DNA from: Ruminococcus sp. UBA5129
Lineage (GTDB): Bacteria; Bacillota; Clostridia; Oscillospirales; Ruminococcaceae
Length of the DNA stretch: 5,093 nt
NCBI GenBank assembly: GCA_002414125.1
Contig: DHYN01000008.1
Coordinates: 25,402-30,494, forward strand
Direction: 5' to 3'
In this document: in pieces, positions 1 through 5,093 of the stretch
Position numbering within the stretch: the stretch's first letter is position 1
How the letters are laid out: each line of letters starts with the position of its first letter
Notes under the pieces: generated by a model
What the model was told of the DNA's origin: nothing
What the model saw: the letters and a program-made list of their open reading frames with translations, nothing else
Database searches by the model: none
Position numbers and translations under genes: made by a program

Positions 1-20
1 TCCAGCTGAGCTACAAGCAC
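1..20 (-). tRNA. tRNA, 5' end only (partial; possibly tRNA-Arg)
   Basis: Read on the minus strand, bases 20 to 1 give a 5' acceptor strand GTGCTTG, the invariant T8/A9 pair, the D-stem half GCTC and the start of a D loop (AGCTGGA). This is the standard beginning of a bacterial tRNA. The rest, including the anticodon, lies outside the window, so the amino acid cannot be read. The combination with AGCTGGA resembles clostridial tRNA-Arg genes, but that is only a resemblance. A consensus promoter lies just upstream at 40-68, which supports a real transcribed gene. Confidence 0.8.
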
Positions 21-39
21 ATGTCCTTAAGACTTAAAT

Positions 40-68
40 ATTATAGCACATTATTCAAGTGTTGTCAA
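40..68 (-). promoter_or_regulatory. Consensus sigma-A promoter of the partial tRNA
   Basis: On the minus strand TTGACA (68-63) is followed by a 17-base spacer and TATAAT (45-40): a perfect match to the housekeeping consensus at optimal spacing. Transcription should start near base 33, giving a leader of roughly a dozen bases before the mature tRNA 5' end at base 20. It points away from the tRNA-Lys promoter, so the two tRNA units are divergent. Confidence 0.9.
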
Positions 69-134
69 GAGCAATCGGACACGATATGTCAAAATTGTAT
101 GTATTGCCAAAATTTCAACATCTCATGCGATTCT

Positions 135-156
135 AAATGTACTAAGTTGTACATTT
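135..156. repeat. Inverted repeat between the divergent tRNA promoters
   Basis: AAATGTAC (135-142) and GTACATTT (149-156) form a perfect 8-base inverted repeat around a 6-base centre. It ends 22 bases before the -35 box of the tRNA-Lys promoter. It could be a protein-binding dyad. On the plus strand it could also form a weak AT-rich hairpin followed by a short T run. The rest of 69-178 shows no gene or other clear signal. Confidence 0.5.
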
Positions 157-178
157 TTGTAAAAATTAGCTTTTTGAC

Positions 179-207
179 TTGACATTTGATGCGCGTTTTG
201 ATATAAT
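179..207 (+). promoter_or_regulatory. Consensus sigma-A promoter of tRNA-Lys
   Basis: TTGACA (179-184), a 17-base spacer and TATAAT (202-207) match the housekeeping promoter exactly. The expected start site is near 214, so the precursor leader would be only about five bases long. This is the only evident promoter for the tRNA-Lys gene, which is then closed by the terminator at 301-344, making a single-gene transcription unit. Confidence 0.93.
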
Positions 208-218
208 AGATGTGTTGT

Positions 219-294
219 GAGACATTAGCTCAGTCGGTAGAGCATACGCCTTTTAAGCGTAGGGTCGAGGGTTCAAATCCCTCATGTCTCACCA
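219..294 (+). tRNA. tRNA-Lys (anticodon UUU), complete
   Basis: All four arms pair perfectly. The acceptor is GAGACAT (219-225) with ATGTCTC (284-290). The D stem is GCTC/GAGC around AGTCGGTA. The anticodon stem is TACGC/GCGTA (245-249 and 257-261) with loop CTTTTAA, placing the anticodon TTT at 252-254. The variable loop is five bases. The T stem is GAGGG/CCCTC around TTCAAAT. A discriminator A at 291 and an encoded CCA at 292-294 complete a 76-base tRNA. UUU reads the lysine codons AAA and AAG. Confidence 0.97.
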
Positions 295-300
295 TGGATC

Positions 301-344
301 AAAAGCTTGTATTTTGTGAAAATCACTAAATACAAGCTTTTTTC
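301..344 (+). terminator. Rho-independent terminator of tRNA-Lys (possibly bidirectional)
   Basis: A perfect 14-bp stem (301-314 with 328-341) encloses a region that can add four more pairs, GTGA/TCAC, around an AAA loop after one T-T mismatch. The plus strand continues in T through 343, giving a good U tract. The minus-strand version ends in only four Ts, but it may also stop transcripts leaving the activase gene, which converges from the right; no other terminator was found for that operon. Confidence 0.9.
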
Positions 345-457
345 TTTGTTTTCAAGCAGTTGTCCTGTGGCTCAAAATATGCATAAAACGTTCGGATTTC
401 CAAATAGATCACACGAATCAATATGTTCTGAACATTGCTGCCTCCATTGAGTCGGAC
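345..457. other. Convergent intergenic region with two short palindromes
   Basis: No reading frame or RNA gene was recognised between the tRNA-Lys terminator and the end of the activase gene. Two perfect 13-base odd palindromes occur: ATGTTC-T-GAACAT at 423-435 and TGAGTC-G-GACTCA at 448-460. The second includes the activase stop codon. Neither has an adjacent T run, so they do not look like terminators. Confidence 0.5.
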
Positions 458-1417
458 TCACGCAATAGAAGGAGAAATATTACCGCGTTCACAGCGGTTG
501 CCCCATGAATCGATCAGTGTATCACCTTGGTAGACGCAGATTATCTCACAGTTATTGGAGCATCTTCCGCAAGATGCTTCTCTGATACGGAATTCCATGT
601 TCTCAATAGCAAAATCAAAATCCTTACGGATACTGCTGTTTTTAGCAAGAATAGCAGCGCCGATCGCTCCCATGAGATGACCGTTCGGATCAACCGTCAC
701 CTTGCAGCCCAGCGACTTTTCAAATGCCGCCACGACTCCGCGGTTCTTGCTCACGCCGCCCTGAAAGACTACAGGAGAAACGATGCGCTTGCCCTTGCCG
801 ACGTTGTTTAGATAATTCGCCACAACTGCGTTGCATACTCCTGCGATAATATCTTCTTTCAAGTACCCCATCTGAATCTTATGAACAAGGTCGGATTCTG
901 CGAAAACCGTACATCTTGCGGCGATAGACGCAGGATGCTCAGATTTTAGTGCAATATCGCCTATATCCTCAATTTCTATTCCCAAGCGTTTTGCCTGACT
1001 GGACAGAAATGCGCCCGTTCCGGCTGCGCACAGCGTATTCATGGCATAATCTACTGCAATTCCGTTTTCTAAAAGAATGATCTTGGAATCCTGACCACCA
1101 ATTTCGAGGATGGTGCGCACATCGGGATAAAACGCAGTTGTCCCCACTGCATGAGCTGTGATCTCGTTCTTTACCATAGTGGCGCCGAGAATAGAGCCGA
1201 CAAGCTTACGGGCACTGCCTGTAGTACCTGTCCCCACGATCTTGTACTTTTCTTTATCAAACTGTTCTTCCAAAATTCGGACAAGCTTTTTTACGGCGTC
1301 GATAGGTGCGCCCTCTGTCCAGATATATGCACTGCTCAAAATGTGATTTTCATTATCAATAATAACTCCCTTTGTAGAGATCGACCCTACGTCGATCCCC
1401 ATATATGCGTGTTCCAT
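458..1417 (-). CDS. BadF/HgdC-type ATPase activase (2-hydroxyacyl-CoA dehydratase activator family)
   Basis: This 319-residue protein belongs to the ASKHA (sugar kinase/Hsp70/actin) fold family BcrA/BadF, whose best-known member HgdC couples ATP hydrolysis to injecting one low-potential electron into a partner iron-sulfur protein. Visible motifs are the phosphate loop GIDVGSISTK (7-16), EIGGQDSK (105-112), and an FQGGVSKN nucleotide motif (218-225). Cys130 (CAAGTGAF) and Cys169 (ARCTVFAES) match the two cysteines that in HgdC dimers bridge one [4Fe-4S] cluster. Beyond the usual ~260-residue core is a tail with C-x2-C-x3-C (283, 286, 290), Cys294 and GNRCERG (Cys309), typical of the large fused activase-related proteins. 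The ATG overlaps the previous stop by one base (TAATG) behind AAGAAGG. The electron acceptor is inferred to be the two upstream proteins; the true substrate is unknown. Confidence 0.92.
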   Translation of the reverse strand: MEHAYMGIDVGSISTKGVIIDNENHILSSAYIWTEGAPIDAVKKLVRILEEQFDKEKYKIVGTGTTGSARKLVGSILGATMVKNEITAHAVGTTAFYPDVRTILEIGGQDSKIILLENGIAVDYAMNTLCAAGTGAFLSSQAKRLGIEIEDIGDIALKSEHPASIAARCTVFAESDLVHKIQMGYLKEDIIAGVCNAVVANYLNNVGKGKRIVSPVVFQGGVSKNRGVVAAFEKSLGCKVTVDPNGHLMGAIGAAILAKNSSIRKDFDFAIENMEFRIREASCGRCSNNCEIICVYQGDTLIDSWGNRCERGNISPSIA

Positions 1418-2502
1418 TACCGTACAACCTTCTTTCGCATAGAAATCATATCGTAAAATGCCTCAAGCCGTGTCATGAGTCCTACATCGCTTGTCTGTGC
1501 ATCATAGGTCAGATACAAGACAGGTATCTTATAATCGGCACTGATATTTTGCAGAACCGGCATGACATCGATCTCCGGTGTGCAGTTAGCGGATTTGATA
1601 TGGATAATACCATCGAATCCTCGTTCTGCATAATCCTTCGCACTCCGGATATTAGCGGTGGAAGTCGGACCCATCTGATAGGTGCAGAACTCCTTGACGC
1701 TTACATTAAGGTTTTTCTCTCCGGGATAGTGGAGAAACATATTGGAAACATTCATCCAACGGTGGATCTCTACGCCCATCTGCGCCAATTTCAGCTCCAC
1801 ATCAAAATTTGAAAACTGATCCATTGCGGTATAGAATTCTCCGACAATTCCGACACGCAGCGGTTGAGACGGCTTGGAGACCGGCAGCTCCGCAAATGTC
1901 TGTCTGATCTTTTTATGTGCCTGCTCAATTTCGTCCACGGTATTTGCAGCGTACATTTCCGCAATAAATGCCTCATACGCCTTTTTGAACGAACCTTTCC
2001 GTATTTCAAATCCGCAATTCTGATAATACTCGGATGTGACTTCGTCTATGTACTCTGCCATTTTCACACTCTCAAGCAAGACCTTCAGTACCTTCCTGAA
2101 TTTAAGATGTGGATTAAAATCCTTTGCTGCCTTGAACAGATCCTTCATTCTGCCTGTGTCATATCTTGAAAGATTGATAAATTGAAAATCATATCCAAGA
2201 TCCCGAAGGATCTGCTCCTGAAGCTCGCCATAATAGCCGAGCTTGCATATTCCGTACACCATAACCAGTGTATCAGCTCCGGCTTCAAGCGCCTCGATCA
2301 TGTTGCCAAGCAGCGTCTTAAATGGTGTGCATACAAAATCAGGACTGTATTTTGAGCCGATCTCCATTGTCTTGTGAGTCAGCCGAGGCGGTAGAATACA
2401 TTTAACATCCATTCCGTTTTCAAGCACATAGCGGATCGGTGCGTTGTAGTCGGCGTAACGTGGAAAAGCGACTTTCCTTACGATAGTTTTTTTCTTTGCC
2501 AT
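1417..2502 (-). CDS. HgdB-like protein of the CoA-dehydratase/activase-related family (COG3581-like)
   Basis: This 361-residue protein (GTG at 2505 would add one residue) resembles the last domain of giant clostridial 'acyl-CoA dehydratase activase-related' proteins and, distantly, the iron-sulfur subunits of 2-hydroxyacyl-CoA dehydratases. Numbered from the GTG, motifs are the CTPFKTLLGN block (Cys59), GICKLGYYGELQEQILRDLG (Cys87; usually GPCRFGYYGE-like), GEFYTAMDQFSNFDVELKL (222-240), SANCTPEI (Cys308) and TRLEAFYDM (345-353). Cys59, Cys87 and Cys308 are the best candidates for metal-cluster ligands, by analogy only. There is no signal peptide or membrane segment, so it is cytoplasmic. ATG 2502 is preferred because AGAGGG lies eight bases upstream, and its A is the last base of the previous TGA. 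It probably pairs with the product of 2502-3425 and receives electrons from the activase. The specific reaction is unknown. Confidence 0.85.
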   Translation of the reverse strand: MAKKKTIVRKVAFPRYADYNAPIRYVLENGMDVKCILPPRLTHKTMEIGSKYSPDFVCTPFKTLLGNMIEALEAGADTLVMVYGICKLGYYGELQEQILRDLGYDFQFINLSRYDTGRMKDLFKAAKDFNPHLKFRKVLKVLLESVKMAEYIDEVTSEYYQNCGFEIRKGSFKKAYEAFIAEMYAANTVDEIEQAHKKIRQTFAELPVSKPSQPLRVGIVGEFYTAMDQFSNFDVELKLAQMGVEIHRWMNVSNMFLHYPGEKNLNVSVKEFCTYQMGPTSTANIRSAKDYAERGFDGIIHIKSANCTPEIDVMPVLQNISADYKIPVLYLTYDAQTSDVGLMTRLEAFYDMISMRKKVVR

Positions 2503-3425
2503 CACAACATCCCTCTTTTAAAGCGTATAATATCGAGAAAGCTTTCCAGCCTTGTTTCCATACCTGCAGTACCGTTCTGACCATCCATAACGAGATTCAG
2601 CATCGGCAGTCCATCAATGCGCCGCAGCATCAACTCATTGACCATTGCGTCCGGTCCACAAGGAAATGCAGTAAGAAAAATGATGCCATCAATTTTATCC
2701 CGATACATGGTGATACCGCCTAAAATCTCACGACTGAGCTGCCATTTACAAGTAGGCGACAGCTCAATACTGCGTTTCATTGCAGCATTACTGTCAACAA
2801 TACCTGCTTCGATGGGCAACACATCATTCTTTTCCAAAAAATCCGTGATAGGTTTTCCGATATAAGCGTCACGAATCAGATAATCATGTCCTGCTATAAG
2901 GATTTTCAGTCCATCCTTATCAAGCAGATCTTTTTGTACCTTGAGTTTCTCTTTCCACATACGCTGATCTGCTATTTTTGCTGTCTTATAAGCGCTTAAT
3001 GTACTTTTGGCAGAGCAGCCAAGCGATTGTCCGAGCGACAAATAGGCTTTTAGTTCGCTTTCCCCATTGAGCACATCAATATTGCAGGTCAGAAATTTCT
3101 GACCGCTGCTTCTGAATACGTTTTTCGCCATGTCATACATCGCATGAAAGCGAGAGCACATATCCCTGTTTCTTCCAAAATTGCAGTACCTTGGAATAAA
3201 TATGTAATCACACTTTCCGATCAGTTCACTGACGTGTCCGAAATACAGCTTCAGCGACAAACACGCTTCGTCAATAGTCAGCGACATTCCTTGCTCGGCA
3301 ATGCGGTATGTTGTCGGCTCGCTTACTCGAATATCAGCTCCCAGTTTTGTAAAAAAAGTTTTCCAGAGCGTCTCACAGCGATAATAGAGCATTCCTCTGG
3401 GTATCCCGATTGTTGTTGATCTCAT
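2502..3425 (-). CDS. DUF2229-type acyl-CoA dehydratase activase-related protein
   Basis: This 307-residue protein matches the DUF2229 region of giant activase-related proteins. It opens with IGIPRGMLYYRCETLWKTFF (6-25), followed by TIDEACLSLKLYFGHV (50-65), DYIFIPRYCNFGRNRDMC (73-90), AFPCGPDAMVNE (253-264) and DGQNGTAG.ETRLESFLDII (281-300). It has nine cysteines; Cys55, 81, 90 and 256 lie in the recognisable blocks and are the likely cluster ligands, an inference. Its C-terminal block is similar to that of the next gene's product, so the two look like paralogous subunits. It is soluble, with no export signal. ATG 3425 has AAGGAG ten bases upstream. It is the first gene of a three-gene overlapping operon lying 194 bases after the Rrf2 gene. 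DUF2229 has no firmly assigned reaction. Confidence 0.88.
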   Translation of the reverse strand: MRSTTIGIPRGMLYYRCETLWKTFFTKLGADIRVSEPTTYRIAEQGMSLTIDEACLSLKLYFGHVSELIGKCDYIFIPRYCNFGRNRDMCSRFHAMYDMAKNVFRSSGQKFLTCNIDVLNGESELKAYLSLGQSLGCSAKSTLSAYKTAKIADQRMWKEKLKVQKDLLDKDGLKILIAGHDYLIRDAYIGKPITDFLEKNDVLPIEAGIVDSNAAMKRSIELSPTCKWQLSREILGGITMYRDKIDGIIFLTAFPCGPDAMVNELMLRRIDGLPMLNLVMDGQNGTAGMETRLESFLDIIRFKRGML

Positions 3426-3619
3426 GAAATATCAACTCCTTGCTATTAGACCTGTTCAATAACCTCCAAAATGCTGCCTGACTTGTCTTTTTGGCATCAT
3501 ACTTTGCCCGTTTTCCATATACGTATACAAGGGTACATTTTGCTCCGTTTCCGACAACTCGCTTCAAACGCTGTTAATAAGAATTGTCCTCCTGTGATAT
3601 GATCTATTATCAGACAAAC
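3426..3619 (-). other. Leader region between Rrf2 gene and operon, with an orphan Shine-Dalgarno
   Basis: This 194-base gap has no recognisable gene. A perfect AGGAGG (minus strand, 3593-3588) has no ATG, GTG or TTG at a usable distance; the first TTG (3567) is 20 bases away and opens a 64-codon frame running into the DUF2229 gene in another frame. I recognise no homology in it. A weak promoter-like pair TTGAAG (3635-3630) and TGATAA 18 bases later could serve the operon. No terminator closes the Rrf2 gene, so read-through from it is plausible. A 10-base palindrome TATACGTATA lies at 3518-3527. Confidence 0.4.
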
Positions 3620-4048
3620 CTATGTCTCTGCTTCAAGTCTTTTACGGATTCCCCTGATACAATCAGCCAGTGTTTTTTCTGCAAGAGCACGGGCAAAAGC
3701 ATCTTCCAGCTCCGCAAACATTCCGTTCAGAACCGGCTTAATATGATATCCGACAATACATTTGTCATTGGAATTCTTATGCAGATCAAAAAGGCAGGGA
3801 TGTTCTGTTTTGTTCACAGCTTGATAAATCTGAAGAAGCGTCAGATCCTCGGGTTTTGGCTTTAATACAAATCCGCTGACACCCCGACGGCTTTCAGTGA
3901 TACCATTTTTCTTGAGCAAGCCGATTATTTTACGAATATAGCTGGCATTTGTCCCGACACTTCCGGCAATCTTCTCGGATGTGAGCGGTTCCTCCGACTC
4001 GGAAATCAAGATCAGTGCATGGATCGCTGAAGAAAATTTATTGTCCAT
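3620..4048 (-). CDS. Rrf2-family transcriptional regulator (YwnA-like)
   Basis: This 142-residue cytoplasmic DNA-binding protein has the Rrf2 layout. An N-terminal helix (FSSAIHALILI) is followed by a winged helix-turn-helix (about 22-50, with SVGTNASYIRKIIGLLKKNG), then RRGVSGFVLKPKPEDLTLLQIYQAV, and a C-terminal dimerisation helix. The SVGTNASYIRKIIG block and the DKCIVGYHIKPVL segment resemble the Bacillus YwnA branch. Cysteines are at 85, 97 and 130; the three closely spaced cysteines that hold the cluster in IscR or NsrR are missing, so an iron-sulfur cluster of that type is not expected, though Cys85/Cys97 could act as a thiol sensor. ATG 4048 follows GAGGTG at eight bases. Its position directly upstream of the three-gene operon makes it the likely local regulator, perhaps autoregulated. 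Confidence 0.93.
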   Translation of the reverse strand: MDNKFSSAIHALILISESEEPLTSEKIAGSVGTNASYIRKIIGLLKKNGITESRRGVSGFVLKPKPEDLTLLQIYQAVNKTEHPCLFDLHKNSNDKCIVGYHIKPVLNGMFAELEDAFARALAEKTLADCIRGIRKRLEAET

Positions 4049-4079
4049 CAGTTCTTCACCTCACAAGTTACGATATATT

Positions 4080-4259
4080 CTATCGAAGCATCTGTTTCTT
4101 CGCATTTAGAAAGCGGAACTCGATCGGAATTCCAAAAGCCCCATCTGATGCTTTCGGAAATTTCTCCAACCTTTGCTTATCCTCTGCAAGAATAGGTTTC
4201 CAATTGAATGTTCTCACACTTGTCCTTTTGCGAATCAAGTCTTTTACCAAAGCACCCAC
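4080..4259 (-). pseudogene. Truncated nitroreductase-family remnant (N-terminal 59 codons)
   Basis: From a GTG at 4259, seven bases after GGGAG, the frame encodes 59 residues starting VGALVKDLIRKRTSVRTF. RKRTSVRTF is the FMN phosphate-binding signature at the start of nitroreductase-fold flavoproteins, and AFGIPIEFRFLNAKK (41-55) matches the next conserved stretch of one subfamily. Family members usually exceed 160 residues, often 200-250, but here a TAG ends the frame after QMLR and the Rrf2 ATG follows 31 bases later. The dimerisation and rest of the flavin site are absent, so enzymatic activity is not expected. The promoter, operator-like dyad and ribosome-binding site upstream remain intact. 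The cause is probably an internal deletion. A functional short peptide cannot be excluded but is less likely. Confidence 0.72.
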
Positions 4260-4279
4260 GACAATGCTCCCTTTGATTA

Positions 4280-4302
4280 GTATAAGTATCTGATACAAGT
4301 AC
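4280..4302. promoter_or_regulatory. Operator-like dyad over the transcription start
   Basis: A 23-base imperfect palindrome has arms GTATAAGTATC and GATACAAGTAC around a central T. Its inner five bases are perfectly symmetric and eight of eleven positions match overall. It begins directly after the -10 box (4308-4303) and covers the expected start site, the usual place for a repressor. Nitroreductase genes are often controlled by HxlR- or MarR-type repressors that bind such dyads, but the binding protein here is unknown; Rrf2 itself is one candidate. Confidence 0.5.
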
Positions 4303-4331
4303 ATTATAAACGAAAAAGCCTCATTTGTCAA
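4303..4331 (-). promoter_or_regulatory. Consensus sigma-A promoter upstream of the nitroreductase remnant and Rrf2 gene
   Basis: On the minus strand TTGACA (4331-4326), a 17-base spacer and TATAAT (4308-4303) match the consensus exactly. It sits about 20 bases past the thiC terminator, so it starts a fresh transcript. That transcript would cross the nitroreductase remnant into the Rrf2 gene, and possibly the three-gene operon, since no terminator is seen between them. Confidence 0.88.
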
Positions 4332-4350
4332 TAGGCAAAGAGAAGTTTGC

Positions 4351-4379
4351 AAAAAAAATAACCGGGTGACCCCGGTTAT
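4351..4379 (-). terminator. Rho-independent terminator after thiC
   Basis: On the minus strand ATAACCGGG (4379-4371) pairs perfectly with CCCGGTTAT (4366-4358) around a four-base loop, and transcription runs on into a run of eight Ts (4358-4351). This GC-rich stem plus U tract is a strong intrinsic terminator, separating the thiC transcript from the promoter at 4303-4331. Confidence 0.93.
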
Positions 4380-4484
4380 CAATCCTTAAGACGATGATAT
4401 CTTTCTTTGGTTGTCGAGCAGTCTTGGGTTTTATTTATCTCTCTGCGCCGCCGGCAATAACTCGCTGTTTCATTCTATCACCCA
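4380..4484 (-). other. thiC 3' untranslated region with a 16-codon micro-ORF
   Basis: Between the thiC stop and its terminator there is no full gene. An ATG at 4485 overlaps the thiC stop (TAATG) and opens a 16-codon frame, [16 protein letters not shown], ending with TAA at 4437-4435. I recognise no family in it. It could be chance or the stump of a once-coupled downstream gene. Confidence 0.35.
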
Positions 4485-5093
4485 TTATAAAATATCAATA
4501 TATTCGCCGTTAAGCGCTTTGTTCATGCTTCTGACAGCACAGAACTTACCGCACATGGAGCAGCTATCCTCATGTTCCGGCGCACGGCTGTCACGAATCG
4601 CCTTTGCGGTTTCGGGATCAATGGAGCATTCCCACTGCTTTTCCCAATCAAAGGTCCTTCTTGCATCCGCCATGGCATCGTCAATATCCCTTGCGTGCGG
4701 CACCTTCTTTGCAATATCTGCCGAATGAGCCGCTATTTTTGAAGCGATGATACCTTGCTTGACATCCTCAACATTTGGAAGGGCGAGGTGTTCTGCGGGC
4801 GTGACATAGCATAGGAATGCCGCACCTGATGCAGCGGCGATAGCGCCTCCGATAGCAGAGGTAATGTGATCATATCCCGGAGCAATATCGGTAACGATTG
4901 GACCGAGCACATAGAAAGGCGCACCCATACAAATGGTTTGCTGCAGCTTCATATTCGCCTCGATCTGATCTATAGGCATATGTCCGGGACCTTCAACCAT
5001 CACCTGAACATCCTTCTCCCAAGCTCGCTTGGTCAGCTCACCAAGACGAACAAGCTCTTCGATCTGACAGACGTCGCTGCCGTCGGCAAGAGT
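4485..5093 (-). CDS. thiC: Phosphomethylpyrimidine synthase ThiC, C-terminal part (runs off the right edge)
   Basis: The 202 visible residues are the C-terminal half of ThiC, the non-canonical radical SAM enzyme that rearranges 5-aminoimidazole ribotide into HMP-phosphate for thiamine synthesis. The frame is open to the window edge, so an internal ATG/GTG near 5003 is not the start. Diagnostic stretches are [20 protein letters not shown] (17-36 of the fragment), [37 protein letters not shown], and the cluster-binding [11 protein letters not shown] (Cys178, 181, 185). The cysteine spacing is C-x2-C-x3-C, one shorter than the E. coli-type C-x2-C-x4-C; I believe this is a variant of short-form ThiC rather than damage, because the frame is intact around it. 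The start, and any TPP riboswitch, lie beyond the window. A strong terminator follows. Confidence 0.97.

Follow-up and report, generated by a model that had tools for sequence, protein, structure and literature searches.

A recurrent three-gene operon of Clostridia predicted to encode an ATP-driven iron-sulfur reductase with a plasmalogen-synthase-like layout

The three overlapping genes B, C and A of Ruminococcus sp. UBA5129 very probably encode an ATP-driven [4Fe-4S] reductase of the BCR/HAD superfamily, taken as a general class. In layout the predicted product is nearest to plasmalogen synthase (PlsA/PlsR), from which it is predicted to be a separate, heteromeric reductase. That its target is an acyl carbonyl such as an ester, perhaps within a lipid, is plausible, at slightly less than an even chance. 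Our most specific proposal is tentative and, taken as a whole, doubtful: B-C-A might be a second ester- or acyl-carbonyl reductase of Clostridia with an unfused, single-activase form of the plasmalogen-synthase-branch architecture, yielding an ether-type lipid or another reduced acyl product that PlsA/R do not make and having, in the clade of the operon studied here, an extra Fe-S site between B and C (co-varying C226 of B and C22 of C).

Results

Gene content and layout

The window, that is, the whole stretch of DNA that was analysed, comprises 5,093 nt (positions 25,402 to 30,494, forward strand) of contig DHYN01000008.1 in the draft, 64.5% complete genome GCA_002414125.1 of Ruminococcus sp. 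UBA5129. A family scan covered six of its open reading frames, namely B, C, A and three others (Table 1). In the ORF list, neighboring genes of the operon share 4 nt and 1 nt. An earlier note on this DNA had described three overlapping genes of DUF2229, COG3581-like and activase type, with no dehydratase, CoA-transferase or electron-transfer flavoprotein (ETF) in the window; the ORF coordinates and Pfam bear out the former statement, and none of the three enzymes appeared among the six scanned frames. The profile searches suggested there returned BcrAD_BadFG for A, DUF2229 for B and HGD-D for C.

Table 1. Features of the window, with positions counted from its first nucleotide
Feature	Position	Strand	Details
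B, DUF2229-type reductase subunit	2502..3425	-	307 aa, first operon gene; DUF2229 1.5e-40 (Pfam)
C, PlsR/COG3581-like (HGD-D-like) reductase subunit	1417..2505	-	362 aa, GTG start
A, ATP-dependent activase	458..1417	-	319 aa, last gene; BcrAD_BadFG PF01869 1.1e-50; TIGR00241 3.1e-58
C-terminal tail of A, residues 283-309, CxxCxxxC-x18-C	491..571	-	predicted extra Fe-S cluster site
Rrf2-family regulator gene, upstream of B	3620..4048	-	PF02082 1.3e-27
ThiC, C-terminal part	4485..5093		family scan of window ORFs

The third frame outside the operon, of 100 aa, was assigned to no family. A tRNA-Lys lies beside the operon, and an Rfam scan of the window gave nothing except tRNA over the threshold, while sigma-70 and terminator scans of positions 150-4150 were overall at or below chance level. 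Upstream of the window's frames the contig runs into a thiamine gene cluster, as judged by gene names read off the sequences. Control of the operon by the Rrf2-family regulator was considered and rejected because no Rrf2 homologue was found around other B-C-A loci, with none in the 80 near loci (see below) from up to five genes upstream to eight genes downstream of B.

Recurrence of the B-C-A unit

Matches to B at E<=0.001 were obtained for 2,819 of 3,423 candidate proteins, and a scan of named genomes gave 409 relatives among 426 stretches; none was found on a viral contig. The best 80 of the 409 relatives were taken as near loci, and 20 loci from a further 69 matches, obtained in a search of genomes of the class, as distant loci. 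The gene-neighborhood comparison that the earlier note had called for gave the order B-C-A in 74 of the 80 near loci, L047 having an extra gene call between C and A. Five of the other six run out at a contig end or close to one, and the last, L071, consists of B-C with no A found. Among the distant loci the order was B-C-A in 19 of 20 and B-C in one, and a single genome of the same order carries A-B-C, the gene order of the fusion in unfused form. We regard the recurrence of B and the B-C-A order as more than chance.

The near sequence sets left out gene calls with less than 40% identity or of at least 480 aa. The wide sets comprised 17 B, 19 C and 19 A proteins from the 20 distant loci, the simple gene caller having missed or mis-started some genes. 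Split or cut gene calls count as gaps, and missed genes were rechecked with tblastn.

No conserved neighbor family was found around the B-C-A loci. The 968 neighbor genes of 101 pooled loci formed clusters of which the three largest span 13, 12 and 12 loci; representatives of two of these three were read from their sequences as a response regulator and a sensor kinase. Pfam scanning of 39 of the 69 adjacent same-strand neighbors within 200 bp returned 46 families, none of them in more than three members, and neither a dehydratase nor a CoA-transferase was present among 25 of these 46. Three kinds of gene following A were clade-local: nitroreductase-type in four loci, 2-oxoacid_dh acyltransferase-like in five, and a PLD-domain gene in three related loci only. 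A lipid gene consistently adjacent to B-C-A was not found.

Homology, cysteines and fold of subunits B and C

In subunit C, Pfam recognized the C-terminal part of HGD-D (4.9e-8) together with a weak DUF2229 match (2e-7). Coverage by PF06050 (HGD-D) was partial: residues 282-354 in C and, with a score under the cut-off, 243-300 in B. Profile comparison aligned B with the DUF2229 domain of PlsA at 98.8% probability over 300 columns and C with PlsR at 97.5% over 326 columns, both end to end, and the swapped pairs gave 19% and 65%. Compared with each other, B and C reached 98.5% over 297 columns. The two appear to be old paralogues, for which mutual likeness is expected, and part of their pairing with PlsA/PlsR therefore reflects common origin. 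The corresponding comparison of DUF2229 with PlsR extended over just 31 columns, as overlapping slices of the fused proteins spoiled the result. Against a profile of HGD-D proteins (8 proteins from other genomes, after removal of duplicates from 10 picked from 18 loci), the alignments of B and C were limited to the last 61 and 67 columns.

Three cysteines are universal in each subunit, C55, C90 and C256 in B and C59, C87 and C308 in C, and these are the predicted [4Fe-4S] ligands; three cysteines per reductase part are likewise found in PlsA/PlsR. The C-terminal TR-x-E residues kept in B and C are missing from PlsA/PlsR. At the positions of T291/E294 of the window's B, T and E occur in 80 of 81 near B proteins (the remaining one has a gap) and I and R in 8/8 PlsA; at T345/E348 of C, T and E occur in 77 of 79 near C proteins (gaps in the rest), and N with K or R in 8/8 PlsR. 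This part of the B/C site would therefore be more HAD/DCCP-like, T and E being partly present in the aligned stretches of HadB, DCCP and HGD-D proteins.

The predicted fold of the reductase subunits is of the HAD/BCR type, with DCCP ranked first or tied first for both B and C. At most five cysteines are widely conserved in B. Near-clade C proteins carry extra cysteines, up to six in all, although C22 is lacking in the C of the window. Their spacings 22-59-87 and 274-308 agree with 36-73-100 (to within one residue) and 293-327 of BzdN, whose double cubane has six cluster cysteines; C showed no counterpart of BzdN Cys263. In distant proteins the extra cysteines are rare or missing, with C22 in 1/19, C164 in 0/19 and C274 in 0/19 C proteins, and C72 in 4/17 and C226 in 1/17 B proteins.

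The activase and its four-cysteine tail

A matches the solved relatives 1hux, 4eht, 9gai_D and 7yyl_E, all of these matches ending before its tail, and its C130 and C169 are the predicted bridging-cluster cysteines. Of the two activase domains of PlsA, Act2 aligned with A over 314 columns, C-terminal tail included, and Act1 over 268 columns, tail not included. All four tail cysteines are found in 73 of 75 near A proteins (two gaps) and in 19/19 of the wide set. The motif is also present in 8/8 PlsA-like proteins, where it belongs to Act2 (8/8) and not to Act1 (0/8). A therefore has the CxxCxxxC...C tail that adjoins DUF2229 in PlsA, a pattern defined here and not taken from the literature. Of the 14 ORFs collected as activases beside HGD-D genes, 11 distinct complete ones remained once a cut copy and two ending at the locus edge had been removed, and the tail was absent from all 11. 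We infer that it forms an additional Fe-S cluster site.

In a tree of 59 activase cores, with the tail trimmed, the 33 B-C-A-type activases formed one group (support 97/90), and further separate groups consisted of the 8 Act1 domains, the 8 Act2 domains and the 10 HGD-linked activases. The order among these four groups had a support of 82/41 with long branches flagged, which does not decide between a kinship with Act2 and one with HGD-linked activases. The core tree thus does not place A with Act2. A is also a chain of its own with one activase domain, and the PlsA-type fusion to DUF2229 is not seen.

Plasmalogen synthase and the genome's own Pls-like pair

The giant activase fusion, which the earlier note had treated as unassigned, has been identified in the literature either as anaerobic plasmalogen synthase (PlsA/PlsR) or as the glycerol ester reductase Ger. 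The C. perfringens genes plsA and plsR code for reductases whose action on the sn-1 acyl ester yields an alk-1'-enyl ether (PMC9702350), and a 4,199-bp fragment with the plsA-plsR operon gave plasmalogen in E. coli (PMC12838417). In other species a single ORF holds both the PlsA and PlsR regions, and the domains are labeled Act1, Act2, Red1 and Red2 (PMC12838417). For PlsA/R, the proposed route from ester to vinyl ether comprises two reductions in sequence, a protonation and a dehydration (PMC8788747). Ger is described as a PlsA-like ester-to-ether reductase with two activation domains; the same 2026 paper also describes PlsA-like homologues that carry one or two activation domains, and it calls the role of extra PlsA homologues with no activation domain unclear (PMC13274423). 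Passages of the mlp paper and of the CO paper contain no link to DUF2229, and we found no paper on the B-C-A three-gene family in the open-licence literature.

The domain order of the fusion is activase-activase-DUF2229-PlsR. On another contig the genome that holds the window encodes a 975-aa protein, with two PF01869 stretches followed by DUF2229, and 18 bp downstream a 409-aa protein. In size, domains and layout this pair appears to fit plsA-plsR. The PlsA-like protein agrees with the earlier description of fusions as beginning with the activase(s), as opposed to the last-placed, single activase domain of B-C-A.

Origin of the operon and co-occurrence across genomes

The ThiH of the contig is 80-84% identical to that of 14 of the 23 genus mates searched, so the contig fits the genome; identity was 63% in one further genus mate, and the other eight gave a match of about 30% or none. 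The best ThiH match (86%) came from a genome labeled as the same order and not the same genus, and some exchange is therefore possible. Homologues of B, C, A and Rrf2 were absent from the 6 thi loci compared (five from genus mates, one from the same order). Among the 35 other genomes of the genus, 34 matched DUF2229 at E<=0.001, almost always in frames of about 1000 aa, and none had a B match at E<=1e-20, which makes the split operon accessory in this genome. With the 6 thi loci devoid of it, the operon was perhaps acquired.

PlsR was detected (E<=1e-20) in 47 of 50 close genomes searched, drawn from the 80 near loci. Over 147 genomes of the class, the source genome included, B matched at E<=1e-20 in 54; 26 genomes had both B and PlsR, 28 B only, 64 PlsR only and 29 neither (odds ratio 0.42, p 0.015, relatedness not removed). 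B-C-A is accordingly found beside PlsR in close genomes and with no PlsR in many distant ones, and the 28 of 54 B-bearing genomes that lack PlsR make a function unrelated to Pls possible. PF06050 matched at E<=1e-20 in 10 of 23 genomes with B versus 2 of 36 without it (59 genomes, p 0.0007, relatedness not removed). The earlier note had named a consistent link to an ordinary dehydratase as grounds for giving up its reading. Such a link is seen neither in the window nor in the source genome, where no PF06050 match exceeded the cut-off in the 64.5% complete assembly, but this enrichment across genomes does go in its direction.

Discussion

The view of B-C-A as a self-contained activase with a heteromeric Fe-S reductase draws support from the predicted fold, the cluster-type cysteines and the recurrent three-gene unit. 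The claim that it is a split version of the fusion is not supported: its activases group in a clade apart from Act1 and Act2, and a plsA-plsR-like pair exists separately in the genome. Both facts agree better with a sister family, apparently one with the Pls layout and a C-terminal end that has stayed HAD/DCCP-like. With PlsA/PlsR, encoded by two genes in C. perfringens and by one fused ORF in Enterococcus and others, it shares activase, DUF2229 and PlsR-type parts encoded together, the pairing of B with DUF2229 and C with PlsR, the four-cysteine activase tail and three cluster cysteines per reductase part. It differs in its three separate chains, with one activase domain on its own chain, in the last position of the activase gene, in the TR-x-E residues and in the activase clade. 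Ger, judged here by its published description, belongs to the same superfamily and has two activation domains versus one in B-C-A; its ester-to-ether chemistry is our working model. HadBC with HadI and HgdAB with HgdC align with B and C over the C-terminal 61-67 columns only. DCCP and the class I benzoyl-CoA reductase BzdNO share the fold and the activase-driven electron supply.

In the mechanism that we propose, a homodimer of A with a bridging [4Fe-4S] cluster (C130/C169) would take up an electron from a ferredoxin-type donor, and ATP on A would lower the potential of this electron. Its onward path would probably lead through the extra tail cluster (C283/C286/C290/C309) to the [4Fe-4S] clusters of B and C, where single-electron steps would probably generate a ketyl-type radical on the carbonyl. 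Since PlsR nearly always coexists in close genomes, the target would probably differ from that of PlsA/R in lipid position or head group, or be another acyl compound.

It is unlikely that B-C-A is instead a HAD/BCR-type 2-hydroxyacyl-CoA dehydratase or acyl-CoA reductase acting on a soluble CoA thioester, with B and C as shortened forms. The greater richness of B-bearing genomes in classical dehydratases does count against the lipid or Pls reading; nevertheless, the end-to-end profile matches go to PlsA/PlsR and not to HGD-D proteins, dehydratase and CoA-transferase genes were missing from the window and from the neighbor families covered, and activases beside HGD-D genes lack the tail. ATP-driven low-potential modules can also act as activators, and a maintenance role, in which another metalloenzyme or a corrinoid protein is activated by reduction, would suit a stand-alone unit around which no conserved substrate-pathway neighbor was found. 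We consider this improbable, as B-C-A has B and C subunits of its own with active-site-type cysteines, unlike simple activases, and no conserved client gene was found either.

The kinship with double-cubane proteins raised by the earlier note would make B-C-A a reductase of small molecules, as the DCCP ranking of both subunits and the BzdN-like cysteine spacings of near-clade C might suggest. With three universal cysteines per subunit against six in BzdN, at most five widely conserved ones in B, distant loci mostly devoid of the extras, and neither C22 nor a Cys263 equivalent in the window's C, we find it quite improbable, although near-clade C proteins with up to six cysteines may hold such a cluster. 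Very improbable, finally, is a redundant plasmalogen synthase with the same product as PlsA/R. Subunit homology would allow it, and the 28 class genomes that have B and no PlsR match might use B-C-A instead, but PlsR is already present in nearly all close genomes and the C-terminal residues of PlsA/R differ.

Pfam domains related to PlsA/R have served to score species as plasmalogen-positive (PMC10076029). B-C-A has domains of the same kind (DUF2229, BcrAD_BadFG) and is widespread, so that its genes are open to misannotation as plsA, plsR or a dehydratase. Should B-C-A prove to reduce some other ester or acyl group, it would be a new enzyme for anaerobic lipid chemistry, and it would offer a smaller, three-part system in which to study ATP-driven reductions of this kind.

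Gene order and cysteines of the activase, DUF2229 and PlsR-like genes

At one locus in another genome of the same taxonomic order (L121), the three genes follow each other in the same order as the domains of the fused protein but are, unlike those, unfused. No activase adjoining the DUF2229-type and PlsR-like genes (B and C) was found at two loci, L071 and L140, and these B-C pairs may depend on an activase encoded elsewhere. Among the closer relatives of the window genes, B and C (window 1417-3425) carry additional cysteines, two of which, C226 of B and C22 of C, co-vary between the subunits. The additional cysteines could possibly provide an extra cluster or a contact at the B/C interface.

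The window's own genome encodes a second plsR-like gene on contig C56, whose product shares 32% identity with the main PlsR of this genome. None of the ORFs listed in the surrounding 8.5 kb is plsA-like.

Coordinates of features in the window and at the compared loci
Feature	Location	Strand	Remarks
Promoter TTGACA-17-TATAAT	window 179-207	+	perfect, with TG extension; immediately ahead of tRNA-Lys gene
tRNA-Lys gene	window 219-294		
AT-rich inverted repeat, then T run	window 301-342		between tRNA-Lys and activase gene end; read from sequence
ORF	window 4080-4382	-	100 aa; without Pfam match
Activase, DUF2229 and PlsR-like genes, in that order	L121:6809-9894	-	another genome of same order
TOBE-domain protein gene	L137:1713-1916	-	67 aa; after activase; one distant locus
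Second plsR-like gene	L149:4052-5287	-	on contig C56 of the window's own genome; ORF call gives 411 aa

Genes and signals around the activase

The repeat and T run behind the tRNA-Lys gene look like a terminator and are absent from the list produced by the terminator scan. Read by eye, the end of the 100-aa ORF seems to resemble the start of a nitroreductase, and the ORF is perhaps a remnant of such a gene. Genes of similar size lie after the activase at L075, L080, L086 and L094, and Pfam identifies the one at L075 as a nitroreductase.

Other genes were found in the post-activase position. Five loci (L102, L105, L112, L114 and L117) have a gene of 268-305 aa there; at L102 its product gives a match to the catalytic domain of the 2-oxoacid dehydrogenase acyltransferases. 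At three related loci (L097, L106 and L110) the activase is followed by a gene of 619-673 aa, with a PLD domain in the L106 copy; PLD domains were matched in 3 of the 39 neighbour proteins scanned. The post-activase PLD genes give a weak hint of phospholipid metabolism.
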